Shown: piece after piece, positions 1 to 64,000 of the stretch
Numbering within the stretch: position 1 is the first letter of the stretch
Layout: each line of letters begins with the position of its first letter
NCBI RefSeq assembly: GCF_008806325.1
Contig: NZ_WACR01000006.1
Coordinates: forward strand, 124,001-188,000
DNA: 64,000 nt
Direction of reading: 5' to 3'
Source: Salibacter halophilus
Lineage (GTDB): Bacteria; Bacteroidota; Bacteroidia; Flavobacteriales_G; Salibacteraceae
The notes under the pieces: generated by a model
Told to the model about the DNA's origin: nothing
The model's input: the letters and a program-made list of their open reading frames with translations, nothing else
Database searches by the model: none
Made by a program: the position numbers and the translations under genes

Positions 1-1380
1 GTAGCCTATCATCTGGCTCCGGTAAGCAAGCGAAACCTTGTCGCATTGATTGCCAGCTTGATTTTTTATATGTGGGGAGCACCCATGTTTTTTTGGATTT
101 TGATCACACTGCTTATTATCAATTTTTACGTGGTCAGATCCATTGACAGCAACACTAGCCATCATAAGTTCAGCAGAAAAACACTCCTCACTATTTCACT
201 CATCATCAACCTGGGAACACTTGCTTATTTTAAATATGCTAACTTCTTCGTTGATAATGTAAACTATCTTTTGCAAAACATCGGTTTTAGCTCTGTAGGC
301 TGGACTGAAGTTGCACTTCCAATCGGTATATCATTCTTTACATTTCAATCGATCACCTACTCACTTGATGTTTACTGGCGAAAAAATGAAGCACTAAAAA
401 GCATATTTGATTATCTACTTTATATCTTGCTTTTCCCACAATTGATAGCCGGACCAATAATTCGGTTCAATACCATAGCAGGAGAAATTAAAGATAGATC
501 CAGGAACTATACACTTGAAAACAAACTCAAAGGAGTGTATATCTTTATTATTGGATTATCGAAAAAGGTTTTTATTGCCAATGAGGTTGGAGGCTTTGTG
601 GACCTGGTTTTTGAGAACAGTGGTGAGCTGTCTTTATTCTATAGCTGGCTCGGAATAGTAGCTTATGCAATTCAAATTTACTTTGATTTTTCAGGCTATT
701 CAGATATGGCAATAGGATTGGGTAAAATCATGGGCTTTAACTTTCCTGAAAACTTCAAAAGCCCATATACATCAAAATCTATTTCTGAGTTTTGGAGAAG
801 GTGGCACATCACACTGGGAGCTTTTATGCGTGATTATCTTTACATTCCGTTAGGTGGGAACAGAACCACTAAAACACGAAATTTAATTAATCTCGTGGTT
901 GTGTTTTTACTTTCAGGATTATGGCATGGAGCCTCCTGGAATTTTGTCATTTGGGGAGCCTGGCACGGTGCTTTTTTGATGCTCGAGCGATTATTTTTGG
1001 GAAAACTTATCAAGAGGTCACCAGGCGTAGTTAACTTGATTTATTGCAACATATTAGTGCTCATCGGGTGGGTGTTTTTCAGAGCCGGGGATCTGACACA
1101 AGCTACAGCATATCTCAAAAATATGGCCGGTGTTAAAAACGGTATGGCTTCTATAGAACTACCGGATAACGGGTTTTTCTTTTTTCTTCTTGCAGGAATT
1201 ATCTTCTCTTTAATCACATTGACGAGTGCTGGTAAAAAAGCAGAGAACTTTTTGTTTTTCTCAGATCACACAAAAAAAGAGCACATTGTACTGAGTTCAG
1301 CGAGTGTCGTTTTATTCGTTGTTTGTGTGAGTTATATATCCGCTTCAGGCTTTAATCCATTTATTTATTTTCGGTTCTGA
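1..1380 (+). CDS. MBOAT-family membrane O-acyltransferase, 5'-truncated by window edge
   Basis: Membrane-bound O-acyltransferase of the AlgI/DltB type, which moves acyl groups (usually acetyl) across the inner membrane onto an extracytoplasmic glycan or other acceptor. The frame is open to the left edge, so the true start lies outside; a TTG at 46 is only the first start-like codon. Counting from 46, FWRRWHITL lies near residue 249 and GLWHGASWNF carries the likely catalytic His at about 294. Many hydrophobic helices span the protein. The gene is followed after 2 bases by an AlgX-like gene and then a second MBOAT, so it belongs to an acylation cassette. The acceptor cannot be read from sequence. 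Confidence 0.92.
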   Translation, partial: VAYHLAPVSKRNLVALIASLIFYMWGAPMFFWILITLLIINFYVVRSIDSNTSHHKFSRKTLLTISLIINLGTLAYFKYANFFVDNVNYLLQNIGFSSVGWTEVALPIGISFFTFQSITYSLDVYWRKNEALKSIFDYLLYILLFPQLIAGPIIRFNTIAGEIKDRSRNYTLENKLKGVYIFIIGLSKKVFIANEVGGFVDLVFENSGELSLFYSWLGIVAYAIQIYFDFSGYSDMAIGLGKIMGFNFPENFKSPYTSKSISEFWRRWHITLGAFMRDYLYIPLGGNRTTKTRNLINLVVVFLLSGLWHGASWNFVIWGAWHGAFLMLERLFLGKLIKRSPGVVNLIYCNILVLIGWVFFRAGDLTQATAYLKNMAGVKNGMASIELPDNGFFFFLLAGIIFSLITLTSAGKKAENFLFFSDHTKKEHIVLSSASVVLFVVCVSYISASGFNPFIYFRF

Positions 1381-1382
1381 TT

Positions 1383-2678
1383 ATGAAAAGGGTTGACCAC
1401 AAAAAAGGATTATTAATTGCGCTTTTGATCGTGCTTGCTTTTCCCCTTATAACCGGGTTATTTTCAATTCAAATAGGGACAAAGCTACACCGCTCTAAAG
1501 AGGCACAGCCACCTGATGAGATTACAATGAGCTCTTGGTTCAACGGTAGTTGGCAAGACCAGGTTGTGAGTTATGTTAATGATCACATTGGTTGTTTTCC
1601 ACTTTTTGTCAAAATTCACAACCAACTTGAGTATTTCTTTTTTGGCAACATCCACACTCGCGATATCATTAAAGGGAAAGAGAACTATTTATTTGAAAAC
1701 ACCTATGTAAATGCACTTTACGGAAAAGACGAAATAGATGACTCAATAGTCGTCAATAATACGAGAAAGCTGAGGCAGCTTCAGGATACTTTAAATTCGC
1801 TTGGAAAACCACTGATCTTTTGCATGGCGGCTAATAAGGCCGTTTATTTCAGCGAGTTGCTACCAAAAGTTACTTCTGCTAATACGAACTACTCAAAATA
1901 CCTGAGGGAGTTTGAGCGTCAAAATGTCAATCACATCGACTGCAATGGCTGGTTTTTAGACATGAAAGATTCACTTGACCACGCTTTATTTCCTCAGTTT
2001 GGAATACACTGGAGTCATTTTGCGGGTATTTTGGTGGCCGATACAGTCTCGAATAAATATGAAGAGTTAGCAGGCTGGAACCTGCCTGAGCTTGAAATAT
2101 CTGAGAAGTCATACAGCACAAAACCAAAGTTTGATGATAATGATATTGCCACATCAATGAATCTGTTCACAACACCAGATCCCCGGCCTTTAATCTATCC
2201 CAGGTATTCATGGTTGAGCGATAACTCTGATAAAAAGGACAAAAAGCTTCTTATGATAGGAGATAGCTTTATGTGGGAACTATTCAAGCGTTCAGGAATT
2301 GGATCTAACTGTTTTAAAGAACAGGAATTTTGGTATTACAACCAAACGATACATAAAACACACCAGGTGGATAGTTTACCGATGTTGACAAGGCATATTA
2401 ATACTATTGAAAAGATAGAAGAATTTGATGCGGTATTAATTGTTTCTAACGGTCCAAACCTGCCTCAGTTTACCTGGGACTTTGTAAAGAACACACTCAA
2501 TTTGCTCAACAATTCCTCTTATGCTCCGGAAGAACGAAACAATGCATATTTGAAAAGCCAGTGTTATGGAAACGGAAAGTGGAGAGCAGTAATTGAAAAT
2601 CAAGCCAATAAAAGAAATATCCCCATTGATTCAATGGTTTCTGTTTATTTGCACGACAAGCACTACAAACGACTCTAA
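1383..2678 (+). CDS. AlgX/DHHW-type SGNH-like acetyltransferase partner protein
   Basis: 431-residue protein with one N-terminal membrane anchor (about residues 10-28) and a long extracytoplasmic domain. Two blocks suggest the SGNH-hydrolase-like fold of AlgX/AlgJ (DHHW family): IHWSHFAG near residue 207, giving a His-containing block, and MIGDSFMWELF near 292, where GDS is the nucleophile block. Such proteins accept acyl groups from an MBOAT partner and place them on a polymer. It lies 2 bases after one MBOAT gene and 2 bases before another, strongly suggesting one transcript. Family assignment rests on motifs and context; the polymer substrate is unknown. Confidence 0.75.
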   Translation: MKRVDHKKGLLIALLIVLAFPLITGLFSIQIGTKLHRSKEAQPPDEITMSSWFNGSWQDQVVSYVNDHIGCFPLFVKIHNQLEYFFFGNIHTRDIIKGKENYLFENTYVNALYGKDEIDDSIVVNNTRKLRQLQDTLNSLGKPLIFCMAANKAVYFSELLPKVTSANTNYSKYLREFERQNVNHIDCNGWFLDMKDSLDHALFPQFGIHWSHFAGILVADTVSNKYEELAGWNLPELEISEKSYSTKPKFDDNDIATSMNLFTTPDPRPLIYPRYSWLSDNSDKKDKKLLMIGDSFMWELFKRSGIGSNCFKEQEFWYYNQTIHKTHQVDSLPMLTRHINTIEKIEEFDAVLIVSNGPNLPQFTWDFVKNTLNLLNNSSYAPEERNNAYLKSQCYGNGKWRAVIENQANKRNIPIDSMVSVYLHDKHYKRL

Positions 2679-2680
2679 AA

Positions 2681-4099
2681 ATGCGTTTTAACTCTTTAGA
2701 ATTCGTCATATTTTTTGCTGTTGTTTTCTTTGTTCTGTGGCGGTTTAACAAACGCCTAAGGACAAACAACATAATTTTGCTTGTTGCCAGCTATGCTTTC
2801 TATGGCTGGTGGGATTATCGTTTTCTTTTTTTAATCCTTGCCAGTTCGGTAGTAGATTATGTTGTAGGCTACAAAATTCCAGAAAGCAAAAACAAGAAAG
2901 CCTGGTTGTCAGTGAGTCTCATCGTTAACCTGGGGCTGCTGATGTTTTTCAAATATTACAACTTCTTTGTCGAGTCAGCTAATGATTTAATGGAATCGCT
3001 GGGTTATGAAGGATCTAACAACGCGTTAAATATTATTTTACCTGTTGGGATTAGTTTTTACACCTTCCAAACACTTAGCTATTCTCTCGATGTTTACAAA
3101 GGCAAGATCAAACCTCAAAAAGACCTCTTGGCATTTTTGAATTATGTTAGCTTTTTCCCCCAACTAATAGCAGGTCCAATCGAAAGAGCCTCAACATTTT
3201 TACCTCAATTCTTAAAGAAAAGAGAGTTCAATTATGATAATGCAATTATAGGTTCAAGACTATTGCTGTATGGGTTTTTCAAGAAAATGGTAATAGCCGA
3301 TAATATTGGCCTTGTAGTGGATGGTGTATATGCCAACATTCAGAACCACTCATCAGCTGAATTATTGGTGGCAGCTTTGCTGTTTTTTGTACAACTGTAT
3401 TGTGATTTCTCAGCATATACTGACATTGCTCGAGGTGCAGCAAAGCTTTTGGGTTTTGAGCTGATGAAAAACTTTAAAACACCACTTTTTTCAAAAAGCA
3501 TCCCTGAGTTTTGGACAAGGTGGCACATATCCTTAACAACCTGGTTTAGAGATTACTTTTTTATATGGTTAGCCGGTCTTAACAAAAAAAGCACCCTATG
3601 GAGAATTTTAGCAACTATCATATTGTTTTTCGTCATAGGCCTTTGGCATGGAGCTAACTACACTTTTGCAATATTCGGTTTACTTAATGGCATCTTTTAT
3701 ATACCGCGAATTTTAGCTCGTAAAAACAGGGTTCTTCGTAACGGCCTCAAAACATTGAACACCAATCCTGTTTTGAGCAAGTTTGCAATAGTGTTTACTT
3801 ACTTATTATTATCAATTACTGGAATACTGTTCAGATCCCCAGATATTCAAACCGCAGGAATGTACTATTCCTCAATGCTATCATTTGATACCATGTCACT
3901 GTCAGAGCCCGTTATAAATATGATTTACGTTTCTGTCGGGATATTGGCTTACGAATGGATCATGAAAGAAAAGAGCCATCCATTTGAAATTAGTAACTTC
4001 AACCCAATACTGAGAAGGTCAATTTATGTTGTACTCATAGTCTTGATATTAGTGGTTGGATACTTTGGTAAAGAACCGTTTTATTATTTTCAATTCTAA
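2681..4099 (+). CDS. MBOAT-family membrane O-acyltransferase (second copy)
   Basis: 472-residue polytopic membrane protein of the AlgI/DltB family, complete, starting at ATG 2681. FWTRWHISLTTWFRDY and IGLWHGANYTF (candidate catalytic His about 323) match the MBOAT signature, as do PVGISFYTFQTLSYS and the SFFPQLIAGPIERA block, which are close to the same blocks in the upstream MBOAT. It is paired with the SGNH-like gene that begins 2 bases after its stop. Two different MBOATs in one cassette suggest either two acylation sites or two acyl donors on the same product (inference). Confidence 0.93.
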   Translation: MRFNSLEFVIFFAVVFFVLWRFNKRLRTNNIILLVASYAFYGWWDYRFLFLILASSVVDYVVGYKIPESKNKKAWLSVSLIVNLGLLMFFKYYNFFVESANDLMESLGYEGSNNALNIILPVGISFYTFQTLSYSLDVYKGKIKPQKDLLAFLNYVSFFPQLIAGPIERASTFLPQFLKKREFNYDNAIIGSRLLLYGFFKKMVIADNIGLVVDGVYANIQNHSSAELLVAALLFFVQLYCDFSAYTDIARGAAKLLGFELMKNFKTPLFSKSIPEFWTRWHISLTTWFRDYFFIWLAGLNKKSTLWRILATIILFFVIGLWHGANYTFAIFGLLNGIFYIPRILARKNRVLRNGLKTLNTNPVLSKFAIVFTYLLLSITGILFRSPDIQTAGMYYSSMLSFDTMSLSEPVINMIYVSVGILAYEWIMKEKSHPFEISNFNPILRRSIYVVLIVLILVVGYFGKEPFYYFQF

Positions 4100-4101
4100 A
4101 C

Positions 4102-5304
4102 ATGAGAAAATACCTGGTTAAAATATTGCCCTATTTACTGCTTTCATTGATTTATGTGGGAGTTGGAGAGTTCTTCCTGATACGTTTTCAGGAAGTTACT
4201 CCGCTTGACACCGTTGTTGAAAAGCAAGGAGAAGAAGGTGAGGAGGAGTATTTTGGGCGAAGACTCATTTCCAACTCACTCAATCATTACAAACTCAAAA
4301 TGTTTGAGAAAAAACAACCAAAAGTATTAGTAGCAGGCCAATCAATTACTCTTCAGTTTAGAGACTTCATGTTTTCGCCTTACGAGAATGATTTTTACAA
4401 CAGCGGTTTAATGCTCAGGAACCTCTCTGATCTCGAGTACCTAACCAGTAAGTTTGAAAGTGGAAAGTACAGGTCACCTGATATTATGCTATTAGGGATG
4501 GATTATTCTTTTGTCCTTAAAGTAAACCCACTAGATTTAATGGAAGGCCTTAAAAACCCACCAGAAGATCAGGCTTATGACTCTAAGGCTCACTTTAAAG
4601 CTATGCAGAGTATTTTTAAATACGGCAAAACACGTAAAATCCCTGATGTGGACGTGGGCTACGGGAGAGCCGGAATGATAGGAAGAGGCTACCGAACTGG
4701 TGGAAGCTACCGCTACAAGCCAGAAGTGGAAAAATTTGTTGAAACCGGCCACCATCACGATGAAGGACATTTGGTCGAAAGACTGGCAAACAGACAGAGG
4801 CCATTTATCGAGCCAATTGAATACGATTCAGCAAAAGCTAAAAGGGTCTTTTCGGTTCTGAAACGAATTGACGAGCTCGATATCAAGCTTATTCTGTACT
4901 TCCCTCCTTATTCTGACCACTTCTTTAAAGCTGCACAAAAAGATGATCATTTCATGAGTTTTTGGAAAGACTACATGGCTTTCCAGGATCGTGTATCGTC
5001 ACTTGGCTATAATGTTATTCCATTCACTACACCAAAAGAGATTGGTCTTAACGATAAGTTTATGATAGACTCAGAGCATACGGGAGAAGTGATGTGTGCT
5101 TTGCAGCTGTATGAGTTTTTTCAGTCAAATAAGGAATCATTCCCTGAGATCAACACCAAAAGAATCAAACAGGAAATACAAACAGACTACACTACTCCTA
5201 TTTCATTTTTGAGAGACTCGATTAGTCGACCATTAAGAGGACAGGTCAATAGAGACTTGATGGCTCCGGCTCTGACCAAAATAGAAGAATATGCCCACGA
5301 TTAA
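4102..5304 (+). CDS. Membrane-anchored SGNH-like protein of the acylation cassette
   Basis: 400 residues with one N-terminal hydrophobic segment (about 8-26) and an extracytoplasmic remainder. I do not recognise a named family. VLVAGQSITLQFR (near residue 76) could be a modified GxS nucleophile block, and MIDSEHTGE near residue 325 could supply the Asp/His pair of an SGNH-type active site. ILYFPPYSDHFF fits the same fold. Its place 2 bases after the second MBOAT mirrors the first MBOAT/AlgX-like pair, so it is probably the acceptor-side partner of that MBOAT. The C-terminus overlaps the next gene by 14 bases. Confidence 0.65.
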   Translation: MRKYLVKILPYLLLSLIYVGVGEFFLIRFQEVTPLDTVVEKQGEEGEEEYFGRRLISNSLNHYKLKMFEKKQPKVLVAGQSITLQFRDFMFSPYENDFYNSGLMLRNLSDLEYLTSKFESGKYRSPDIMLLGMDYSFVLKVNPLDLMEGLKNPPEDQAYDSKAHFKAMQSIFKYGKTRKIPDVDVGYGRAGMIGRGYRTGGSYRYKPEVEKFVETGHHHDEGHLVERLANRQRPFIEPIEYDSAKAKRVFSVLKRIDELDIKLILYFPPYSDHFFKAAQKDDHFMSFWKDYMAFQDRVSSLGYNVIPFTTPKEIGLNDKFMIDSEHTGEVMCALQLYEFFQSNKESFPEINTKRIKQEIQTDYTTPISFLRDSISRPLRGQVNRDLMAPALTKIEEYAHD

Positions 5305-6046
5305 TACGGATAAAGCATGGAATAAATACGGAAAAGATAATCCGTATTTTGGCGTTTTAACACATGATGAATACCTCAACGAAAACCTCAATGAGGAAAG
5401 CATTGAGAAGTTTTTCAAGACGGGATCTCAATACGTTGAAGAAACGCTTAACGATATACATCAAAAACTCAAGCCCGGGTTCAAACCCAAAACAGTCCTG
5501 GATTTTGGTTGTGGTACCGGCCGACTCGCAATTCCGTTTGCTAAAATAGCTGATGAGGTTGTGGGACTGGATGTCTCTAAAGATATGTTGAGCGAAGCTG
5601 AGAAAAATACCGCTCGATATGATGTAAAAAATTTATCGCTCCATTTATCTGATGATTCACTTTCAGCTATCAAGGGGAAAAAGTTCGACCTTATCAACTC
5701 CTACATTGTTTTGCAGCATATCAATGTCAACAGAGGGATGGCCTTTATCGATCAACTCACCAACCAGCTGAATGAAGGAGGAGCAGGCGTGTTGCATGTA
5801 ACACACGGAACCCTCAAAAACAAAGTCAAACAAACGAGCGATTTTTTGCGCTATCGTGTTCCTTTTTTAAATGGATTCATCAATATCATGAAGGGGAACA
5901 GCTTTTCAAAGCCTCTAATGCAAATGAACATTTACGATATCAATAAAATCATTCAGCTTTTACAGGATAAAGGAGTGAAAAACCTATTCATGAAACTCGA
6001 GCAACACGGAGACTATACCAGCACAAAAATTTATTTTGTGATTTAG
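5291..6046 (+). CDS. Class I SAM-dependent methyltransferase
   Basis: 251-residue soluble protein. The glycine-rich SAM-binding motif I is VLDFGCGTGRLAIPF near residues 68-82, followed by an acidic motif VVGLDVSKDML, typical of a Rossmann-fold small-molecule methyltransferase. No membrane segment is visible. The start ATG at 5291 overlaps the preceding SGNH-like gene by 14 bases, so it is probably translated from the same mRNA and may modify the same glycan, for instance by O-methylation (inference). The substrate is unknown. The next gene is convergent, 14 bases away. Confidence 0.85.
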   Translation: MPTINTDKAWNKYGKDNPYFGVLTHDEYLNENLNEESIEKFFKTGSQYVEETLNDIHQKLKPGFKPKTVLDFGCGTGRLAIPFAKIADEVVGLDVSKDMLSEAEKNTARYDVKNLSLHLSDDSLSAIKGKKFDLINSYIVLQHINVNRGMAFIDQLTNQLNEGGAGVLHVTHGTLKNKVKQTSDFLRYRVPFLNGFINIMKGNSFSKPLMQMNIYDINKIIQLLQDKGVKNLFMKLEQHGDYTSTKIYFVI

Positions 6047-6060
6047 TGCAACAAATAGGT

Positions 6061-7185
6061 CTATTTTTGAAATAGATCGATGTAATCTTTAAAAATATAT
6101 ACTTTTCCTCTTTGTGAACTGGTCATCTCCTGAATCACATTCGCTTTTTCCAGGTCTTTAATTAGTTGATAGGCAGAAACCTTAGATTTATCTATTATGT
6201 TTTTTACACTTTCAGCATCTATAATTGGATTGCTGTACAATGCCTCTACTACCTTTTTTCCATCTCCTGAGCGCCCTTTCAATGTGCTTAACCTTTCATC
6301 TATAGATTTTTGGAGCTGTAAAATTCCATCAAATGAAGAAACTCCTTTTCTTGCTGTTTCTATGACACCTGTCAAAAAGAATTTAAACCACTGATTGATG
6401 TCATTTTTTGTTCTCACCCTCATTAAGTTGTCATAGTAAAGCTCCCTGTGATTCTCGAAAAAATCAGAAAGATAGAGGATGGGCTGTTTCAGGATTTCCT
6501 GACTTACCAGGTATAGCGTTATCAATAACCTTCCAATTCTTCCGTTTCCATCTAAAAAAGGGTGAATTGTTTCAAATTGATAGTGAATTAGTGCTATTTT
6601 CAATAAATCAGGCATGGGGTTTTGAAGATCGTTAGCAAATTTTTCCAAATCATTCATCAGGCCTGGAATCTCTTCATGTGGTGGCGGGATGAATAATGCA
6701 TCATTGAGTGTGGCGCCACCTATCCAGTTTTGACTTCGCCTGTATTCGCCCGGTAACTTTTGCTGACCTCTCACTCCTTGTAACAATACTTTGTGCGTGA
6801 GTTTTATTAATCTACTTGAAAACGGAAGGGTGTGAAGCTGTCTTATAGCCTCATCCATTGCTGAGATATAATTTTGAACCTCTTCCCAGTCGTTTCGCTT
6901 TTCTTCTGCTATATCGCCTCGTTTGAGAAATGCTTCTTCTATATTGGTTTGAGTTCCTTCGATTTTTGTAGACTGGGTTGCCTCTTTTGTAATATGCATC
7001 CTGATGTATAAATCAATATTGATGTATTCAGAATACATATCCAGCCTGCCCAGTAATCTATCTGCCTTACTGAGCAGCTCAAGCACTTCCATGTCATCAA
7101 TTTTCCAGCTCTGATTTATTCCGTTTGGAATAAAAGCGCTGTAATAACCCTGACTGATAACTTTTCCGGCACTAAAGTTTTTCAT
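6061..7185 (-). CDS. Fic-domain protein, class II, with C-terminal winged helix
   Basis: 374-residue Fic protein. The core motif HPFLDGNGRIGR begins at His208, the expected AMP-transfer catalytic residue. Upstream, STKIEG at about residues 72-77 matches the inhibitory-helix pattern (S/T)xxxE(G/N), with the Glu expected to block ATP gamma-phosphate placement; its position before the core makes this class II. A C-terminal segment (about 305-374) reads like a winged-helix DNA-binding domain. Family knowledge says such proteins AMPylate proteins and are autoinhibited. The upstream region carries repeated TTAACT/AGTTAAG elements, suggesting autoregulation (inference). No antitoxin partner is adjacent, so I do not call it a toxin-antitoxin pair. 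Confidence 0.92.
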   Translation of the reverse strand: MKNFSAGKVISQGYYSAFIPNGINQSWKIDDMEVLELLSKADRLLGRLDMYSEYINIDLYIRMHITKEATQSTKIEGTQTNIEEAFLKRGDIAEEKRNDWEEVQNYISAMDEAIRQLHTLPFSSRLIKLTHKVLLQGVRGQQKLPGEYRRSQNWIGGATLNDALFIPPPHEEIPGLMNDLEKFANDLQNPMPDLLKIALIHYQFETIHPFLDGNGRIGRLLITLYLVSQEILKQPILYLSDFFENHRELYYDNLMRVRTKNDINQWFKFFLTGVIETARKGVSSFDGILQLQKSIDERLSTLKGRSGDGKKVVEALYSNPIIDAESVKNIIDKSKVSAYQLIKDLEKANVIQEMTSSQRGKVYIFKDYIDLFQK

Positions 7186-7285
7186 GTTAACTTTAACTAG
7201 CTCCTTTCTTAATTAAGAAAAACACATTTTTACTTAACTAATTTTTTGCTAAGTTAAGAAAAACACCAAAAAACTTAACTAAGCG
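7186..7285. promoter_or_regulatory. Operator-like array of TTAACT/AGTTAAG repeats upstream of the Fic gene
   Basis: The 105-base gap between the Fic and hemB genes holds TTAACT at 7187-7192 and 7193-7198, the palindrome CTTAATTAAG at 7209-7218, CTTAACTA at 7233-7240, AGTTAAG at 7252-7258 and CTTAACTAAG at 7274-7283. TTAAGAAAAACAC occurs twice (about 7213-7225 and 7254-7266), each followed by a CTTAACTAA copy, so a unit of roughly 41 bases is repeated. This looks like a multi-site operator. The Fic protein's own winged-helix domain is the obvious candidate binder, but that is inference. Confidence 0.6.
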
Positions 7286-7290
7286 GAACC

Positions 7291-8283
7291 TTATTTAACC
7301 ATTTCGCAATAATCTTTAGCTAAGTAAGAAATGATCACATCAGCTCCGGCACGTTTGATGCTCAAGAGCATCTCGGGCATTGCGGTGTTGTAATCGAGCC
7401 AGCCTTTTTCACAGGCGGCTTTCAACATGGCAATTTCACCACTCACATTGTAAGCTGCGATTGGTATGTCATAGTTTGATTTTAGCATGTGAATGATGTC
7501 CAGATAAAAAGTGGCTGGTTTTACCATCATGAAGTCCGCTCCTTCCATGTAGTCTAGATCTGCTTCGAGGAGTGCCTCCCGCTTGTTAGCCGGGTCCATC
7601 TGATACGTCTTTTTGTCTTTTGGAATATCTTTTGAACTCTCTTTTGGAGCAGAGTCTAACGCATCGCGAAACGGACCGTAAAAGGCGCTTGCATACTTTG
7701 CCGTGTATGACATGATGGACACATCTTCAAATCCTTCTTCATCTAATGCATTGCGAATAGCTTCAATCCGGCCGTCCATCATATCGCTTGGACCAATTAT
7801 ATCGGCTCCGGCTCTTGCCTGTTCAACAGCCATCTTGGCTAAAACGACATTCGTTTCATCATTGACGATTTTTCCGTCTTTCACGATTCCGTCATGACCG
7901 TCAGAGCTGTATGGATCGAGCGCTACATCGGTGATGATATTGATTTCAGGGAAGTGCTTTTTTAGGGTTCTGAAAGCGTTGAGATAAAAATTATCAGGAT
8001 TGTAACTGTAGCTTCCTATTTCGTCTTTGAGTTCTTCTTCAACTTTTGGGAAAAACATAAAATTGCGCAATCCCAGCTTCATGCATTCTTCCACCTCTTT
8101 CACCAGCAAATCAACACTCCAGCGGTAATTACCTTGTAAAGATGAAATTTCTTGCTTTTGGTTTTCTCCATCTACAATAAACATTGGGTAAACAAGGTTA
8201 TCGGCTGTGAGGCGTGTTTCGCGCATCATCGCTCTTACCGCTTCGTTCTTTCTGTTTCTTCTGGGTCTGCGTGTCATCGTCAT
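7291..8283 (-). CDS. hemB: Delta-aminolevulinic acid dehydratase (porphobilinogen synthase)
   Basis: Condenses two 5-aminolevulinate molecules to porphobilinogen in tetrapyrrole synthesis. The Schiff-base lysine is in MMVKPATFYLD and a second active-site lysine in YTAKYASAFYGPFRD. The metal-site region reads DVALDPYSSDGHDG: the cysteines of zinc-dependent enzymes are replaced by Ala/Asp, the pattern of magnesium-responsive HemB. I chose ATG 8283; a TTG at 8292 also opens the frame, and ATG 8277 is possible. Length of about 330 residues is normal. Transcription diverges from lgt. Confidence 0.96.
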   Translation of the reverse strand: MTMTRRPRRNRKNEAVRAMMRETRLTADNLVYPMFIVDGENQKQEISSLQGNYRWSVDLLVKEVEECMKLGLRNFMFFPKVEEELKDEIGSYSYNPDNFYLNAFRTLKKHFPEINIITDVALDPYSSDGHDGIVKDGKIVNDETNVVLAKMAVEQARAGADIIGPSDMMDGRIEAIRNALDEEGFEDVSIMSYTAKYASAFYGPFRDALDSAPKESSKDIPKDKKTYQMDPANKREALLEADLDYMEGADFMMVKPATFYLDIIHMLKSNYDIPIAAYNVSGEIAMLKAACEKGWLDYNTAMPEMLLSIKRAGADVIISYLAKDYCEMVK

Positions 8284-8345
8284 AAAGCTCAAACTCTTTT
8301 TGATAAACTATCTTTGTTCGTTCAAAATTATATCAATTAACGGGT

Positions 8346-9167
8346 ATGCAGCACCTCGCTTACATAATTTGGGATTTTGATCCCCGTTTGTTTCCCTCAC
8401 TATTCGAGTCAATAGGCATAGAGCCACGCTGGTATGGTGTGCTTTTCGCAACGGGATTTTTACTGGGTTTCAACCTCATGAAAAAAATGTTGAAGCACGA
8501 AAATTATCCTGAAGAATGGATGGATTCTCTGCTTATCTATGTCATGGTCGGAACCATAATAGGTGCACGCCTGGGGCACGTCTTCTTTTACGACTGGGCG
8601 TATTACTCGCAGAATCCCGGTGAAATTCTCATGACATGGAAAGGCGGACTCGCAAGTCACGGAGCAGTTGTGGGAAATATCACGGCAATTTGGTTGTGGT
8701 CAAAATTCAAAGCGAAAATGCCTGTTTTATGGTCACTCGATAGAGTTGTGATTACCATAGCTTTGGCAGGATCGCTCATCAGATTAGGTAACTTTCTCAA
8801 TTCTGAGATTATTGGTGAACCGGCCGATGTACCATGGGCTGTTATTTTTACCCGCATTGATATGGTTCCGCGCCACCCGACTCAAATCTACGAATCCATC
8901 GGGTATTTGCTGATTTTCCTTTTTCTTCATCAATCGTATTGGAAAAAGAAAAAAGGCCAGTTTAAGGGCTGGATTTTCGGTTGGTTCCTTATGTTGATTT
9001 TCGGTTTCCGTTTTGCAATCGAGTTTTTCAAGGAAAATCAAGTAGCTTTTGAAGACGGAATGAGCCTGAATATGGGCCAATGGCTCAGTATTCCGCTCGT
9101 ATTTATCGGGGCGTACTTTGTTTGGAAGAGCTCTGACCGAAAAATTGAACCTAAAGAGGCCGAATAA
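8346..9167 (+). CDS. lgt: Prolipoprotein diacylglyceryl transferase
   Basis: Transfers a diacylglyceryl group from phosphatidylglycerol to the lipobox cysteine of prelipoproteins in the inner membrane. The 273-residue protein has about seven membrane segments. GGLASHGAVVGNITA holds the conserved His/Gly block, RLGNFLNSEIIGEP is the Lgt signature with the conserved Arg and Asn, and RHPTQIYES is the C-terminal conserved block. Length fits the family. Its stop codon directly abuts the GTG start of the next gene, so the two are probably co-translated. Several lipoproteins in this window would be its substrates. Confidence 0.97.
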   Translation: MQHLAYIIWDFDPRLFPSLFESIGIEPRWYGVLFATGFLLGFNLMKKMLKHENYPEEWMDSLLIYVMVGTIIGARLGHVFFYDWAYYSQNPGEILMTWKGGLASHGAVVGNITAIWLWSKFKAKMPVLWSLDRVVITIALAGSLIRLGNFLNSEIIGEPADVPWAVIFTRIDMVPRHPTQIYESIGYLLIFLFLHQSYWKKKKGQFKGWIFGWFLMLIFGFRFAIEFFKENQVAFEDGMSLNMGQWLSIPLVFIGAYFVWKSSDRKIEPKEAE

Positions 9168-10721
9168 GTGCACAGGACGGTTGACATACTCGTTTCACCT
9201 CAAGAGGCGAGCAGCGATGAGCTGATCAAAAAAGTGCTCGAGAAAAAGTTGAGCACAAAGGATTTTAAATGGAAGTTGCTCAAGCGCTCGATTGACGCTC
9301 GCGGAGAAAATCCAAAATTCAGGTTGCGGTGTGAGATCACAGATGAAGGGCAGTTTCAAAAGCAATTCCAAACACAGTTTGAATACCAGGATGTTTCACG
9401 GTCAGAGCCTGTCGTGGTAATCGGTTCAGGTCCGGCCGGGTTGTTTGCATCGCTGAGGTTGATCGAATTGGGCTACAAACCAATTGTACTGGAGCGCGGG
9501 AAAGATGTGAAACTGCGCAGGAAAGACCTGAGCAAGCTACACACTCAGCACATCGTAAACCCCGATTCAAACTACTGTTTTGGCGAAGGTGGTGCCGGAA
9601 CTTATTCTGACGGAAAACTCTATACCCGCTCTAAAAAACGCGGAGACCTCGAGCGCATCATGGGAATTCTCGTTCACCATGGTGCTAAGGAAGATATTTT
9701 GGTTGATGCTCATCCACACATCGGGACGAATAAATTGCCCAAGATTGTGGCAAAGATGCGGCAGAGTATTCTGGATGCCGGGGGAGAAGTACATTTCAAC
9801 ACGAAAGTTACAGACTTCATTATCGATAATCAGTCGATGAAAGGTGTTGTGACAGAGGCCGGAGATAAAATAGAGGGAAAAGCTGTGATTTTAGCGACCG
9901 GACACTCGGCTCGTGATATTTTTGAATTGCTGGTAAAACGCGATATTTTCGTTGAACCAAAACCTTTTGCATTGGGCGTTCGCGTTGAACACCCGCAAAG
10001 ACTGATCGATGACATCCAATACAGCTGCGGATCTGACCGTGGAAGGTATTTACCGGCTGCTCCTTACAGTATTGTGCACCAGGTTCGTGATAAAGGTGTT
10101 TACTCTTTTTGTATGTGTCCCGGTGGGCAAATTGTTCCATCGGCAACAGCTCCCGGAGAGGTTGTTGTGAACGGGATGTCTACATCTACTCGCAGTTCTC
10201 GCTACGCCAATTCGGGAATTGTTGTGAGTGTGGAATGGAAAGACATAAAAGGCTTTCACTCTGCCGGACCGCTCGCTTATTTGCGTTTCCAGCAGCATCT
10301 GGAAAAAAAGGCATGTGAATGGGGAGGAGGAGATCAAACAGCACCGGCTCAGCGATTACAGGATTTTGTGAACAACACACTTTCCGATTCACTAAATGAC
10401 TGTTCGTATATCCCGGGAATTCAATCTGCACCCTTGCATGAGAGCATTCCAAAATTTGTGCGCGCCAGGTTACAGGACGGATTCAGAGCCTTTGGAAAAA
10501 AAATGAAGGGCTACCTGACGAATGAGGCACAAATACTAGCTGTTGAAAGCCGTACGAGCTCACCGGTTCGTATTCCGCGCAAAGACGATACCTGTGAGCA
10601 CCCTCAAATAAGCGGGCTTTTCCCCAGCGGTGAAGGAGCGGGATATGCCGGAGGAATTGTATCTGCTGCGATGGATGGTGAGCGTGTTGCTGAAGGGATT
10701 GAAAAAGTATTAACTAGTTAA
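9168..10721 (+). CDS. FAD-dependent dehydrogenase (COG2509-type)
   Basis: 517 residues. An N-terminal ferredoxin-like region (about 1-80) precedes an FAD-binding Rossmann motif VVVIGSGPAGLFASLRL near residue 82. GEGGAGTYSDGKLYTR and the C-terminal FPSGEGAGYAGGIVSAA are typical of the uncharacterised FAD-dependent dehydrogenase family often annotated as a NAD(P)/FAD oxidoreductase; I know of no established reaction. The start is a GTG immediately after the lgt stop codon with no intervening bases, and the reading frame opens there. It ends convergently with the peroxiredoxin gene, overlapping by 4 bases. Confidence 0.85.
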   Translation: MHRTVDILVSPQEASSDELIKKVLEKKLSTKDFKWKLLKRSIDARGENPKFRLRCEITDEGQFQKQFQTQFEYQDVSRSEPVVVIGSGPAGLFASLRLIELGYKPIVLERGKDVKLRRKDLSKLHTQHIVNPDSNYCFGEGGAGTYSDGKLYTRSKKRGDLERIMGILVHHGAKEDILVDAHPHIGTNKLPKIVAKMRQSILDAGGEVHFNTKVTDFIIDNQSMKGVVTEAGDKIEGKAVILATGHSARDIFELLVKRDIFVEPKPFALGVRVEHPQRLIDDIQYSCGSDRGRYLPAAPYSIVHQVRDKGVYSFCMCPGGQIVPSATAPGEVVVNGMSTSTRSSRYANSGIVVSVEWKDIKGFHSAGPLAYLRFQQHLEKKACEWGGGDQTAPAQRLQDFVNNTLSDSLNDCSYIPGIQSAPLHESIPKFVRARLQDGFRAFGKKMKGYLTNEAQILAVESRTSSPVRIPRKDDTCEHPQISGLFPSGEGAGYAGGIVSAAMDGERVAEGIEKVLTS

Positions 10722-11164
10722 ATCTCTTCCAGCACCTTCATCGCTTCATCTACGTGACTTTCGGGTTTCATTTGAGAGTTATAGATCTTCTTCAAAATGC
10801 CCTCCTCATCAAAAATGTATGTGACGCGGCCGGGGATAAAGCCCAGGAGATTTGTGGGAACCTCAAATAGTTTGCGGACTTCCTTCTCCTCATCGCTCAA
10901 AAGCGTAAACGGCAAATCGTATCGTTTGGCAAACTTCTCGTGAGATTCGGGAGAATCTGAGCTGATGCCCACAACATTGGCATCTGCGTTTTTAAAATCT
11001 TCAAATGCATCGCGAAAACTGCATGCCTGGGCAGTACAGCCTTTTGTTTCATCTTTCGGGTAGAAGTAAATGACAGATTTTTTACCCAGCAAACTCTTGC
11101 TGTTGAACTCGTTTCGGTTCTGATCGAGAAGTGAAAATTCCGGTAGTTTATCGCCTTCTTTCAT
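10718..11164 (-). CDS. bcp: Thioredoxin-dependent thiol peroxidase (peroxiredoxin Q/Bcp)
   Basis: Reduces hydrogen peroxide and organic hydroperoxides in the cytoplasm using thioredoxin. The 148-residue protein shows the AhpC/TSA fold: FYPKDETKGCTAQACSFRD holds the peroxidatic Cys in GCT and a second Cys five residues later, the arrangement of atypical 2-Cys PrxQ enzymes. Family members usually have GCTxEACxFRD; here the Glu is Gln. Length is normal and no signal peptide is present. It is a single minus-strand gene whose start lies 57 bases from the aldehyde dehydrogenase start I chose. Confidence 0.95.
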   Translation of the reverse strand: MKEGDKLPEFSLLDQNRNEFNSKSLLGKKSVIYFYPKDETKGCTAQACSFRDAFEDFKNADANVVGISSDSPESHEKFAKRYDLPFTLLSDEEKEVRKLFEVPTNLLGFIPGRVTYIFDEEGILKKIYNSQMKPESHVDEAMKVLEEI

Positions 11165-11221
11165 GGGGTTTATTTTGATAGTTTGCGTATTTTAGAAACA
11201 GAAACCAACACCCCTTGTTCA

Positions 11222-12598
11222 ATGAGTGTGATAGAATCTGTCGTTAAAGATCAAAAAAATTATTTCTACAGCGGTGTTACCCGATCGGCAAAATTCCGGA
11301 AACAACAATTGAGAACGCTAAAGCGCGCTATTCAGAACCATGAGCAGCAACTTCACGAGGCCATGAAAGCTGATTTTCAAAAGCCAGAGTTTGAGAGTTT
11401 CGTCTCTGAAACAGGCTATCTGCTGCGCGATATCGATCACACACTCAACCATCTCGATGACTGGATGAAGCCCGAGAAAAAATCATCTTCTCTTTTGAGC
11501 GCTCCATCAAAAAGCTATGTCATGCGAGAACCTTATGGTGTTTCGTTGATCATCGCTCCGTGGAATTACCCGGTTCAGTTGGGCCTGGCTCCGGCTATTG
11601 GTGCTATTGCTGCCGGAAACACGATTGTTTTGAAACCGTCTGAAATGACACCCAACACTTCACGGGCGCTGGAAAAAATGATCGATGAGTTTTTCGACAG
11701 GCAGTTTTTCACCGTTGTGCAGGGAGCAGTTGACGAAACGAACGAACTTCTCGCTCAACCGATTGACAAAATCTTTTTCACCGGTAGTCCGGCAGTTGGG
11801 AAAATCATCATGAAGGCTGCGGCTGAGAACCTGACACCGCTGACACTCGAGCTCGGAGGTAAATCTCCCGCGATAGTTGATGAAACGGCTTCAATCAAAA
11901 CTGCTGCAAAACGCATAGCCAGCGGTAAATTTTTCAATGCCGGGCAAACCTGCGTGGCACCGGATTATATCCTTGTGCACGATTCGGTTTCCCGAAAACT
12001 GATTGAGGAACTTGAAAAAGCGATTCACTCATTTTTCGGTCAGAGCCCAAAGGACAGCCCTGATCTAGCCCGCATCGTCAACGAAAAACACTTTGACAGA
12101 CTCAAAGCGGGTCTGGATGGTGTAAAGGTTTTGATCGGTGGTGGATCTGACCGGGATGAAAGATACATCGAGCCAACGGTTGTCACAGATGTGCCGGAAG
12201 ATCACATGTTGTGGAACGATGAAATTTTTGGTCCGATCCTTCCCATTTTCACTTATTCATCGATTAAAGAAGTAGTAGAAATTATTCGCAGCAAACCCAA
12301 GCCACTGGCATATTACCATTTCACGCGAGACAGTAAATTGAAAAAAGAATTGCTGGAAAAGCTTTCATTTGGTGGAGGCACGATCAACGATACGCTGGAA
12401 CACCTTATTCAGCCCGATTTGCCATTTGGCGGAGTTGGGTTCAGCGGAATGGGAAATTACCACGGAGAAGACAGCTTTTTGGCCTTTTCTCACCGGAAAA
12501 GCATTTTGGAAAAGTCTGACAAGGTAGATGTTCCATTAAAGTATCCGCCTTACAAAGGAAAACTGAAGTGGTTGAAGCGATTGTTTAAATGGATATAA
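11222..12598 (+). CDS. Aldehyde dehydrogenase (class 3-like)
   Basis: NAD(P)-dependent oxidation of an aldehyde to its acid. Counting from ATG 11222 (458 residues), the general base Glu210 lies in LELGGKSPA and the nucleophile Cys244 in FNAGQTCVAPD, 34 residues apart as in the family. The N-terminal IIAPWNYPVQLGLAP block and lack of a long linker match class 3-type fatty-aldehyde enzymes, and the C-terminus is basic with Trp residues, perhaps membrane-associating. A TTG at 11183 opens the frame earlier, but ATG 11222 fits family length. Substrate unknown. The stop abuts a terminator that reads the other way. Confidence 0.93.
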   Translation: MSVIESVVKDQKNYFYSGVTRSAKFRKQQLRTLKRAIQNHEQQLHEAMKADFQKPEFESFVSETGYLLRDIDHTLNHLDDWMKPEKKSSSLLSAPSKSYVMREPYGVSLIIAPWNYPVQLGLAPAIGAIAAGNTIVLKPSEMTPNTSRALEKMIDEFFDRQFFTVVQGAVDETNELLAQPIDKIFFTGSPAVGKIIMKAAAENLTPLTLELGGKSPAIVDETASIKTAAKRIASGKFFNAGQTCVAPDYILVHDSVSRKLIEELEKAIHSFFGQSPKDSPDLARIVNEKHFDRLKAGLDGVKVLIGGGSDRDERYIEPTVVTDVPEDHMLWNDEIFGPILPIFTYSSIKEVVEIIRSKPKPLAYYHFTRDSKLKKELLEKLSFGGGTINDTLEHLIQPDLPFGGVGFSGMGNYHGEDSFLAFSHRKSILEKSDKVDVPLKYPPYKGKLKWLKRLFKWI

Positions 12599-12634
12599 AA
12601 AAAGCCCCTGCGAGCATTCGCTGCTGGCAGGAGC
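12597..12634 (-). terminator. Rho-independent terminator for a minus-strand transcript
   Basis: On the minus strand an 8-bp stem (GCTCCTGC with GCAGGGGC, one G-U pair; plus-strand 12604-12611 and 12627-12634) continues inward after a C-C mismatch with AGCA/TGCT around the loop GCGAA and is followed at once by seven T residues. The plus strand has no T-tract after the hairpin, so it ends transcription coming from about 12.9 kb, not the aldehyde dehydrogenase mRNA. Confidence 0.85.
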
Positions 12635-12733
12635 TCCGAAATCCTTGTATTTGAATTCAGTTAAAAAACTAAACCCAAATTATATGATCGTTATCAGGTA
12701 ACGAAAAAGCATACAAGGCTTTCGCGTTGTAGC

Positions 12734-12805
12734 TTAGAACGCCAATAAATTAGCGTTCAACATATTTAAATTACCTGATTTAGACGATTTCTTGACTGAT
12801 GACAT
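12734..12805 (-). CDS. Possible 23-residue small protein inside the structured RNA
   Basis: ATG at 12805, stop TAA at 12736-12734. The predicted peptide begins MSSVKKSSKSGNLNM and ends LLAF: Ser/Lys-rich, then Asn/Leu-rich, with no membrane segment. A full AAGGAGG Shine-Dalgarno sequence sits at 12819-12813, 7 bases before the ATG, which stands out because most genes in this window have no such site. The last codons and the stop lie within or next to a hairpin, and codons 10-12 form one arm of a 9-bp helix. It could be a leader peptide, a dual-function RNA product, or a chance ORF. Confidence 0.4.
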   Translation of the reverse strand: MSSVKKSSKSGNLNMLNANLLAF

Positions 12806-12935
12806 TACACCGCCTCCTTTCTTATTAGTGCGACTTCACTCAACAATTTTCGTCAAGTACCTTATGACTACTCTCTTGATGAGCCGCTGGATTCTCCAGC
12901 TCGAATTGTTGGTCTAAAGTAACACCTTATTACAG

Positions 12936-13143
12936 ATTTTCAAACTTTAAATCCAACAGGTTTTCAAACGCTGGTTGGTGATATTTTGTTTTATGGATTT
13001 AAACTTTCTTCATAAAAGCACATATAGAAAGAAAAGAGCCTGTAGAGTTTAGTTAAGCAAAAAAACCTCCTAACAATTTGTTAATCCATTAACCTGTAGT
13101 AATCGAGCGCAGTTTTCTGTAGTTTTAAACAAAAATTACATCT
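12936..13143. other. Gene-free region upstream of phoH-type gene
   Basis: No ORF of note. CTGTAG occurs three times (about 13039, 13093 and 13117), at 54- and 24-base spacing, within 110 bases upstream of the PhoH-family start. The stretch must hold the promoters of both the PhoH gene (plus) and the candidate RNA (minus). I see a loose minus-strand TTTG...TAAAGTTTG arrangement near 12970-12942 but no clean consensus box. Confidence 0.35.
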
Positions 13144-14481
13144 ATGCCCAGGAAAAAGAAACAGCGCAAGATTTACGTTTTTGACACTTCCGTAATTCTC
13201 TACGATCACAACGCCATCAAAAACTTTGAAGATAATGATGTAGCTATTCCCATTACGGTTTTAGAAGAGCTGGACAACTTCAAAAAGGGAAGTGACACCC
13301 GTAATTATGAAGCTCGTGAGTTTATCAGGATTATCGATAAATTATCTGAGAAGAACTCTTTGCAAAAGTGGAACCCCATCAATGGGAAGTCAAAAGGGAA
13401 ATTTAAAGTTGTGATGAATGGGCAGTCGCCAACGAACAAAACCGACTCGATTTTTGGCACGAACAAGAACGATCACAAAATCCTGAATGCGGCTCTGACC
13501 ATGGCACAGGAAGAGCCTGATGCAAGGGTAACGCTAGTCACAAAAGACATCAACCTCAGGCTAAAAGCAAAGTCTCTCGATCTCAATGCTGAGGATTACG
13601 AAACGGGTAAGGTCAAGGATTTGCAAAATCTTTACACCGGAAAAACGCAGGTTGATGATGTTGAACAGGAACTGATTGACGCTCTCTTTCAGGAAGGAAA
13701 GGTCCCGGCTGAGGATTTTGAAAAAATTACATTCCACCCGAATCACTACTACATTTTAAAAGGGAAGAGAAGTTCGGTTTTGGCTTATTACAATCCGGTT
13801 CTCAAGCAAATGGAGCGAGTTGAAAAACGCTCTTGCTATGGTGTGAGTCCGAGAAATGCTGAGCAGACTTTCTCTATTCACGCAATGCTGAATGAAAATG
13901 TAAAACTGGTAACCTTACAGGGTGTAGCCGGAACCGGAAAAACGTTGTTATCACTCGCTTCATCTATTGAGCAGCGAAAAGAATTCAAGCAGATTTACCT
14001 CGCCAGGCCAATCGTACCGTTGAGCAATAAAGACATCGGTTATTTACCGGGCGATGTAAAATCGAAGATCAATCCGTACATGGAGCCGCTCTGGGATAAC
14101 CTCAAGTTCATCAAAAATCAATGGCCAGAGACGGATCGTCATTACAAGCGCATCGAGGACATGGTTAACAAAGAAAAGATTTTGGTGACTCCGTTGGCTT
14201 ACATCAGAGGGCGCAGCTTGTCAAATGTGATTTTTATCGTTGATGAGGCTCAGAACCTTACTCCGCACGAGGTGAAGTCGATTATCACACGAGCCGGAGA
14301 AAACACGAAAATGATCTTTTCGGGGGATATTTACCAAATTGATACGCCATACCTCGATGAGCAATCAAATGGCTTGTCATACCTCATCGACAAGCTAAAA
14401 GGGCACGAGTTGTTTTCACACATCACACTGGAAAAAGGAGAACGGTCAGATCTCGCCAATTTGGCAAACGAGATGCTCTAA
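13144..14481 (+). CDS. PhoH-family ATPase with N-terminal PIN domain
   Basis: 445-residue protein of the PhoH2/YlaK type. The N-terminal PIN ribonuclease-like domain (about 5-150) begins KIYVFDTSVILYDH with the first acidic residue, followed by ITVLEELDNFK and TLVTKDINLRLKA with further acidic residues. The C-terminal PhoH ATPase domain has Walker A GVAGTGKT at about 260-267 and Walker B FIVDEAQN near 363. Related PIN-PhoH proteins act as RNA helicase/ribonucleases. The start ATG at 13144 gives normal length. The 3' end overlaps the convergent membrane-protein gene by 4 bases. Confidence 0.93.
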   Translation: MPRKKKQRKIYVFDTSVILYDHNAIKNFEDNDVAIPITVLEELDNFKKGSDTRNYEAREFIRIIDKLSEKNSLQKWNPINGKSKGKFKVVMNGQSPTNKTDSIFGTNKNDHKILNAALTMAQEEPDARVTLVTKDINLRLKAKSLDLNAEDYETGKVKDLQNLYTGKTQVDDVEQELIDALFQEGKVPAEDFEKITFHPNHYYILKGKRSSVLAYYNPVLKQMERVEKRSCYGVSPRNAEQTFSIHAMLNENVKLVTLQGVAGTGKTLLSLASSIEQRKEFKQIYLARPIVPLSNKDIGYLPGDVKSKINPYMEPLWDNLKFIKNQWPETDRHYKRIEDMVNKEKILVTPLAYIRGRSLSNVIFIVDEAQNLTPHEVKSIITRAGENTKMIFSGDIYQIDTPYLDEQSNGLSYLIDKLKGHELFSHITLEKGERSDLANLANEML

Positions 14482-14792
14482 TCTTTGTAGCCGAGTATGG
14501 TTCTGACCAAACTCACGATTGGGCTAAAAATGGCCCACGACAAAATGAATGTAGCGATGAGCTGAAAGGAGATTTGAACGATACTCCAGTAAGAGTTGTA
14601 CGCGAAGTCCATGATTTGAATTGCGATGGGGATGAAGATAAATGTAATGACACTCCCTGCATCGTCAAGTGCTTTTGGAAACATATCAAAACGCACGATG
14701 ATGCCCATCATTATCCCAAGGATGTTGTAGGGAATAGCAACCCGCAAACCCCAATAAAAACCCGGATATTTATCGCGTTCTAACCAGGGCAT
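14478..14792 (-). CDS. Small three-helix membrane protein of unknown function
   Basis: 104 residues with three predicted membrane segments at about 15-36, 46-65 and 70-96; I do not recognise a family. The ATG overlaps the thiL stop codon by one base (TAATG), so it is translationally coupled to thiL and probably on the same mRNA. Coupling to a thiamine gene might suggest a thiamine-related role, but there is no motif to support it. The C-terminus overlaps the convergent PhoH gene by 4 bases. Confidence 0.7.
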   Translation of the reverse strand: MPWLERDKYPGFYWGLRVAIPYNILGIMMGIIVRFDMFPKALDDAGSVITFIFIPIAIQIMDFAYNSYWSIVQISFQLIATFILSWAIFSPIVSLVRTILGYKD

Positions 14793-15853
14793 TACTCTTC
14801 TTCTTTTGGTTGTTCGTTACCAAATGCGTTCCAGCCTTGAGCAGTGAGCTCAACAACGGCATCGCCTTTTGCTACCATGCGGTAACCGGCACCTTTATCA
14901 GCAATGTGGCCGATTGGATGCAATTCGACATGGCCTTTGATTTTTTCGTAATCCTCAGGTTTTATCGTAAATAACAATTCGTAATCCTCGCCTCCGTTGA
15001 GTGCGGCAGTTGTCGGGTTGAGGTTGAACTTTTCGGCAGCGTCAACCGTGTTGTGATCGAGCGGAATACGCTCTTCGTAAATCTGGCAACCAACATCACT
15101 TTGCTTGCAAATATGAATCAGGTCAGATGCGAGCCCGTCACTCACATCAATCATTGCCGATGGTTTGATTTTCAGCTCAGCCAGCATATCAATCACATCT
15201 TTTCTGGCTTCAGGCTTGAGTTGACGCTCGAGTATATAATCGTTTCCTGATAAATCGGGCTGGGCCTGTGGGTTTTCCTTGAAAACCGCTTTTTCGCGTT
15301 CCAAAACCTGAAGCCCCATGTAAGCAGCCCCTAAGTCACCACTCACACAAATAATATCGTTTTCTTCAGCTCCGTTTCGGTAAGCGATGTCTTTTTCATT
15401 CGCAATTCCTATAGCCGTTACACTAATCATGAGTCCGGCCATTGACGAAGTAGTATCGCCACCAACCAAATCAACATTGTATTGATCGCAAGCCAGCAAC
15501 ATTCCCTGGTAAATTTCTTCCACCGCCTCAACAGTAAACCTGCTCGAAATAGCCATTGAAACCGTCACCTGAGAAGGCGTGGCGTTCATCGCGTAAATAT
15601 CTGAAAGATTTACCACAATACTTTTGTAACCGAGGTGCTTGAGCGGAGTAAACGTCATGTCAAAATGCACGCCTTCACACAGCAAATCTGTCGACACAAC
15701 TGTTTTTCCTTTGGTCAGATCCAGAACAGCCGCATCATCGCCAACACCTTTAAGCGTTGATGACCTCCTGATTTTGATGTTCTTAGTCAAATGTTCGATG
15801 AGACCAAACTCACCAAAAGCACTCAAATTTGTGGTTTCCTTATTTTCAAACAT
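14792..15853 (-). CDS. thiL: Thiamine-monophosphate kinase
   Basis: Phosphorylates thiamine monophosphate to the active cofactor thiamine diphosphate in the cytoplasm. The 353-residue protein has the PurM-like ATP-binding fold: GVGDDAAVLD near the N-terminus binds Mg-ATP, VSTDLLCEGVHFD and VGGDTTSS follow in order, and the C-terminal MIDVSDGLASDL and ALNGGEDYELLFT blocks are ThiL signatures. Length is slightly longer than the family average. The start at 15853 lies 78 bases from the divergent outer-membrane gene, and a TAATTTTG box faces each gene in that gap. Confidence 0.96.
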   Translation of the reverse strand: MFENKETTNLSAFGEFGLIEHLTKNIKIRRSSTLKGVGDDAAVLDLTKGKTVVSTDLLCEGVHFDMTFTPLKHLGYKSIVVNLSDIYAMNATPSQVTVSMAISSRFTVEAVEEIYQGMLLACDQYNVDLVGGDTTSSMAGLMISVTAIGIANEKDIAYRNGAEENDIICVSGDLGAAYMGLQVLEREKAVFKENPQAQPDLSGNDYILERQLKPEARKDVIDMLAELKIKPSAMIDVSDGLASDLIHICKQSDVGCQIYEERIPLDHNTVDAAEKFNLNPTTAALNGGEDYELLFTIKPEDYEKIKGHVELHPIGHIADKGAGYRMVAKGDAVVELTAQGWNAFGNEQPKEEE

Positions 15854-15931
15854 GCAAGCGAAATTTGATACAAAATTAGCGGAATTTGATGAGGTAGGAA
15901 GAATACGGAATATCTCTAATTTTGCAGGCCA

Positions 15932-16735
15932 ATGAAACGAGTAGTCACGTTACTAATAATCGGGTTTTTTAGTTTTTCGGTCAGAGCCCAAATTATCGAG
16001 TTTGATGCCCTGGCCATTGCGAGCGATTCTGTCATCGACACAGCGCGACTATCAGGGTCTGTTTCATTGAGCTTTGATGTCAACAAACAAGACGAATTGG
16101 TTTACTACATCAAAACGGGCGGAAACCTGGCTTACGAAAAGAAGAAACACTTTTGGGTTCTGACCGCCAACAATCAGGCAACACTGGAGGGTGATGACCA
16201 GGTTCTGAATACCGGATCTTCAAATTTTCGCTACCTGTGGAATTTTCGTTCAAAACTCTTTCCTGAAGCGCTCGTCCAGTACCAATGGGATGTAACGCGC
16301 GGATTGAGAGAGCGCTACCTGGCGGGAGGTAATTTACAATCGACATTCATCAACAAAAAGAGCCATCAGTTTTCGGTTTCATTGGGGGCTTTTTATGAAA
16401 ACGAGTTTTGGGGTTGGGCAGCCGTTCCCGATGACCGCAAACCAACAGAAAATCCAGCACCCGTAAGTGTGAACTTTGTCAAAGCAAACCTGCTTTTGAA
16501 ATATGCCTATATCCTCAAAAACAAGAGCACATTTTCGCTCCGTTTATTCGTGCAGGCAAGGCCAGATAGCTATATCAAATATCCGCGAATTGCTCCCAAT
16601 GCCACAATCAATTTCAGGCTTGTCAAAAACCTGTTTATCAGCACATCATTTAGCGGGATTTACGACTTCAGGCCAATAGTGCCTATCGATAAGTTTTACT
16701 ATCAGTGGGAAAACGCGCTGATTTATTCCTTTTGA
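15932..16735 (+). CDS. Predicted outer-membrane beta-barrel protein (DUF481-like)
   Basis: 267 residues with a signal peptide of about 19 residues (MKRVVTLLIIGFF, cleavage near VRAQ). The mature part alternates polar and hydrophobic residues in short strands, rich in aromatic girdle residues, and ends in an aromatic-terminated strand (NALIYSF), as in outer-membrane barrels. The pattern of self versus paired strands resembles the DUF481 family, but I cannot run a profile. A TAATTTTG box at 15917-15924 would start transcription very close to the ATG, so the leader may be almost absent. Confidence 0.6.
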   Translation: MKRVVTLLIIGFFSFSVRAQIIEFDALAIASDSVIDTARLSGSVSLSFDVNKQDELVYYIKTGGNLAYEKKKHFWVLTANNQATLEGDDQVLNTGSSNFRYLWNFRSKLFPEALVQYQWDVTRGLRERYLAGGNLQSTFINKKSHQFSVSLGAFYENEFWGWAAVPDDRKPTENPAPVSVNFVKANLLLKYAYILKNKSTFSLRLFVQARPDSYIKYPRIAPNATINFRLVKNLFISTSFSGIYDFRPIVPIDKFYYQWENALIYSF

Positions 16736-16736
16736 A

Positions 16737-17036
16737 TTAGGAAGTTGCTTCTACAACCAAAAAGATGATCGTTATCAGATTGATGAGGAGCGAATAAAAA
16801 CTGATGCTTTTCACATTCATCTTTCTCCATATCCATAGAGTAACAGACAAGACAGGAGCTAAGACGATAAGTAGCATCATTAGCACCCAAAGCATTTCAA
16901 AAATCACATCGGTAATTGTGAATTCAAATAGCGAGGGCCATAAAAAGACAAGCCCCCAGTATATTAGTAACAAGACACTCATAACTAGACCAAATGTCTC
17001 GACTTTTCTCATCATAATGTGGCTTGTGCTATCCAT
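16737..17036 (-). CDS. Small membrane protein of unknown function
   Basis: 99 residues with three hydrophobic segments at about 13-34, 43-68 and 78-96, so a small integral membrane protein. No family recognised and no catalytic motif visible. It converges on the outer-membrane barrel gene (1 base between stops) and is divergent from the suf operon 259 bases away. Codon use looks like its neighbours. It may be spurious, but the hydrophobicity pattern and length make a real gene more likely. Confidence 0.5.
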   Translation of the reverse strand: MDSTSHIMMRKVETFGLVMSVLLLIYWGLVFLWPSLFEFTITDVIFEMLWVLMMLLIVLAPVLSVTLWIWRKMNVKSISFYSLLINLITIIFLVVEATS

Positions 17037-17186
17037 ATTGCCAGAGCTTTAAAGCGGAATAAATATATAAAAACTCCCGGTATTGTTATTCATAGTCTGA
17101 ATGTCACCAGCAGAGCGAGATTCAACAAAAGAGCTCAAATTCCCGTCAAGATTAATGACACCCCTTTCCATTTAAAACATTTTCTG

Positions 17187-17218
17187 TTTGGTGCAATACC
17201 TATAATTAGGTAATTTTG
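17187..17218 (+). promoter_or_regulatory. Bacteroidota-type promoter of the suf operon
   Basis: TTTG at 17187-17190 and TAATTTTG at 17211-17218 are separated by 20 bases, matching the Bacteroidota sigma-A consensus (about -33 TTTG, about -7 TAnnTTTG). Transcription would begin near 17225, some 70 bases before sufA. Confidence 0.65.
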
Positions 17219-17230
17219 CGAACAGAAAGG

Positions 17231-17259
17231 CTTTAATTTAGAATTGATCTAAATTAAAG
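17231..17259. promoter_or_regulatory. 12-bp inverted-repeat operator at the suf promoter (Fur/Irr-like)
   Basis: CTTTAATTTAGA (17231-17242) and TCTAAATTAAAG (17248-17259) form a perfect 12-bp inverted repeat with a 5-base spacer, just after the expected transcription start. The core TTTAGA...TCTAAA resembles boxes bound by Fur-superfamily iron regulators. A repressor here would block the suf promoter, linking iron-sulfur assembly to iron status. The regulator's identity is inference. Confidence 0.6.
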
Positions 17260-17295
17260 TAAACAACAAGATTGAAAAAACGTTAATTCGGAGCG

Positions 17296-17622
17296 ATGAT
17301 AAAAGTATCAAATACAGCAAAAGACGAAGTGCTCCGGCTAATAAGTGCTCAGGAAGTTGAAACTGAAGCGTTTATTAGAGTAGGAGTTAAAGGTGGCGGC
17401 TGTTCAGGTCTCACCTATGTGATGGACTTTGACACTGAAATGAAAGACGGTGACAAGGTTTTTGAAGATCAGGGAATCAAGATAGTGGTTGATAAAAAGA
17501 GCTATCTCTACCTGATCGGAACCACTTTGGAATATTCAGGTGGTTTAAACGGACAGGGGTTCACATTTGTGAATCCAAACGCCAACAGAACATGTGGTTG
17601 TGGCGAGAGTTTTTCAATTTAA
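17296..17622 (+). CDS. sufA: A-type iron-sulfur carrier (SufA/IscA family)
   Basis: 108-residue HesB/IscA-family protein that carries or delivers Fe-S clusters. Three conserved cysteines are visible: VKGGGCSGLTY and the C-terminal CGCGESF pair. The length is typical. It is the first gene of a run of eight same-strand genes and begins 37 bases after the inverted-repeat operator. Start ATG 17296 agrees with the family N-terminus. Distinguishing SufA from IscA or ErpA by sequence alone is not secure; I use sufA because of operon context. Confidence 0.93.
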   Translation: MIKVSNTAKDEVLRLISAQEVETEAFIRVGVKGGGCSGLTYVMDFDTEMKDGDKVFEDQGIKIVVDKKSYLYLIGTTLEYSGGLNGQGFTFVNPNANRTCGCGESFSI

Positions 17623-17637
17623 AGAGAAGAGCGAATT

Positions 17638-19086
17638 ATGGCGTATACAGAAACAGAATTAGCTGAAGAATTAGAAAATTCGAAATACAAATACGGTTTT
17701 ACCTCTAAGTTCGATACTGACAGAGTTGAAAAAGGATTGAATGAAGATATCATTCGTCAAATTTCATCCAAGAAAAACGAACCGGAGTGGCTGCTCGAGT
17801 TTCGGTTAGAAGCATATCGAAACTGGAGGAAAATGAAAGAACCGAAATGGGCTCACGTGAAATACGAAAAGCCAAAGTTCGATGAGATTACTTATTTCGC
17901 TGCTCCTCAGCCTAAGAAAAAGCTCGATAGTCTGGATGAAGTAGATCCCGAATTAAAGGAGATGTACGACAAGCTGGGAATATCTATCGAGGAGCAAAAG
18001 AAACTGGCCGGAGTTGCTATGGATGTTGTAGTCGATTCGGTTTCAGTTCAAACGACATTCAAAGATAAACTCGAAGAAAAAGGAATTATCTTCTGCTCAT
18101 TTAGCGAGGCTGTTCAAAATTATCCTGACCTCGTAAAAAAATACATGGGTAAGGTTGTTCCACCAAACGACAACTTTTACGCAGCACTCAACTCGGCTGT
18201 TTTTACCGATGGTTCTTTCTGCTACATTCCAAAAGGCGTTAAATGCCCGATGGAACTCTCAACATATTTCCGCATCAACGAAGCGGGAACAGGTCAGTTC
18301 GAGAGAACACTTATCGTAGCTGAAGACAACTCTTACGTGAGTTACCTCGAGGGTTGTACAGCACCAATGCGCGATGAAAACCAGCTCCACGCAGCAGTTG
18401 TAGAGATCATCGCGATGGATGATGCTGAGGTTAAATATTCAACAGTACAAAACTGGTATCCGGGCGATAAAGACGGAAAAGGTGGCGTTTACAACTTTGT
18501 TACCAAGCGCGGACTTTGCGATGGACGCAATTCCAAAATCTCCTGGACGCAGGTTGAAACCGGTTCTGCCGTAACGTGGAAATATCCGTCCTGTATTCTC
18601 AAAGGCGATAACTCTGAAGGTGAATTCTACTCTGTTGCAGTAACGAATAACTATCAGAACGCAGATACGGGAACCAAGATGATTCACCTCGGTAAAAACA
18701 CACGTTCGCTGATCATTTCAAAAGGTATTTCAGCAGGATTTTCTGAAAACAGTTACCGCGGACTCGTACAAATCAACAAAAACGCGAAAAACGCGAGAAA
18801 CTTCTCGCAATGCGATTCGCTGTTGATCGGAGATAAGTGTGGTGCTCACACATTCCCTTACATCGAAACGAAAAACAACTCTTCAAAAGTTGAGCACGAA
18901 GCAACGACTTCAAAAATTGGTGAAGATCAAATTTTCTACTGCCAACAACGCGGTATGGATGAAGAGCAGGCGGTTAGCCTGATTGTGAACGGATACGTAA
19001 AAGAGGTTCTGAACAAACTACCGATGGAGTTTGCGGTAGAAGCCAAAAAACTACTCGAAATCACCTTAGAAGGATCAGTAGGTTAA
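17638..19086 (+). CDS. sufB: Fe-S cluster assembly scaffold protein SufB
   Basis: 482 residues, part of the SufBCD scaffold that assembles Fe-S clusters in the cytoplasm. Characteristic blocks are [21 protein letters not shown] (shortened here to its start), [20 protein letters not shown], and the C-terminal [19 protein letters not shown] with the cysteine region, followed by [20 protein letters not shown]. Length matches the family. It begins 15 bases after sufA and is followed by sufC after 30 bases, so the genes are one operon. Confidence 0.97.
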
Positions 19087-19116
19087 TTTTTAAAGCACAA
19101 AAGAGAAAATCACGAT

Positions 19117-19875
19117 ATGTTATCAATAAAGAATTTAAAAGCCAGCATTGAGGATACTGAAATTTTGAAAGGTCTTGACCTCGAAGTTAAGCCGGGAGAA
19201 ATTCATGCGATCATGGGGCCAAACGGTTCCGGAAAATCAACGCTCGCATCAGTGCTAGCGGGAAGAGAGGACTACGAAGTAACAGAAGGCGATGTGAAAT
19301 TCAATGGCAAAGATCTTCTCGATCTCGAGCCGAATGAAAGAGCAGGCGAAGGTCTTTTCCTCGCATTTCAATATCCGGTTGAAATTCCGGGAGTCAGTAA
19401 CATGAACTTCCTCAAGCAGGCGATCAACAGCATTCGCGAGTACAAAGGCGAAGATGCTATCGCGGCTAAAGAGTTTTTGAAGAAAGTGAAGGAAAAGCAG
19501 GATCTCGTTGGTTTGAGTGGCCGACTTGCCAACCGTTCAGTAAATGAAGGTTTCTCAGGTGGTGAGAAGAAACGCAACGAGATTTTCCAAATGGCGATGC
19601 TAGACCCTAAACTCGCTATTTTGGATGAAACTGATTCCGGACTCGACATCGATGCGCTCAAAACAGTTGCCGATGGCGTGAATCAACTCCGCAGAAAAGA
19701 CAATGCATTCATCGTTATTACGCACTATCAGCGTTTGCTCGACTATATCGTTCCTGATGTTGTCCATGTACTGAGCGAAGGAAAAATCGTGAAGTCCGGA
19801 CCAAAAGAACTGGCTCTGGAGCTGGAAGAAAAAGGATACGACTGGTTGAAAGAAGACGAAGGTGTAAACGCGTAA
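19117..19875 (+). CDS. sufC: SufC ATPase of the Fe-S assembly complex
   Basis: 252-residue ABC-type ATPase without membrane domain that powers SufBCD. Walker A is MGPNGSGKST near residue 38, the ABC signature is NEGFSGGEKKRNEIF near 148, and Walker B is LAILDETDSGLDIDAL; the Q-loop and H-loop (VITHYQRLLDY) are in place. SGGEKKR is the usual SufC form of the signature. It lies between sufB and sufD on the same strand. Confidence 0.98.
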   Translation: MLSIKNLKASIEDTEILKGLDLEVKPGEIHAIMGPNGSGKSTLASVLAGREDYEVTEGDVKFNGKDLLDLEPNERAGEGLFLAFQYPVEIPGVSNMNFLKQAINSIREYKGEDAIAAKEFLKKVKEKQDLVGLSGRLANRSVNEGFSGGEKKRNEIFQMAMLDPKLAILDETDSGLDIDALKTVADGVNQLRRKDNAFIVITHYQRLLDYIVPDVVHVLSEGKIVKSGPKELALELEEKGYDWLKEDEGVNA

Positions 19876-19884
19876 TTGAGCATT

Positions 19885-21174
19885 ATGAGTACAACATCAA
19901 AGAAAGATAAATTCATTGCCAACTTCATGAAAAACCCTGTTGCCGATGCAATTGGGCAGCAGCAAACAGTTCGTGAAGAGGCTTTTCAGGCGCTCCGCGA
20001 GTTGGAGTTTCCAACTCTAAAAGATGAGGCCTGGAAATACACACGCGTAGCCGGAATTCTCAACAAAGAATTCGAGGTTAAGGAAGTAGAAAATCCGGCT
20101 CTGAGCGAAAACTATCTCATACCAGATTTAAAAGTAAACAGGTTAGTTTTTATCAACGGAAAGTTTCAGTCAGAGCTCAGCGAAATTATCGACTCTGACC
20201 TCGACATTAAAACCACTGCGCAGGCCAGGTTTGAGAATCACGATGCCGTTGGCGGATACCTCGGATCGTTGACCAATCACAAAAATGAAATTTTTACGGC
20301 TCTGAACACAGCTTTTAACCAAACAGGTGCTTTCGTTCAGATCCAAAAGAATAAAAAACCTCAGTTTCCGGTTCACATCATTGATGTAACCGAAGGTGAA
20401 GGTGTAACTTATCAGCCGCGAAACCTTTTCGTTTTAGAAGAAGGAGCTGAGCTAGATGTTATTCACACAATCGAAGGTGATAACGGGCAGAGTTTTACCA
20501 ACCTCGTGAATGAGTTTGTGATTAAAGAAAACGCCAAAGCATCTTATTACCAGGTGCAACGAAACGGTGAAAAAAACAATCACATTCAAACAACGCAGGT
20601 TTACCAGGCTCAAAACAGCCGATTCAGAACCGGGACTTACACGTTTGGCGGGAAGCTGATTCGAAACAATGTCAATATCGCAGTTGATGGTGAAAATTGC
20701 GAGACGATTCTCAACGGAGCATTTTTGCTAAACGGCAAGCAACACGTTGACAATCACACATTCGTTGATCATCTTCAACCGCATTGCGAGAGTCACGAGA
20801 ATTACAAAGGAATTATTGGCGGTAAAGCTACAGGCGTTTTCAACGGCAAAGTTTTGGTCAGACCCGACTCGCAAAAAATCAACGCATTTCAGTCAAACCA
20901 AAACATACTGTTGACAGAGCAGGCAGAGATCAACTCAAAGCCGGAACTCGAGATATATGCCGATGACGTGAAATGTTCACACGGTTCCACAACCGGCCAA
21001 ATGGATGAAGAAGCGTTGTTCTATTTAATGTCTCGCGGATTGACTAAAGCAGGCGCTATGGGCTTAATGATTCAGGCCTTTGCAGCCGAGTCGATTGAGA
21101 TTGTAGAAATTGAGCCGCTTAAACAATGGATTGAGTCATTGGTTGAAGAACGTTGTAAAGAAATACAGGATTAG
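19885..21174 (+). CDS. sufD: Fe-S cluster assembly protein SufD
   Basis: Partner of SufB in the SufBCD scaffold. The C-terminal half carries the SufBD beta-helix core: QPHCESHENYKGIIGGKA, GVFNGKVLVRPDSQKINAFQ and EIYADDVKCSHGSTTGQMDE, the last with the conserved Cys-Ser-His block of SufD. I chose ATG 19885 (about 429 residues); a TTG at 19876 directly after the sufC stop also opens the frame. The gene ends 3 bases before sufS. Confidence 0.95.
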   Translation: MSTTSKKDKFIANFMKNPVADAIGQQQTVREEAFQALRELEFPTLKDEAWKYTRVAGILNKEFEVKEVENPALSENYLIPDLKVNRLVFINGKFQSELSEIIDSDLDIKTTAQARFENHDAVGGYLGSLTNHKNEIFTALNTAFNQTGAFVQIQKNKKPQFPVHIIDVTEGEGVTYQPRNLFVLEEGAELDVIHTIEGDNGQSFTNLVNEFVIKENAKASYYQVQRNGEKNNHIQTTQVYQAQNSRFRTGTYTFGGKLIRNNVNIAVDGENCETILNGAFLLNGKQHVDNHTFVDHLQPHCESHENYKGIIGGKATGVFNGKVLVRPDSQKINAFQSNQNILLTEQAEINSKPELEIYADDVKCSHGSTTGQMDEEALFYLMSRGLTKAGAMGLMIQAFAAESIEIVEIEPLKQWIESLVEERCKEIQD

Positions 21175-21177
21175 AGG

Positions 21178-22413
21178 ATGAAGGAAGCAGCAATGAAGTT
21201 TGACATAGAGAAGATCAGAGCCGATTTTCCGGTTCTGACCAGGAAAGTACACGGAAAAGATCTCGTTTTTTTAGATAGTGCTGCTTCGAGCCAAAAACCG
21301 AAACAGGTTGTTGAGGCAATCTCTAATTATTATCTCTACGAGCACGCCAATATTCATCGCGGTGTGCATTTATTGAGTCAGGAAGCGACTTCAAAATATG
21401 AAGATGCGCGCAAGAAAGTTGCGAGCTTTATCAATGCCAAAAATGATCACGAATGCATCATTACCAAAGGAACAACAGATGGAATCAACCTTGTTGCTTC
21501 TTCTTTGGGAGAGCATTGTGTGAATGAAGGTGATGAAGTTATCATCTCGCACATGGAGCACCACTCAAACCTGGTTCCATGGCAAATGCTTTGCGAGCGC
21601 AAAAAAGCAAAACTCAAAGTCATCCCGATTACTGACGATGGTGAGTTAGATTTGGAGGAGTACGAAAAACTCCTATCTGAAAAGACCAAAATCGTTTCAG
21701 TAGTTCATGTTTCCAATACTTTAGGAACGATCAATCCGGTTGAGGAAATGATCGAAAAAGCACATGATGTGGGAGCTTATTTTGTCGTTGATGGAGCTCA
21801 GGCTGTTCCTCATATTCCGGTTGATGTACAGCAATTGAATTGCGATTTTTACGCATTCAGTTTGCATAAAATGTACGGACCAACCGGAATTGGAATTCTC
21901 TACGGAAAAGAGAGCATCATGAATGCTATGCCTCCTTATCAGGGTGGTGGTGACATGATCAATAAAGTAACGCTGGAGAAAACCACTTACAATGATCTCC
22001 CTCATAAGTTTGAAGCCGGAACGCCAAATATTGCCGGTGGAATTGGGATGGGAGCAACGATCGATTACATCAATGAAATAGATTGGAAAGCCGCTCACGA
22101 GTTTGAAGCTGAAGTAATGGATTATGCGCATAAAAAGCTCTCTGAGATTGAAGATTTGCGATTCATTGGAACAGCAGAGAAAAAAACAGGAGCAATCAGT
22201 TTTCTTGTCGGTCAGATCCACCCTTACGATATGGGCGTATTGCTCGATCAGTTAGGTATAGCAGTGCGAACAGGTCACCACTGTACACAGCCAATTTTAG
22301 AACGCTACAACATTCCCGGCACTGTGAGAGCCAGTTTTGGTATATATTCGACAAAACAAGAAGTTGACCAACTCGTACAAGGAGTTGAGCGAGCAAAAAG
22401 AATGTTAGGATGA
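21178..22413 (+). CDS. sufS: Cysteine desulfurase SufS
   Basis: PLP-dependent group II cysteine desulfurase that mobilises sulfur from cysteine. The PLP lysine is in FSLHKMYGPTG and the catalytic cysteine in RTGHHCTQP, the SufS form. IISHMEHHSNLVPWQ near residue 122 is the cofactor-stacking His block. Length is 411 residues from ATG 21178; a second in-frame ATG at 21193 would give a protein five residues shorter and fits the usual family N-terminus equally well. It overlaps sufE by 4 bases (ATGA). Confidence 0.97.
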   Translation: MKEAAMKFDIEKIRADFPVLTRKVHGKDLVFLDSAASSQKPKQVVEAISNYYLYEHANIHRGVHLLSQEATSKYEDARKKVASFINAKNDHECIITKGTTDGINLVASSLGEHCVNEGDEVIISHMEHHSNLVPWQMLCERKKAKLKVIPITDDGELDLEEYEKLLSEKTKIVSVVHVSNTLGTINPVEEMIEKAHDVGAYFVVDGAQAVPHIPVDVQQLNCDFYAFSLHKMYGPTGIGILYGKESIMNAMPPYQGGGDMINKVTLEKTTYNDLPHKFEAGTPNIAGGIGMGATIDYINEIDWKAAHEFEAEVMDYAHKKLSEIEDLRFIGTAEKKTGAISFLVGQIHPYDMGVLLDQLGIAVRTGHHCTQPILERYNIPGTVRASFGIYSTKQEVDQLVQGVERAKRMLG

Positions 22414-22835
22414 GTAAAACCATCAATGAATTACAGGATGAAGTGATTGAGGATTTTAGCCTCTTTGACGACTGGATGGATAAATACGAACAAATCATTG
22501 AGTTCGGGAAGGAACTGGAACCGCTCGAAGAAGACAAAAAGGTTGAAGAAAACCTGGTTAAAGGTTGCCAGTCAAGAGTTTGGTTGATTCCTGAGGATGA
22601 AAACGGAGTTTTACGATTTAAAGCAGACTCAGATGCGCTCATTTCAAAAGGAATCATCGGGTTGTTGCTAAAAATACTGAGCGGACACAAAGCTGAGGAA
22701 ATCAGCAGTGCTGAGTTATACGCGCTCGATGAAATAGGACTGAAAGAACATCTTTCTCCTAATCGCGCAAATGGACTCGCCAATATGGTGAAGAAAATTA
22801 AAATGTACGCTTTAGCTCACCAGGCAAAAGACTAA
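22410..22835 (+). CDS. sufE: Sulfur acceptor protein SufE
   Basis: 141-residue protein that accepts persulfide sulfur from SufS and passes it to SufBCD. The active cysteine is in LVKGCQSRVWL near residue 51, the canonical SufE loop. DLDW-type N-terminal region reads DWMDKYEQIIEFGKEL, matching family. Its start overlaps the sufS stop by 4 bases, indicating translational coupling of the two interacting proteins. Confidence 0.96.
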   Translation: MSKTINELQDEVIEDFSLFDDWMDKYEQIIEFGKELEPLEEDKKVEENLVKGCQSRVWLIPEDENGVLRFKADSDALISKGIIGLLLKILSGHKAEEISSAELYALDEIGLKEHLSPNRANGLANMVKKIKMYALAHQAKD

Positions 22836-22843
22836 GTGAAGTT

Positions 22844-23155
22844 ATGGATAAGAAGAAATTAGAAGAAGATATCATTGAAATGCTCAAGACGGTTTTCGAT
22901 CCGGAAATACCGGTTGACATTTATGAACTAGGTCTTATTTATGAGATCAATGTTCGCGATGATGCCAATGTTGAGGTTTTGATGACTTTGACGACTCCCA
23001 ATTGCCCGGTGGCTGAATCTCTTCCTCAGGAAGTTGAAGACAAAGTGGCTAAGGTTGAGGGTGTCAACAATGCTGCTGTTACCATTACGTTTGAGCCACC
23101 ATGGGATCAGGAAATGATGAGCGAAGAAGCAAAACTCGAATTAGGGATGCTGTAA
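22844..23155 (+). CDS. SufT/MIP18-family (DUF59) Fe-S maturation protein
   Basis: 103-residue DUF59/MIP18 domain protein. FDPEIPVDIYELGLIYEI and the conserved TTPNCPVAESLP block with its single cysteine are the family signature. Related proteins help mature Fe-S enzymes in bacteria and in the eukaryotic CIA pathway. It starts 8 bases after sufE and its stop overlaps the next ATG by one base, so it belongs to the suf operon and probably acts in cluster delivery. Confidence 0.93.
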   Translation: MDKKKLEEDIIEMLKTVFDPEIPVDIYELGLIYEINVRDDANVEVLMTLTTPNCPVAESLPQEVEDKVAKVEGVNNAAVTITFEPPWDQEMMSEEAKLELGML

Positions 23156-23667
23156 TGGCTGAAGAAATTGTCAATAGAGTAAAGAAAAGTAGGACAAAGC
23201 TCCTCGATCTGGAAGATCACTACAGGGATTTACAGCTTGCTGAGCTTGATATTGAACCTTTTCTGTATGAAGGCCTCATATTACGAGAAAAAGAGTTTAG
23301 GAAGAGCGTTGATGAGTTTGACTGGAATAAGTTTAAAGGAAAGTTAGTACGCGTTTTCTGCTCCGCTGATGCAATTGTGCCCACCTGGGCTTACATGCTA
23401 ATAGCTTCTAAGCTTGCACCCATAACTCGCGGTATCGGTTTTGGATCTGACCGTGAATTCAAGCTGACAGTATTTGAGGAGATCATTTCTTCAATTGATT
23501 TTTCTGAATACGACAATGAACGCGTCATTATCAAAGGATGTAGTAAAGTTGAAGTTCCTGAAAATATCTATTTGCGATTGACAGCCAGGCTACAGCCTTA
23601 CGCTAAAGCGATCATGTTTGGTGAGCCCTGCTCAACGGTTCCCGTTTACAGAAAGCCCAGAAAATAA
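23155..23667 (+). CDS. DUF2480-family protein, last gene of the suf operon
   Basis: 170-residue soluble protein of the DUF2480 type, a Bacteroidota family without known function that I recall being found beside suf genes. ATG 23155 overlaps the DUF59 stop as TAATG; an earlier in-frame start at 23101 lies inside that gene and is unlikely. VRVFCSADAIVPTWAYMLIA and the C-terminal MFGEPCSTVPVYRKPRK hold Cys residues that could bind a metal or cluster, but no catalytic motif is known. Position in a tight operon suggests an accessory role in Fe-S assembly (inference). Confidence 0.8.
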   Translation: MAEEIVNRVKKSRTKLLDLEDHYRDLQLAELDIEPFLYEGLILREKEFRKSVDEFDWNKFKGKLVRVFCSADAIVPTWAYMLIASKLAPITRGIGFGSDREFKLTVFEEIISSIDFSEYDNERVIIKGCSKVEVPENIYLRLTARLQPYAKAIMFGEPCSTVPVYRKPRK

Positions 23668-23697
23668 AAAAGCGGCTCTCGAATTGAGAAACCGCTT
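23665..23697 (-). terminator. Terminator of the SPOR-like gene
   Basis: Hairpin AAGCGG (23670-23675) with CCGCTT (23692-23697), extended by inner CTC/GAG. On the minus strand it is followed by TTTTTTATTTT, so it ends the minus-strand gene; the plus strand lacks a T-tract, though the hairpin could still protect the suf mRNA 3' end. Confidence 0.75.
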
Positions 23698-23723
23698 AGG
23701 AGAAGTTAAAAAGGAAAACTTAC

Positions 23724-24425
23724 TTAAAGCTTAGCTGTCTTAGTGTCAGACATCTCTTCGAGCAATTTAGCAAGTGGTGTGGATACTCTTTTTTCATTGT
23801 AATACGATGCAACGAAGATGGATTGAACTCCAGCTTCTTCAATTGATCGCATTACACTGATAGCCTCTTTTTTCGTTGTGTAGTTACCAATTTGATAATA
23901 GTGCAATTTATCGCCTGAGATGTTATGTTTTACCACTGTATTAGGCGATAATGTTGGCAGGCTTAGCTTTTCGCTATGCGGGCCAATAACGACTCTATAA
24001 GTCAGGTTAACTTCACCATTCTTGTCAAAAAGGAGTTGTTCTACATCCTCTTTGTTCATTATGGTTTCCCCTATCAAAAAACCGTTATCGAAATTCATTT
24101 GATTCCCTGCAAGGATCAAGCTTTCGCTCATTGAAATAGGTAGATTTCCGCGATAAGCTTGAATTTTAGCATCGAGGTTTAAATCTGAAAGAACTTTTTG
24201 AGCCTGATGTGCATGTTCAAAAATACCGAGCAATGTAGCATTGCCCGGTATCGTTTGTGCCGTCTCAAAAGTTGACTTCAAATCGGGGTTGAATTGGTTA
24301 GCGTCAACTTTGATTCTGTAATGAGGCTCATCCTTTGTCGCAGTGTTAGCTACTGTATAAGATTGAGCCTGTACGTTGAGTGCAAAGAGGGTAACGGCTA
24401 TTATCGTAAGAAGTCTGTTATTCAT
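23724..24425 (-). CDS. Secreted protein with SPOR-like repeats
   Basis: About 233 residues from ATG 24425 (a TTG at 24434 is less likely). A signal peptide of about 20 residues ends at NVQAQS. Two regions, near residues 65-90 and 170-205, have the pattern of SPOR peptidoglycan-binding modules: YYQIGNYTTKKEAISVMRSI followed by GVQSIFVASYYNEKR. The mature protein is probably periplasmic. No catalytic motif. It is a single gene with its own terminator at 23665-23697. SPOR assignment is by pattern only. Confidence 0.65.
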   Translation of the reverse strand: MNNRLLTIIAVTLFALNVQAQSYTVANTATKDEPHYRIKVDANQFNPDLKSTFETAQTIPGNATLLGIFEHAHQAQKVLSDLNLDAKIQAYRGNLPISMSESLILAGNQMNFDNGFLIGETIMNKEDVEQLLFDKNGEVNLTYRVVIGPHSEKLSLPTLSPNTVVKHNISGDKLHYYQIGNYTTKKEAISVMRSIEEAGVQSIFVASYYNEKRVSTPLAKLLEEMSDTKTAKL

Positions 24426-24583
24426 TTGGCGCAAAATATTATTTTGTAATTGTTAAATTACTAAAACAATAAAATGTAAAGCTTTAGCTTTTTAAAACTT
24501 GTACCAAATGTAGATTCGCTTTAAATGAACTTAAAATTTTTTACTAAATATTTTGTAAAAACATAAAAACACCAAATTTTATT

Positions 24584-26482
24584 CTAGTAGGCTCTTTCGT
24601 CTCTACCCTCAACAAAGTTGATAAAGGCTTTATTGACTACCTTATTTCCACCCTGAGTGGGATAGTCACCAGAGAAATACCAATCTCCGGAATTATGCGG
24701 GCATGCATCTTTGAGTCCTTCGAGCGACTGGTAAATTAACTTGACTTCAGCTTTTGTACCCTGAGGAGTTAATAGCTCACCAATTTTGTCGGATATTTCA
24801 TCGGCTGTAAAAGGCTCGTAAATACGCTTAACGTGATTGATCACCTGTTCCTTTGGAGCGTTTTCCTGCTCTTTACATGAATTGTAAACATCGGTAATGA
24901 GCTTGTCGAGCTTGCGTTCTCTCAGTAACTCGATAGCTGCTCTAAACGCTGCAAAGTCTCCGAGTTTAGCCATGTCGATACCGTAACAATCGGGATAGCG
25001 GATTTGAGGAGCAGAAGAAACGATAATGATCTTTTTTGGTCCCAGCCTGTCTAAAATCCTGATGATGCTCTGTCTTAGAGTTGTACCTCTAACAATACTG
25101 TCATCGATCATTACTAGGTTGTCTTTACCTTCTTTTACAACACCGTAAGTAACATCGTAAACGTGTGCTACAAGATCATCCCTGGCTTCATCTTGCGTGA
25201 TAAAAGTTCTCAGTTTAGCATCTTTAATCGCAATTTTCTCGCCTCGGGTAGTTCGGGAAAGGATCGACTGAATTTTTTCTGGGGTTGGATCTTTCAGGGA
25301 TTGGATCTGATTCGTTTTCCAATCATTGAGTTGATCGTCAGCAGCCTTCATCATTCCGTAGTACGAGATTTCTGCTGTATTGGGAATGAAGCTGAAAACG
25401 GTATTTTCAAAATCATGACCCACTTCTTCAAAAACTTTGGGTGCAATGTTGCGGCCCAGGTTCAAACGTTCCTGGTATATGTCCTGGTCAGAACCGCGCG
25501 AAAAATAGATCCGTTCAAAAGAGCAGGCCCGTTTTTCTTTGGGCGCGATGATTTCTTCTTCTTTAACTGTTCCGCCTTTTTTGGTAATGAGGGCGTGGCC
25601 CGGAGTTAATTCCTGAACATCATCAGCTTTGAGGTTAAAAGCTGTTTGAATAGCCGGTCTTTCGCTTGCAACAACAACAATTTCATCATCTTTATAGTAA
25701 TAAGCCGGGCGAATACCATTTGGATCGCGGAGAACAAATGCATCACCGTGACCAAAAAGTCCGCTCATGACGTAACCGCCATCCCAGTCCTCAGATGCTC
25801 TTTTAAGGATCTGACCAACATTGAGGCCTTTTGCTATTAATTCTGATATTTCTTTGTTGGAATAACCCAGACTCTTGTAATGGTCAAAAAGCTCCTGGTT
25901 TTCCATGTCGAGGAAATGACCGATTTTTTCCATTACCGTAACAGTGTCAGCTTTTTCCTTTGGGTGCTGACCAATTTCGACCATGAAGTTGAATAGTTCA
26001 TCAACATTGGTGAGGTTGAAATTGCCCGCAACAACTAAATTTCTGGTTTTCCAGTTGTTTTGACGCAAGAACGGATGGCAGGCTTCTACGCTATTCTTTC
26101 CGTAAGTCCCGTAACGCAAATGACCGAGTAACAATTCACCTGTAAATGCTACATTTTCCTTGAGCCAGGCACAATCGTTGAGCTTCATCGGGTCTTCCTT
26201 CTCCAGCTTTGAGAACCGACTGTTGATATAGTCAAAAGTATCCTGAATGGGTTTGTTACTGATTGAACGGTAACGCGAAATGTAGCGCTTACCAGGCTCA
26301 ACATCGAGCTTGATATTTGCCACACCAACACCATCCTGACCGCGATTGTGTTGTTTTTCCATCAACAAATAGAGCTTGTTGATTCCGTAAAAAGGCGTTC
26401 CGTATTTAGCCTGGTAATATTCAAGTGGTTTTAACAACCTGATGAATGCAATACCACATTCGTGTTTAATAGCATCACTCAT
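24584..26482 (-). CDS. purF: Amidophosphoribosyltransferase-type glutamine amidotransferase (PurF-like)
   Basis: 632 residues. The N-terminal class II glutaminase domain starts with HECGIAF, whose Cys9 would be the nucleophile after N-terminal processing, and includes LMEKQHNRGQDGVGVAN and GHLRYGTYG. The C-terminal phosphoribosyltransferase domain shows the PRPP loop VMIDDSIVRGTTLRQSI. This fits the first step of purine synthesis (PRPP to phosphoribosylamine). The protein is longer than E. coli PurF (about 500), with extra segments near the N-terminus and a tail of about 100 residues; such long forms occur in Bacteroidota. A minus-strand TAATTTTG box at 26516-26509 precedes it. Confidence 0.85.
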   Translation of the reverse strand: MSDAIKHECGIAFIRLLKPLEYYQAKYGTPFYGINKLYLLMEKQHNRGQDGVGVANIKLDVEPGKRYISRYRSISNKPIQDTFDYINSRFSKLEKEDPMKLNDCAWLKENVAFTGELLLGHLRYGTYGKNSVEACHPFLRQNNWKTRNLVVAGNFNLTNVDELFNFMVEIGQHPKEKADTVTVMEKIGHFLDMENQELFDHYKSLGYSNKEISELIAKGLNVGQILKRASEDWDGGYVMSGLFGHGDAFVLRDPNGIRPAYYYKDDEIVVVASERPAIQTAFNLKADDVQELTPGHALITKKGGTVKEEEIIAPKEKRACSFERIYFSRGSDQDIYQERLNLGRNIAPKVFEEVGHDFENTVFSFIPNTAEISYYGMMKAADDQLNDWKTNQIQSLKDPTPEKIQSILSRTTRGEKIAIKDAKLRTFITQDEARDDLVAHVYDVTYGVVKEGKDNLVMIDDSIVRGTTLRQSIIRILDRLGPKKIIIVSSAPQIRYPDCYGIDMAKLGDFAAFRAAIELLRERKLDKLITDVYNSCKEQENAPKEQVINHVKRIYEPFTADEISDKIGELLTPQGTKAEVKLIYQSLEGLKDACPHNSGDWYFSGDYPTQGGNKVVNKAFINFVEGRDERAY

Positions 26483-26508
26483 ATAGAAGTACTCCCTGAA
26501 TTAAGGTG

Positions 26509-26516
26509 CAAAATTA
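26509..26516 (-). promoter_or_regulatory. Putative -7 promoter element of the purF-like gene
   Basis: Minus-strand TAATTTTG at 26516-26509 lies 27 bases before the ATG. A TTG occurs 23 bases upstream, within the loose 17-23 range reported for Flavobacterium promoters. I see no operator palindrome nearby. Confidence 0.45.
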
Positions 26517-26570
26517 CATTAATGCGATTAAACATTACGCAACCATTAAGCAAAGGTTTTCGGCTGAATG

Positions 26571-28862
26571 TCAATACTTAAATCCTACGCTGATGTAAGT
26601 CCCGATAGTGGGATTGTTGCTGTTTTGATAAACGCCACAAGAAATGGGTCCAAGCGGACTCATATAGCTGAGCTTGATTCCGGCTCCCAGTGCGTCTTCA
26701 AATGTTTCTCTTTGTGATAGAAGCGGTTGCTCTTCTACAGATTTTAAAACGCGGTGAAAAGGTTCGTTCGGATGAATATAGTTTGCCTGTAGCTCCACAT
26801 AGAACTTGTTGAATGGCTGATATTGCACACCTGCTTTAGCCATTGAGTAGTTTGTAGCGGCAAATTCATACACATCAGCACCCCAAAATGAAATTGAATT
26901 TTGGAGGATTGGATTAAACCCGCCAATGAAATAACGGTCAGATGCTACAACAGTATCAGTTGTGTGAATAGCTCCGGCAATTCCTAAATAGGTTGAAAAG
27001 TTTGGGTGTAGCTTAAACCGCTTTTCAATATTGTATTCTAAGGTGTGGTAATTGTTGAGTGAGAAGTTTTCTGAAAATGCGTCCTCAAGTAAGAAAAGAT
27101 TGCTGGAAATACCTGCGTTAAGGTCAGAACTCAAATTATACCGATAGCGAATATCGGCTTTTACACCTTTTGTGGGGAAATAGACCCTATCCATTGAGTT
27201 TACAAGGAGAAAACCTTCAGCAGCGAGAGATCGATCACTGTAAATATCTACAAGTGAATCGCGGTTAAAAGTTGGCTTAAGGCGAGAAAGACTCAATAAC
27301 ATGCGGCCACCAACCGATACATTTGGGGAGTTGGTTGACATGATTCCTGAACTTATCTCGGTAAATGAGGCGTTGTACAAAACTCCAGATGCTGTTCCGA
27401 ATGATGAAATATCTTTTTGATTGGAGAACTTACCGCCAATGGTGTATGCGATGTTTTGGTTCTGACCGAGATATTTGAAGTAGTTTAAGTCAACTCGTGG
27501 GTTGTCGGCAATATCCACTTCAAAAATTGTTCGTGAACCTTCAAAAATGGCGTTTCTTGTAGTGAGGTTGAGTGTTAAACCGATACCGGTTTCATTGTCG
27601 TAATGAAGTGCTGTTTTCACTGATGCTTTTGGAACCTCTTCAATATCGAGAATGAGAACTGATGTACTGTCACTGCTGAATTCGAGGTTGTAGGAAATCC
27701 GCTTAAAGTATTGTGTCCCGTACGCTACATTGATTCGTTTTTCCAGTAATTCGATACTGTAAGGGTCGTTTTCTTCAATGCCCAGCTTCCCGAGAATCAA
27801 CTCGTCAGAAATGGCCTTGTTACCGCGAATTGAAATGCTGTCGATTTTTATTTCGCTGGGTAACTCTACATCGGTTGTGTCAACATTTGCCGATTCAAAC
27901 GAGCTGCTGTAGAGGCTATCAGCTAATTTTTTTAGTTGGGGGAGCATGTATTTTGTCGATTCGTATCCCATTTTGATGATTGAATCGGCTTTGTTGAAGT
28001 CTCCGGCCTGGAACTCTTCAGAAATGGGTTTTACGAGATAATCTGCTTTGGTCATTTCCTCTTTTGAATCGAGAATACTGGTAACAAAAGCTGATTGCTT
28101 TAAAATATCCTGTACTCCATTTAGCTCCTCTTTTGGTTTGAATTGAGCCCCGGTATAGGATGCGATGATGATATCAGCTCCCATGTCAATTGCTTCCCTA
28201 ACTGGTAAGTTATGCACGAGGCCACCGTCAACGAGTAATTTGCCGTCTATTTCAATTGGTGAAAAAACCGATGGAATCGCCATGCTGGCTCGCATAGCCT
28301 TTGCCAGGTTTCCGTTATTCAGTGTTACAGGCTCTCCGTTTGTGATGTTCGTAGCAACGCAGGCAAATGGTGTTGGGAATTTAGAAAAGTCGCTCAAACC
28401 ATGAACAGGAGACGTGAGCCGTGATAGCATTAAATGCAACTGTTGCCCTTCAACAACGGCATTGGGTAAAGTTATTCGCTTGTCTTCAATCCCAAATTCA
28501 GTGATGTACCTACCGTAATAATCCTTTTCTTCGATTGCTACCTGGTTGAGTGGAATCTTGTTGCTTATGACATCGTCCCAGTTTGTTGAAATACTGATTT
28601 CCTCTAGCTGTTCAGGAGTGTAGCCTATAGCTGTTAATCCGCCCACAACAGCACCCATACTTACGCCTGTGATATAATCTGGTTTTATGCCGGCTTCTTT
28701 CAAAACTTTGAGAAAGCCAATATGAGCAAATCCTTTAGCTCCACCACCACTTAGCACAACGCCAATCTTTGGGCGTGGGATATCATCGCGGTGTCGCGTA
28801 GTATCAGATCCCAATAACTGATAACTAATAAGCAGAAGGAAAAGGAGCGACAAAAAGCGCAT
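26571..28862 (-). CDS. Patatin-like phospholipase fused to POTRA and outer-membrane barrel
   Basis: About 763 residues from ATG 28862; the upstream TTG-type start at 28919 would disrupt the signal peptide MRFLSLLFLLLISYQ. The patatin domain follows: oxyanion loop GVVLSGGGAKGFAH, nucleophile elbow GVSMG, and Asp in LLVDGGLVHNLP. Then comes a POTRA-like module (KIDSISIRGNKAISDEL) and a C-terminal Omp85/BamA-type barrel ending in a Tyr-terminated strand. The order signal-patatin-POTRA-barrel is that of type Vd autotransporters such as PlpD. The lipase may be exported and remain attached or be released. Single gene. Confidence 0.92.
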   Translation of the reverse strand: MRFLSLLFLLLISYQLLGSDTTRHRDDIPRPKIGVVLSGGGAKGFAHIGFLKVLKEAGIKPDYITGVSMGAVVGGLTAIGYTPEQLEEISISTNWDDVISNKIPLNQVAIEEKDYYGRYITEFGIEDKRITLPNAVVEGQQLHLMLSRLTSPVHGLSDFSKFPTPFACVATNITNGEPVTLNNGNLAKAMRASMAIPSVFSPIEIDGKLLVDGGLVHNLPVREAIDMGADIIIASYTGAQFKPKEELNGVQDILKQSAFVTSILDSKEEMTKADYLVKPISEEFQAGDFNKADSIIKMGYESTKYMLPQLKKLADSLYSSSFESANVDTTDVELPSEIKIDSISIRGNKAISDELILGKLGIEENDPYSIELLEKRINVAYGTQYFKRISYNLEFSSDSTSVLILDIEEVPKASVKTALHYDNETGIGLTLNLTTRNAIFEGSRTIFEVDIADNPRVDLNYFKYLGQNQNIAYTIGGKFSNQKDISSFGTASGVLYNASFTEISSGIMSTNSPNVSVGGRMLLSLSRLKPTFNRDSLVDIYSDRSLAAEGFLLVNSMDRVYFPTKGVKADIRYRYNLSSDLNAGISSNLFLLEDAFSENFSLNNYHTLEYNIEKRFKLHPNFSTYLGIAGAIHTTDTVVASDRYFIGGFNPILQNSISFWGADVYEFAATNYSMAKAGVQYQPFNKFYVELQANYIHPNEPFHRVLKSVEEQPLLSQRETFEDALGAGIKLSYMSPLGPISCGVYQNSNNPTIGTYISVGFKY

Positions 28863-28937
28863 TATCAGTTGATTTTTAAAGCCGTTAAAGGTACGTTGAA
28901 AATCAAACTGATAATACACTCCTGTTTCAAGAAATAA

Positions 28938-29957
28938 TTAAGAAATAAAATCACTCTTATCGAGGTTCAGCCACTCGAGAGCTGCATTGCTAAAGATGTT
29001 TTCTTTGTCTTTATCGGGTAGGTCCATTTCTTCGATGAACTTTCCTATTTCCAGATCTCCCAGAGGAAATGGATAGTCAGATCCGAGGCTGACACGGTTA
29101 CTTCCCTGCAGGTCGATGATGTATTCCAATAGTTTTGGGTCGTGCGTGATACTGTCTACCCAAAACTTCCCGATGTAGTCTCGCGGGTTGATATCATTAT
29201 CGATTGCCACTAAATCTGGACGGCAATTGAAGCCGTGTTCAATTCGCCCGATTGTTGGAAGAAATGATCCACCGGCATGAGAAAAGTTCACGCGCAGATT
29301 GGGGAATTTTTCAAAGACGCCACCAAAGATCATCGATGTAATCGCTCTAGATGTTTCAGCAGGCATTCCAACTAGCCACGGCAACCAGTACTTACGCATT
29401 TTGTGAAAACCCATCATATTCCACGGGTGCACCATTATGGCAAGGTCGAGTTCCTGAGCGGCTTCGAAAATTGGGAAAAACTCCGGCTCATTCAGGTTCT
29501 GATCGTTGATATTTGAACCGATTTGAATTCCTTTCAGCCCGATTTCTTTAATGCGTTCCAACTCCTGAACGGCATACTTGGCATCTTGCATCGGTACAGT
29601 TCCCAGCCCGATGTAGTTTTTTGGGTAATCGTGTACTTTTTGAGCAATGTCGTCATTGAGGAACTTTGACAGCTCTAGTGTATCCTGTGGTTTTGCCCAG
29701 TAAGAAAACATTACAGGAATAGTACAAACGACCTGAACCTGAGTGTTGTGCTCCTCGTATTCTTTCATTCTCAGCTCAGCATCCCACGTACTGGCATTGA
29801 TGGTTCTGAAATACTCATCGCCTTTGTACATATCGGCAGAGCCGTCTTCATTGTGTTTGAGATGAATGAAATCTCCATAACCAAATTTATCGGCAAATTT
29901 GGGCAAGTGCTTGGGCAGGATATGCGTGTGCATATCGATTTTAAGGAACTTTTTCAT
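28938..29957 (-). CDS. ACMSD-type amidohydrolase (aminocarboxymuconate-semialdehyde decarboxylase)
   Basis: 339 residues from ATG 29957 (a longer frame begins at 30023 but reads like noncoding). The metal-binding IDMHTHILP opens the TIM-barrel, AIMVHPWNMMG supplies the next His, NFSHAGG another and SLGSDYPFP the Asp, the ACMSD set for one zinc. The enzyme decarboxylates the ring-opened product of 3-hydroxyanthranilate. The HAO gene lies directly upstream on the same strand, 146 bases away, which supports the specific call. No kynureninase or monooxygenase gene is in the window. Confidence 0.88.
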   Translation of the reverse strand: MKKFLKIDMHTHILPKHLPKFADKFGYGDFIHLKHNEDGSADMYKGDEYFRTINASTWDAELRMKEYEEHNTQVQVVCTIPVMFSYWAKPQDTLELSKFLNDDIAQKVHDYPKNYIGLGTVPMQDAKYAVQELERIKEIGLKGIQIGSNINDQNLNEPEFFPIFEAAQELDLAIMVHPWNMMGFHKMRKYWLPWLVGMPAETSRAITSMIFGGVFEKFPNLRVNFSHAGGSFLPTIGRIEHGFNCRPDLVAIDNDINPRDYIGKFWVDSITHDPKLLEYIIDLQGSNRVSLGSDYPFPLGDLEIGKFIEEMDLPDKDKENIFSNAALEWLNLDKSDFIS

Positions 29958-30103
29958 TTTTTGTGCTGTTTCAATTAAACATGCACAACCCTTGATGGGA
30001 AACGATTTTGCGCGGGTGCACAATCTGCACTTCCGACTTTCGCTTCAACCTCGCCCTTAATTTGAGCTGGGCTGTGTATTTCTACTTCGAACAAAAGTAC
30101 AAT

Positions 30104-30634
30104 TTAGTCGACAAATCGTTCGTCAACTTCCATTACAGTACCGCAGTTGTCACAAGTTCGAAGGTCTTCATTGCTATAATATTCTTTAAACCTGGGTAAG
30201 AAATCTTTCTCAATATCATCGAGATGGAAATAGGTTTCGTGCAGTTTGTGGTTGCAGTTATCGCAGTACCACAGCAAACCGTCATCGTAATCAGCTTCTC
30301 TTATTCGCTCTACTACAAGGCCAACCGACCCCTCGGTTCTGATCGGTGAATGTGGAACTTCAGGAGGGAGTAAAAACATTTCACCTTCTTTGATTGGAAC
30401 ATCTACAGATTTTCCGTCTTCCTGAATTTTCACGGTTATTTCACCTTCAAGCTGAAAGAAAAGCTCTTCAGTTTGGTTGTAGTGATAATCTTTTCGGGCG
30501 TTTGGTCCGCCAACAATCATTACGATATAGTCAGTCCCCTCGGGGTATAAGTTTTTATTTCCAACAGGTGGCTTTAGTAAGTCCCGGTTTTCTTCGATCC
30601 ACTTGAATAGATTAAAAGGTCTTTTAATTGCCAT
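30104..30634 (-). CDS. 3-hydroxyanthranilate 3,4-dioxygenase
   Basis: 176-residue cupin dioxygenase that opens 3-hydroxyanthranilate to aminocarboxymuconate semialdehyde. ARKDYHYNQTEELFFQLEG carries the His/Glu iron ligands and PPEVPHSP the second His. Near the C-terminus two CDNC motifs (residues about 126 and 160) form the rubredoxin-like second iron site of bacterial HAO. Length is as expected. It precedes the ACMSD gene, giving consecutive steps, and is divergent from an SDR gene that could act in the same pathway. Confidence 0.95.
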   Translation of the reverse strand: MAIKRPFNLFKWIEENRDLLKPPVGNKNLYPEGTDYIVMIVGGPNARKDYHYNQTEELFFQLEGEITVKIQEDGKSVDVPIKEGEMFLLPPEVPHSPIRTEGSVGLVVERIREADYDDGLLWYCDNCNHKLHETYFHLDDIEKDFLPRFKEYYSNEDLRTCDNCGTVMEVDERFVD

Positions 30635-30694
30635 AATTGTATTTGATTTTTGCTGCTTATAAAAGTACGATTTCTCTACTTTTGGAGAAAAGGA

Positions 30695-31489
30695 ATGACT
30701 ATGGATTTGGACCTGACAGGACGTACGGCACTGGTAGCTGGTAGCACTCAGGGAATTGGGAAGTGTGCAGCTATGGAGATGGCTGAGATGGGCGCCAATA
30801 TCGTGCTCATTGCGCGAAACGAGGAAAAGTTAAAACGCGTAGTGAGTGAATTGCCAACTGATAGAGACAATACGCATGAATATATCGTGGCTGATTTCAC
30901 CAAACCGATGGAGGTGAAGAAAGCTGTAAATGATTTTATCGGTCAGAGCCGGGAGATCAACATTCTCGTCAATAACACTGGCGGACCTCCGGGCGGCCCA
31001 ATTATCGATGCTGATATCGATGAATTTCAAAATGCTTTTGATGCACATTTAAAATGCAACCACATTTTGGTGCAGGCTTGTTATCCATCTATGAAGAGAT
31101 CAGGTTACGGTCGCATTATCAATGTTATTTCCACGAGTGTAAAAGCACCATTGGCAAATCTTGGAGTTTCCAATACGATTCGCGGAGCTGTTGCAAACTG
31201 GAGTAAAACACTTGCTACAGAGCTCGGGCCGGATGGAATCACGGTGAACAATGTGTTACCGGGAGCTACAAACACTTCTCGCCTCGATGGTATTGCGAAG
31301 CGCAAATCTGAAAAGACCGGAAAACCGATCGAGGAGGTGCTCGATGAAATGGGAAATGCCGTACCACTCAAGCGCGTTGCCGAACCTGAGGAAACAGCAA
31401 ATGCCATCGCCTTTTTGGCGAGTCCGGCAGCAGCTTACATCAGCGGAATCAATATTCCTGTTGACGGAGGAAGAACACCAACTTTATAA
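30695..31489 (+). CDS. SDR-family protein lacking the canonical catalytic Tyr/Lys
   Basis: 264 residues from ATG 30695, after a purine-rich GGAGAAAAGGA; ATG 30701 is also possible. The nucleotide-binding GSTQGIGKCAAMEMA and VDGGRTPTL ends are normal for a short-chain dehydrogenase, with INILVNNTGGPPGGP instead of the usual NNAG block. Where YxxxK is expected, the sequence reads GVSNTIRGAVANW, so Tyr is replaced by Ser and Lys by Arg in the natural alignment. It may be a divergent or non-reductase SDR. It is divergent from the HAO gene by 60 bases. Confidence 0.88.
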   Translation: MTMDLDLTGRTALVAGSTQGIGKCAAMEMAEMGANIVLIARNEEKLKRVVSELPTDRDNTHEYIVADFTKPMEVKKAVNDFIGQSREINILVNNTGGPPGGPIIDADIDEFQNAFDAHLKCNHILVQACYPSMKRSGYGRIINVISTSVKAPLANLGVSNTIRGAVANWSKTLATELGPDGITVNNVLPGATNTSRLDGIAKRKSEKTGKPIEEVLDEMGNAVPLKRVAEPEETANAIAFLASPAAAYISGINIPVDGGRTPTL

Positions 31490-31494
31490 ACAAC

Positions 31495-32193
31495 TCAATC
31501 GAGCTCGATTAACTTGAATCCGCGACCGTGAACGTTTATCAGCTCGATTTTTTCGTCTTCTTTCAGGTATTTCCTCAACTTCGTGATGTACACATCCATG
31601 CTGCGTGAGTTGAAATAGCTGTCATCTCCCCAAATAGCTTTGAGTGCGCTTTCTCTTTCCAGCACATTGTTTTTGTTGAGACAAAGAAGTTTGAGAAGCT
31701 GATTTTCTTTTGAAGTCAGTTTTTTCTCAGTATTCGCAACTGTCAGAACCTGCTTGTGTGAATCGAAAGAAGAGTCGCCAATTTCAAACACACGCTTTTC
31801 CTCTTTGTCGTTTTGACCCTGTTTCGTTCTGCGTAGGATAGCATTAACACGCATCATCAATTCCTCCATGCTAAAAGGCTTGGTTACGTAATCATCAGCA
31901 CCAATTTTAAAACCTTCAATAGCATCTTCTTTCATCGATTTTGCTGTGAGGAAAATGATAGGAACCTCCTTGTCGATTTTTCTCACCTCTTCAGCCATCG
32001 TGAAACCATCCTGAACCGGCATCATGACATCTAAAATGAGCAGATCGTAATTATCTTTTGCAAACTGTTCAAAGCCTTCTTTACCATTGGCTTTGAGTGT
32101 TACATCAAAATCTTTCGCCTGCAGATATTCTGTTAAGATTGTACCCAAATTTGGATCATCTTCAACTACCAGTAAATTGAGTTTATTTTTCAT
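31495..32193 (-). CDS. OmpR/PhoB-family response regulator
   Basis: 232 residues. The receiver domain (about 5-120) has acidic residues in VVEDDPNLG, phosphoacceptor Asp in LLILDVMMP at about residue 53, and Lys in YVTKPFSMEE. The C-terminal winged helix (about 140-230) has SRSMDVYITKLRKYL recognition region and the ending GRGFKLIELD, typical of OmpR/PhoB. It lies downstream of the histidine kinase gene on the same strand (42 bases), so the pair is a two-component system. The target signal is unknown. Confidence 0.96.
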   Translation of the reverse strand: MKNKLNLLVVEDDPNLGTILTEYLQAKDFDVTLKANGKEGFEQFAKDNYDLLILDVMMPVQDGFTMAEEVRKIDKEVPIIFLTAKSMKEDAIEGFKIGADDYVTKPFSMEELMMRVNAILRRTKQGQNDKEEKRVFEIGDSSFDSHKQVLTVANTEKKLTSKENQLLKLLCLNKNNVLERESALKAIWGDDSYFNSRSMDVYITKLRKYLKEDEKIELINVHGRGFKLIELD

Positions 32194-32235
32194 GTGTTCA
32201 AAGTTTATTTTTCAGGGTCATTAAGAGCTCGTCAT

Positions 32236-33867
32236 TTAATTACGCTTCGCTTCAAAGTTTGGTAAATATATAGTGAATGTACTTCCTTTTCCTAATTGGC
32301 TTTTGAGGTTAATGGACCCACCGAGTTTTTCCAGCACGATTTTCACGTAACTGAGGCCTAGGCCAAACCCTTTAACATCGTGAATGTTTCCGGTTGGAAC
32401 GCGGTAGAGCTTTTCAAAAATGCGGTTTTGGTTTTCTTTTGAAATACCAATTCCTTTATCTGAAACGCTGATTTTAGCTCTGTCACCGGTTTTTTCTAAT
32501 GAAACGGTAATTTCCGGATTTTCTTTTGAGTACTTGTTCGCGTTGTCGATCAGGTTGTAGAGAACATTTGCAAGGTGAACGCGATCACCCTGAACAAAAA
32601 TAGGGTCGTCAGCTATTTTCGTTGACAATTGTCCGTTTTTTTCCTTCACCTGAATTTGAATCTTATCGATCACATTTTTGAGAAGCTTATTCAACTCAAT
32701 TGTCTCAATCTTGAGTTTGAACTCGCCACGATCAAATACAGCACTTTGCAATACTTCTTCAACGAGGAGACCTAGCCGCTTATTTTCATCACCAATCATG
32801 CCCACGTATCGCTTTACGGCCTGCTGGTTCTGACCGATATCAGGATCACTCATGGCTTCACAGGCAAGCGATATTGTGCTGATAGGAGTTTTGAGCTCGT
32901 GGGTCATGTTGTTGATGAAGTCGTTTTTGATCTCGCTATTTCGTTTTTGGTTGATGATGGTGTGTACGGTGTAGTAAAAGATACTCATGATAACGATGAT
33001 CACGAGCAAACTGGTAGAGAGCATCAGCCAGTTAGTTTGCAAAAGAAAACCTGTTTTTCGCGGAAACGAAACATTCAAATAATAGGGGTCGCGCACCACA
33101 TCGTTTGGGAATAGTTGGGCGCTAACTTTATCGTTTACCTTATCAGGATTTACTGTGTCTTCATTTGTGAGATGGATCTGACTTTGATCGTCAGTTACTG
33201 TAAAATCCGGGTCAGTGGTAATTCCTAAAGATGTGAGTTCATCGCGAAGTATGGAGTCAATTTCATTTTTTGAAACCCGCTCTTCAATAGGCTGGTAGAG
33301 ATCGACTTCAATCATTCGCTTTACAATGTCTCCTACAAAAGCTTTTTTGCGGGCCAGCCTGGATTTGATCACATTATCGAGCTGTGGACTTTCTGTGGAT
33401 TCCAGGATATTTGGTTGCGGATTGTTGAGAAAAGAAAGGTCAATATCCATGAGGTTAACTGAGTCCTCAGCATTCATGACATCTTTCACTTTTTTGCGTA
33501 CGATTCGGGTTGACTTTTTCCCCTCTTGTTCCTCTGTGATTTTTATTTCGAGGTTTTCGCCTTCGCGCGAGACCTCCTGTAAAACGAGGAAGTCAAAAGT
33601 AGTATCTCGGCCTGCTTGTTCCAGTTTTTCCTGGGCCTGGTCATCAATGAATAGGTAGCGACCTTGCTGATGAGCTTTTAGTTTTTTTAAAATCTCATTT
33701 CGCTCGAGCTTCACAACTGTGGAGTTGACAGCGTCTTTAGCATCGCGCCAAAACTCATCTTCTTTCAGCTGAAGTGCATTTTCCACCCAGTAAATTTGGA
33801 TGGCGATCAACCCTAGCGTAGCTATCGCAATGGTTGTAATAAGAAAATAGATGTACTTCTGCTTCAT
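32236..33867 (-). CDS. Membrane-bound sensor histidine kinase
   Basis: About 543 residues from ATG 33867 (TTG 33879 would add four). Membrane segments at about 8-27 and 285-308 flank a periplasmic region of about 250 residues with no recognised domain and several acidic stretches. The H-box is NNMTHELKTPISTISLA, followed by ATPase boxes VLYNLIDNANKYS, DKGIGI and KGFGLGLSYV. It would phosphorylate the adjacent OmpR-type regulator. It is divergent from a small lipoprotein gene 125 bases away, which may be its target or sensor (inference). Confidence 0.96.
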   Translation of the reverse strand: MKQKYIYFLITTIAIATLGLIAIQIYWVENALQLKEDEFWRDAKDAVNSTVVKLERNEILKKLKAHQQGRYLFIDDQAQEKLEQAGRDTTFDFLVLQEVSREGENLEIKITEEQEGKKSTRIVRKKVKDVMNAEDSVNLMDIDLSFLNNPQPNILESTESPQLDNVIKSRLARKKAFVGDIVKRMIEVDLYQPIEERVSKNEIDSILRDELTSLGITTDPDFTVTDDQSQIHLTNEDTVNPDKVNDKVSAQLFPNDVVRDPYYLNVSFPRKTGFLLQTNWLMLSTSLLVIIVIMSIFYYTVHTIINQKRNSEIKNDFINNMTHELKTPISTISLACEAMSDPDIGQNQQAVKRYVGMIGDENKRLGLLVEEVLQSAVFDRGEFKLKIETIELNKLLKNVIDKIQIQVKEKNGQLSTKIADDPIFVQGDRVHLANVLYNLIDNANKYSKENPEITVSLEKTGDRAKISVSDKGIGISKENQNRIFEKLYRVPTGNIHDVKGFGLGLSYVKIVLEKLGGSINLKSQLGKGSTFTIYLPNFEAKRN

Positions 33868-33970
33868 ATGCTCTAACAAAAGTAATTTGATTGCCCTACC
33901 ACTGAAGGGGTTTAACGTAATTTAACTAATGTTTTGAATTGCTTAACAGTCAGTAAGTTGAGGTTGTGAC

Positions 33971-33978
33971 TAATTTTG
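33971..33978 (+). promoter_or_regulatory. Putative -7 box of the small lipoprotein gene
   Basis: TAATTTTG, 14 bases before ATG 33993. No TTG lies at the usual 17-23 spacing, so the promoter would be weak or need an activator, for example the response regulator encoded divergently (inference). Confidence 0.4.
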
Positions 33979-33992
33979 AGAAAAACCTAACT

Positions 33993-34355
33993 ATGAAAAA
34001 TCTAATAATACTTTCAGCGATTGTACTGGGGCTATTTTGTGTTTCGTGTTCTGACCATGAAGAAAAGAGCACTGAGGAAAAAGCGCAATCTATTCAAACT
34101 TATCACGGTCAGAGCCAAAACCATAGCGAGCATCTATCCACACCGCTCGAACTCGATTCTTTGTTGTGGACGAGTTTCGAAAAGCAGGATAGAGATGTTT
34201 CTTCAAAACTGCGGGATGAAATGACAGAATGGATGTCAAAAGAAAAAGCCTCTTTTGAAAGAGGAAAATCAAAAGAGGCTTCGCTTTCAACTAACAGACA
34301 ATCTGTTTTAGCGGATAAAAATCTTTTCTCTGAAAAGCTTCCTTTCAGTTTGTAG
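33993..34355 (+). CDS. Small lipoprotein-like protein
   Basis: 120 residues from ATG 33993. The N-terminus MKNLIILSAIVLGLFCVSC looks like a signal peptide ending in a lipobox-like VSC, with Cys19 as the lipidated residue. The mature part is hydrophilic and rich in Ser, Glu, Lys and Gln, probably mostly helical or disordered. No known family. The GTG at 33966 opens the frame earlier but breaks the signal peptide. The last 48 bases overlap the 3' end of the T9SS cargo gene on the opposite strand. It lies divergently beside the two-component genes. Confidence 0.6.
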   Translation: MKNLIILSAIVLGLFCVSCSDHEEKSTEEKAQSIQTYHGQSQNHSEHLSTPLELDSLLWTSFEKQDRDVSSKLRDEMTEWMSKEKASFERGKSKEASLSTNRQSVLADKNLFSEKLPFSL

Positions 34356-35609
34356 TGTGACGATATAAATTCCACCAGTTGAATTGACGATCGGTAAAAC
34401 TGTTCGGTTAGCCTGGATATTTCTTTGAGCAACTTTTCTGCCCGATAAATCATATACAGTTGCTGTGCTGTTTTGTAAAAGTTTATCTGAAGCAATAACT
34501 ACGTTTTTGTTTTGAGCAAAGATTGAAACTTCAACATCTTTTTTCGCTTTTTCAACTCCGGTTTGTAAAAAAGAAGAGTCGACACAGGTCGTGTCAACAA
34601 CAAGCATGAATGAATCTTTAGCAGCGCATCCTGCATCGGTTTTAGCAGTTAAATAAATCATGCTCGATTTTACTGCTGTTAAAACACTTTGATTGGTAGA
34701 AGTGTAATGGGTTCCTTGAGGATGTTTGATCGCGTAATTTGAAGTATTGCCGGAGAATGAAATAGTATCTGGTGCATAGAGGCAAAGGGGTTGTCCTCCG
34801 CTAGATCTTGTAAACGAGAATTGCGCTAATGGAACAGCTTGTAAGGTGACGGACTCAGTGCTTTTACAAGCGCCAATGTAGCCGGTTACTGTATAGGTAG
34901 CTCCCTGGTTTAGATCTGTTGGTGAGGCGTTTACAGCAAAGCCATTAGTAGTGTCTAAAGTGTTTGTCGGATCTGACCATTCGTAGCTTGTTGCTCCGGT
35001 TGCAGTTATTTCTCGGGATGATCCCTGGCAAACATCGTAACTCTCTGTGGCAATATTCAATTCTGGTAAAGTTGTATCTACTCTAACTTCAATACTGGCA
35101 CTATCAGAGCAAGAGCCATTGTATCCGATAATATCATAAGTTCTGGGCTCGGATGTAGTACCAGGGTTGAAAATAACTTCCCTGCCAGTATCTGAAGAAA
35201 TGTAGTTAGTTGGTCCGCTCCATGTAAATTCTTGAGCACCCCAGGCCTTTAACGTAACCGTGTCTTCAATACATGCTCTTTTTAATGGACCATTAGAAGT
35301 TATTTGAGGTGGAAAATTAACTGTAATTGTAATCATTGCAGTATCTAGCGGCCCAGTAGAGTCATGGCTTACGACTGTGTAGGTGGTTGTATCTGTTGGA
35401 AAGGCTATCACCGATGTTCCACTATCAGATGAAAGCGAAGAATCAGGAGACCAAACAAATGCAGTTGCTGTGCTATCCTGTGCGCTTATTGTACTGGTAG
35501 TTCCAATACAAAGCTCCATTTTTGAAGCAGATAAAGTTAGTTGAGCCTTTACCTGTGAGAATGAAACCATCAGTAATAGCAGGAAAAAAGTAGTTTTGAG
35601 CGTTTTCAT
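34308..35609 (-). CDS. Secreted adhesin-like protein with T9SS sorting domain
   Basis: 433 residues from ATG 35609. Signal peptide about residues 1-23 (MKTLKTTFFLLLLMVSF, cut after KAQ). Four to five Ig-like or PKD-like modules of about 75 residues follow, each with paired Cys such as MELCIG, RACIEDTVTL, DVCQGSSREI and PLCLYAPDTI. The C-terminal 75 residues form a type A T9SS sorting domain (ATVYDLSGRKVAQ and GGIYIVTL). It would be exported across the outer membrane and anchored or released. Binding target unknown. Overlaps the small lipoprotein gene antisense. Confidence 0.85.
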   Translation of the reverse strand: MKTLKTTFFLLLLMVSFSQVKAQLTLSASKMELCIGTTSTISAQDSTATAFVWSPDSSLSSDSGTSVIAFPTDTTTYTVVSHDSTGPLDTAMITITVNFPPQITSNGPLKRACIEDTVTLKAWGAQEFTWSGPTNYISSDTGREVIFNPGTTSEPRTYDIIGYNGSCSDSASIEVRVDTTLPELNIATESYDVCQGSSREITATGATSYEWSDPTNTLDTTNGFAVNASPTDLNQGATYTVTGYIGACKSTESVTLQAVPLAQFSFTRSSGGQPLCLYAPDTISFSGNTSNYAIKHPQGTHYTSTNQSVLTAVKSSMIYLTAKTDAGCAAKDSFMLVVDTTCVDSSFLQTGVEKAKKDVEVSIFAQNKNVVIASDKLLQNSTATVYDLSGRKVAQRNIQANRTVLPIVNSTGGIYIVTLQTERKLFREKIFIR

Positions 35610-35659
35610 AGTGATTTGATTTTTAATTGCTCTAAAGCTACTATTTGTTTTAACCCGTG

Positions 35660-36010
35660 TCAATTTTTTGTTTTCTCGACCATCTGCTCTACAATCTTTT
35701 TCGAGTTTCCTGCCATCACATTATCTTCAAATAACATTACCGGTCTCTTTAAAAAAGTATATTCATCGAGGATGAGTTGCTTGATCTCTTTTTCGTTCAG
35801 TGGTTTTTCTTTGAGGTTGAGTTCCCTGTATTTTCTAGAGCGTTTATTGAATAATTCTTCATAAGAAGAAACATAGTTTCTCAACTCGATAAGCTCCTGT
35901 TCATTAATTGGATCAGTTTTTATTTCCCGTAATGTAAAATCAGATAAGTCGAGTTGTTTCATGATTTTTTTGCAGGTGTCACAAGTCTTTAAGTAGTAAA
36001 ATTTCTTCAT
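35660..36010 (-). CDS. ArsC/Spx-family thioredoxin-fold protein
   Basis: 116 residues. YYLKTCDTCKKIMKQL carries a CxxC motif at the first helix; the LKRPVMLFED block near residue 90 is typical of the ArsC/Spx/MgsR family. It lacks an obvious arsenate-binding context such as ars genes, so either an arsenate-reductase-like oxidoreductase or a general thiol protein is possible. It ends 51 bases upstream of the start I chose for the T9SS cargo gene on the same strand. Confidence 0.88.
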   Translation of the reverse strand: MKKFYYLKTCDTCKKIMKQLDLSDFTLREIKTDPINEQELIELRNYVSSYEELFNKRSRKYRELNLKEKPLNEKEIKQLILDEYTFLKRPVMLFEDNVMAGNSKKIVEQMVEKTKN

Positions 36011-36090
36011 TTGTACATTTTTCTGGTTGAAAAGTAAACGAACAAGTTAGATTCTCGTAATGTTTCTAACTTCGCCACGCGAGCAAAAAA

Positions 36091-37194
36091 ATGGCAAAGA
36101 AGAGAAGAAACAAAAAAAGAAGTCCAATTCGAAAAATAATGGACCCCAAGCGCATCATTATTCCAATTGTGCTTGGTCTCGGAGTTGCCGGCTACCTGCT
36201 TTATTCTGAACTCGACCCTAAAGCCTTTAGGGACATTGATTTTACGGGCAGAACTTATTTCTGGATTTTCATCGCGCTACTTGCAGCAGGAGCTCGTGAA
36301 TTTGGTTACATGTACAGGCTCAGAATATTGAGTGATAAACGAATATCATGGCGAAACGCATTTGACGACATCATGCTTTGGGAGTTCAGCTCTGCAATCA
36401 CTCCTTCTGTAGTTGGAGGATCAGGAGTTGCCATCTTCATTCTCTCCAAGGAAAAGCTCTCTGTTGGGAGAAGTACAGCAATCGTCATGACAACTGCTTT
36501 TTTAGATGAATTGTTTTATGTCATTTCAGTGCCGCTTTTGTTTGTAGTGGTCGGAACCACAGCTCTCTTCCCCGATACGATTCCAAACATGGAAGTTTTT
36601 GGAATGAAGCTGGGCGTACAGCAGGTTTTTTGGATCGGATACGTATTTATACTCATTCTCATAACAGTAATTCTACTCGGTATATTTGTGAGTCCTCAGG
36701 GATTCAAAAAACTACTCATCAGGGTGTTTTCGTTGCCTTTTCTTAAAAGATGGCTAAGAGCAGCCTATCGAACAGGAGATGAAGTTGTCACAACGTCAGA
36801 TGAGCTGCGTGAAAAGCCCTTTATCTTTTGGGTAAGAGCATTTTTAGCAACTTCTCTATCATGGACAGCACGTTACTTAACCGCTAATTTTTTACTTTTA
36901 GCCTTTACTTCATTTGGGTTTATGGACAATTTATTAGTTCTTTCGCGTCAGCTCGTTATGTGGGTGATCATGCTGATAAGTCCAACCCCGGGGAGTGCCG
37001 GAGTAGCTGAAATAGCCTTCGACCAGTTTTTGGCCGATTACACTCCAATTGGAATAATGGCAGCAGTAGCCTTTTTATGGCGACTATTTACTTACTACCC
37101 TTACTTATTTTTAGGAATTATTATTTTACCGCGTTGGATACAGCGCGTATACCTTGGAAGGAAACTCATAACTTTTAAAAAGCCTCAAAAATAA
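36091..37194 (+). CDS. UPF0104/flippase-like integral membrane protein
   Basis: 367 residues with about eight membrane segments after a very basic N-terminus (first 20 residues mostly Lys/Arg). GGSGVAIFILSKEKLSVGRS and SPTPGSAGVAEIAF are the conserved blocks of the lysylphosphatidylglycerol synthase transmembrane/AglD family, which moves or synthesises lipids. There is no MprF catalytic domain, so a flippase or lipid-transport role is likely. First gene of a tight run with the metB-like, TrkA and SDR genes. Confidence 0.87.
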   Translation: MAKKRRNKKRSPIRKIMDPKRIIIPIVLGLGVAGYLLYSELDPKAFRDIDFTGRTYFWIFIALLAAGAREFGYMYRLRILSDKRISWRNAFDDIMLWEFSSAITPSVVGGSGVAIFILSKEKLSVGRSTAIVMTTAFLDELFYVISVPLLFVVVGTTALFPDTIPNMEVFGMKLGVQQVFWIGYVFILILITVILLGIFVSPQGFKKLLIRVFSLPFLKRWLRAAYRTGDEVVTTSDELREKPFIFWVRAFLATSLSWTARYLTANFLLLAFTSFGFMDNLLVLSRQLVMWVIMLISPTPGSAGVAEIAFDQFLADYTPIGIMAAVAFLWRLFTYYPYLFLGIIILPRWIQRVYLGRKLITFKKPQK

Positions 37195-37199
37195 AGGAG
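37194..37199 (+). promoter_or_regulatory. Shine-Dalgarno site of the metB-like gene
   Basis: AAGGAG, 5 bases before ATG 37205, overlapping the upstream stop codon by one base. Clear Shine-Dalgarno sites are rare in this window, so this gene may depend more on rRNA pairing than its neighbours. Confidence 0.6.
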
Positions 37200-37204
37200 A
37201 CTAT

Positions 37205-38359
37205 ATGGACACAAAAAATGCCAAATTTGGAACTAAAGCAATTCATGGAGGCATAGAGCCCGATGAGTCAACAGGTGCAATCATGACACCAATTTACCAG
37301 ACTTCAACTTATGTGCAGTCTGAAGTTGGAAAACACAAAGGGTATGAGTACTCACGTACTCTAAACCCAACGCGTGATGCACTGGAGAAAAACCTCGCGG
37401 CTATTGAAAACGGAAAGTATGGAGCAGCATTTGCCAGTGGCCTGGCGGCAATCGATGCAATGCTCAAAATGCTCAATCCTGGCGATGAAGTTGTTTCAAC
37501 AAACGACCTTTACGGTGGAACATTCCGCATCTTCAAATCTATATTTGAGAAATTCGGTATCAAATTTCACTTTGTACCAATGCAGGATGTGAGTTCTGTT
37601 GAACAGTATATCAACGAAAACACTCGTCTCATTTGGGTAGAAACACCAACCAACCCAATGCTCAACATCATCGACATCAAAGCCATGAGCGAATTAGCGA
37701 AGAAGCATGATGTTATGCTTGGCGTTGACAACACTTTTGCAACTCCTTACCTTCAGAACCCGCTAGATTTAGGCGCTGATCTCGTTATGCACTCAGTTAC
37801 CAAATACCTTGGCGGTCACTCTGATATCGTGATGGGAGCATTGGTAACAAACAGAAAAGATATTGCCGATGAAATTTACCACATTCAAAATAGTAGTGGT
37901 GGAGTTGCGGGACCAATGGACAGCTTCTTGGTTCTGAGAGGTATCAAAACACTTCACGTTCGTATTCAGCGCCACTGTGAAAATGCAGCTAAAGTGGCTA
38001 AAATGCTGAACGAGCACCCAAAAGTGGATAAAGTATATTGGCCAGGACTAGAGAGTCATCCAAATCATGACATTGCCAAAAAACAGATGAGAGACTTTGG
38101 TGGGATGATGTCATTCACACTTAAAGATGATTCTCAGGAAAATGCTCATAAAATTGTGACCAAAACAAAAGTGTTCACACTAGCTGAATCACTAGGTGGA
38201 GTAGAATCACTTTTAGGTCACCCTGCAACAATGACACACGCAGCTATTCCAAAAGAAGAGCGCGAAAAAGCAGGTGTAAAAGATTCACTAATTCGCTTGA
38301 GTATCGGTATTGAAGACGGAGATGATCTCGTTGCCGATCTCGAAGAAGCACTAAAATAA
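37205..38359 (+). CDS. Cystathionine gamma-synthase/lyase-family PLP enzyme
   Basis: 384 residues of the Cys/Met metabolism PLP family. The PLP lysine is in MHSVTKYLGGHSD; YEYSRTLNPTRDALE and AFASGLAAIDAML bind cofactor phosphate, and the C-terminal LAESLGGVESLLGHPATMTH is a family hallmark. Synthase (metB), gamma-lyase and homocysteine-forming members cannot be separated with confidence by eye. Used in trans-sulfuration between cysteine and methionine. It starts 10 bases after the upstream gene. Confidence 0.92.
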   Translation: MDTKNAKFGTKAIHGGIEPDESTGAIMTPIYQTSTYVQSEVGKHKGYEYSRTLNPTRDALEKNLAAIENGKYGAAFASGLAAIDAMLKMLNPGDEVVSTNDLYGGTFRIFKSIFEKFGIKFHFVPMQDVSSVEQYINENTRLIWVETPTNPMLNIIDIKAMSELAKKHDVMLGVDNTFATPYLQNPLDLGADLVMHSVTKYLGGHSDIVMGALVTNRKDIADEIYHIQNSSGGVAGPMDSFLVLRGIKTLHVRIQRHCENAAKVAKMLNEHPKVDKVYWPGLESHPNHDIAKKQMRDFGGMMSFTLKDDSQENAHKIVTKTKVFTLAESLGGVESLLGHPATMTHAAIPKEEREKAGVKDSLIRLSIGIEDGDDLVADLEEALK

Positions 38360-38363
38360 AACC

Positions 38364-39053
38364 ATGGCTTATCGTTTTGCAGTAATCGGCCTTGGGCAAT
38401 TTGGAACAGCAATTGCCAAAAAGTTGAGTGAACGCGGAGCTGAAGTTCTCGCGATTGACAACAATGAAATGAACATCCAAAATATCAAGGATGAAGTGGC
38501 ATATGCTGTCACATTAGACTCAACTGATAAAAAAGCGCTCATCACGCAAGGCATCAAAGATATGGATGCTGTTGTGGTTGCCATTGGGGAGAACTTTGAA
38601 GCACTTTTGCTCACAACAGTCTACCTCAATGAGCTCAATGTTGAGCGGATTATTGCAAGGGCTAACGGACCTCAACAACGAATGATCCTTGAGAAAATGG
38701 GAGTTGACGAAATACTCTCTCCCGAGGATGAGGTTGGGACAGTTGTCGCTGAAAGGCTGATAAACCCCAATATCCTTAGCTTTTTGCAACTTCCTGATGA
38801 TTACGAGGTAGTTGAAATAAAAGCTCCTAAAGGAATCATTGGCAGAACGCTCGATGAAGTTGGCTTGCGCGACAAATACAAGCTTACTGTAGTAACGATC
38901 AAGCGCCTCTTTGAAGAGGAAAAAAATGGTGAAAAAGTTATGCAGGAACACGTATTAGGTGTTCCTGCTTCTAACACCTCTATTCAAAAATCCGATACTC
39001 TCATGGTTTTTGGTAGAGTCCGCGATATCGAGAAATTCATCGACATCAATTAA
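38364..39053 (+). CDS. TrkA-family potassium channel regulatory protein
   Basis: 229 residues. The N-terminal RCK domain (about 1-130) binds nucleotide through VIGLGQFGTAIAKKL and acidic AIDNNEMN. The C-terminal TrkA-C domain (about 140-229) includes APKGIIGRTLDEVGLR. Such proteins gate KtrB/TrkH K+ channels; no channel gene is nearby in the window. It begins 4 bases after the metB-like gene and 5 before an SDR gene. Confidence 0.94.
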   Translation: MAYRFAVIGLGQFGTAIAKKLSERGAEVLAIDNNEMNIQNIKDEVAYAVTLDSTDKKALITQGIKDMDAVVVAIGENFEALLLTTVYLNELNVERIIARANGPQQRMILEKMGVDEILSPEDEVGTVVAERLINPNILSFLQLPDDYEVVEIKAPKGIIGRTLDEVGLRDKYKLTVVTIKRLFEEEKNGEKVMQEHVLGVPASNTSIQKSDTLMVFGRVRDIEKFIDIN

Positions 39054-39058
39054 TTTTC

Positions 39059-39790
39059 ATGAAGCAATATTTCATTACCGGTACTAGCAGCGGAATTGGA
39101 GAAGCACTTGCCAATGAGCTGTTACAAGATGCTGATAACCACGTAACCGGAATCAGCCGAAACCAAACAATCAAACACGATAGATACGATCACATCAGTA
39201 TGGATCTGACCGAAATTGAAAAGCTCAACGATTTCAGTTTTCCGGTTCAATCAAATGCCGATCGTATTTGCCTGGTCAATAATGCTGGCTATTTGGGAGA
39301 CATAAAGCGAGTGGGAACGGCATCCAATGATGCTATCAACAGAACATTTGTACTCAACACGATATCTCCCGCTATATTGATGAATATTTTTATCGGTCAG
39401 ATCCAGGAACTGCACACCGAAAAAATAATACTAAACATCAGTTCTGGTGCCGGACAATACGAGATTGATTCGTGGGCATCGTATTGTGGGTCAAAAGCCG
39501 GAATCGATCATTTCAGCAAAACGGTACAACACGAACAGGAAGTAACCGGGGGAGATGTCAAAATCCTTTCAATTGGTCCTGGTGTTGTAGACACCAACAT
39601 GCAAAAAGAAATTAGAGGAGCTAATCCTGATGATTTTAGCCGTCATGGAGACTTTGTTCAACTCAAAGAAAAAGGAGAGTTGGCAAACCCAACTACCGTG
39701 GCAAAAAAATACGTGTACGTACTCAACCACACACATAAATTTGATCAGGTTGTAGATTCCCTCAGGAACATTGAAGTGCCGGGTTTGTAA
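39059..39790 (+). CDS. Short-chain dehydrogenase/reductase (benzil/sepiapterin reductase-like)
   Basis: 243 residues. ITGTSSGIGEALAN is the NADP-binding loop, LVNNAGYLG the structural block, and SSGAG with YCGSKAGID the catalytic Ser, Tyr and Lys. The overall order resembles the sepiapterin/benzil reductase subgroup. The stop of the TrkA gene is 5 bases before, so it probably shares the transcript. Two motif copies (GGATCTGACC and its reverse) occur within its first half. Confidence 0.87.
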   Translation: MKQYFITGTSSGIGEALANELLQDADNHVTGISRNQTIKHDRYDHISMDLTEIEKLNDFSFPVQSNADRICLVNNAGYLGDIKRVGTASNDAINRTFVLNTISPAILMNIFIGQIQELHTEKIILNISSGAGQYEIDSWASYCGSKAGIDHFSKTVQHEQEVTGGDVKILSIGPGVVDTNMQKEIRGANPDDFSRHGDFVQLKEKGELANPTTVAKKYVYVLNHTHKFDQVVDSLRNIEVPGL

Positions 39791-39853
39791 CTGATCTTAC
39801 AGAAAAAGCGTTTATAAAAAAGTTATATTCGCACTTTACTTATCACAAATTCA

Positions 39854-42232
39854 ATGAAATATATGGCTTTTATTAGAATTAAGAATGTTATTCTAACTCT
39901 TTCAGCACTCGCTATTTCTTTTACGCAATATGCTCAGCAGCCCTGCGGTAAAAATCATGCTGAACAGCAGTTATTACAACAAAACCCATCAGCCAAACCT
40001 ATTATTGAATCAGCTCAAAAAGAGCTTGAGGATTTTACACAGTCTTACATTAGCTCTAGAGCAACATCAAACAATAAGATTGTAATTCCTGTAGTTTTTC
40101 ACGTTGTTCATCAAAACGGATCTGAAAACATCAGCGAAGCACAAATCAAAGACGCAATGCGTCAAATAAATGAAGATTTTAGTAAGTCAAATGCAGACCT
40201 TGCCAATGTGATACCTGCTTTTGAAAGCAGAATTGGTGATGCTAATTTCGAGTTTCGTCTTGCTAGAAAAGATCCTAATGGTAACTCAACCAATGGTATA
40301 GATCGTATTGTGTCATCAGCTACAAATGTTGGTGATCAAACAGCCAAAATCAACCAGTGGCCACCACAGAAGTACCTCAACATTTGGACTGTTGCAAACA
40401 TCAATTTTGGTGCTGCAGCCTATGCTCTTCTTCCAAGTGTTGCGGCTGGAAATCCATCACAAGATGGAATCGTTTCTGAACACACATATGTTGGTACAAT
40501 TGGAACTGCTGCTGGAGGTGATGGCCACACATTGCCCCACGAAATTGGACACTTTTTTAATCTTGAACACCCTTGGGGACAATCAAATAACCCAGGGCAA
40601 ACACAAAATTGTGGTGATGATGATTCTGTACAAGATACACCTAATACAATTGGAACTTTTGGTTCATGTAATACCACTCAGGTATCATGCGGCTCTCTAG
40701 ATAATGTTCAAAACATCATGGACTATTCAAATTGTCCAGTAATGTTTACCGAAGGTCAAATTGATCGCATGAGAGCAGCAGCAAATTCTGGTGTTGCCGG
40801 AAGAAACAATTTGTGGTCACAACAAAATTTAAACGCTACTGGTGTTGGGCAACTTTACTCTGCAGACTTCAGTGCTGAAAATGCTACTATTTGCCTGGGA
40901 GATTCTTTGAGGCTACTAGATGGATCTGAATACGATCCAACAAGTTGGAACTGGAATCTAACGGGTTCTTTACAATCATCTTCAAACAACCAAAACCCGG
41001 TAGTTTATTATCCAGAAATTGGAGTTTATGATGTTTTATTGACCTCATTCCAAAATGGAAATCAAAAATCAGAATTGAAAGATGGGTTCGTAATGGTCAA
41101 CAATCCTGTTGGGGTTTCTATGCCTTATACTGAAGATTTTGAAGATGTAACTGAAACACCCAATATCAAATGGTACACATCAGATAACAATTCAAACTTT
41201 GGTTTTGAGCTCGATGAAAACAATGGAAAGCAAGGTGGAGCGTGCCTGAAAATGGCGAACTACTCAAATTCAAATAACAAGACCTATCGATTGATAAGTG
41301 AAACAATTGATCTATCTGTTTATGATCAGTTTGATATAGACTTTGAAGTAGCGTATGCTATGCTCAATGGTAGTTCAGGACAGGATAGGTTAAAGGTTTA
41401 TATATCTAACGATTGCGGAGAAACATGGAATGAGGTTTTCAATGAAATTGGTCCTTTTATCCAAAGTACTTCTGGAGTGAATGGAGCCTTCACACCATCA
41501 AACTCCAATGAATGGCGCACCCTGTCCATCGATAACTTAAGCGCTCCATTAAATTCAAATAATGCTAGAATAAAGTTTGAATTTGAAGCAGAAGGAAATA
41601 ACAACCTCTATATTGATAATATTAACATTACAGGTGACTGGGGTGATACACCTAGTTTAGTTTACCCATTCAATGGTCAAACTAAGTTGCCAAGTGATTT
41701 CACATTCCAGTGGCAGCCAACTGGTGAAAGTATTACAGAATACGAATTTCAATATGCTGATAATATCTCTTTCAATAGTCCTGTATCAGTTTCAAAACAA
41801 AAAATATCTGTAGATCCTGACAATGCTGACACAGAGTATGATGTTACCGGCTTAGATCCAAACGGGACTTACTTTTGGAGAGTTCGTTATGTAACAAATG
41901 GAAACCCTGGTCCATGGAGTGATGTGTGGGAATTCACAATAAGCGAAACTGGAGTTGGTTTTGAAGAAAGCCTTAAAGAAAAGTTTCATTTTACAGTATT
42001 CCCCAATCCTTCTGAATCTAAGTTTAATGTTCGCTTATTAAATGATGAGAACAGGCCTGTAGAATTTACCATATACTCAATGACAGGTCAGCGTGTGTAT
42101 TATTCCAAACAAAATTTATCTTCAGGTGAAAATATTGTTCAGCTCAATGTTGATCAGCTTACAGGCGGAGTTTACATGTTGGAAACGGCAATTGGTTCTG
42201 AACGAATTACAGAACGCATTGTTATTAGATAG
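39854..42232 (+). CDS. M43-family zinc metalloprotease with T9SS sorting domain
   Basis: 792 residues. A signal peptide (about 1-27, ending YAQ) is followed by a propeptide-like stretch and a pappalysin-type M43 domain: HEIGHFFNLEHPWG starting at His229 gives HExxHxxGxxH-like zinc ligands, and QNIMDYSNC the Met-turn. Then come a PKD-like domain, a MAM/jelly-roll-like region, a fibronectin-like module and a type A T9SS sorting domain (FTIYSMTGQRVYY, GGVYMLETAIG). ATG 39863 is an alternative start. It is followed after 18 bases by a paralogue. Confidence 0.92.
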   Translation: MKYMAFIRIKNVILTLSALAISFTQYAQQPCGKNHAEQQLLQQNPSAKPIIESAQKELEDFTQSYISSRATSNNKIVIPVVFHVVHQNGSENISEAQIKDAMRQINEDFSKSNADLANVIPAFESRIGDANFEFRLARKDPNGNSTNGIDRIVSSATNVGDQTAKINQWPPQKYLNIWTVANINFGAAAYALLPSVAAGNPSQDGIVSEHTYVGTIGTAAGGDGHTLPHEIGHFFNLEHPWGQSNNPGQTQNCGDDDSVQDTPNTIGTFGSCNTTQVSCGSLDNVQNIMDYSNCPVMFTEGQIDRMRAAANSGVAGRNNLWSQQNLNATGVGQLYSADFSAENATICLGDSLRLLDGSEYDPTSWNWNLTGSLQSSSNNQNPVVYYPEIGVYDVLLTSFQNGNQKSELKDGFVMVNNPVGVSMPYTEDFEDVTETPNIKWYTSDNNSNFGFELDENNGKQGGACLKMANYSNSNNKTYRLISETIDLSVYDQFDIDFEVAYAMLNGSSGQDRLKVYISNDCGETWNEVFNEIGPFIQSTSGVNGAFTPSNSNEWRTLSIDNLSAPLNSNNARIKFEFEAEGNNNLYIDNINITGDWGDTPSLVYPFNGQTKLPSDFTFQWQPTGESITEYEFQYADNISFNSPVSVSKQKISVDPDNADTEYDVTGLDPNGTYFWRVRYVTNGNPGPWSDVWEFTISETGVGFEESLKEKFHFTVFPNPSESKFNVRLLNDENRPVEFTIYSMTGQRVYYSKQNLSSGENIVQLNVDQLTGGVYMLETAIGSERITERIVIR

Positions 42233-42250
42233 ATAAAGGAAGAGAGCGAG

Positions 42251-44692
42251 ATGAAAAATATATTATTGGCGGGAATATTCTTATTCTCCACTATTTTTAC
42301 TGTTGGTCAGAACCAGAGTGATTGGTGTGGAACCGATTCTTACATGGAAGAGATGTTCAACGAACACCCTGAACTCCGTGAGGAATACAGGCGGATTTCT
42401 AAAATGGGTTCTGAAACTCACATTCCTGTGTTATCACAAACAGGAACGAGATCTTCAGGGCCTGCACAATATAAAGTCCCTGTAGTCGTCCATGTTGTTC
42501 ATGATAATTGCATTGGGAATATCTCATTAGATCAAATTCAGGATGGAATAGATGTACTCAACGAAGATTTTAGGAGACTGAATTCAGATACGAATGCAAC
42601 CAGAGCAGTCTTCCAAAATGTTGCTGCTGATGTTGAAGTGGAGTTTGAACTGGCACGGATTGATCCTAACGGAAACTGCACTGATGGTGTAGTACGAATC
42701 AACGATCCTTCCAATTCCTATGGAGCTAATAATAATGTGAAAGATGTTAGTTACTGGCCAGCAGATTCATATTTGAATATATGGATCGTGAACTCTGTCA
42801 GGGGCTCAGGAGGAGGCGGAATTGTGTTGGGGTACGCTCAATTTCCCGGAGGTAATTGGAATAATTACGGTATTGTGATGCGCCATGACCGACTCGGTCG
42901 TGTTGGCACATCTGTTTCAGATGGTCGTACTCTAACCCACGAAGTAGGTCACTGTTTTAATCTTTACCACACATTTCAAAGCGGATGTGGAGGAAGCTGT
43001 AGTAATTCAGGAGACAGAGTTTGTGATACACCGCCATCAGCAAATTCAACATTTGGGTGTAACACAGGTCAAAACACCTGCTCTAATGATACTCAGGGAC
43101 AACAAAGTGCGTTTTCAACCGATGTAGTTGATCAAATTGAAAACTACATGAGCTATGACGATTGCCAAAACATGTTTACCCTTGGTCAAAAAGCGAGAAT
43201 GATTTCTGTCCTTAATAATATTCCCGTTCTACAAAGTCTAACAAGTCAGTCAAATCTCGTATCCACAGGGATTGTTAATTTCAATGAATCAGTATGTAGA
43301 GCCGATTTTGAAGTAAATATTACAGGGGCACAGCCATCAGGTGCGGTTTGCGAAACTGGTAAACCTATTATTGCGTGTGTAGGTGATACGGTTTCATTTT
43401 TTGACCGTTCTTTCTTCAACCCTCAAAATTATAGCTGGTCATTTGAAGGAGCTCAGCCTGTCATGAGCAACGCTGAAAATCCAAGAGTTGTTTATTCTGA
43501 GCCGGGAACATACGATGTGGAATTGACTGTATCTGATAGTTTAGACTCGGCTTCAGTTGTAAAATCAAATGTGATTAAGATTTTACCTCAAGTTGGAAAA
43601 AATGTTCCTATTGTTGAATCGTTTGAATTTTCTGAGCCAGCGATCGACAAAGGCTGGATTCTCGATGATTTTTCTCAGCAGTTTGGATGGGAGGTAACCA
43701 ATTTTGATTCATACAGCGGGTCACAATCTCTCAAGCTGAACAACTTCTTTAGTAGCGGTGCAGGAGAAGCAGCTGCTGAAAGCCCTGTATACAGCCTTGA
43801 AAATATGGATACAGCTTTTTTGACTTTCAAATCAGCTTTTGCGCAAAGAGACGGGTCATTTGATATACTGAGACTGGAGGTAAGTACGAACTGTGGAAGG
43901 TCCTGGTCTTTTATCGATTCTAAAGTTGGACCTATACTTGCTAGTACTGATCCAATTAACGGACCTTTAAATAATCTAGATGAAAGTGATTGGGCATCAA
44001 ACTCAGTAGCTATTCCATCTCAGTATTTGACTTCCAACTTCAGGTTTCGTTTTAGGTTTCAGTCAAATGGGGGAAATGATTTATATCTCGATGACATCAA
44101 TATCGAGGGAGCACTCAATGATTCTGTAATTCTTATATCACCTAAGCTTGCAGAAATCAATGTTAATACAAGCCCTAAGCTTAACTGGGCTGCTGCACGT
44201 GGAGATGAATATGAAATCGAAGTAGATCGTGTTCCATCTTTCAATTCTGGTTGGCTTCAATCTTATAGCCAACCAGTAGGACTGGGTTTATCAAACAGCC
44301 CAGACACTGAAAAGCAGCTAATTAATCTCGATAGCTCAACAACTTATTATTGGAGAGTTCGTGTTATTGACAACGGAGCTGCTGGTCCATGGAGTGAAAC
44401 CTGGAGATTTACAACAACTCCGGGAATCAATACATCAGTTTATGAAAGCCAGGAAGACAACGAAATAAAAATGTACCCGAATCCGGCTAATAACAGAGTA
44501 GTTATTTCCGGAATTGATAACACAGGCTCAATCAGGGTTTATAATTCTGTAGGCGTTAATGTGCTCAACAAAGTAGCTAGTTCGGGATTTGACCAATACC
44601 TGAACACTTCCCGATTTGCTGAAGGAGTTTATTACGTCAGGATTAAAACAGAAAATTCGACCGTTACAAAACGGCTTGTTATTGCACGATAA
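42251..44692 (+). CDS. M43-family zinc metalloprotease with T9SS sorting domain (paralogue)
   Basis: 813 residues. Signal peptide of about 19 residues ends at VGQ. The M43 domain has HEVGHCFNLYH beginning at His230 and YMSYDDCQNMF as the Met-turn. A disulfide-rich loop (GCGGSCSNSGDRVCDTPP) sits just after the zinc site. A PKD domain (VYSEPGTYDVELTVSD), a jelly-roll-like region, a fibronectin-like module and a T9SS sorting domain follow. Domain order equals the preceding gene, so the pair arose by tandem duplication. Likely secreted endopeptidase. Confidence 0.92.
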   Translation: MKNILLAGIFLFSTIFTVGQNQSDWCGTDSYMEEMFNEHPELREEYRRISKMGSETHIPVLSQTGTRSSGPAQYKVPVVVHVVHDNCIGNISLDQIQDGIDVLNEDFRRLNSDTNATRAVFQNVAADVEVEFELARIDPNGNCTDGVVRINDPSNSYGANNNVKDVSYWPADSYLNIWIVNSVRGSGGGGIVLGYAQFPGGNWNNYGIVMRHDRLGRVGTSVSDGRTLTHEVGHCFNLYHTFQSGCGGSCSNSGDRVCDTPPSANSTFGCNTGQNTCSNDTQGQQSAFSTDVVDQIENYMSYDDCQNMFTLGQKARMISVLNNIPVLQSLTSQSNLVSTGIVNFNESVCRADFEVNITGAQPSGAVCETGKPIIACVGDTVSFFDRSFFNPQNYSWSFEGAQPVMSNAENPRVVYSEPGTYDVELTVSDSLDSASVVKSNVIKILPQVGKNVPIVESFEFSEPAIDKGWILDDFSQQFGWEVTNFDSYSGSQSLKLNNFFSSGAGEAAAESPVYSLENMDTAFLTFKSAFAQRDGSFDILRLEVSTNCGRSWSFIDSKVGPILASTDPINGPLNNLDESDWASNSVAIPSQYLTSNFRFRFRFQSNGGNDLYLDDINIEGALNDSVILISPKLAEINVNTSPKLNWAAARGDEYEIEVDRVPSFNSGWLQSYSQPVGLGLSNSPDTEKQLINLDSSTTYYWRVRVIDNGAAGPWSETWRFTTTPGINTSVYESQEDNEIKMYPNPANNRVVISGIDNTGSIRVYNSVGVNVLNKVASSGFDQYLNTSRFAEGVYYVRIKTENSTVTKRLVIAR

Positions 44693-44700
44693 AGAAGTAA

Positions 44701-44731
44701 ATCCCAACGAAAATTTCGTTGGGATTTTTTT
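44701..44731. terminator. Bidirectional terminator between the protease pair and polA
   Basis: A 12-bp stem ATCCCAACGAAA (44701-44712) with TTTCGTTGGGAT (44714-44725) and T7 on the plus strand. On the minus strand it is followed by a shorter, interrupted T-run (ATTTAC). It lies between two convergent stop codons and can end both transcripts, plus best. Confidence 0.88.
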
Positions 44732-44732
44732 A

Positions 44733-47516
44733 TTAATGAGCCTCTAACCAGTTAGAGCCAGTTTGAGCTTCAACTTCTAATTCAACATTAAGATCTAAAG
44801 CTCCAGACATTTCTTCGCTTACCATTTTGATCAGTTTCTCCTGTTCGTCTTTATGACAATCAAAAACCAATTCATCATGCACCTGTAAGAGCATTTTGGA
44901 TTTGTAATTGTCTTTGTTGAGTTTTTTGTGAACATTGATCATGGCGATTTTAATCAAATCGGCTGCTGTACCCTGAATGGGGGAGTTGATAGCGTTTCGC
45001 TCAGCAAAACCGCGTACGGTTGCATTTCGTGAATTGATATCGCGTAAGTAGCGCCTTCTTCCCAAAACTGTTTCTACGTATCCGTGTTCTCGGGCAAACT
45101 CGATTTGTTTGTCCATGTAGGTTTTGATCTTTGGATACTTATCGAAATAATTATCAATGATTTCCTTTGCCTCTTTTCGTGAGATATTGATTCGTTGTGA
45201 GAGTCCGTATGCTGATATTCCGTAAATGATACCAAAGTTGACCGTTTTGGCATTGCTGCGCATTTCGCGTGTCACATCATCCAGCTCAACACCAAACACC
45301 TTTGAAGCAGTTGTAGCATGTATATCGATGCCTTTGTTGAAGGCTTCTAGCATGTTTTCTTCTTTCGCTAATGCTGCGATGATTCTCAATTCAACCTGAG
45401 AGTAGTCTGCAGCCATAAGTGTGAAGTCATCGCTCCTGGGAACAAAAGCCTGCCTGATGTATCTGCCGCGCTCGGTTCTGATCGGTATGTTTTGCAAATT
45501 GGGCTTGTCAGAACTCAACCTGCCAGTAGCCGCCCTTACCTGATTGAAGGTGGTGTGAATCCTACCACTTCGTTCGTTAATAAGATTTGGAAGCGGATCA
45601 ACATATGTATTTTTCAGCTTCACAACTTCTCTGTATTCCAGTATTTGCTCAACGATTTCATGCTTGCCCGCTATAGATTGAAGAGCTTCTTCATTGGTGG
45701 CGTATTGACCGCTTTTTGTCTTCTTGGGCTTATCCGTGACTTTCAACTCATCAAATAAAACTTCGCCCACCTGTTTTGGAGAGCCGATGTTAAATTCGTG
45801 ACCGGCAATTTCATAAATTCCCTTTTCAATCGAGTCGATTTCTTTTTGAAGGTTTTTAGAGTAATCGTCAAGGATGTCACGATCCATCTTGATTCCCTCG
45901 CACTCCATGTCAGAGAGCACATTTACGAGAGGCATTTCAATATCATCAAAGATATTTTGCTCTTTTCCCTTTTTCAGGTCCTTTTCCAATTCACTCTTTA
46001 GCTGTAAAGTAATATCGGCATCTTCACCGGCATATTCTGCTGCTTCCTCTACAGCAACTTCACGCATACTTTTTTGGTTCTTACCCTTTTTACCAATTAA
46101 ATCAGAGATAGGTTTTGGCCTGTAACTCAAATACGTTTCTGCTAACACATCCATATTCCTTCGGTTGTTCTCAGGATCAGTTAGGTAATGCGCGATCATC
46201 GTATCAAAAAGTGGGTAAGAAACCTCCATTTCATGATGCTTGAGCACATTGAGATCGTACTTCACATTGTGCCCTATTTTTAATGCTTTCGACTTAAAAA
46301 CATCATCAAACTTTTTCAATTTTTTCAGGCATTCATCCCGATCTTCAGGAAACGGAACATAATAAGCTTCACCTTTTTTAAGAGAAAAAGCCAGACCAAC
46401 CAACTCAGCATTGTGAGCATCCACCGATGTCGTTTCAGTATCAAAACAAAAAACATCTGCTTTGAGTAATTTCTTGGTCAGATCCTCAATTCCTTTATCC
46501 GAATCAACAAGCTTATAGTCGTGCTCTGTATTATCGAGGTTTGAAATATCAACTTCTTTTTGGTCAGATCCTGAATCACCATTATCCTCCGTAGCGAACA
46601 TATCCATTTGCCCCTCAGTAGGTGCTATTTTTTCACCTAAGATGCGTTCACTCATTCTCCTGAACTCGAGGTCGGCAAAAATTTCTTTTAAAACCTCCTT
46701 ATTCCACTCAGATTTCTCGTATTCTTTGGCATCGAATTCAACCGGAGCATCGGTTAAAATTGTGGCGAGCATCTTGCTCATGAAAGCCTGCTCACGATTA
46801 TTTTCCAGGTTTTCTTTCATCTTGCCTTTAAAATCTTCAAGATGCTCGTAAACCTCTTCCATACTGCCGTATTCACCAACTAGATTCTTAGCGCGCTTTT
46901 CGCCAATTCCCGGCACACCGGGGATGTTATCGACAGCATCGCCCCACATACCTAAAATATCGATAACCTGCTCGGGGCGCTCAATGCTGAACTTCTTTTT
47001 CACTTCAGGAATACCCCAAACTTCAGCAGCATTTCCCATTCTGCTCGGCTTGTACATGAAAACATTGTCAGTGACCAACTGAGCAAAATCTTTATCGGGA
47101 GTCATCATGTAAGCGATAAAGCCTTCTTTCTCTGCCTGGTGAGCAAGTGTTCCTATAACATCATCTGCTTCGTATCCATCAGCCATGACAAGCGGAATAT
47201 TGAAGCCTTCGAGTAGTTTTTTGATATATGGTACACTTTGTTTGATGTCCTCAGGAGTGTCTTCGCGGTTTGCTTTGTATTCTGTGTAATCTTCAGTTCT
47301 CTTGGGAGGAGAAGGAGGGTCAATTACAACAGCGATGTGAGTTGGTTTTTCATTTGAAATGACATCGTAGAGCGTATTCACAAAACCAAATACAGCTGAG
47401 GTGTTCATTCCTTTGGAGTTTATCCGCGGGTTTTTGCTAAAAGCGAAATAAGAGCGATAAATGAGCGCGTAAGCATCGAGCAGGAATAGCTTTTTATCTG
47501 TGTCCTTTGTGAGCAT
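44733..47516 (-). CDS. polA: DNA polymerase I
   Basis: 927 residues, the usual three-domain enzyme for repair and Okazaki-fragment processing. The 5'-nuclease domain (about 10-300) opens with LFLLDAYALIYRSYFAF and has GYEADDVIGTLA and GDAVDNIPGVPGIG. The 3'-5' exonuclease domain near residue 355 keeps FCFDTETTS, so proofreading residues appear present. The polymerase domain has ADYSQVELRIIAALA, KTVNFGIIYGISAYGLS and the LQVHDELVFD motif C. Length and order are normal. Confidence 0.98.
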   Translation of the reverse strand: MLTKDTDKKLFLLDAYALIYRSYFAFSKNPRINSKGMNTSAVFGFVNTLYDVISNEKPTHIAVVIDPPSPPKRTEDYTEYKANREDTPEDIKQSVPYIKKLLEGFNIPLVMADGYEADDVIGTLAHQAEKEGFIAYMMTPDKDFAQLVTDNVFMYKPSRMGNAAEVWGIPEVKKKFSIERPEQVIDILGMWGDAVDNIPGVPGIGEKRAKNLVGEYGSMEEVYEHLEDFKGKMKENLENNREQAFMSKMLATILTDAPVEFDAKEYEKSEWNKEVLKEIFADLEFRRMSERILGEKIAPTEGQMDMFATEDNGDSGSDQKEVDISNLDNTEHDYKLVDSDKGIEDLTKKLLKADVFCFDTETTSVDAHNAELVGLAFSLKKGEAYYVPFPEDRDECLKKLKKFDDVFKSKALKIGHNVKYDLNVLKHHEMEVSYPLFDTMIAHYLTDPENNRRNMDVLAETYLSYRPKPISDLIGKKGKNQKSMREVAVEEAAEYAGEDADITLQLKSELEKDLKKGKEQNIFDDIEMPLVNVLSDMECEGIKMDRDILDDYSKNLQKEIDSIEKGIYEIAGHEFNIGSPKQVGEVLFDELKVTDKPKKTKSGQYATNEEALQSIAGKHEIVEQILEYREVVKLKNTYVDPLPNLINERSGRIHTTFNQVRAATGRLSSDKPNLQNIPIRTERGRYIRQAFVPRSDDFTLMAADYSQVELRIIAALAKEENMLEAFNKGIDIHATTASKVFGVELDDVTREMRSNAKTVNFGIIYGISAYGLSQRINISRKEAKEIIDNYFDKYPKIKTYMDKQIEFAREHGYVETVLGRRRYLRDINSRNATVRGFAERNAINSPIQGTAADLIKIAMINVHKKLNKDNYKSKMLLQVHDELVFDCHKDEQEKLIKMVSEEMSGALDLNVELEVEAQTGSNWLEAH

Positions 47517-47596
47517 AGAAAGTTGTTTTTCTAGAAAAGTGTAAAGGTAATGATGATGCGGAATTACCTCAGCTTTTTTGAAGATTTTCTAGAAAC

Positions 47597-47621
47597 AAAA
47601 AACCCGGCAAAAAGCCGGGTA
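47597..47621 (-). terminator. Terminator of the Cys-rich lipoprotein gene
   Basis: ACCCGGC (47603-47609) and GCCGGGT (47615-47621) form a 7-bp GC-rich stem with loop of five. On the minus strand the stem is followed by TTTTTGTTTC, so it ends the minus-strand small gene. Confidence 0.8.
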
Positions 47622-47641
47622 AAATGAGAAATGTGTTCAAT

Positions 47642-47839
47642 CTACATGCATTCACAGGGCTCACTTTTTGTGGCGTTATATTTATAACCATTATAACCAT
47701 TTGAATGGCAACAGTTCTCACATTGAGTGCCTGAGGACAAGTTTTTACACTGATCAACTTTTTCTCCTTTACAAGATGGAAATGAAAATGCTAGCGCTGA
47801 AAGGGCCACGCCAAAGCCTACTGTTTTTAAAAGTTTCAT
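47642..47839 (-). CDS. Small cysteine-rich lipoprotein-like protein
   Basis: 65 residues from ATG 47839. The N-terminus MKLLKTVGFGVALSALAF and the following SFPSCKGEK look like a signal peptide with a lipobox Cys at about residue 23. The 43-residue remainder has seven further Cys, including CENCCHSNGY and CECM at the end, which suggests disulfides or a metal site. No family recognised. Own terminator at 47597-47621. It stands between polA and the threonine dehydrogenase gene, both in other transcription units. Confidence 0.6.
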   Translation of the reverse strand: MKLLKTVGFGVALSALAFSFPSCKGEKVDQCKNLSSGTQCENCCHSNGYNGYKYNATKSEPCECM

Positions 47840-47971
47840 AGATAATAGGATTAAGTTCGCCACGAATCTAAGAGTTCAACTAAAAAACACAAAATTTTAT
47901 TTTGCAGCGCTTTCTTTTCTCAAATGTTCAATATTTGATCGCTTCTCCTACATTTGCTGCAAATTTTGATT

Positions 47972-48913
47972 ATGGCGAAAGAAACGATCTTAGTAACTGG
48001 AGCTCTCGGGCAGGTAGGGAGCGATTTAGTATCTACATTGCGTGATAAATTCGGTTCTGACCGTGTAATTGCAACAGATATTCGCGAACCACAAACTGAA
48101 AGTGAGCCTTTTGAAACGCTCGATGTTCTCGATAAAGACAAGCTTGCTGAGATCGTTAAAAAGTACAATGTCAAAACTGTCTACAACCTCGCAGCTCTTC
48201 TTTCGGCAACAGCGGAGCAACAACCGGCTTTTGGTTGGAAACTCAACATGGAAGGACATTTTAATGTGCTCAATTTAGCGAAGGAAGGACTGATCAAAAA
48301 AGTTTTTTGGCCGAGTTCAATAGCTGTTTTTGGACCTACTACTCCAAAAGATAATACGCCTCAGGATTGCATCATGGATCCTAATACTGTTTACGGAATC
48401 TCTAAGCAGGCAGGAGAAAGATGGAACGAATATTATCACAGGAAATGGGGTGTTGACGTGCGCTCTATTCGTTACCCGGGTCTAATTGGCTGGAAGACAC
48501 TGCCGGGCGGGGGAACGACTGACTATGCAGTGGATATTTTTCACAAGGCCCTGAAGTCAAAAAAGTTTGAATGCTTCCTTAATGAGTCAACAGCATTGCC
48601 GATGATGTACATTGATGATGCCATAAAAGCTACTATTGATATTACTGAAGCTGATGCTGATGATGTGAGAATTCGCAGCAGTTACAATTTGTCAGCAATG
48701 AGTTTTAATCCGGCTGATTTGGCGAATGAAATCAAAAAGCACATACCGGAGTTTGAAATTTCCTATAAACCTGATTTCAGGCAGGAAATTGCCGATTCAT
48801 GGCCTTCGAGTATTGATGACTCTCCTGCTCGCAAAGATTGGGGATGGCAACATCAATACGATATTCCTGAGCTCGTTGAAACGATGCTTTCTAAACTGAA
48901 GGATATTGGCTAG
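47972..48913 (+). CDS. L-threonine 3-dehydrogenase, epimerase-like (short-chain type)
   Basis: 313 residues from ATG 47972 (TTG 47954 would add six). The N-terminal ILVTGALGQVGSDLVST binds NAD, and the pair TVYGISKQAGERW provides the Tyr/Lys of extended SDRs. FWPSSIAVFGPTTPK and SIRYPGLIGWKTLPGGGTTDY match the short-chain threonine dehydrogenases known from Flavobacterium-type bacteria, which give 2-amino-3-ketobutyrate. A TACATTTG box at 47949-47956 could be its -7 element. A plain epimerase is the alternative. Confidence 0.87.
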   Translation: MAKETILVTGALGQVGSDLVSTLRDKFGSDRVIATDIREPQTESEPFETLDVLDKDKLAEIVKKYNVKTVYNLAALLSATAEQQPAFGWKLNMEGHFNVLNLAKEGLIKKVFWPSSIAVFGPTTPKDNTPQDCIMDPNTVYGISKQAGERWNEYYHRKWGVDVRSIRYPGLIGWKTLPGGGTTDYAVDIFHKALKSKKFECFLNESTALPMMYIDDAIKATIDITEADADDVRIRSSYNLSAMSFNPADLANEIKKHIPEFEISYKPDFRQEIADSWPSSIDDSPARKDWGWQHQYDIPELVETMLSKLKDIG

Positions 48914-48968
48914 TAAGCCGGTCAACATTTTTGCTTAGTTTTTGTCTTCATTTAAAGGAGATTCTTTT

Positions 48969-49814
48969 ATGAAGACAATTGTTATCACGGGAACAACATC
49001 TGGAATTGGACGGCAAACTGCTCTTAAGCTCAACGCAAAAGGTCATCATGTTATCATGCTCAACCGAAATGAGCAAAAGACTAAAGCGCTCCAAAAGGAG
49101 TTGGTTCAGCCGGCTCAAAGCACGTTTATATTTTGCGATTTAGCCGATCTCAAATCGGTGAAGAGTGCGGCTGAAAAAGTGAAAGTTGGCTTTGAAAGTG
49201 TAGATGTTGTCCTGAATAACGCTGGCGGAATTATCCCTGACAGGCAAACGACCAAAGATGGATTAGAACTAACTTTTCAAATGAATCATCTGGGTCACTT
49301 TTTGCTCACGAACGAATTGATTCCTCTGCTGGAAAAAGGCAAAGAGCCCAGGATAATCAATGTGAGTTCTGAAGCTCATAAGCAGGGAAACCCAAATTTT
49401 GACGATCTACAACTCGAAAATGGGTATTCTTCAATGAAGGCATATGGTAATGCTAAGCTTTTCAATATCTATTTTGCTCAATCGCTTCACGATAAACTAA
49501 AGGATAAGGGCATTGCAGCTAATGCTTTACATCCGGGAGTTGTTGACACAAAGTTTGGAAGTGACTTCAAAGGATTTTTAAAAGTTCTTTTGAAGCTATT
49601 CAAGCCATTCATGATCAAACCTGAAAAAGGAGCTGAAACCTCAATTTTTCTCGCTACAAGCGATGAAGGCTACGAGCAAAGTGGTTTGTACTGGAAAAAG
49701 AAAAAACCTGCTAAAACGGCTTCTATAGCTCAAAATGAAGAGAACCGCAAGAGGTTATGGAAAGAGAGCGATAAGTTGGTAAAACAGGTTCTGACCGAAA
49801 GTGATGCCGCATAA
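48969..49814 (+). CDS. Short-chain dehydrogenase (retinol-dehydrogenase-like)
   Basis: 281 residues from ATG 48969, preceded by AAAGGAG at 48954-48960 (spacing 8). [16 protein letters not shown] binds the cofactor; [14 protein letters not shown] and [14 protein letters not shown] are typical of the retinol dehydrogenase/WW-domain oxidoreductase subgroup. The catalytic SSEAH and [11 protein letters not shown] supply Ser, Tyr and Lys. Substrate unknown. The 3' end overlaps the start of the DUF2256 gene by 11 bases. Confidence 0.88.
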
Positions 49815-49941
49815 AAAGCCACACCTTCCGGTCAAAACGTGTCCAATTTGCGGCAGGCTTTTTACCTGGCGCAAAAAATGGGAAAAGAACTGGGAAAACG
49901 TTATTTACTGCAGCGAAAAGTGCCGCAGAAATAAAAATTAA
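49804..49941 (+). CDS. DUF2256-type small zinc-binding protein
   Basis: 45 codons, ATG 49804 to TAA 49941. The predicted protein begins [20 protein letters not shown], followed by [17 protein letters not shown] and EKCRRNK: a CxxC...CxxxC four-Cys pattern with conserved Trp residues, as in the DUF2256 family. It overlaps the upstream SDR stop by 11 bases and the convergent ferritin gene's stop by 4 bases. Function unknown; the four Cys suggest a zinc knuckle. Basic N-terminus could bind nucleic acid. Confidence 0.85.
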
Positions 49942-50453
49942 TCCTCATCATTTGCTGATGTTACACTGATATTCATGATGTCACGATCAAATAGATAAAG
50001 ACCGCTTCCCTGCTTATCACCAATCAGTTTTAGTTTGTCGAGAACCGCTCTTGCGAGAGCCTCTTCTTCAATTTGCTCGCTCACATACCACTGCAAAAAG
50101 TTGTGAGTAGTGTAGTCTTTTTCCTCTAAGGTGATGTGAACCAGTTCGTTGATTCGGTTTGTTATTTCCTGTTCGTGCTCGAGAATATCACTAAATACCT
50201 GATGCATGTTCTCAAATTTAACAGGAGGTTTAGCCAGTTCAGGAACTTCTGCCACGCCACCGCGTTCATTGATAAACTTGAGAAGCTTGAGCATGTGCGT
50301 GCGTTCTTCTTCTGACTGCTTGTACAAAAAGCCTGAAACTCCTTCAAAACCTTCTACCTCTGCCCATGAAGCCATCGCCAGGTAGAGTTGTGATGAAGCA
50401 GCCTCTGCTGCTAATTGTTCGTTTAACTTTTTCTCTATGCTTTTCGAAATCAT
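49938..50453 (-). CDS. ftnA: Non-heme ferritin
   Basis: 171 residues from ATG 50453; a TTG at 50462 is less likely. Iron-storage cage protein with a ferroxidase centre. [19 protein letters not shown] gives the first Glu, [12 protein letters not shown] the Glu/His pair and the later [14 protein letters not shown] and [15 protein letters not shown] the remaining ligands. Length and pattern are those of FtnA-type bacterial ferritin. Single gene with a 91-base gap to RNase R, divergent. Confidence 0.95.
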
Positions 50454-50544
50454 TGTTGACAACTTTTTATCTTGTGAACATTTAACTATACTAAGAATGC
50501 TGAATTTTGATTCAGCCTCAAAATAATAATTTTTCTTCGTTTAT

Positions 50545-52713
50545 ATGGCAAAGAATAAAAAGCCTAAGGGCAAACCCAAGAACTCGGGTAAATTTCCAAA
50601 GAAAAAACTTCAACGGGCTATAATTGATATTATCAGTCAGAACCCCAATAAACCACATAACTACAAACAAATTGCTGCTACTATGGGTGTGTCAGATCCA
50701 CACACAAGATCACTCATCATGAAAACGATGAATGAAATGGCAGCGAAGGAAACGCTCAAAGAAGAGCAGCGTGGGAAATTCAAAATGGGAAAAAACAGTG
50801 CTTTCATCGAAGGCGTTGTGGATATGACTCAAAGCGGATCCGCTTACATCAAAACAGAACAACTCGATGAAGATATTTACATCCCGCCAAAGTTCGTGGG
50901 ACATGCACTTCATGGCGATACTGTAAAAGTGTTTTTACTGGCTCGCAAAAAGCGGAGAAAGCCTGAGGGGCAAATCACTGAAATTGTAAAACGAGCCAAA
51001 ACAGAATTTGTAGGAGTTATTGAAGTATCTAAAAACTTTGCGTTTCTCGTTCCCGATAATCGCAAAATGCTCGTTGACCTCTACATTCCGCTCGATAAAT
51101 TAAAAGGAGCCGAAAACGGTCAAAAAGCAATCGCCAAAATGACCGATTGGCCAAAAGATGCCAGTAGTCCGTTTGGTGAAGTGATCGATGTATTAGGTGA
51201 TCCACTCCAAAATGAAGTAGAAATGAGTTCTATTTTATTTGAATACGGATTTCCGCAAAAGTTTCCAGAGAAAGTAGAGCAGGCCGCAGCAAATATTCCG
51301 GTTGAAATTTCAGATGATGAAGTCAAAAAGCGCAGAGACATGCGCGATGTGGAAACATTCACAATCGACCCGCACGATGCTAAAGATTTTGATGATGCTA
51401 TTTCATTCAGAGAACTCAAAAACGGGAACTACGAAATAGGCGTTCACATTGCTGATGTCACCCATTATGTGCAGGAAAACGATATGGTTGATAAAGAGGC
51501 TGTAGAGCGCGCAACATCAGTTTACCTGGTTGATCGCGTTGTGCCGATGTTGCCTGAAATACTCTCCAATAAAGTTTGCTCGTTGCGTCCCAACGAAGAA
51601 AAACTCACTTTTTCCTGTGTCTTTGAGCTCGATAAAAACGGCCATGTTCAGAACCATTGGATTGGCCGAACAGTTACCGAATCTGATAACCGATTCACCT
51701 ACGAGGAAGCCCAGGAAGTTATCGAAAGTGGCGAGGGCAAGAACAGTGAGGCTCTGACCGTGATCAACAGCATGGCAAAGCAAATGAGAAACCGCAGGCT
51801 ACAAGCCGGGGCAATTGCTTTTGATAAAGTTGAAGTGAAGTTTAAACTCAACGATAAAAATGAGCCGGATAGTGTTTTATTCAAAGTGCAAAAAGATGCT
51901 CACAAACTCATCGAAGAGTTCATGTTGCTGGCTAACCGCACGGTTGCAGAAGATATTGGAAAAATAACGAAGCAAAACCCCAAGCCCAAAACATTCGTCT
52001 ACCGAATTCACGACACACCCGATCCTGAAAAGCTGGCTGATTTCAGTGCTTTCATCAAAAAATTCGGTTACAAATATTCGTTTGCAAAAGAGGATGAGGT
52101 TTCGAAAAATATCAATCAACTACTCGCTGAAGTTCAGGGAAAACGCGAAGAAACGATGGTTGAAACGCTCGCTATCCGCACGATGGCAAAAGCAGAGTAC
52201 AGTACTGACAACATCGGGCACTACGGACTCGGTTTTCGCTATTACACGCACTTTACTTCACCCATCAGGCGGTATCCTGACATGATGGTACACCGTTTAC
52301 TCGATCGCTATGCAAAAGGAGGAAATAACGCCAGCCAGGATCATTATCAAAACCTCTGTAACCATTCCAGCGAAAAAGAACGCGAGGCAGCGAATGCAGA
52401 ACGCGACTCGATCAAATACTTCCAGGTGATGTACATGAAAGAAAGCGTTGGCGAAACGTTCAACGGTGTTATTTCAGGTGTTACCGAATGGGGACTTTAC
52501 GTGGAAATAATTGAGAATAAATGCGAAGGGATGATCCGCCTGCGCGAAATCGATGGCGACTACTTTTATTTTGACGAAAAAAATCACCGAATTGTAGGCC
52601 ATAATTACGGAAGAGTGTTACAATTGGGCGATGAAATTCAAATTAAGGTTAAAAATGCTGATCTGTACAACCGCAGGTTAGAGTTTGAATTAGTTGATGA
52701 AGATGATGAATAG
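50545..52713 (+). CDS. rnr: Ribonuclease R
   Basis: 722 residues, a processive 3'-5' exoribonuclease. The order is: basic N-terminus with winged-helix-like region (about 20-80), cold-shock domains (about 85-240), the RNB catalytic core with TIDPHDAKDFDDAISF (Asp ligands) near residue 270 and GFRYYTHFTSPIRRYPDM, then a C-terminal S1 domain (VISGVTEWGLYVEI). Length is normal. The end overlaps the downstream lipoprotein gene by a few bases. Confidence 0.97.
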   Translation: MAKNKKPKGKPKNSGKFPKKKLQRAIIDIISQNPNKPHNYKQIAATMGVSDPHTRSLIMKTMNEMAAKETLKEEQRGKFKMGKNSAFIEGVVDMTQSGSAYIKTEQLDEDIYIPPKFVGHALHGDTVKVFLLARKKRRKPEGQITEIVKRAKTEFVGVIEVSKNFAFLVPDNRKMLVDLYIPLDKLKGAENGQKAIAKMTDWPKDASSPFGEVIDVLGDPLQNEVEMSSILFEYGFPQKFPEKVEQAAANIPVEISDDEVKKRRDMRDVETFTIDPHDAKDFDDAISFRELKNGNYEIGVHIADVTHYVQENDMVDKEAVERATSVYLVDRVVPMLPEILSNKVCSLRPNEEKLTFSCVFELDKNGHVQNHWIGRTVTESDNRFTYEEAQEVIESGEGKNSEALTVINSMAKQMRNRRLQAGAIAFDKVEVKFKLNDKNEPDSVLFKVQKDAHKLIEEFMLLANRTVAEDIGKITKQNPKPKTFVYRIHDTPDPEKLADFSAFIKKFGYKYSFAKEDEVSKNINQLLAEVQGKREETMVETLAIRTMAKAEYSTDNIGHYGLGFRYYTHFTSPIRRYPDMMVHRLLDRYAKGGNNASQDHYQNLCNHSSEKEREAANAERDSIKYFQVMYMKESVGETFNGVISGVTEWGLYVEIIENKCEGMIRLREIDGDYFYFDEKNHRIVGHNYGRVLQLGDEIQIKVKNADLYNRRLEFELVDEDDE

Positions 52714-54361
52714 ACTTTTAGTTGCCGTTTTTTCCCTTTCGCTTTTGACATCCTGCCTCGATGAGCTGGGACCTACGGGAGATGAAAAGCCATTTGAGAA
52801 CACGTATAATATCGCTCAGGATACAGCAAAACTCGTGAATCAAAATACAGATTTGTACAAGATTGCTGTGAGGGAAGGTAAAAGAGATACAGCGCTCATC
52901 GAAAAGCCTGATTGGAGCAAAGAGTTGCTCCCATTCATTGAAGCTGAAAATTTCAATACGCTGGGTAACAAACCAAAATACCAAATTGACTCAGCTTATT
53001 TACCGCTAAGTAAAATCAAAGTTTATCGCTATTATTCTGACAAAGAGAGTGCTAAAATCAAAGAAGCCGTTTACGAATATCAAAACGGCAAATTGAAACG
53101 CGCTCATTTTGAGGCGAACAAAGAAAATATCGTTTACAAATTTGATCAAAACCTCACTTACACAGCCGGCAGAGGCTACTCGATTACGTCATCTCAAAAT
53201 GTGAAGAAGGTTTTGGACGAAGCTTTTTCTGTCAGATCCGTTTTCATGAACGACTCAAAACCGTTCAGGCTCACGTTTCACTTACCGGATGAGAAGAAGT
53301 TAATGGTCAGAGCCAGCCTCAAAGCAGACTCACTAGTGATTTTCAATAATCTCGAACGAATAGCTATTCCATTGACACAAAACGGAGACTCCACAATTGC
53401 GGAGTTGCCGGTTTTTCAAAGTGAACTTCACTTAAAGATAAGCGATAAACGAGTTGACGGCTATTGGCTCAACCTCGACAAAGGATCGGACTATCGAATT
53501 CCGGTTACAGGAGTTCTCGAAATGCCTGAACCATATCGAAAAGCAGAAGTTGATTTTTCCGGGAAGTGGGAATTGCAGATCATCGAAGAAGACACGACCA
53601 TGCCGGCTATTGCATTGTTTGAACAATCGGGGTCTCAGCTTTACGGAACAATTAGGACAGAAGTTGGGGACTACCGCTATTTATCGGGAAGTGTAACGGG
53701 AGACTCGTTTAGGCTTTCCACTTTTGATGGCAGTCACGCCTTTTATTTTGAGGGTGCTCTTTCTGGATCTGACCAATATGAAGGCTCATTTTACAGCGGT
53801 ATTCATTACAAGTCTGAACTTAAAGCCATCCGCAATGAGAATGCTGAGCTTCGTGATCCGGACGAGTTGACAAAGTCGACTGAAAAACAAATGAATTTTA
53901 CTTTTCCCAATCTGGCAGGTGAAAAAGTATCGCTCGATGATGAGCGTTATAGTGGAAAAGCGGTTGTCGTAAATGTAATGGGAACATGGTGCCCGAACTG
54001 CATGGACGAAACGCGGTATTTGAAAAAGCTCTATGAGAAGTATAATGATCGCGGATTGGAAATTATCAGTCTGGCATTTGAGCGCGAGAGTTCTTTTGAG
54101 AAAGCAAAGCCGATTGTTCAAAAGGCAGTTCAGGACCTGGGAATTCCGTACGAAGTTTTGCTAACAGGATACACACCCCAAAACGCGGAGAAAGCTATTC
54201 CCGAATTAGATAAAATCATGAGTTTTCCCACGATGATTATTCTCAGCCGTGACCACAAGATTGTTCATGTACATACCGGTTTTAACGGCCCCGCTACAGG
54301 TAAAGCTTATGATAAGTTTGTAAAAGAAACAGAGGGTGTTGTTGAGAAAGCACTTAAATAA
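52706..54361 (+). CDS. Lipoprotein with C-terminal TlpA-type thioredoxin domain
   Basis: 551 residues from ATG 52706; TTG 52694 and ATG 52697/52703 also open the frame. MNRLLVAVFSLSLLTSC is a signal peptide with lipobox LTSC. The middle (about 100-390) is a domain of unknown function with beta-rich character. The C-terminal domain has WCPNCMDETRYLKKLY, a CxxC redox centre, in a TlpA-like fold. It would act in the periplasm as a thiol-disulfide reductase. It overlaps rnr by 8 bases. Confidence 0.85.
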   Translation: MNRLLVAVFSLSLLTSCLDELGPTGDEKPFENTYNIAQDTAKLVNQNTDLYKIAVREGKRDTALIEKPDWSKELLPFIEAENFNTLGNKPKYQIDSAYLPLSKIKVYRYYSDKESAKIKEAVYEYQNGKLKRAHFEANKENIVYKFDQNLTYTAGRGYSITSSQNVKKVLDEAFSVRSVFMNDSKPFRLTFHLPDEKKLMVRASLKADSLVIFNNLERIAIPLTQNGDSTIAELPVFQSELHLKISDKRVDGYWLNLDKGSDYRIPVTGVLEMPEPYRKAEVDFSGKWELQIIEEDTTMPAIALFEQSGSQLYGTIRTEVGDYRYLSGSVTGDSFRLSTFDGSHAFYFEGALSGSDQYEGSFYSGIHYKSELKAIRNENAELRDPDELTKSTEKQMNFTFPNLAGEKVSLDDERYSGKAVVVNVMGTWCPNCMDETRYLKKLYEKYNDRGLEIISLAFERESSFEKAKPIVQKAVQDLGIPYEVLLTGYTPQNAEKAIPELDKIMSFPTMIILSRDHKIVHVHTGFNGPATGKAYDKFVKETEGVVEKALK

Positions 54362-54365
54362 TAAA

Positions 54366-55790
54366 TCACTGCTTGTATTCAACAAGGTTTCGTAGCATTC
54401 CCCTGAAGATAAATGCATGAAAGGGTAACATAGTGTACCAGTAAAGTCTGCCGGCTAATCCGCGCGGACGAAATGTTGCTGTTTGTACGAGTTTTTCACC
54501 TTCCATATTGAATTCGAGCCAGGCTTCACCGGGTAGTTTCATTTCAGCGTAGAGTAGCAAGCGTCCTTTGTCTCTATTGGCAACGATCACACGCCAAAAA
54601 TCGATTACATCGCCTTCATCTATTCGGGTTTGGTTGGTGCGGCCTCGCCTGAGTCCAACTCCGCCCACTAGTTTATCCAAAAGGCCACGAAGCTGCCACA
54701 ATGAGTTTCCGTAATACCATCCGCGGTTTCCGCCAATGGCAAATACATTGTTGATCGTTTTTTTCCTGTTTGGAGCGGTTTTTTTCTTGATGTCCTTAAA
54801 GCATCCGTATTGAGGAACTTCAACAAAATCTTGAAGATCATAGGTGGCATTCCCGGCTACAAAGGAATCCTTCCAGCTGCTGGCTACAAGGTTCTGACCA
54901 ATACGGGAAAAAGCTAAGTCGATACTTTCTTTGTAGGTAAGCAAGTCTGTTTGAATGATTTCTCGAATGCGGTTTTCCTCGCAAATGACCTCCACTTTCA
55001 TACTGTCGACAAGATTTACTGCCAAATTGTAAGTGGTAGAGGTTACGAAATAGAGCCATTTGCTTGAAAGTCGCGGAGTCATAACTGGAACAGTAATTAT
55101 TCTTCTGTTTAGTCGTCTCGATTTTGCATAGCCGAGCAACATTTCACGATAGGTGAGAACTTCAGGACCGCCAATATCGTAGCTGTTTCCCTTACACTCA
55201 TCGTGCTCGATGACTCCTGTCAAATACTGAATCACATTTCGTATTGCGATTGGTTGGCAGCGAGTGTTGATCCACTTTGGCGCAACCATTACAGGGAGCT
55301 TTTCTACCAAATCCCGGATGATCTCAAATGAAGCGCTTCCGCTACCTACGATAATGCCTGCTTTTAATGTTGTGAGTGGAGTTTTTGCTTTTTTGAGAAT
55401 CTGTTCCACCATTTTGCGTGACTCAAGGTGTTTAGAGAGCTTATCCTGGTTTGTGAGTCCGCTCAGGTAAATGATTTGTTTACAATTTGCTCTATCAGCT
55501 AATTCAGTGAAATTATGTGCACAGGTTCGTTCTTTTTCTTCAAATCCTCTTGTATTTCCACTCATTGAATGGAGTAGGTAGTAGGCCTTATCAAAATTGA
55601 GTGATTTGTTTTCTGGAAAGGGCTCTAAAAAATCGTGTTCTACAACCTCAATCTTTGATTCGTGCCCTGTTGGTACGATGAATCTACTTTTATCCCGCAC
55701 TACACAAATCACCTCATGATCTTTTTTGAGTAGTTCGGGGAGTAATCTTTTTCCGATGTAACCGGTAGCGCCTGTTAGTAGAATCCTCAT
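54366..55790 (-). CDS. NAD(P)-binding SDR protein with DUF2867 domain
   Basis: 474 residues. An N-terminal atypical/extended SDR (ILLTGATGYIGKRLLPEL) is followed by a C-terminal DUF2867 region (GRTNQTRIDEGDVIDFWRV and FRPRGLAGRLYWYTMLP) as in many Bacteroidota two-domain proteins. A Tyr/Lys catalytic pair is not obvious in the SDR part, so its activity is uncertain; the middle region has a hydrophobic stretch. Function unknown. Convergent with the TlpA gene, 4 bases between stops. Confidence 0.85.
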   Translation of the reverse strand: MRILLTGATGYIGKRLLPELLKKDHEVICVVRDKSRFIVPTGHESKIEVVEHDFLEPFPENKSLNFDKAYYLLHSMSGNTRGFEEKERTCAHNFTELADRANCKQIIYLSGLTNQDKLSKHLESRKMVEQILKKAKTPLTTLKAGIIVGSGSASFEIIRDLVEKLPVMVAPKWINTRCQPIAIRNVIQYLTGVIEHDECKGNSYDIGGPEVLTYREMLLGYAKSRRLNRRIITVPVMTPRLSSKWLYFVTSTTYNLAVNLVDSMKVEVICEENRIREIIQTDLLTYKESIDLAFSRIGQNLVASSWKDSFVAGNATYDLQDFVEVPQYGCFKDIKKKTAPNRKKTINNVFAIGGNRGWYYGNSLWQLRGLLDKLVGGVGLRRGRTNQTRIDEGDVIDFWRVIVANRDKGRLLLYAEMKLPGEAWLEFNMEGEKLVQTATFRPRGLAGRLYWYTMLPFHAFIFRGMLRNLVEYKQ

Positions 55791-55837
55791 ACTAATTGAA
55801 GGAGTTGGAGCATTAAAAGTTTAAAAATAGGGCATAA

Positions 55838-55866
55838 AAAAAGCGGGCCCTTTCACCAGCCCGCTT
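55838..55866 (-). terminator. Terminator of the MORN-repeat gene
   Basis: AAGCGGGC (55841-55848) with GCCCGCTT (55859-55866) form an 8-bp stem with a 10-base loop; on the minus strand it is followed by TTTTTATGCC, so it ends the minus-strand gene. Confidence 0.8.
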
Positions 55867-55887
55867 CAATCTGTCACAGAATATAAA

Positions 55888-56355
55888 TTATTCTGCTGCC
55901 GCCACCTGGCGCTTTTCGATAGCCCAGGTGTGACTTCCTTTAAGTTCGTTGTTGTCGTATTCGATTTCTAACAGCGTGCTGCCGTTATCTTTCCAAACGA
56001 ACCAAATACCATCCTTTTTACCGTTGTTGTAATGTGCCATTTGAGTCACATCACCATTTTCGTTATAGCTAATCCACTTTCCGTGTAGTTCGCCATTTTT
56101 TAGCGTTCCTTTTTCAGTAATGTTACCATTATCATCATGATAAGTAACTACCATTAAATCGCCATCCTGGCTCAATTCAAAATCTTCAATATCGTTGCAA
56201 ACATAAAATTGGTCAGAACCATTTTGAAGGTTGTTTTCGCCAACAAATTTAGCGCTTACAACATCACAATCCTTTTGATTGTTTGGCCCTTGAGCCATTG
56301 CTTGCAATCCTACTACAACTAATAATCCTACTAAAATTCCACCTATCTTTTTCAT
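55888..56355 (-). CDS. Secreted MORN-repeat protein (YwqK-like)
   Basis: 155 residues. Signal peptide about 1-21 (ending AMAQ). Two MORN-like units are visible: GTLKNGELHGKWISY and HYNNGKKDGIWFVW. Databases often label such proteins YwqK-family antitoxin, but the secretion signal and absence of a toxin gene make a toxin-antitoxin role unlikely here; a scaffold or surface role is more plausible. Single gene. Confidence 0.78.
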   Translation of the reverse strand: MKKIGGILVGLLVVVGLQAMAQGPNNQKDCDVVSAKFVGENNLQNGSDQFYVCNDIEDFELSQDGDLMVVTYHDDNGNITEKGTLKNGELHGKWISYNENGDVTQMAHYNNGKKDGIWFVWKDNGSTLLEIEYDNNELKGSHTWAIEKRQVAAAE

Positions 56356-56520
56356 AATCTTCCTTATTTCTCTTCAAATATACGAATAAAATTTACATTG
56401 AGTTAACATTGGGGTAACATTAGAGATGAGAAAACAACAGGCTTGGACCGTAGAGCTCTATTATACAGGCGTTTGCACCGTGTTAAGATTTGGATAATAT
56501 TACATTAACAAAGGAAGTTC

Positions 56521-57285
56521 TTACTTTTTAAAAGGACACTCCTCTAAAGTAAGCTCGGAACCATCAAAAATGGCATAAGTGAAATCTGAGATCCAATCAC
56601 CGAGGTTGATGTATCGGCTGTTTTCACCAACGGTCAGATCCAGGGGCAGATGACGATGGCCAAACACAAAATAATCGTAGTGTTTTTCCTGCAGTTTTTC
56701 TTTTGCATAGATAGCGAGCCATTCGTTTTCCTCACCCAGATAGGTTTTGTCATTGTCTCCAGTTGCAGCTCTGCTACTCTTAGAAAAGTAGTTTGCCAGC
56801 CCTATTCCAAAGTTTGGATGTAACCTCGCAAAAAGCCACTGACATAGTTTATTCCTGAAAACTTTCTTGATGAATTTATAGCCGTGATCTCCCGGTCCCA
56901 GCCCATCACCGTGACCGATGTAGAACTGCTTACCGTTGTATTCTCTTTCAATAGGTTCGTGATGTAGTTCCATCCCTATTTCTTCAGGGAGGTAATCGAA
57001 AACCCACATGTCGTGGTTACCGGTGAAAAAGTGAATTTTTATTCCGCTGTCTGACAGTTCTGCGAGCTTGCCCAATAGCCTTACATGTCCGCGTGGCACA
57101 ACCGTTTTGTACTCAAACCAAAAGTCGAAGAGGTCACCAACGAGATACAGGATCTGACAGTCATTTTTGATTTTATCGAGCCACTGAATGAAGTGAGTTT
57201 CCCGCTTTTTGCTTTCGGCAGGATTTGGTGCCCCAAAATGTTGGTCTGAGGCGAAATATATTTTCTTTCCGGGCTCTAAATTCAT
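56521..57285 (-). CDS. lpxH: UDP-2,3-diacylglucosamine diphosphatase family phosphoesterase
   Basis: 254 residues, calcineurin-like metallophosphoesterase. KIYFASDQHFGAP, YLVGDLFDFWFEY, FFTGNHDMWVFDY and FVFGHRHLPLDL give the metal ligands in the LpxH order. LpxH removes UMP from UDP-2,3-diacylglucosamine in lipid A synthesis at the inner membrane. ATG is at 57285, overlapping the queD stop by 1 base, and the run continues upstream with map and HAD genes. Confidence 0.9.
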   Translation of the reverse strand: MNLEPGKKIYFASDQHFGAPNPAESKKRETHFIQWLDKIKNDCQILYLVGDLFDFWFEYKTVVPRGHVRLLGKLAELSDSGIKIHFFTGNHDMWVFDYLPEEIGMELHHEPIEREYNGKQFYIGHGDGLGPGDHGYKFIKKVFRNKLCQWLFARLHPNFGIGLANYFSKSSRAATGDNDKTYLGEENEWLAIYAKEKLQEKHYDYFVFGHRHLPLDLTVGENSRYINLGDWISDFTYAIFDGSELTLEECPFKK

Positions 57286-57734
57286 CAGTTGTCATTGGCA
57301 AACCACTCGGCAAAACTGGTTTTGGTTTCTCTTAAACGTGCGCTGTGGAGTGAAACGTTTTTTATGCCTTTTAATTGGCTCTGAATGATTTCAACGTATT
57401 CGAGGAGCATCATTTCACAAGTTGGTTGATAATCTGTGAGGATGAGGCGTTCGTTATCATCTTCAGTTATTTTATCCAAAAAGCGAGAGTTGTTGCGGAG
57501 CACAAGTGCGTGATCAAATCGTTTTACGATGTTGTCTTTGACAATGGATTTGAGATCAGAAAAATCGATAACCATTCCGTCTTTTGGATTTCCGGGATCA
57601 TCGATTGGAGTGCCCAGGAAAGTTACTGATAGCTCATATGTGTGACCGTGAATGTTGTGGCATTTTCCATCGTGCCCATCGAGGGCGTGCGCCATTTCCC
57701 AGTCGAACTGTTTGGTAACTCTAAGCCTAGCCAT
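57285..57734 (-). CDS. queD: 6-pyruvoyl-tetrahydropterin synthase/QueD-family protein
   Basis: 149 residues. FDWEMAHALDGHDGKCHNIHGHTYEL contains the zinc His residues (shortened: AHALDGHDGKCHNIHGH) and the catalytic Cys. This can make 6-carboxytetrahydropterin for queuosine or 6-pyruvoyl-tetrahydropterin; the two are not separable by eye, and I use queD as the more usual bacterial role. It overlaps map by 8 bases and lpxH by 1 base. Confidence 0.88.
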   Translation of the reverse strand: MARLRVTKQFDWEMAHALDGHDGKCHNIHGHTYELSVTFLGTPIDDPGNPKDGMVIDFSDLKSIVKDNIVKRFDHALVLRNNSRFLDKITEDDNERLILTDYQPTCEMMLLEYVEIIQSQLKGIKNVSLHSARLRETKTSFAEWFANDN

Positions 57735-58518
57735 GAACTTTTGCTTTTTTCTCTAATGCTTCCTCTACGTAATCGAAAGTAGAAAGGATATCCGGTTTTC
57801 CGTCTACGATGGCTACATCGTGCTCAAAGTGTGCTGATGGTTGTTTATCACGCGTGATGATCGTCCAACCGTCATCGAGTTGCTTGATTGCTTTTGTTCC
57901 CATGTTGATCATCGGCTCAATGGCAACTACGAGTCCTTCTTTGAGTTTTTTGCCACGACCGCGTTTTCCGTAATTCGGAACCTGTGGTTCTTCGTGCATT
58001 TCTTTCCCGATTCCGTGACCAACGAGTTCACGCACGACTCCGTAACCGTGTTTTTCAGCATGGTTCTGAATAGCAAACCCAATGTCACCGAGGCGGCTTC
58101 CTGCTCGGCACTCTTCAATTCCCAGGTAGAGGCACTCTTTGGTGACATCTAACAATTTTTGTGTTTCATCATCTACTTCACCAACAGCAAAAGTAAATGC
58201 GTGATCTCCGTAGTATCCGTTGAGAATTGCGCCACAATCTATTGAAACGATGTCGCCTTCTTTGAGAGGTGTATTGTCAGGAATGCCGTGAACAACCTGC
58301 TCATTTTTTGAAATGCAAAGTGAGTTTGGAAAGTCATAAAGACCTAAAAATCCCGGAACAGCATTTTGCGAACGGATGTAGTCTTCAGCTAAACGATCGA
58401 GCTCTAGCGGAGTAACACCCGGCTCAATTTTTTCAGCTACTTTTCCAAGTGTGCGCGATACAACTTGTGCTGCTTTGCGGAGCAGTTCAATTTCCTCTCT
58501 TGTTTTGTATATAATCAT
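57727..58518 (-). CDS. map: Methionine aminopeptidase type I
   Basis: 263 residues. Removes the initiator methionine. Metal ligands: VSIDCGAILNGYYGDHAFTF (two Asp), ELVGHGIGKEMHEEP (His), VAIEPMINMG (Glu) and the final Glu/His region SAHFEHDVAIVDG. Length and order match type I. It overlaps queD by 8 bases and the HAD gene by 4, forming a tight four-gene unit with lpxH. Confidence 0.97.
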   Translation of the reverse strand: MIIYKTREEIELLRKAAQVVSRTLGKVAEKIEPGVTPLELDRLAEDYIRSQNAVPGFLGLYDFPNSLCISKNEQVVHGIPDNTPLKEGDIVSIDCGAILNGYYGDHAFTFAVGEVDDETQKLLDVTKECLYLGIEECRAGSRLGDIGFAIQNHAEKHGYGVVRELVGHGIGKEMHEEPQVPNYGKRGRGKKLKEGLVVAIEPMINMGTKAIKQLDDGWTIITRDKQPSAHFEHDVAIVDGKPDILSTFDYVEEALEKKAKVHG

Positions 58519-58949
58519 TTCTTCTTTCGCTTCTTAAAGAGAGACATAATCCCTCTTTTTTGATTTTGTTTTTGAAGCATTTCCAATTGCTGTCCATTAC
58601 CTTCAATTTCCTGGAATATCTTTCCCCATCCCGGGAAACCACCAAAGTTGCGGTCATCGATGAAAACATCAGCGTGAATCTTGCGGCTCGACTGGCTCTG
58701 ATCGAAAACTTCCTCTGGAAAACTCTTGTTTACCGTGTGAAATTCGATGCCGTTTTCTCTGCAAAACTCAACTGCTTCATCGAGTCGTTTACCGTGCCTG
58801 TAAGTCCATAAAATGAGCTTGTGATGCTTTTGCTGGAGCATCTTTAGCGTATCAAAAGCAAACATTTTAGGCTTACCGATGCGCGGATAATCATCGTCAA
58901 CGATGGTTCCGTCAAAATCAACAGCTATTGTTAGTTGATTCTCAAACAT
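58515..58949 (-). CDS. HAD-like hydrolase, BT0820-type
   Basis: 144 residues. IAVDFDGTIVDDDYPRIG supplies the HAD nucleophile Asp and the acid Asp at the DxDGT motif; KLILWTYRHGKRLDEAV is motif II (Thr) and DVFIDDRNFGG motif III/IV acidic pair. Small HAD proteins of this type are common in Bacteroidetes and have unknown substrates. Overlaps map by 4 bases, first gene of that operon. C-terminus basic, probably disordered. Confidence 0.85.
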   Translation of the reverse strand: MFENQLTIAVDFDGTIVDDDYPRIGKPKMFAFDTLKMLQQKHHKLILWTYRHGKRLDEAVEFCRENGIEFHTVNKSFPEEVFDQSQSSRKIHADVFIDDRNFGGFPGWGKIFQEIEGNGQQLEMLQKQNQKRGIMSLFKKRKKK

Positions 58950-58991
58950 GGCGGCAAAGGTAATGAAGTAAGGGAAAAGAAAGGTTTTGGT

Positions 58992-59017
58992 AGAGGGCGA
59001 AAGATCTTCCGCCCTCT
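58992..59017. terminator. Hairpin after the elbB gene
   Basis: AGAGGGCG (58992-58999) with CGCCCTCT (59010-59017), 8 bp, with inner AAG/CTT. The T-tract (TTTT) follows on the plus strand; on the minus strand, the elbB side, the tract is weak. It may be an imperfect terminator or an mRNA 3' end barrier. Confidence 0.5.
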
Positions 59018-59022
59018 TTTAT

Positions 59023-59709
59023 CTAAAATAAGCGATACAGTTCTTCAACTGCATCCTGAACATTATCGTGCACCTCAGTGATGGAAGCATCCATCATGTA
59101 ACAGGGGGCAGTAACAATTTTGTTTTCTTTATCGGTCAGAACCTCACGGATGGTTTTCATCTCAACCGCTGCACCGGTTTTTTCCATTCCCTGCGAAATG
59201 CCGGCAATGTCGTAAGGAGATTTTTCTTTGTCGGTTCCTACTGTAAGTTTAGCGTGAACATCGCTTCCTTCAAGTGCTTTTGCGATTGTTGTTGGCCCCA
59301 TGCACAATCCAAGGATCGGTTTTTTGTTTTCCACAAAATGCAGAATTGCTTTTTTTACTTCGGGTAGGATTTCACCATCAGGACCGCTAAACGCCCATTT
59401 TGTGTGGTTTTTGGCTGTTCCAAAACCACCCGGAATAGCCAATGCATCGAGTTGTGAAAGGTCAGCTTTTGCAACATCTTCTATTTCACCTCTCGCAATA
59501 CGAGCAGATTCGATGAGTACGTTGCGTTTCTCATCCATTTCGTCACCATTTGTGTGATTGATGACGTGATGTTGGTCAACATCAGGAGCCAGACAAACAG
59601 TTTCTGCTCCCTTTTGAGCCAATGCCAGTAAAGTAAAACTGGATTCGTGAATTTCGCTTCCGTCAAAAACGCCATTTCCAGATAGTAGTACACCTATTTT
59701 CTTTGCCAT
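59023..59709 (-). CDS. elbB: DJ-1/PfpI-superfamily protein ElbB
   Basis: 228 residues of the glyoxalase III/ElbB family. IGVLLSGNGVFDGSEIHES, LAIPGGFGTAKN and KPILGLCMGPTTIAKAL contain the conserved Glu and nucleophile Cys elbow of the DJ-1 fold. The E. coli protein was named for isoprenoid biosynthesis and later given weak glyoxalase activity; the true role is unclear. Single gene, hairpin follows. Confidence 0.92.
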   Translation of the reverse strand: MAKKIGVLLSGNGVFDGSEIHESSFTLLALAQKGAETVCLAPDVDQHHVINHTNGDEMDEKRNVLIESARIARGEIEDVAKADLSQLDALAIPGGFGTAKNHTKWAFSGPDGEILPEVKKAILHFVENKKPILGLCMGPTTIAKALEGSDVHAKLTVGTDKEKSPYDIAGISQGMEKTGAAVEMKTIREVLTDKENKIVTAPCYMMDASITEVHDNVQDAVEELYRLF

Positions 59710-59713
59710 AATT

Positions 59714-60409
59714 TTATTTTTTTGCGTATCCGTATGCTATGTATTTCCAGCTTTTTGGGGTGATGGAATTTAATAATAATCCATCGATTTTCCCAAATGC
59801 ATTTTTCATGCTTTCGTTGAGCCCAAAAGCACCTGCAAAACCACCTCTTTTGATTTTCACTTGAGAGAATGGCTCAAAGTATTCACCTAGATCACGATGA
59901 TCGAGATAGCGCCAGGTATCGCCCCATTTGCGTAATTTTTCCCGAGCTGTTAAGTGTAATTTTGAACCCATTAGGTTTTCAGCAAAAAGTAAATATCCAC
60001 CGGGTTTTAAGGCTTTGTGAATCTCTTTTAAAATCTTTTTGTGTGATTCTTTGTATTCTTTATTGTCGCGATCAATTCCGCCTAAAATGGACTTGAAAAT
60101 TACGACATCAAACTCATTTTCATAATGAATATTGAGTGCATCAAGGCTCTCGTATTTTACCCGATCTGAGACATTTTCTTTTTCGTGAAAGGCTCTGGCT
60201 TGATCGAGAAAGTCTTTATTGATATCTGTGCAGAGAACATCAAATCCTTTTGAAGCTAAATATAACGATGGACCACCGCGTCTGCCTCCCAGCTCAAGCG
60301 CTTTTCCGGGATTGATGTTTTTAAGTGCTTCATCCCATAGCTCGAATGATTTAGACCAGGATTCAGTATCCCATTCAAAGACTTTCTTTTTTAGCTCCTT
60401 TTCTTTCAT
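59714..60409 (-). CDS. Class I SAM-dependent methyltransferase
   Basis: 231 residues. Motif I ALELGGRRGGPSLYLA is unusual in having two Gly-Arg steps; VLCTDINKDFLDQA follows as motif II with the acidic residue, and DALNIHYENEFDVVIF motif IV. YLLFAENLMGSKLHL is post-motif. No membrane segment. Substrate unknown. Overlaps pepE by 4 bases, so it is coupled to it. Confidence 0.82.
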   Translation of the reverse strand: MKEKELKKKVFEWDTESWSKSFELWDEALKNINPGKALELGGRRGGPSLYLASKGFDVLCTDINKDFLDQARAFHEKENVSDRVKYESLDALNIHYENEFDVVIFKSILGGIDRDNKEYKESHKKILKEIHKALKPGGYLLFAENLMGSKLHLTAREKLRKWGDTWRYLDHRDLGEYFEPFSQVKIKRGGFAGAFGLNESMKNAFGKIDGLLLNSITPKSWKYIAYGYAKK

Positions 60410-61125
60410 TGCACCAAAAAGTTGAGGTTTTCAGTGGATTCAATTTCATAAGGCTGTTTGCCTTTTTCAAAAATCCTTACAGAATGATCTCCAAAGATTT
60501 TGATATCGTTCCCTTTTACGATCAGAGCAGAACCTTCTCGCAAACCAACTACCGGTTGATCGTTGTAAGCGTGGAATTCTTTAATTCTCGTTTCACGTGT
60601 TTCACCCATGTGTTTGCTCCCGGGATCGGGATCGAGGTAGTGCGGATTAATATTGAACGGAACGAGTTGTAGGGCATCAAATGTTGGCGGATACATAATG
60701 GGCATGTCATTCGTTGTGCTGATTGTTGTTCCTGTAATGTTTGATCCGGCACTTGATCCCATATATGGTTTCCCTGACTCAACTGCGTTCTGAATGTGTT
60801 CAATAAAACCGAGTTTGTAGAGCTGTGTGAGGAGAACGAATGTGTTTCCGCCTCCCGTAAAAAGGCCGTCAGCCCAGTTTACAGCTTCTCGTGCAGATTC
60901 AAATGTGTGTGCACCGCGCACTTCAACACCAATTTTATCAAATGCATCTGATGCTATTTTGGTGTATTCATCGTGCGAAATGCCGCCCGGTCTTGCAAAA
61001 GGGATGAATGTTACTTTTTTGCAGTTTTTGAAGTGTTCAGCTACCTGATCCTGGATGTACTCCATGTAGCCGCTTCCGTGAACTTTTGAAGTTGATACGA
61101 TAAGTAGATTTCTGTTCGTCATCAT
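60406..61125 (-). CDS. pepE: Alpha-aspartyl dipeptidase PepE-like (peptidase S51)
   Basis: 239 residues from ATG 61125, which overlaps the DinB-family stop as TAATG; a longer frame to 61146 exists. Family S51 peptidase cleaving Asp-X dipeptides. The nucleophile Ser is in YMGSSAGSNITG, and GLFTGGGNTFVLL precedes it as in PepE. HYLDPDPGSKHMGETRETR carries the His. Coupled to the DinB-family gene upstream and the methyltransferase downstream. Confidence 0.9.
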   Translation of the reverse strand: MMTNRNLLIVSTSKVHGSGYMEYIQDQVAEHFKNCKKVTFIPFARPGGISHDEYTKIASDAFDKIGVEVRGAHTFESAREAVNWADGLFTGGGNTFVLLTQLYKLGFIEHIQNAVESGKPYMGSSAGSNITGTTISTTNDMPIMYPPTFDALQLVPFNINPHYLDPDPGSKHMGETRETRIKEFHAYNDQPVVGLREGSALIVKGNDIKIFGDHSVRIFEKGKQPYEIESTENLNFLVQ

Positions 61126-61613
61126 TACATTTTTTGCCATTCCCAAAGTCCGTACTTTAGGTCGTTTGATAATTTTATTCCTGATAATTTGAGTGTCAAA
61201 AGAATATTACCGCGATGGTGAGCTTCGTGGTGAATAAAATATCCAAGAAGAGGAATTAATCCGCGTTTCCACCCTTTTTTCAGTTGACCTTCATTGTGTG
61301 CAGCATCGCTGAATACTTTACACAAAAAATCGGTTGATTGTTCGTGCAGGTCAACCAGCAATTCTTTTGTTTTTTCATCACTGGCTTTTACAGTGGTCAG
61401 ATCCTGAATGAGCGACTTATCGAGGTTTTCGAGCTTCCAGTAACGCACATTGTACATGTGTGCCAGTTGATGACCAATTTTACCGCCACCGCGCTTTGAG
61501 GTTGTGAGATCGAGCCACTCATCCTCTAGCTCATTGATGAGTTTGAGGTTTGTTTTGTGGTTGATCATCCACGTATCGAGGACCTGTTTTTCGAGAATTT
61601 TGTCGCCTGTCAT
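61125..61613 (-). CDS. DinB-family protein
   Basis: 162 residues, predicted four-helix bundle. HQLAHMYNVRYWKLE supplies one His and YFIHHEAHHRGNILLTL two more, the metal-binding triad of DinB/YfiT-type proteins. Functions range from bacillithiol S-transferase-like to unknown; the specific reaction cannot be read. A copy of the dispersed motif lies within it and another 12 bases before its start. Confidence 0.85.
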   Translation of the reverse strand: MTGDKILEKQVLDTWMINHKTNLKLINELEDEWLDLTTSKRGGGKIGHQLAHMYNVRYWKLENLDKSLIQDLTTVKASDEKTKELLVDLHEQSTDFLCKVFSDAAHNEGQLKKGWKRGLIPLLGYFIHHEAHHRGNILLTLKLSGIKLSNDLKYGLWEWQKM

Positions 61614-61649
61614 GCGGTCTGTTTGGTTCTGACCGAAATTACAACAAGC

Positions 61650-63125
61650 TTACGAAACCTCCCAACTAGTTCCTTCTTTACTGTCTTTGAGCTGAACGTT
61701 CATCTCCGTTAGTCGGTCGCGAATAGCATCGGCAGTGTCGTAATCTTTAGCTTGTTTGGCGCGGGTTCTGAGGTCAATGATGAGCTCCATGAGTCCGTCA
61801 ACCAAATCGCTTGAATCGTTGCTGTCGGTATCAATACGTTTTAGTCCGAGCACGGTGAAAAGCATGTCTCCAACGAAGGTTCTGAACTGATTGAGATCCT
61901 CTTCATTGAGTGTTGCATTTCCCTGATCGAGCGCATTGATATGCTTTACAGCTTCAAACAAATGGGCGATTAAAACGGGAGTGTTAAAATCATCATTGAG
62001 TGCACTTAGGCAGTTCTCTTTGAACTTTTCGAAGTTTAAATCAGACTTTGATTCCTTTCCCGGCTCAGTTTTTTCCAGAATTGAATAGGCTTTCATTAAT
62101 CTGCTAAACCCTTTCTCTGCCGCCTGTAATGCTTCGTTAGAAAAGTCGAGCGTACTGCGGTAATGCGCCTGAAGCATAAAAAAGCGGACAGTCATTGGAT
62201 GATATGGCTGCTCGAGTAATTTGTGATCTCCGTCAAAAAGCTCTTTTAACGTGATGAAATTGCCGAGCGATTTACCCATTTTCTTGCCCTCAATGGTGAG
62301 CATGTTGTTGTGCAACCAGTAATTGCAGGGCTCTTCACCGTAAGATCCGTTGTTTTGTGCGATTTCAGCTTCGTGGTGAGGGAATTGTAGATCCATTCCG
62401 CCACAGTGAATGTCGAAGTGATTTCCCAAATATTTTGTGCTCATTGCTGTACACTCGAGGTGCCAGCCCGGAAAGCCCTTTCCCCATGGAGAATCCCATT
62501 GCATGATATGCTCCGGCTTGGCTTTTTTCCATATTGCGAAATCTACGCTACTGTGCTTCTCGGCCTGACCTTCGAGTTCGCGAGATCCTTCGAGCATGTC
62601 TTCCAGTTTTTTACCGGATAGCTCTCCGTACTTGAAGTCTTTGGCGTATTTCTGTACATCGAAATATACTGAGCCATTTGATTCGTAAGCGTAACCGTTA
62701 TCGAGTATTTTCTTGACTATATTAATCTGCTCGATTATGTGTCCGCTCGCTGATGGCTCAATAGATGGTGGGAGCGAATTGAGTTCGCGCATGCGGTCGT
62801 GATATTCGATCGTGTAGCGTTGAACGATTTCCATGGGCTCCAGTTTTTCAACGCGAGCCTTTTTTGCCACTTTGTCTTCGCCTTCATCAGCATCGCTTTC
62901 GAGGTGTCCAACATCTGTAATGTTGCGAACATAGCGAACTTTGTACCCGAGGTATTGTAAATAGCGAAAAACGATATCAAATGAAACGTTACTGCGAGCA
63001 TGACCAAGGTGCGGATCTCCATAAACCGTGGGACCGCAAACATACATTCCGATGTGTTCAGGGTTTATCGGTTTAAAAGTTTCCTTTTCCCGGCTGCGCG
63101 AGTTGAACATTTGAAGTTGTGACAT
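61650..63125 (-). CDS. cysS: Cysteinyl-tRNA synthetase
   Basis: 491 residues, class [20 protein letters not shown] has the zinc Cys and the HIGH-type motif (PHLGH), [20 protein letters not shown] the next zinc Cys (shortened here), [13 protein letters not shown] the zinc His/Glu, and [10 protein letters not shown] is the KMSKS motif with Gly for Ser. The C-terminal anticodon-binding helical region is complete. Single gene, 36 bases from OxyR. Confidence 0.97.
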
Positions 63126-63161
63126 AAATCGAAAAATTTTGGCTCAAAGATAAACCGCATT

Positions 63162-64000
63162 TTACACTTTAATGTTCGTGTCAATGATGAATCCTTCAGG
63201 TTTTTGCGTCATATTGCGCGGTAACTTTTCCAGAATCGTGTTTTTGAGCGAGTCAATCAGTCGTTTTTTGAGAAATTGACGACTCACAACCAGACTGATT
63301 TCTCTGTAAGGATTGACATCGGGAATTTTCTTGAGCATATCCATTTTTCGTTTTGGAATATTGTCTGCTGCCAATTCCGGAATGAGCGTCATGCCGTTTT
63401 TGATTTCGACAATTCGTTTTAGAGACTCTATCGAATGACTCTCGTAGCGAAAATGGTTTTTGAACTCCTGTTCTTCGCGGTCGCTGCAAATATTAATGAC
63501 CTGATTCCTGAAACAGTTTCCTTCTTTCAAAAGCCATAATTCATCAACACGCAAGTCGTTTCTCGATAGTTCATCCTTGTAATAAGCGGGATGACTTGGC
63601 GATACATAAGCGTAGAATTTTTCGTAATAAAGTGGAATGAAAATAACGCCTTTCGTATCTACCGGAGTTGCAATAATTCCGGCATCCAAATCACCATTTT
63701 TGATTTTTGATATTGTCTCTTCAGTAATTTCTTCGCGAACATTGATGTTGACTTTTGGATGCTTGCTATTGAAATCGTTAATGAAATGCGGAATTAGATA
63801 AGGTGAAATTGTGGGGATTATGCCCAGTGTCAAGTTTCCTTTTATATCAGTGTTGAATTCTGAAACGATATCGGGAATTTTTCTCGATTGCTGAACCACT
63901 TCTTTGGCCTGTTCAATAATTTGAGCGCCTACTTCAGTTGGGATAATGGGCTTTCGAGTTCTGTCAAACAACACTACATCGAGCTCTTTTTCCAGGTTTT
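63162..64000 (-). CDS. oxyR: LysR-type redox regulator OxyR, 5' end cut by window edge
   Basis: The frame runs off the right edge, so the N-terminal helix-turn-helix is missing; reading into it, LEKELDVVLFDRTRKP is the start of the LysR linker. The substrate domain holds LLKEGNCFRNQVINICSD: two Cys nine residues apart in a CxRxQ pattern, as in E. coli OxyR (Cys199/208), strongly suggesting peroxide sensing by disulfide. Two target-type genes in the window (bcp, ferritin) fit its regulon by function, though I see no identified site. Confidence 0.88.
   Translation of the reverse strand, partial: NLEKELDVVLFDRTRKPIIPTEVGAQIIEQAKEVVQQSRKIPDIVSEFNTDIKGNLTLGIIPTISPYLIPHFINDFNSKHPKVNINVREEITEETISKIKNGDLDAGIIATPVDTKGVIFIPLYYEKFYAYVSPSHPAYYKDELSRNDLRVDELWLLKEGNCFRNQVINICSDREEQEFKNHFRYESHSIESLKRIVEIKNGMTLIPELAADNIPKRKMDMLKKIPDVNPYREISLVVSRQFLKKRLIDSLKNTILEKLPRNMTQKPEGFIIDTNIKV

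Follow-up and report, generated by a model that had tools for sequence, protein, structure and literature searches.

In Bacteroidia the anti-Shine-Dalgarno sequence (anti-SD) of the 16S rRNA is concealed in a pocket of bS21, bS18 and bS6, and extended Shine-Dalgarno sequences (SDs) are preferred by ribosomes without bS21 (PMC9976891). The rpsU mRNA is autoregulated by such ribosomes and its SDs amount to -14 to -21 kcal/mol, and a genome screen found SD-dependent control in Flavobacteriales to be limited to this gene (PMC9976891). Strong SDs are otherwise reported for rpsU because bS21 helps to hide the anti-SD in Bacteroidia, and the strong SD of the RNA described here, from Salibacter halophilus, is odd since Bacteroidia normally ignore such sites. 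The RNA and the rpsU mRNA each carry an extended SD of one strength class, in organisms where SDs otherwise see little use. They differ in that the SD of the RNA sits in a covarying structure, that rpsU loci lack the 5' domain, and that bS21 is not encoded, the peptide of the 19-25-codon ORF having no Pfam match. As a stand-alone unit with a promoter motif, a short ORF, structure and a terminator, the RNA also resembles dual-function sRNAs, but its ORF is one strand of the fold and its kind of SD is rare in the phylum. With Hok-like type I toxin mRNAs it shares a tiny ORF, a tight fold and long-range closure, whereas its SD is predicted to be free rather than hidden and its peptides are not hydrophobic. 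Leader-peptide attenuators likewise combine a short ORF with stems and a terminator, but in most copies of the RNA no sense gene follows.

The window, that is, the whole stretch of 64,000 nucleotides that was analysed (positions 124,001 to 188,000 of contig NZ_WACR01000006.1), contains the RNA on its minus strand, flanked by two plus-strand genes: that for an aldehyde dehydrogenase ends at 12598, and that for a PIN-PhoH protein starts at 13144. The minus strand of 12593-12945 folded with an energy of -112.1 kcal/mol and a z-score of -7.39, with 0 of 100 dinucleotide shuffles as good, compared to a z-score of -5.47 for the plus strand of the same segment. The sequence contains an intrinsic terminator (12597-12634), consisting of a hairpin (12604-12634) with a run of seven Ts directly 3' of the stem (12603-12597); since the T-run is found only on the minus strand, the terminator should function only for a minus-strand transcript. 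Inverted repeats were confirmed for P3b (AUCAGGUAAU with GUUACCUGAU), P4 (GAACGC..GCGUUC), P6 and the terminator stem. Searches of the RNA against Rfam 15 (riboswitches, tmRNA, RNase P, 6S, SRP and others) yielded no family at or above the gathering score and, with permissive thresholds, no related family either, and ARAGORN identified no tRNA or tmRNA.

The preliminary description of this locus, made from the sequence alone, had proposed a minus-strand structured RNA with four inverted repeats and a terminator that makes sense only for that strand, and had found no match to tmRNA, RNase P, 6S, SRP or a known riboswitch. The results above support each of these points, and covariation in relatives adds to the evidence for structure. 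The same description had called the stretch gene-free and overlooked both an extended SD and the 23-codon ORF behind it (12734-12805, minus strand). Judged from the comparative data, the stretch at about 12909-12600 is a real and conserved structured RNA of about 310 nt. The family is absent from Rfam 15 and undescribed in the open-access PMC text searched, which does not exclude a description elsewhere.

The SD, AAGAAAGGAGG (12823-12813), follows an A-rich unstructured stretch and is separated by a 7-base spacer from the ORF, MSSVKKSSKSGNLNMLNANLLAF (12805-12734; 23 codons and a stop). Its pairing with the 3' end of the organism's own 16S rRNA, ..AACACCUCCUUUCU, for which the exact mature end was assumed, extends over 10 continuous base pairs with an energy of -17.2 kcal/mol, and meets the criterion for an rpsU-type SD of at least 9 consecutive base pairs at about -14 kcal/mol or stronger. 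For comparison, the mean for 56 ORFs in the window was -3.3 kcal/mol (sd 3.0) and the value for the organism's own rpsU was -20.6 kcal/mol. Among scored window ORFs of at least 120 amino acids, the strongest SD pairing (-12.6 kcal/mol, at the putative start) belonged to a 374-amino-acid ORF on the minus strand at about 6061-7185. The genome-wide rarity of such SDs was judged by a pattern search: GAAAGGAGG followed by ATG 3-12 bases later occurs at four sites in the whole genome, namely the tiny ORF, rpsU and two sites within open coding frames, so that the tiny ORF and rpsU are the only instances outside coding frames. We fetched 60 other such sites in the order; these were mostly within open frames and none formed a comparable unit. 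In many of 99 genomes of the class, AAGAAAGGAGG seemed rarer than its reversed control, in agreement with the published avoidance of SD-like sequences, but no statistics were applied.

Copies were gathered by Blast, by patterns, by a series of three covariance models that covered the 5' domain and SD, and by an SD scan of fetched loci. This yielded 44 copies in 43 genomes from at least five families of Bacteroidia: 9 genomes in the organism's own family (f1), 27 in f51, which tentatively looks like Hymenobacteraceae, 5 in f4 and one each in f32 and f83. Named records matched in f1 were Cryomorphaceae, Crocinitomicaceae and Flavobacteriales MAGs. Each copy consists of a 5' hairpin domain, the extended SD, the ORF and a closed 3' fold, followed by the terminator. 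There is one copy per genome except for G009, which has two in a duplicated segment. This segment, with an aldehyde dehydrogenase gene, a TetR-like gene, the RNA and phoH, occurs twice (L181, L188), and in one of the duplicates several genes separate the RNA from phoH. No copy was detected in half of the f1 genera, for which either absence or low sensitivity may be responsible, and the R3 model identified nothing at the phoH loci of genera without a match. Weak model matches in G387, G282, G168, G438 and G553 were rejected upon inspection, as were matches in the class below 28 bits (except G124), because they lacked the complete unit of SD, ORF and terminator.

The SD reads GAAAGGAGG in 43 of the 44 copies and GAAAGGGGG in the remaining one, and its pairing with the 16S tail of the respective genome ranged from -16.1 to -20.7 kcal/mol. 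All copies have a start codon 4-8 bases 3' of the SD (40 AUG, 4 GUG), and their ORFs end with a stop after 19-25 codons. This uniformity was partly imposed, since the collecting script required 17-27 codons and a spacing of 3-9 bases, yet every copy found by structure complied. The peptides were similar within families and barely so between families, with GRAVY values of -0.61 to 0.52 and mostly positive charge; several f1 peptides start with MxSxKKS. Variation at the three codon positions in 20 ORFs from f51 was 4/4/10. The conservation of the ORF and the codon-position bias favour translation without proving it.

The 5' domain contains hairpin H1 (12886-12900), helix H2a (5' arm 12879-12884, 3' arm 12838-12843) and hairpin H2b (12852-12868), the UAAGGU-like loop of which is common to f1 and f51. 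For an alignment of 7 sequences produced solely by MAFFT, onto which the structure was drawn by hand, 91% of the cells in H1, H2a and H2b were paired. With 11 sequences, two-sided changes were observed at 16 of 16 pairs and the covariation score was 0.900 versus 0.235 for shuffled data; with 37 sequences, 89% of the cells were paired, all 16 pairs again showed two-sided changes (including 6 of 6 in H1 and 4 of 4 in H2b), and the score was 0.759 versus 0.214. Both of the larger alignments were fitted to the model and are thus biased towards its structure. Sliding the partners in the 37-sequence alignment gave scores of at most 0.181. The preliminary description had named conditions that would refute the RNA; those that can be computed, a lack of conserved covariation in relatives and a match to a known family, both failed. 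The junction-closing helix of 8 base pairs given there, CAACAAUU/AAUUGUUG (12904-12911 with 12839-12846), was discarded as the closure of the RNA: it is not conserved, it overlaps the predicted start site, and it is mutually exclusive with the covarying H2a. No conserved pseudoknot with the UAAGGU loop was found by eye. The R3 model reached at most 13 bits at rpsU loci, indicating that the 5' domain is not common to rpsU.

The copies fold 3' of the SD into one closed, branched domain that extends from codons 3-7 to just 5' of the terminator, with z-scores of -1.8 to -8.9 for 21 copies. Terminators were detected by script in most of the copies folded; for several in which none was found, a fixed segment of 197 bases, terminator included, was folded instead. 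The closing helix, P3a, joins an early-codon element (GAAAUC, 12786-12791) to GAUUUC (12638-12643) within AAGGAUUUC, an AAGGAUU/GGAAU-like element present beside the terminator in most copies. By inspection, the pairing of this helix is restored in divergent copies (AUAUCC::GGAUAU, ACCCA::UGGGU, GUUCC::GGAAU, AAUCC::GGAUU), while five copies from the organism's own family have the same or almost the same helix sequence, which is therefore uninformative. The outer helix P3b, with its 5' arm within the ORF (12770-12779) and its 3' arm at 12693-12702, is fully rewritten among the S. halophilus copy, G001/G002, G009 and G006 with the pairing retained. The folds further placed hairpin P4 at the end of the ORF (12737-12758), P5 3' of the stop codon (12709-12733) and P6 at 12649-12680; no counterpart of P6 was found in G001, G002 or G009.

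The f51 counterpart of P4 covaries: position 3 of codon 16 and position 2 of codon 21 form C-G, A-U or U-A pairs in 20 of 20 ORFs, valine 16 is constant, and residue 21 is G, V or E. Since residue 21 varies while the RNA pair is kept, RNA pairing overrides peptide identity at this site. Support for the 3' domain comes from the folds of individual copies and one f51 alignment, without a single covariance model for the whole domain. Only 6 of 47 pairs in this alignment showed two-sided changes, as most columns are invariant.

A motif resembling TTTG-N17-22-TAnnTTTG precedes H1 at a near-constant distance to the SD in most copies, with a mean score of 8.6 compared to 6.8 for mononucleotide shuffles. 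In the window, the motif scan placed a putative Bacteroidota-type promoter, TTTG-N19-TACTTTAG, with its -33 box (TTTG) at 12941-12944 and its -7 box (TACTTTAG) at 12914-12921. Using the published position of the -7 box relative to the transcription start (PMC9723704), a transcript of about 310 nt is predicted to start near 12909, for which there is no experimental evidence.

In f1, 9 of the 10 copies have a convergent gene downstream, the exception being G006 with ileS in the sense direction after the terminator, and convergent genes also follow in f51, where the single chromosomal copy has a stable place and the same convergent neighbour family occurs at 24 loci. Sense genes are often located downstream in f4 and f32, past a terminator. 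The convergent genes suggest that the unit mostly stands alone, with nothing to control in cis in most copies. The divergent PIN-PhoH gene adjoins the RNA in several f1 copies, but not in G015 or G033, nor outside f1. In G337, a cobalamin riboswitch (L220, 1191-1417) lies on the same strand shortly 3' of the f4 copy and is a separate element.

Comparative evidence thus establishes the structured family, the SD and the ORF, while the promoter and the terminator are predicted from motifs. Because the SD is of the rpsU class, we propose a ribosome-gated RNA: a stand-alone small structured mRNA gated by translation and opened mainly by 30S subunits whose anti-SD is exposed, a reading in which our confidence is about even. 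The 5' hairpin domain would present an unstructured, A-rich landing strip and the SD, and the body of the ORF together with the sequences after the stop and before the terminator would make up one closed 3' domain. Since the closing helix lies in or just 3' of the first codons, it is expected to face competition from an initiating 30S subunit, and the 3' fold should melt as about 20 codons are translated. As the anti-SD is sequestered by bS21, bS18 and bS6, we infer that the gate, as for rpsU, is open mainly to bS21-poor or immature 30S subunits. Ribosome entry would switch the RNA from a closed to an open, translated form, with altered RNA stability, altered activity in trans or a peptide as possible outputs. 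Translation in vivo, the dependence on bS21, the gate and the output are all inferences made without transcript or ribosome data. It is possible, but doubtful, that the fold of this widespread RNA opens solely to 30S subunits with a free anti-SD and that the RNA thereby senses ribosome composition, reporting a shortage of bS21 or immature ribosomes and acting in trans on other targets. If so, SD-dependent control would reach beyond the ribosomal-protein genes where SDs have been reported. A tiny ORF with an rpsU-like SD, kept in at least five families within a covarying structured RNA, would extend the rpsU-only picture of PMC9976891 and provide specialised ribosomes without bS21 with a natural second client, and the RNA adds a structured family missing from Rfam.

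The retention of the ORF in all 44 copies, the third-position bias and conserved residues in f51, and the MxSxKKS start in several f1 copies are also expected if the peptide itself is the product. In this reading, a regulatory or signalling micropeptide is made from an ordinary small mRNA, whose structure serves only to tune expression or stability. We consider this unlikely, since the peptides are almost wholly different between families and without a Pfam match, and the changes between G, V and E at residue 21 in f51 preserve the RNA pair. The opposite emphasis, with the ORF as a by-product, is to view the RNA as a docking or decoy site that uses its SD-like stretch to catch 30S subunits whose 16S tail is free, or that aids maturation of the 16S 3' end. 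In other bacteria, PhoH-like proteins have been connected with the maturation of 16S rRNA, and the adjoining phoH gene in several f1 copies fits such a role, as does a 10-bp complement to the 16S tail between two structured domains. Given that every copy retains the start codon, its spacing of 4-8 bases and an ORF length of 19-25 codons, and that phoH is not adjacent in G015, G033 or outside f1, this too seems improbable.

We give little credence to a type I toxin-antitoxin system, with a toxic peptide restrained by an antisense RNA: a short ORF within a tightly folded mRNA is present, but the peptides do not meet the criterion of a hydrophobic membrane peptide, and the f51 element is a single chromosomal copy in a stable place. 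The preliminary description had called the junction riboswitch-like, and the short ORF, hairpins and terminator do resemble leader peptides, with a sense gene downstream in G006 and in most f4 and f32 copies. Control of a gene downstream by a leader, attenuator or riboswitch is nevertheless very unlikely, and we rejected this reading, since most copies, including 9 of 10 in f1 and those at the f51 loci with the conserved neighbour, have no sense gene downstream; nor does any Rfam leader or riboswitch match the unit. Finally, the S. halophilus copy is intergenic and ends beside a convergent gene, as would a chance fold around a terminator shared by convergent genes. The covariation in 37 sequences we count as already refuting this idea, and the SD and ORF in 44 copies and the T-run on the minus strand only leave it practically no room.

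The comparison to rpsU was extended to individual genomes. The rpsU genes of S. halophilus, G005 and G013 have strong SDs, while those of G006, G003 and G015 (L083, L084, L097) have none (-0.5 to -2.8 kcal/mol). G006 and G015 retain the SD of the RNA, showing that the SDs of the RNA and of rpsU are not strictly coupled.

Follow-up and report, generated by a model that had tools for sequence, protein, structure and literature searches.

An unusually strong Shine-Dalgarno sequence suggests that a mini-gene in a structured RNA of Flavobacterium relatives is read mainly by ribosomes without bS21

The minus strand of the window, the whole stretch of 64,000 nucleotides analysed here, carries a structured RNA with a 23-codon mini-ORF behind an unusually strong Shine-Dalgarno (SD) sequence, which suggests a mini-gene that may be read mainly by ribosomes without bS21 in relatives of Flavobacterium. 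On balance we lean towards a mini-ORF that would be translated within the folded RNA, with a preference for ribosomes whose anti-SD is free, and their passage would open a helix termed P. At the level of sequence, this reading draws on a conserved SD, ORF and reading frame, a covarying helix P and terminator, a promoter-like box, and a stand-alone context. A set of 35 genomes from the same taxonomic family (designated by G numbers, with the window's own genome being G000) was found to contain ten homologous loci, distributed over 9 of them and representing 7 genera. The common plan of these loci runs from the promoter-like box through 5′ hairpins, a 9-base SD, the ATG and an ORF of 19-25 codons to helix P, a long-range, covarying helix with its 5′ arm within the ORF, and finally to the terminator. 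Most loci also have a stop-codon hairpin and a pseudoknot, with G033 and G006 deviating.

The extended SD of the window, AGAAAGGAGG, is located at 12822-12813 on the minus strand, with a 7-base gap to the ATG at 12805-12803. The mini-ORF (12805-12734) has 23 sense codons including the ATG, ends with TAA at 12736-12734, and encodes the peptide MSSVKKSSKSGNLNMLNANLLAF. The initial annotation had described AAGGAGG 7 bases 5′ of an ATG with 23 sense codons on this strand, and this is what we found. The 3′ end of the 16S rRNA from the same genome carries GGAACACCTCCTTTCT, to which the extended SD is complementary with -17.2 kcal/mol. When 58 non-overlapping ORFs in the window, called mechanically with the first ATG as start, possibly wrongly for some, were scored for pairing with the 16S tail, none reached -10 kcal/mol (median -3.1, best -9.6), in agreement with the earlier remark that strong SDs are scarce among the genes of this region. 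That remark had counted rarity in favor of the site; what it lacked was the link to bS21-poor ribosomes, which makes a strong SD meaningful in this lineage. An SD followed by an ATG is in itself no proof, since the 3.1 Mb genome has 13 AAAGGAGG-N3-10-ATG sites compared to 23 for the reversed control pattern, which is within chance. Another site of this pattern (L040) was antisense within a pnp-like gene, as judged by eye. It is conservation that exceeds chance, with SD, ATG, frame, and helix P kept at 10 loci in 9 genomes.

The predicted transcript stands alone, is about 310 nt long, and runs on the minus strand from about 12909 to about 12598. It is preceded by a promoter-like element (12944-12914, minus strand) consisting of TTTG (12944-12941), a 19-base spacer, and TACTTTAG (12921-12914), which is of the TTTG/TAnnTTTG type of Bacteroidota, where the partner TTTG is located at -33. 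The box consensus itself occupies positions -12 to -5 (excerpts of PMC9723704). Under a loose rule applied without a control (TA plus at least 2 of the 4 letters of TTTG), a TAnnTTTG-like box was present 104-121 bases before the ATG at all ten loci, five of which had an exact partner TTTG. Scanning for E. coli-type promoters, a consensus unsuited to Bacteroidota, gave no match on the minus strand near the start. At the other end, the intrinsic terminator AGCTCCTGC/GCAGGGGCT with its T run (12635-12597, minus strand) has a helix that is kept in the ten-sequence model, where all lettered cells pair in the 10 sequences, the inner three pairs being absent in one, and 8 of 11 pairs are changed on both sides. 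This terminator was not listed by a simple terminator scan of the window.

Homologs were collected by several searches. BLAST over 60 genomes gave matches in 7, including the own genome: SD/ORF and terminator segments in G001 and G002 of the same genus, the SD/ORF segment in G009 (twice), the SD in G006, and only the upstream stretch and terminator tail in G037 and G011. PhoH was found in 28 of the family's 35 genomes, and a scan of the regions around it led to G013 and G020; covariance model R1, built from the two G009 copies, led to G033 and G015. When model R3, built from the ten, was run over the 35 family genomes, the 10 loci in 9 genomes scored 62.9-167.5 bits and the rest at most 27.3, and no copy with R3 scores near those of the ten was found in the other 26 genomes. 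Order-wide searches of 42 genomes flagged 10 with R1 and 11 with R2, 8 being real in each case, and both missed G006. A class-wide model search of 395 genomes flagged 4, of which 2 (own and G015) were real; with 6 candidates scored in each genome and G006 missed, it says little against the presence of the RNA in other taxonomic families. A pattern scan of contigs yielded at least 120 stretches, and among those listed L137, L142, L153, L175, and L188 belonged to the RNA family, corresponding to the G001, G013, G020, G002, and G009 loci; the remaining stretches were called chance by a collective filter on ORFs of at most 40 codons.

Several candidates were rejected. The model matches L060, L061, and L064-L068 were judged spurious, having little beyond a terminator, or no SD and ORF; L061 and L068, at unrelated loci, had terminator hairpins with a GCAG...AUGC-like tip that led to false model matches. 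L230-L237 were set aside on the criterion of GAAAGGAGG plus a short ORF alone. A phage origin was also rejected, as 18 stretches of viral contigs fitted the search pattern, 7 with a GAAAGGAGG-led ORF of at most 45 codons, and none of those 7 was family-like. Separately, contigs C32 and C5 of G009 (L014, L039, L053, L063) were seen to contain two near-identical segments with ALDH-like and TetR-like genes, named by inspection, and the RNA. Each copy has phoH nearby, at a longer distance from the RNA in C5, and the double copy is due to a segmental duplication or else to a mixture of strains in the MAG, which has 3% contamination.

The earlier placement of the ORF inside a structured RNA, overlapped by a helix arm and a hairpin, was supported by folding. 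The minus strand from 12950 to 12600 folds with -111.5 kcal/mol (z -7.2 vs 100 shuffles), and MFE z-scores were between -4.1 and -7.0 at all ten loci (60 shuffles each). Two hairpins read from the sequence precede the SD: hairpin A (GCTGG/CCAGC with GGAGAAUCC apex; 12900-12886, minus strand) and hairpin B (GTCA/TGAC with the 9-base loop UAAGGUACU; 12868-12852, minus strand). Around both, in the window copy only, is an outer helix AACAATT (12910-12904)/AATTGTT (12848-12842) on the same strand, which the computed fold contains as well. By eye, equivalents of hairpin A begin 90-97 bases before the ATG in 9 sequences, the second G009 copy (G009b) not being listed separately, and a UAAnnUnnU loop of hairpin B was recognized in the window, G001, G002, G009a/b, G013, and G020, and not seen in G033, G015, and G006.

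Helix P joins the ORF to the sequence after it. On the minus strand of the window, its 5′ arm ATCAGGTAA (12779-12771), inside the ORF, forms 9 of 9 pairs with the 3′ arm TTACCTGAT (12701-12693), after the ORF. In the 9 sequences listed, the 5′ arm begins 20-34 bases after the A of the ATG, and the letters differ while pairing is kept; besides the window pair, the differing arms are CAATCGAGAA/TTCTCGATTG, ATTATCAAGTA/TACTTGATAAT, ACAGGTCATT/AATGACCTGT, AGGCAACC/GGTTGCCT, TTTATCAAGT/ACTTGATAAA, and TTTAGGTTTAAT/ATTAAACCTAAA. An unconstrained search for the strongest helix without interruptions that joins the ORF to post-stop sequence gave one beginning at codons 7-11 in 9 of 10 loci, with single p values of 0.002-0.072 against shuffles. 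The best unconstrained helix of G020 was elsewhere (p 0.23), and a one-bulge helix of CAGG-U-CAAAU with AUUUGCCUG was identified by eye at the expected place.

Enclosed by helix P are the stop-codon hairpin and an H2-type hairpin, which, together with the pseudoknot, were chosen by eye without a control of their own. In the window, all on the minus strand, hairpin H1 (GAACGC/GCGTTC; 12758-12737) ends directly at the stop codon, and hairpin H2 (AAAGC/GCTTT; 12722-12706) has the loop CCTTGTAT (12718-12711), which forms 8 of 8 pairs with the 3′ strand of the pseudoknot, ATACAAGG (12650-12643), followed by GATTTCG. Pairing of the stop-codon hairpin was verified in 7 of the 9 sequences listed; a long hairpin was assigned by eye in G020 and none in G006. 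The CCUU/AAGG pseudoknot was found in 7 of the 9 listed (8 of 10 loci with the identical G009b), with a different candidate in G033 and none in G006. The window copy has an extra hairpin, ATTTGGGTTTAG/CTGAATTCAAAT (12680-12649, minus strand), which is an insertion compared to five other sequences.

In a model-fitted alignment of the ten sequences (A9), which leans towards structure and misplaces the window, G020, and G006 rows in helix P, 90.4% of cells were paired and 26 of 35 pairs were changed on both sides. None of 500 shuffles reached the observed values, and slid versions gave 31-41%. Alignment A7, with 9 rows, showed the same picture with more rows misplaced, and MAFFT alignments A1-A4, which misplace helix P, were not counted. 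Openness of the SD at the start was not clear-cut in the predicted nested folds: its unpaired probability was 0.26-0.64 vs 0.33-0.38 overall, being above the overall value, not strongly, at 8 of 10 loci, equal in G020, and below in G033.

Conservation of the ORF among relatives had been proposed as a check, with loss or frameshift as the contrary outcome. GAAAGGAGG was located 4-8 bases before the ATG, and an ORF of 19-25 codons followed in frame, at all ten loci; this conservation is partly ascertainment, since the homologs, none of which has a lost or frameshifted ORF, were found partly via the SD/ORF segment. The peptides, besides that of the window, are MNSVKKSKQSRTKNMLNPNFRGI, MNSVKKSKQSRSMNMLNPKLIGI, MSSVKKSLSSNYMSNVKGAFAA (twice), MHSSKKSEKQTGHLVTASILLSA, MQSKKKSRIQTTGQIIGLNVNSLTN, MTSTQKNLLGNPMFNVIRSFGGW, MSYPLRSLSSNAAVEPQIVLDI, and MTSDKRSAHLGLISKFTEN. 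Frame 0 was open for 19-25 codons in all, and frames 1 and 2 for 0-33 codons without a pattern (9 sequences). Codons 2-7 (MxSxK(K/R)S) were conserved frame-specifically, with a score of 2.13 in frame 0 compared to 0.85 and 1.03 in the other frames, and to a mean of 0.50 (sd 0.56) when columns were permuted (p 0.0004; n=9, with G009b left out as a near-copy). Codon 3 was Ser in 8 of 9 sequences with a varying third position (TCA/TCG/TCT), and the N-termini were Ser/Lys-rich by inspection. No conserved sequence was found in the C-terminal half of the peptide among the ten loci, and the 7 mini-ORF peptides tried had no Pfam match. The initial annotation had suggested that structure might control translation, or that the peptide might regulate the RNA; the in-frame ORF, the covarying helix arm, and the hairpin at the stop codon lend this partial support. 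The peptide is conserved at the N-terminus only, and structure might control translation, translation might control structure, or the peptide might act.

These data also bear on whether the RNA is an ordinary small-protein mRNA, with the peptide of 19-25 aa as its product and a structure that only protects or tunes the message. We regard this as possible without favoring it. The frame-specific N-terminus and the third-position changes at codon 3 are what such a gene would show, and its own promoter-like box and terminator fit as well. However, the C-terminal half has no conserved sequence and the peptides tried have no Pfam match, helix P and the stop-codon hairpin hold their position while codons change, and the pseudoknotted 3′ half would be superfluous for a plain message.

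The preferred reading, that of a mini-ORF translated by ribosomes with a free anti-SD, gains its meaning from what is known of bS21. Anti-SD sequestration and bS21 dependence have been demonstrated by others in F. johnsoniae. According to excerpts of PMC9976891, the 16S tail with the anti-SD is hidden by bS21, bS18, and bS6 in Bacteroidia, and loss of bS21 makes ribosomes more active on mRNA with a strong SD. The same excerpts give SD pairing of rpsU as -14 to -21 across Bacteroidia and one as the most likely count of strong-SD genes per genome in Flavobacteriales, usually rpsU, the mRNA of which is autoregulated by bS21-lacking ribosomes. Since the anti-SD of normal ribosomes is buried in a pocket formed in part by bS21, the mini-ORF should be read mainly by bS21-less 30S subunits. 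At all ten loci, SD pairing with the 16S tail was -16.1 to -24.0 kcal/mol (rpsU of the same genome, -20.6), as calculated by ViennaRNA duplexfold, not by free_scan as in PMC9976891, and with a tail that was read in G000 (own) and G003 and assumed for the other genomes. All ten values are under the limit of about -13 kcal/mol that marks strong-SD targets of the rpsU type, as applied to pairing of the extended 16S tail close to the start. The mini-ORF, of 19-25 aa, does not code for bS21, and rpsU is elsewhere in the genome.

We found rpsU in 27 of the 35 family genomes. An AAGGAGG no more than 25 bases from its start was present in 4 of 7 RNA carriers vs 2 of 20 non-carriers (Fisher p 0.024, ignoring relatedness). 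It was absent in 21 of the 27 (L191-L218), so rpsU autoregulation of the published type may be absent from much of the family. In G002, G006, and G015, the RNA has its SD and rpsU is without AAGGAGG, and with 3 of 7 carriers in this state the RNA has no simple tie to rpsU autoregulation. As a separate observation, the 16S 3′ end is CCTCCTTTTT in G003, where the RNA was not found and rpsU has no SD, vs CCTCCTTTCT in the window's genome (L219, L224 vs L220); judging from these two genomes only, loss of SD use may accompany changes of the tail. In G001 and G002 (L055, L054), with the tail assumed to be as in G000, complementarity to it (GAAAGGAGG-A-TGTTCC) reaches the base before the ATG, with -24.0 kcal/mol, and this extended pairing looks more like a tail trap than a normal SD.

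Such a trap would be expected if the RNA were a decoy or sponge, with its SD binding the free 16S tail to hold or titrate bS21-poor 30S subunits and translation being incidental. Complementarity up to the base before the ATG is odd for efficient initiation, and keeping the SD in the three genomes with SD-less rpsU would fit a decoy too. We nevertheless consider it improbable, because the ATG, the 19-25 codon frame, the frame-specific N-terminus, and the stop at a fixed hairpin are conserved though a decoy needs none of them.

Genomic context bears on a third explanation. In the window, the RNA is flanked by two plus-strand genes named by inspection, a phoH-like one at 13144-14481 and one for aldehyde dehydrogenase at 11183-12598. 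The next annotatable downstream gene was convergent at 9 of 10 loci, with differing neighbors; for G001 and G002, mechanical ORFs of less than 93 aa that overlap with the RNA or the region around it were disregarded. The exception was G006, where an IleRS-like ORF, named by inspection, is downstream and co-directional. That arrangement, and the attenuator-like position of an ORF beside a terminator, could indicate a cis-acting leader or attenuator of a downstream gene, which is very unlikely given the convergent genes at 9 loci, the differing neighbors, and a terminator helix kept in all. That the ORF arose by chance in an unrelated structured RNA is scarcely credible: the 13 SD-ATG sites of the genome, below the 23 of the control, allow for it, but ORF, SD, and frame are kept at all ten loci of 7 genera, with frame-specific conservation at p 0.0004.

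Comparison with known RNAs gave no relative. Rfam 15 (4227 families), in which the OLE family is included, had no match above the gathering cut-off in the window and the 9 homolog loci; 7 sub-threshold matches (E 0.19-9.5) were far below the cut-offs. The RNA resembles tmRNA (RF00023), which likewise has a short ORF in a pseudoknotted RNA with the stop codon at a hairpin, and differs from it in having its own SD and ATG. tmRNA or a relative of it was rejected, since ARAGORN and Rfam gave no match in the window and a separate tmRNA is located at G000:C1:150695-151095; 32 of the 35 family genomes had a match above the cut-off of the tmRNA model, and model R2 did not match two tmRNA loci tried. 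Dual-function sRNAs with a small ORF, such as SgrS and RNAIII, are similar as stand-alone, regulatory-looking RNAs; unlike theirs, the mini-ORF here belongs to a covarying fold that is conserved, and the RNA is not known to have a target pairing region. With rpsU mRNA, the RNA shares exceptional SD strength, an equal pairing range, and a lineage with very few such genes, whereas here the SD serves an ORF of 19-25 codons in a folded stand-alone RNA, the fold overlapping the ORF.

A loose parallel is seen in OLE RNA of Bacillota, of which the P6 duplex resembles SD/anti-SD pairing and binds bS21 (excerpts of PMC12054373), as compared to the CCUU/AAGG core of the pseudoknot. In that study, bS21 binding survived the pairing-preserving mimic changes M1-M3 and some particular G-C pairs were important, and a look-alike CCUU/AAGG core is therefore weak evidence. 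OLE RNA has about 600 nt and comes from another phylum, while the mini-ORF RNA has about half that length and no Rfam match; OLE is a parallel and not a relative. The RNA was undescribed in the open-access literature searched, with preprints, many subscription papers, and the sequences of the 85 newly described RNAs of F. psychrophilum (PMC9723704) outside its scope.

We infer a course of events in which the RNA would be transcribed, translated in dependence on bS21, and refolded, and in which the output may lie in the stability of the RNA, in something targeted by the 3′ module, or in the peptide. 30S subunits with a free 16S tail, in which bS21 is absent or lost, would read the mini-ORF as they do with rpsU. 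Judging from the size of a ribosome footprint, the initiating ribosome would find room downstream of the 5′ hairpins and upstream of helix P. As it moves on to the stop codon, it would have to melt P and H1, which would alter how the pseudoknotted 3′ half is folded, so that the 3′ module could report translation. The RNA would thereby act as a translation-operated switch reporting the pool of ribosomes with exposed anti-SD. A more far-reaching version, which we offer as doubtful, is a dedicated sensor of ribosome composition: bS21-poor 30S subunits would be captured via the SD, translate through P, and refold the 3′ module, the CCUU/AAGG pseudoknot might bind bS21 or swap with the SD, and the RNA would signal or buffer bS21 status beyond rpsU autoregulation.

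If the proposed reading is true, these bacteria would have a second strong-SD client besides rpsU, even where rpsU is without an SD, and bacterial 'specialized ribosomes' would become testable beyond one autoregulatory loop. The RNA would also represent a new structured family, in which selection acts on the fold and the reading frame together.
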